This document shows, in pieces, positions 1 to 5,746 of a stretch of DNA of 5,746 nt; positions within the stretch are counted from its first letter, which is position 1; every line of letters begins with the position of its first letter. Made by a program: the position numbers and the translations under genes. This DNA comes from Gemmatimonadota bacterium (GTDB taxonomy: Bacteria > Latescibacterota > UBA2968 > UBA8231). Location: contig JAPOZF010000109.1 of the NCBI GenBank assembly GCA_026706165.1, forward strand, positions 1 to 5,746, given 5' to 3'. The notes beneath the pieces were generated by a model. It was not told the DNA's origin, made no database searches, and saw only the letters and a program-made list of their open reading frames with translations.

Positions 1-3
1 CAT
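1..3 (-). CDS. start codon of a further operon gene, running off the left edge
   Basis: The first three bases are CAT, so an ATG is read on the minus strand at the very edge. Just upstream of it (minus sense) is a purine-rich stretch, GGGAGAGGG, ending 7 bases before the ATG, which is a good Shine-Dalgarno position. The gap from the stop of the barrel gene is only 25 bases and holds no terminator-like hairpin with a U tract. I infer that another gene of the same operon starts here. Nothing can be said about its product because no further codons are in the window. Confidence 0.4.
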
Positions 4-28
4 TTCAATTCCCTCTCCCGGGTTTGAG

Positions 29-883
29 TCAGTAGCTGCATGAAACGCCGATGCCGAGGGAAGCCCCGGCGCCGATGTTCTCGCCGGCGACCGTGCGTTC
101 CGCCAGAACGTCGACCCAGAAGGGGCCCCGGACGTTCCAGGCGGCGTTGAGGCCTGCCTTGGTGAAATCCCCTTCCGACACCTGGACCGAAGCCCCGACC
201 ACTCCGAGATCTTCGGTGTCCCCGCTCACCCGTGTGTCCTTGCCATCGATGTACGCCTTGACGAACACCCTGGGATGCGGGGTGGCCCCGACCTCGGCAA
301 ACCAGGGTACCTGGTTGGAGTACTCTCCCCCGCGAATGCGGTATCCCCCCTCCAGTCCGACGTAGAGCGGCAGCGGATACAGCGAGCGGGCGGCCAGGAT
401 GCGCACCTCGGCGTCGATCTTCCCGGTGCCGAACGGGGGATCGTAGTCGGCGTTGTACCCCGTGGGCAGCTTGAAAGTCAGCAGCGGAGAAAGGACGACC
501 GGGCCCTCCGTCAGCTGGTATCTGGCGCCGATGTCGACGTCGCCGATTCCCGTCGTCTGCCGGTGAACGAGCCGGTTCTCCGACACGAGGACCCCGGCGT
601 TCGCCTGGGCGATTGCGGTCAGGCGGCCGCCAAGCCCGTATTCGGCGTAGAGGAATCCCTGCGAGCCGGCGAAGGAGTCGCTCTCCTCCCCCATGGGCTG
701 GCGGTTCCCCATGTCGTTGTAGACCTCGTCGGACGAGTAGGATATCCCGGAAAACTTGAGGTAGAGGCTTCCCTTTTCCTGGCTCCAGGCGCCGGCGAAC
801 AGCGGCGGCGCGGCAACGGTCAGCGCCAGGCAGGCCAGCGCCGCGGGCAAACCTCCGAAATCGCGAATGGAAGGCTTCTTCAT
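29..883 (-). CDS. predicted outer-membrane beta-barrel protein (transporter-like, possibly MetA-pathway phenol-degradation family)
   Basis: This is a 284-residue protein from the preferred ATG at 883. The N-terminus (MKKPSIRDF, then a hydrophobic stretch to about residue 30 ending PPLFA|GAW) looks like a Sec signal peptide cleaved by signal peptidase I. The mature part has alternating polar/aromatic strands with many Gly and Tyr, no cytoplasmic motif and no transmembrane helix. It ends in an aromatic residue (GIGVSCSY), as beta-barrels usually do. The segments 'GIGDVDIGARYQL' and 'VLSPLLTFKLPTGY' resemble the putative outer-membrane transporter family around Pfam Phenol_MetA_deg; that family call is from memory and tentative. 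An ATG at 895 would add four residues and overlap the upstream stop as ATGA, but the strong AAGGAGGA at 903-896 touches that ATG, whereas it lies about 13 bases from 883. Cargo is unknown. Its place at the end of a glycan gene run suggests an envelope role, which is inference. Confidence 0.7.
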   Translation of the reverse strand: MKKPSIRDFGGLPAALACLALTVAAPPLFAGAWSQEKGSLYLKFSGISYSSDEVYNDMGNRQPMGEESDSFAGSQGFLYAEYGLGGRLTAIAQANAGVLVSENRLVHRQTTGIGDVDIGARYQLTEGPVVLSPLLTFKLPTGYNADYDPPFGTGKIDAEVRILAARSLYPLPLYVGLEGGYRIRGGEYSNQVPWFAEVGATPHPRVFVKAYIDGKDTRVSGDTEDLGVVGASVQVSEGDFTKAGLNAAWNVRGPFWVDVLAERTVAGENIGAGASLGIGVSCSY

Positions 884-891
884 CGCACGAA

Positions 892-2067
892 TCATTCCTC
901 CTTCCCAAAATCAATGCCGTCATTGCGGATGCGGTCGTAGAAGGCGATCAGCTTGCGGGACTCGAGCCCCCAGTTGTAGCGCTCCTCGACCAGAACCCGG
1001 CCCCTTTTCCCCTTGATCGCCGCGGCGGCCGGGTCCTCGAGCAGTCGCGAGATCTCCCGCGCGTGAGCGGCGGGATCGGACGGGTCGGCGATCGCCCCCC
1101 AGTCCCCCTCCTCGTAGAAGGCCCGGATCGAGGGCAGGTCGCTGGCGACCACCGGAATTCCACAGGCAAGGTACTCGAACAGCTTGGTGGGGACGAAGGG
1201 AGCGAGGTTCTTCACGGAAATCTGGCCGGGAATCAGCCCGATCCTGTGGCGCCGGATCATCTGTCCCAGACGGTCGTAGGGTACCAACTCCTGGCTGCAG
1301 AGTATGCGGTCCTTCAGGCCGCAGGTTTCGAGGCGGCGCCGGAAGTTCGCCTCGTCCTGACTGGTGTGGAAACGGCCGACGGCGCGCAGCCGGACCCCGG
1401 GATGCGTCTTGCCCAGCTCCTGCATGACATCGACGAGAAAGTCGCTGCCGCGGTCCGGCGACAGCGAGCCGAGGTGGAGAAGCTCGCACTCTTCCTGTTG
1501 TCCGCTGCCATCTGGGTGGCCGTTGGCTTCGAACCATTCGAGGCGCGGGAAGTTCCTTACCGCGGCGAACGGACGGTGGCCGAATCTGCTCCCCTGCTCT
1601 TCGACCACTCCAAGCACACCGCTGAGATGCCTTGCGAAGAGGCGTTCGATGCGGTCGAGGGCGACGGAAAATGTGCGGCGCAGCATGCCGGGGACCCAGC
1701 GGCGAACGTACACCGTCTGGGGAAAATGCTCGTGGCAGTCGTAGATGACCTTGCTCCCGGTGAGGCGCAACAGCAACCCCAACGGAAGCAGCTCGGGATC
1801 GTGAAAGTGGTAGATGTCGGCCCGCATCGAAGCGGCCTTGCGAAACAGCGCGAGTGCGTTGACGAGGCGTCCGGAGACCCCGCGGCCCCGCGGAACGGTC
1901 ACCACCCGCACTCCCCCGCGCACTCCTTCCATGTCGCCGGGTCCCGGGCCCGCCACGCAGACCTCGTACCCGGCCGCGGCCAGGCTGAAGGCCTCCTTGT
2001 AGTAGATGCGCTGATCGAGCGGACTGTGCACGTTGGTCAGCTGGCAGACCTTAACAGCCCGTTGCAC
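892..2067 (-). CDS. GT4-type glycosyltransferase (GT-B fold)
   Basis: This 391-residue protein has the normal length for a GT-B glycosyltransferase. The N-terminal acceptor domain shows the 'TNVHSPLDQRIYYKEAFSLAAAGYEV' type opening (about 11-36), 'YHFHDPELLPLG' (86-97) and 'IYDCHEHFP' (108-116). The C-terminal donor domain shows 'LLHLGSLSPDRG' (196-207), 'LRAVGRF' (227-233) and 'PTKLFEYLACGIPVVASDLP' (293-312). This last motif places the conserved Glu at 299. The first Glu of the usual E-x7-E motif is not present, as in other family members of the 'PTKLFEY' type. There is no signal peptide or membrane helix, so it should act at the inner face of the membrane on nucleotide-sugar donors. The start is GTG at 2067, chosen because of an AAGGA 9 bases upstream, a stop codon 9 bases upstream in the same frame, and a 17-base overlap with the WbqC gene. 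The sugar donor and acceptor cannot be told from sequence. Confidence 0.88.
   Translation of the reverse strand: MQRAVKVCQLTNVHSPLDQRIYYKEAFSLAAAGYEVCVAGPGPGDMEGVRGGVRVVTVPRGRGVSGRLVNALALFRKAASMRADIYHFHDPELLPLGLLLRLTGSKVIYDCHEHFPQTVYVRRWVPGMLRRTFSVALDRIERLFARHLSGVLGVVEEQGSRFGHRPFAAVRNFPRLEWFEANGHPDGSGQQEECELLHLGSLSPDRGSDFLVDVMQELGKTHPGVRLRAVGRFHTSQDEANFRRRLETCGLKDRILCSQELVPYDRLGQMIRRHRIGLIPGQISVKNLAPFVPTKLFEYLACGIPVVASDLPSIRAFYEEGDWGAIADPSDPAAHAREISRLLEDPAAAAIKGKRGRVLVEERYNWGLESRKLIAFYDRIRNDGIDFGKEE
896..903 (-). promoter_or_regulatory. strong Shine-Dalgarno (AAGGAGGA) inside the end of the glycosyltransferase gene
   Basis: The minus strand reads AAGGAGGA here, which is fully complementary to the 16S rRNA anti-SD core. 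It lies in the last codons of the glycosyltransferase. The site is too close to the ATG at 895 and somewhat far (13 bases from GGAGG) from the ATG at 883. The second ATG gives the better signal peptide start (MKK), so I prefer 883. Confidence 0.6.
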
Positions 2068-2792
2068 TCTCCATCATCCTTCCCGCGTACTCCGCTCCGC
2101 AGTTGAACAGCAGGTCGAGGGCGGTCATGTTGGCCTCGAAGCCAGGAAAGCACTGGGGATACTCCGGGTGCTCGAAATCGACGAACCGCAGCTCGACCCC
2201 GGCCTCGGCAAAGCAGGACTCCTCGAGGTAGCGGCGCGAGCCCCCGCCGCCGGCGAGGTAGACGTCGCAGCCGCAGGCGAGCGCCATGTCGACGAGCCGC
2301 TCGCTGCGTGCACGGCGCAGCTGCAGGCTCGAGCTCAACCGCGTCTCCACCTCGATCCCGAGCTGGCGGCGCAGGAAATCGCAGAGCGCGACGTTGACGT
2401 CGACCAGCAGGTCCCACCGTCTCTCCTCGAAGAAGCTCGCGAGGAACGGCGCGAAATCGTCGAAATGAAAGCTGCCGCGGTAGTTCCACTCCAGGGTCCT
2501 CCAGTGTTTCGACTGCCAGTTTCCCCCGCAGGTTTCCACCTGCCTGATCTGCTGGCCTCTTCTCCCCCTGGTCCGGACCGGGACCGTCAGCCACTGCCAG
2601 CCGGCGGCCGTGCGCACTCGAACCCGGTTCGTGTACCCGTGCTTGCTGAACGGGACGTCGTCGGCCAGCACCCAGACGTCTGACTGGGCAACCCTGTGAA
2701 AAAGACCAAGCCATGGGAGGTAGTTCGGCTGGTGGGCGGTGAGTGGGAGCGCGGTTGCCGGCCTTGGGAACCCCGCTGCCTGCAGGGCTCAT
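2051..2792 (-). CDS. WbqC-family protein, with an apparent one-base frameshift near the start
   Basis: The body is recognisable as the WbqC-like family: HQPNYLPWLGLFHRVAQSD, then VLADDVPFSKHGYTNR and WLTVPV, and near the C-terminus VDFEHPEYPQCFPGFEANM and ALDLLFNCG. The family occurs in polysaccharide biosynthesis loci, but its reaction is not established to my knowledge. The coding frame is open from 2788 to 2051 but contains no ATG, GTG or TTG before a GTG at 2671. Starting at that GTG would remove the conserved HQPNYLPW block. An ATG at 2792, overlapping the deacetylase stop as ATGA, lies in another frame. Dropping one G from the GGGG at 2774-2771 joins it to the correct frame and gives a 246-residue protein, the length I expect for the family. 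A CTG at 2785 is an in-frame alternative (244 residues). It overlaps the downstream glycosyltransferase by 17 bases. The product is probably cytoplasmic, with no signal or membrane segment. I am confident of the family, less so of the start. Confidence 0.8.
2771..2774 (-). other. GGGG run: likely site of the frameshift in the WbqC gene
   Basis: The minus strand reads ATG AGC CCT GCA GGC AGC GGG G from 2792 down to here. With four Gs, the frame leads into a shadow ORF rich in Arg and Pro. With three Gs, it reads M-S-P-A-G-S-G-F-P-R-P-A-T-A-L-P-L-T-A-H-Q-P-N and enters the conserved WbqC N-terminus. The exact base is inferred from the homopolymer. Any single-base gain between 2792 and about 2733 would have the same effect. 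Confidence 0.5.
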
Positions 2793-3427
2793 GGCATGAC
2801 CCACCGCAACACGTCGAAGGCCTCGGCGTAGTCGACCGAGATCTGGACCCCGCGGCTCCTCGCCCAGCTCCAGATGAAGTCCTCCTCGCTGTAGGGGCGG
2901 GAATTCTGGGACCGGTAGCACTTCAGGGCCTCGACCTTGGTGGCGACGTGGCGGCGCTGAAGGGCGACGAAATGGCGGCAGTCGAAGCTGATGTTGTTCC
3001 ACGGGAGCTCGTAGGCCAGAACCGTTTCCATCTTGAAGGCGCGCAGCCCCTCCATGTACACGGTCTGGTGATCCTGGTGCAGGTCGTGGCTGCTCGGGAG
3101 AAAAACCGTGGAAGGTCTGAGGTCCTTCCGCAGTCGCACCAGCTCTTCGAGGATTTCCTGGCGGACGTGCGGAAGGTGGCGGACGCGGTACTTGTAGATC
3201 AGCAGGTTTTCGCCGGCGATTCCGAGGGCGCGCGTTCCTTCCCTCGCCTCGGTTTCCAGGACGTCGGGCGGGAACTCGGCCGGCACCGACTCCTCTGCGG
3301 TCGAAAATGCGGCGTAGTAGACTTTCCGCCCCTCCTCGATCATGCGGCTGATCGTTCCGCCGCAGCCGAATTCGCCGTCGTCGGTGTGCGGGGCGAGCAC
3401 CAGGACGCGGTTGTTACTCTCCGGCAT
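2789..3427 (-). CDS. PIG-L/LmbE-family zinc-dependent deacetylase
   Basis: This is a 212-residue protein. The N-terminal 'VLVLAPHTDDGEFGCGG' (8-24) is the PIG-L metal and catalytic motif, a variant of the common AHPDDE: His14 and Asp17 would bind zinc and Asp16 would be the base. The second motif 'HDLHQDHQTVY' (114-124) supplies the third His ligand of the family. Family members remove N-acetyl groups from GlcNAc-containing or similar substrates, such as GlcNAc-PI, mycothiol and bacillithiol precursors and antibiotic sugars. No signal peptide is seen, so it is cytoplasmic. The ATG at 3427 overlaps the TetR gene by 14 bases and has a GAGG 6 bases upstream. Its stop overlaps the ATG at 2792 as ATGA. 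The neighbours (WbqC, GT4, and a sugar aminotransferase next door) favour de-N-acetylation of a nucleotide-linked or lipid-linked sugar. The exact substrate is unknown. Confidence 0.88.
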   Translation of the reverse strand: MPESNNRVLVLAPHTDDGEFGCGGTISRMIEEGRKVYYAAFSTAEESVPAEFPPDVLETEAREGTRALGIAGENLLIYKYRVRHLPHVRQEILEELVRLRKDLRPSTVFLPSSHDLHQDHQTVYMEGLRAFKMETVLAYELPWNNISFDCRHFVALQRRHVATKVEALKCYRSQNSRPYSEEDFIWSWARSRGVQISVDYAEAFDVLRWVMP

Positions 3428-4007
3428 GCATTTCCTCTCCGCCGCAGCGAATCCCGAAGACGCGGTAGACCGCTTCGACGACGTCGTCGAGGTAATCCAC
3501 CGCCGGGCCCGGAATGGAAGATTCGCCGATCAACCTCGGCAGGTTGAGCATGAGACCGGTGAAGTGGCTGACGGCAAGGGTCGGGTCGATCTCATCGATT
3601 TCCCCCGCCGCGACCGCCTCCTCGATCATGCCGGCCAGCATCCGCCCCTGCCGTCCGGCGACGTCCCGGATCTGGGGCGGGAAGTCGTGATCCTTGAGCA
3701 GGACATAGGCGAAAGCCTCCGGAAACCTGTCGAAATACTCGTACGTCACCAGTATCCAGGAGCGGAACTTGTGCGGTATCGGTCCGGGGCTTCGCACAAT
3801 GGCCTGTTTCTGCGCGGCCATCTCCGCGACGATCTGGCAGTACGCGGCCTGGCACAGCTCCTCCTTGCTGGAGAAGTGCCTGTATATCGCCCCCTCCGTG
3901 ACTCCCGCCTCGGCGGCGATAGCGCGGACAGTGGACCCGCTGACGCCGTGACGTGAGGCCTCCCGTATGGCGGCGGCGACGATTTCGTTCCTTCGGTTCG
4001 GTCTCAT
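3414..4007 (-). CDS. TetR/AcrR-family transcriptional regulator
   Basis: This 197-residue protein has the usual TetR length. The N-terminal DNA-binding domain is clear: residues 6-51, with the helix-turn-helix 'TVRAIAAEAGVTEGAIYRHF' (26-45) followed by SSKEEL. The C-terminal, all-helical ligand domain is divergent as usual and does not identify a ligand. It is the first gene of a run of closely packed genes and has a perfect inverted repeat 3-22 bases upstream of its ATG, so autorepression of itself and the downstream glycan genes is likely (inference). No Shine-Dalgarno is visible before the ATG (upstream sequence TTTACTTACCG) and there is no other in-frame start before a stop. Translation may therefore be leaderless or weak, which would keep repressor levels low. 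It overlaps the deacetylase gene by 14 bases. Confidence 0.92.
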   Translation of the reverse strand: MRPNRRNEIVAAAIREASRHGVSGSTVRAIAAEAGVTEGAIYRHFSSKEELCQAAYCQIVAEMAAQKQAIVRSPGPIPHKFRSWILVTYEYFDRFPEAFAYVLLKDHDFPPQIRDVAGRQGRMLAGMIEEAVAAGEIDEIDPTLAVSHFTGLMLNLPRLIGESSIPGPAVDYLDDVVEAVYRVFGIRCGGEEMHAGE

Positions 4008-4009
4008 CG

Positions 4010-4029
4010 GTAAGTAAACGATGACTTAC
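4010..4029. promoter_or_regulatory. 20-bp palindrome, probable TetR operator
   Basis: GTAAGT (4010-4015), 8 bases, then ACTTAC (4024-4029) form a perfect 6-bp inverted repeat. It lies in the only gap between the aminotransferase terminator and the TetR start codon, which is where an autoregulatory TetR site is expected. Its size and centre spacing suit a TetR dimer. I cannot pick a convincing -35/-10 pair around it (TTGCGC or TTTACT are weak candidates), but any promoter of the TetR gene must lie on or beside this repeat. Confidence 0.65.
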
Positions 4030-4044
4030 TCACTTGGAACGCGC

Positions 4045-4069
4045 AAAAAAAGTCCCGGGTTCCCCCGGA
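4045..4069 (-). terminator. intrinsic terminator of the aminotransferase gene
   Basis: In minus sense, one base after the TGA of the aminotransferase, the RNA reads U-CCGGG-GGAA-CCCGG-G, a 5-bp all-GC stem closed by a GNRA tetraloop (GGAA) with a U-G wobble at the base. It is followed by AC and seven Us (4051-4045). This is a standard rho-independent terminator and separates the aminotransferase transcript from the TetR-led unit. Confidence 0.82.
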
Positions 4070-4070
4070 T

Positions 4071-5189
4071 TCAAGCGAGCGCACGCACCACCGAGTCGCA
4101 GACCCGGTCCACGTCCTCGAGGCTCATGCTGGCGTGCAGGGGCAGGGTCAGAGTCCTGCCAAGGACATCCTCGGCCAGCGGACAGCGCGCCGGGAAATCC
4201 CCGGCCCGTCGGAGGTAGTAGGGCTCGAGGTGACAGGGGGGCCAGTAGATGCTTCCCGTGGCAATCCCCCGGGCCGAAAGCGACGCCGCCATGCCGTCCC
4301 GCTGCATTCCCGGGGGCAGGACCAGGGGCAGCTTGTAGTGGGAGTGAACCTGGTTTTCCGGGGTGGCGATCAGCCGGATGTCGCTTCGGCGGCCGAGCCG
4401 ATGCCGGTAGCGGTCCGCCAGGCGGGCGCGCCCGGCTACGATTGCATCGAGCCGGCGCAGCTGGCTCAGGCCGAGGGCGGCGCTGAGCTCGGGAAGGCGG
4501 TAGTTGCTGCCGAGCCGCACGATGCTGCGGCTGTCGGCGGCCTGCCCGTGGGACCGGAAGCTGCGGGCGAAGGCCGCCAGCCCCGAATCGTCGGTCGTCA
4601 GCATCCCCCCTTCCCCGCTGGTCATCACCTTGGAGGGATAGAAGCTGAAGGATGCCGCATCGGCGAGGGAGCCGGCGCAGCGGCCCCCGATCCGGGAGCC
4701 GTGGGCATGGGCGGCGTCCTCGAGCAGAAAGAGGGAGTGGGCGCGGCACCACGCGGCCATGGCGTCGATGCCCGGCACGATGAGCCCGGCTACGTGAACG
4801 GCGATTACGCCCCGGGTGCGCGCGGTCAGCAGTCCTTCGATCTCGGCCGGGCCGCTGCAGAGCGTCGACGGGTCGAGGTCGGCGAATACCGGGGTTCCCC
4901 CGGCGAGAATCACGGCGTTGGCGGTGGCGGCGAAGGTGTTGGTCGGCACGATCACTTCGCCCCCCTCGACGCCGAAATGCCGCAGGGCGGTCTCGAGGGG
5001 TGCCGTACCGGAGCTCATGCCGACGGCGCGGGAGACTCCCACGTACTCGGAAAACTCCCGTTCGAAGCGGTCGAGGAACTCCCCTTGTGTGAGCCGGCCG
5101 CTGCGCAGGATCTCGCCGAAATCCTCGAGGAGGCCGTCGATGTCAGCGGGCGGCAGGCTGGGGCCGCCCTTGTCGATCCGGTCAGTCAA
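4071..5189 (-). CDS. DegT/DnrJ/EryC1/StrS-family PLP-dependent sugar aminotransferase
   Basis: This 372-residue protein has the normal length for the family. The opening 'SLPPADIDGLLEDFGEILRSGRLTQG' and 'FEREFSEYVG' match the family start. PLP-site motifs follow: 'MSSGTAPLETAL' (58-69, phosphate-binding turn), 'VPTNTFAATANAV' (81-93), 'LLEDAAHAHGS' (155-165, Asp158 for the pyridine nitrogen), 'FSFYPSKVMTSGEGGML' (181-197, Lys187 as the Schiff-base lysine) and 'GSNYRLPELSAALGLSQL' (227-244). These enzymes transfer an amino group, usually from Glu or Gln, to a keto-nucleotide-sugar. The start is TTG at 5189: it has GAGG 5 bases upstream and is the only ATG/GTG/TTG between the upstream in-frame stop and the family's conserved N-terminus. 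It ends at a strong terminator. It probably supplies an amino sugar for a surface glycan, possibly linked to the neighbouring operon (inference). The regiochemistry and nucleotide sugar are not predictable. Confidence 0.93.
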   Translation of the reverse strand: MTDRIDKGGPSLPPADIDGLLEDFGEILRSGRLTQGEFLDRFEREFSEYVGVSRAVGMSSGTAPLETALRHFGVEGGEVIVPTNTFAATANAVILAGGTPVFADLDPSTLCSGPAEIEGLLTARTRGVIAVHVAGLIVPGIDAMAAWCRAHSLFLLEDAAHAHGSRIGGRCAGSLADAASFSFYPSKVMTSGEGGMLTTDDSGLAAFARSFRSHGQAADSRSIVRLGSNYRLPELSAALGLSQLRRLDAIVAGRARLADRYRHRLGRRSDIRLIATPENQVHSHYKLPLVLPPGMQRDGMAASLSARGIATGSIYWPPCHLEPYYLRRAGDFPARCPLAEDVLGRTLTLPLHASMSLEDVDRVCDSVVRALA

Positions 5190-5262
5190 ATGCGCCTCGA
5201 TTGCTTGCGTTGCAAACCCCTCCGGGCGGTTACGACAGGGGCATCGAGACGGTGCCCGGACC

Positions 5263-5273
5263 CCGGATTCCGG
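5263..5273. repeat. palindrome CCGGA-T-TCCGG upstream of the ispG promoter
   Basis: This is a perfect 5-bp inverted repeat with a single central base. It lies 24 bases upstream of the -35 box of the ispG promoter. Another CCGGA half-site lies at 5256-5260. It may be a protein-binding site or chance in GC-rich DNA. Confidence 0.4.
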
Positions 5274-5297
5274 TGGTCTTCAAACCGGGAAACTTCT

Positions 5298-5327
5298 TTG
5301 ACAGGCTCCAAACGACCTCCATATAAT
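5298..5327 (+). promoter_or_regulatory. sigma70 promoter for ispG (TTGACA-N18-TATAAT)
   Basis: The -35 box TTGACA (5298-5303) and the -10 box TATAAT (5322-5327) both match the consensus perfectly and are 18 bases apart. Transcription should start near 5334, giving an untranslated leader of roughly 47 bases before the ispG ATG at 5381. The local A/T content stands out from the GC-rich surroundings. Confidence 0.88.
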
Positions 5328-5366
5328 CTCTTGGAACAGACCGCGTCACGGCGCTCCATTTCAAGA

Positions 5367-5378
5367 CCGGATGTCCGG
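5367..5378. repeat. palindrome CCGGA-TG-TCCGG at the ispG ribosome binding region
   Basis: This is a perfect 5-bp inverted repeat with a 2-base centre, ending two bases before the ispG ATG. In RNA it could form only a very tight hairpin, so a DNA-binding role or chance is more likely than a stem-loop. The only GGA near the ispG start is inside the second arm, so any pairing would affect ribosome access. Confidence 0.4.
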
Positions 5379-5380
5379 AA

Positions 5381-5746
5381 ATGACCAACCCGGCCCAGCG
5401 CAACCCGACGAGAACGGTGCGGATCGGCAGCACGACCATCGGCAAGGGCCATCCGATCGCCGTTCAGAGCATGGCGGCGACGCGGACCCAGGATGTCGAG
5501 GCTACTGCCAGGCAGGTCCGTCTGCTCGAGGAGGCCGGCGCCGACATCATTCGAGTCGCCATCGACAGCCGCAAAGACGCCGAGGCCCTGACCCGCATCG
5601 CGGGTGAGACCGACACTCCCCTTTCCGTCGACCTGCAGGAAAACTACCGCCTGGCGACCGCCGTCGCCCCCCACCTGCAGAAAATCCGCTACAACCCCCG
5701 CCACCTGTATCACCCCGAAACCGCGCGGCCGGTGCGGGACAAGGTC
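5381..5746 (+). CDS. ispG: IspG (GcpE), 4-hydroxy-3-methylbut-2-enyl diphosphate synthase, N-terminal part
   Basis: 122 codons are present and the gene runs off the right edge. The enzyme converts 2-C-methyl-erythritol 2,4-cyclodiphosphate to HMBPP in the MEP isoprenoid pathway, using a 4Fe-4S cluster held by C-terminal cysteines that are outside the window. The TIM-barrel N-terminus is clear: '[22 protein letters not shown]' region (10-31), '[20 protein letters not shown]' (34-53), 'ADIIRVAID' (54-62), '[12 protein letters not shown]' (81-92) and 'KIRYNP' (101-106), the last corresponding to the KIRINPGN substrate-binding segment. Here the residue after NP is Arg (NPRHLYH) where Gly is usual. 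The ATG at 5381 is the only start codon in frame after the TAA at 5324. The Shine-Dalgarno is weak (CCGGAA). An ATG at 5371 is in another frame. The gene has its own consensus promoter and is a housekeeping neighbour, probably unrelated in function to the glycan genes. Confidence 0.93.

Follow-up and report, generated by a model that had tools for sequence, protein, structure and literature searches.

A probable frame break between the leader and the conserved core of a bacterial WbqC gene

Introduction

Proteins with a WbqC domain (PF08889) are called functionally uncharacterised in an excerpt of PMC5532660. The described system with which we compare them is that of bacillithiol (literature excerpt, PMC4360819), whose synthase BshC (4wbd) is accompanied by BshB, a PIG-L protein, and BshA, a GT4 protein. 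WbqC has about half the length of BshC, and excerpts of PMC5532660 and PMC7848895 make no mention of a link between the two.

WbqC genes also occur in an operon with the order DegT, PIG-L, WbqC, GT4 and end gene, which was found at 11 loci of one phylum (L001–L003, L087 and L089–L095). The PIG-L gene lies directly before WbqC in ten of the 11 (not in L003) and a GT4 gene follows it in ten (the L090 locus ends before GT4), both as in the DNA described here; a TetR gene stands between DegT and PIG-L in our sequence and in two of the 11 (L001 and L002). At every one of these loci the WbqC start is in frame and adjoins or overlaps the upstream stop, and all lack the 18-residue leader of the clade to which our gene belongs.

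This leader is found in the five closest proteins returned by a protein search (P0001–P0005), predicted proteins of the WbqC-like family. P0001–P0004 have 244–245 residues and 84–95% identity to our WbqC (95% for P0001, which stands for 17 member sequences), and P0005, nearly the same as P0003, has 188 residues, 87% identity and a shortened C-terminus. All five place 18 residues before HQPNY, the same leader length as in the gene studied here; however, they hold leader and core in a single frame, whereas our sequence has a net +4 nt between the two. Here we describe what is very probably an ordinary WbqC gene of a sugar pathway whose frame is broken in this sequence, with the switch at about 2744–2750, through either an error or a recent mutation.

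Gene order around the WbqC gene

The window, by which we mean the whole stretch of DNA that was analysed, comprises 5,746 nucleotides. On its minus strand follow, in order, a DegT/DnrJ/EryC1/StrS aminotransferase (5189–4071) and a TetR-type regulator (4007–3414), both assigned from open reading frame, Pfam match and synteny; a PIG-L family deacetylase (3427–2789), which adjoins WbqC on its upstream side; the WbqC reading frame (2788–2051); a GT4-type glycosyltransferase (2067–892) downstream of it; and, at the operon end, a protein without a Pfam match (895–29), for which an outer-membrane protein is a guess. The start of a divergent ispG/gcpE gene lies on the plus strand (5381–5746) and is cut off at the window end. 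This fragment is 67–75% identical to its counterparts in three genomes of the same phylum, those of L001–L003, and the window most probably derives from that phylum. Of 35 genomes 30 gave a match; outside these three no full-length match exceeds 46%, and one of the three has a second piece of 35 residues at 74%.

Each of the DegT, TetR, PIG-L, GT4 and end-gene frames aligns without a break to one or more relatives over 94–99% of its length. The deacetylase scores 64.3 bits against the BshB1 deacetylase model (TIGR04001), below the curated cut-off of 182.5, and this is still its best NCBIfam match. An earlier note on this DNA had likened the ATGA overlap of deacetylase and WbqC to other junctions of the operon; the likeness holds for the glycosyltransferase and end gene (892–895) only, since the TetR and deacetylase genes overlap by 14 nt and the WbqC and glycosyltransferase genes by 17 nt.

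In a wider sample of bacteria and archaea, 34 of the 80 loci (L001–L080, the best 80 of 172) have a PIG-L deacetylase gene no more than 200 nt away from WbqC. WbqC genes were also present on 13 viral-classed contigs (L100–L112), with a DegT relative at 12 and a PIG-L relative at 11 of these loci.

The WbqC frame and its missing start

On the minus strand the body frame of WbqC stays open between 2788 and its stop at 2051–2053 (245 codons and the stop), and the first ATG, GTG or TTG within it is the GTG at 2669–2671, as the earlier note had read it; a usable in-frame start before HQPN is absent from the window. This GTG is preceded by a weak Shine-Dalgarno sequence (-2.2) and would drop 39 residues including HQPNYLPW. 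Upstream of 2671 the body frame encodes AHQPNYLPWLGLFHRVAQSD, the family signature to which the note had drawn attention. Alignment of the open frame to PF08889, which the note had proposed as a check, matches residues 20–233 to profile positions 1–214 (of 218) at 219 bits, above the Pfam cut-off of 21.3 bits across nearly the whole profile, which places the protein in the family. The protein from GTG 2671 matches from profile position 22 onwards, at 180.8 bits. The match reaches profile position 1 only with the stretch before 2671, and the family thus extends upstream of this codon.

The loss of about 40 conserved residues that had been predicted for a start at this GTG amounts to 39 in the numbering of P0001, of which about 21 lie within the Pfam profile. 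When 79 of the 120 listed WbqC proteins are aligned, P25 never varies, and conservation is 90% or higher at H19, Q20, P21, W26, G28 and D37; every one of these residues would be lost from a protein that starts at GTG 2671, the counterpart of V40 in P0001. In P0001 as modelled by AlphaFold (mean pLDDT 94.6, with a poorly defined leader at 60 over residues 1–10), strand 1 covers residues 15–19 and is followed by a helix at 27–34 and a strand at 38–41. According to this model the GTG 2671 product would be missing strand 1 and helix 1 together with part of strand 2, and for this reason is unlikely to fold. Just such a truncated WbqC, devoid of the most conserved N-terminal motif, is what an automatic annotation would probably give.

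The ATG at 2790–2792 (minus strand) and the deacetylase stop (TGA, 2789–2791) overlap as ATGA, and the frame of this ATG is offset by one base from the WbqC body frame, both in agreement with the earlier reading. The N-terminal residues of the five closest proteins are matched in the ATG frame, which remains open for 251 codons to 2040, across the WbqC gene and with no early end.

Where the frame is lost

Over residues 1–15 the ATG frame of the window (MSPAGSGVPKAGNR; in P0001, MSPAGSGVRKGGSR) agrees with P0001 at 11 positions and with P0002–P0005 at 7–9; for the body frame the figure is 0–2 with all five. Agreement with the body frame starts at residue 16 (LTAHQPNYLPW). The 18-residue leader of this clade (window 2750–2792) is variable. 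A recognisable motif, preceded by 3 to 15 residues, is present in 102 of the remaining 115 homologues listed; in the other 13 the motif is a variant one or, once, the start is late.

The position of the switch was sought by an ungapped comparison with P0001–P0005 in which one frame switch was allowed. The best switch is at 2748 for all five proteins (scores 81–101), positions over 2742–2757 come within 9–10 points of it, and the body frame alone earns less than half of the best-switch score. The likeliest site is thus 2744–2750 on the minus strand, where 7 nt stand against one codon in the relatives, a net gain of 4 nt, with sites over 2742–2757 possible. This placement, a little downstream of the GGGG at 2771–2774 (minus strand), is the best supported by the protein comparison but not certain.

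That the WbqC frame has shifted, as the earlier note proposed, is supported by the single-frame leader and core of the relatives. The cause that it suggested, one extra G in the GGGG, fares less well. The four bases are present in the sequence, but a switch there falls 9–24 points below the best: 21–22 with P0001, 18–24 with P0002, 14–19 with P0004 and 9–14 with the near-twins P0003 and P0005, where the ranges reflect the placement of the other three bases. P0001 keeps MSPAGSGV in the ATG frame across the GGGG and then agrees at K10, G12 and R14. The G-V at the GGGG is shared with P0001 only among the five relatives, and P0002–P0005 likewise fit best with a switch downstream of it. Because of these lower scores in all five proteins, an extra G is probably not the cause and the GGGG probably not the site of frame loss, as judged from the protein sequences of close relatives. 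A correction at the GGGG would probably produce a wrong leader.

Neither a tandem repeat nor a long homopolymer was found at the switch site, and the sole direct-repeat pair of the region (2770–2779 and 2847–2856) misses 2742–2757.

Survey of WbqC loci

An in-frame start before HQPN is present in all 105 WbqC loci that were read as DNA. Of these, 96 were counted mechanically (start within 25 codons) and nine by eye, namely L001 and L019, whose alignments contain gaps, and seven haloarchaeal loci (L017, L031, L034, L035, L042, L050 and L052) with longer leaders, in which the first start lies 30–44 codons upstream. The 105 are a chosen set, 80 of them being the best 80 of 172 retrieved with sequence patterns, HQPNYLPW among them, and broken genes may therefore be under-represented; the count leaves out L081–L084 (ispG loci) and L085, L086 and L088 (duplicates of L001–L003).

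The DNA of a close relative was not found in genome contigs (best identity 58%, among the best 80 of 172), in 64 genomes of the phylum (matches in 32, best 59%) or in viral contigs (13 loci, best 37%), and plasmid and phage records gave no megablast match. Two of the phylum genomes, G094 and G089, contain WbqC pieces with in-frame stops.

A broken but otherwise ordinary gene

The sequence of events that these comparisons suggest is as follows. In the relatives translation would start at the equivalent of ATG 2792, with which the ATGA overlap in the window agrees, probably by coupling to the deacetylase, and the ribosome would read the 18-residue leader and then the conserved core. In the window 7 nt would replace one codon at about 2744–2750, so that a ribosome starting at ATG 2792 would drop out of the WbqC frame shortly ahead of the core and make an unrelated product. 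No common start codon serves the core before GTG 2671, and WbqC function would presumably be lost if the lesion is real.

As to the origin of the break, we lean towards a local sequence or assembly error in a strain-mixed or low-quality stretch at about 2742–2770. Differences from P0001 bunch just before the break, where three of the five residues 11–15 differ (two of four without residue 15, which is at the break itself), compared to 5 of 230 residues in the core past it; among P0001–P0004 residues 11–15 show 0–1 differences. This clustering has a Fisher p of 2.5e-4 in a test that was chosen after seeing the data, and substitutions crowded next to an indel are compatible with a poor or strain-mixed assembly stretch, or else with one complex mutation. 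Broken assemblies of near kin are moreover represented in the database by P0241 and P0005. The former was the single match in a search with the out-of-frame product and does not have the same shift: it is a protein of 198 residues from an 8,060-base ENA contig of a near relative, a mosaic of at least two WbqC frames that is 52% identical to the body frame of the window over 142 residues and 48% to the ATG frame over 192. The C-terminus of P0005 reads GGSRALP, against GGSRRYLEES in the near-twin P0003, and resembles one more break of frame, in a different assembly. An error is, however, harder to reconcile with the unbroken state of the other window genes and with a site that has no tandem repeat or long homopolymer.

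These same features, a net +4 nt outside a homopolymer and no other break in the window, favour a real, recent, strain-specific frameshift that inactivates WbqC, and the bunched changes would also fit one complex mutation; we regard this as quite possible, if somewhat doubtful. The remaining 230 codons are without sign of decay, and a mutation, if real, must therefore be young. Nor was the same shift encountered elsewhere, either at the 105 chosen loci or among the 7,982 candidates scored in the search with the out-of-frame product, a weak search in that gene finders need not report such products.

Translation from the CTG at 2783–2785 (minus strand), an alternative raised in the earlier note, would yield a full-length protein with a different leader and is very improbable. 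The CTG does lie in the body frame, as had been claimed, and that frame is open; nevertheless it is a poor start candidate, being 14 nt from the Shine-Dalgarno-like site that is 7 nt from ATG 2792, and before residue 16 its leader would match the five relatives at 0–2 of 15 positions, compared to 7–11 for the ATG frame. A joining of the two frames by programmed or leaky frameshifting, or by the phase variation that the same note had considered, is barely conceivable even though the ATG frame runs through all its 251 codons to 2040, since the five close proteins and the 105 loci all keep one frame from start to HQPN, with no case of the two-frame arrangement, and the switch has neither the tandem array nor the long homopolymer of a simple-repeat phase-variable gene.

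A possible chemistry for WbqC

BshC, the enzyme that couples cysteine to glucosaminyl-malate, has a class I synthetase-like core fold, which WbqC shares. At the level of sequence, PF10079 (BshC) is absent from the 23 families matched by any of 79 WbqC proteins at E values up to 10, and a comparison of WbqC and BshC profiles was not significant (hhalign probability 0.2% and 0.8%, P 0.072; 0.1% for a DegT control); the loose, non-significant alignment lines HQPN up with the GQQxG of BshC. Among solved structures, a search for sequence relatives of WbqC returned only a chance row (E 0.87).

We tentatively propose that WbqC proteins are stand-alone, half-size relatives or structural analogues of BshC, which may join an amino acid or other acyl group to an amine freed by the neighbouring PIG-L deacetylase, the sugar being supplied by the GT4 and DegT partners. 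If this is true, HQPNYLPW would correspond to the loop that follows strand 1, the place of substrate binding in class I synthetase-like enzymes, and the frameshift in the window would cut off exactly this element. The fold resemblance to BshC and the frequent PIG-L neighbours would in this way provide a concrete and testable guess at the chemistry of WbqC.
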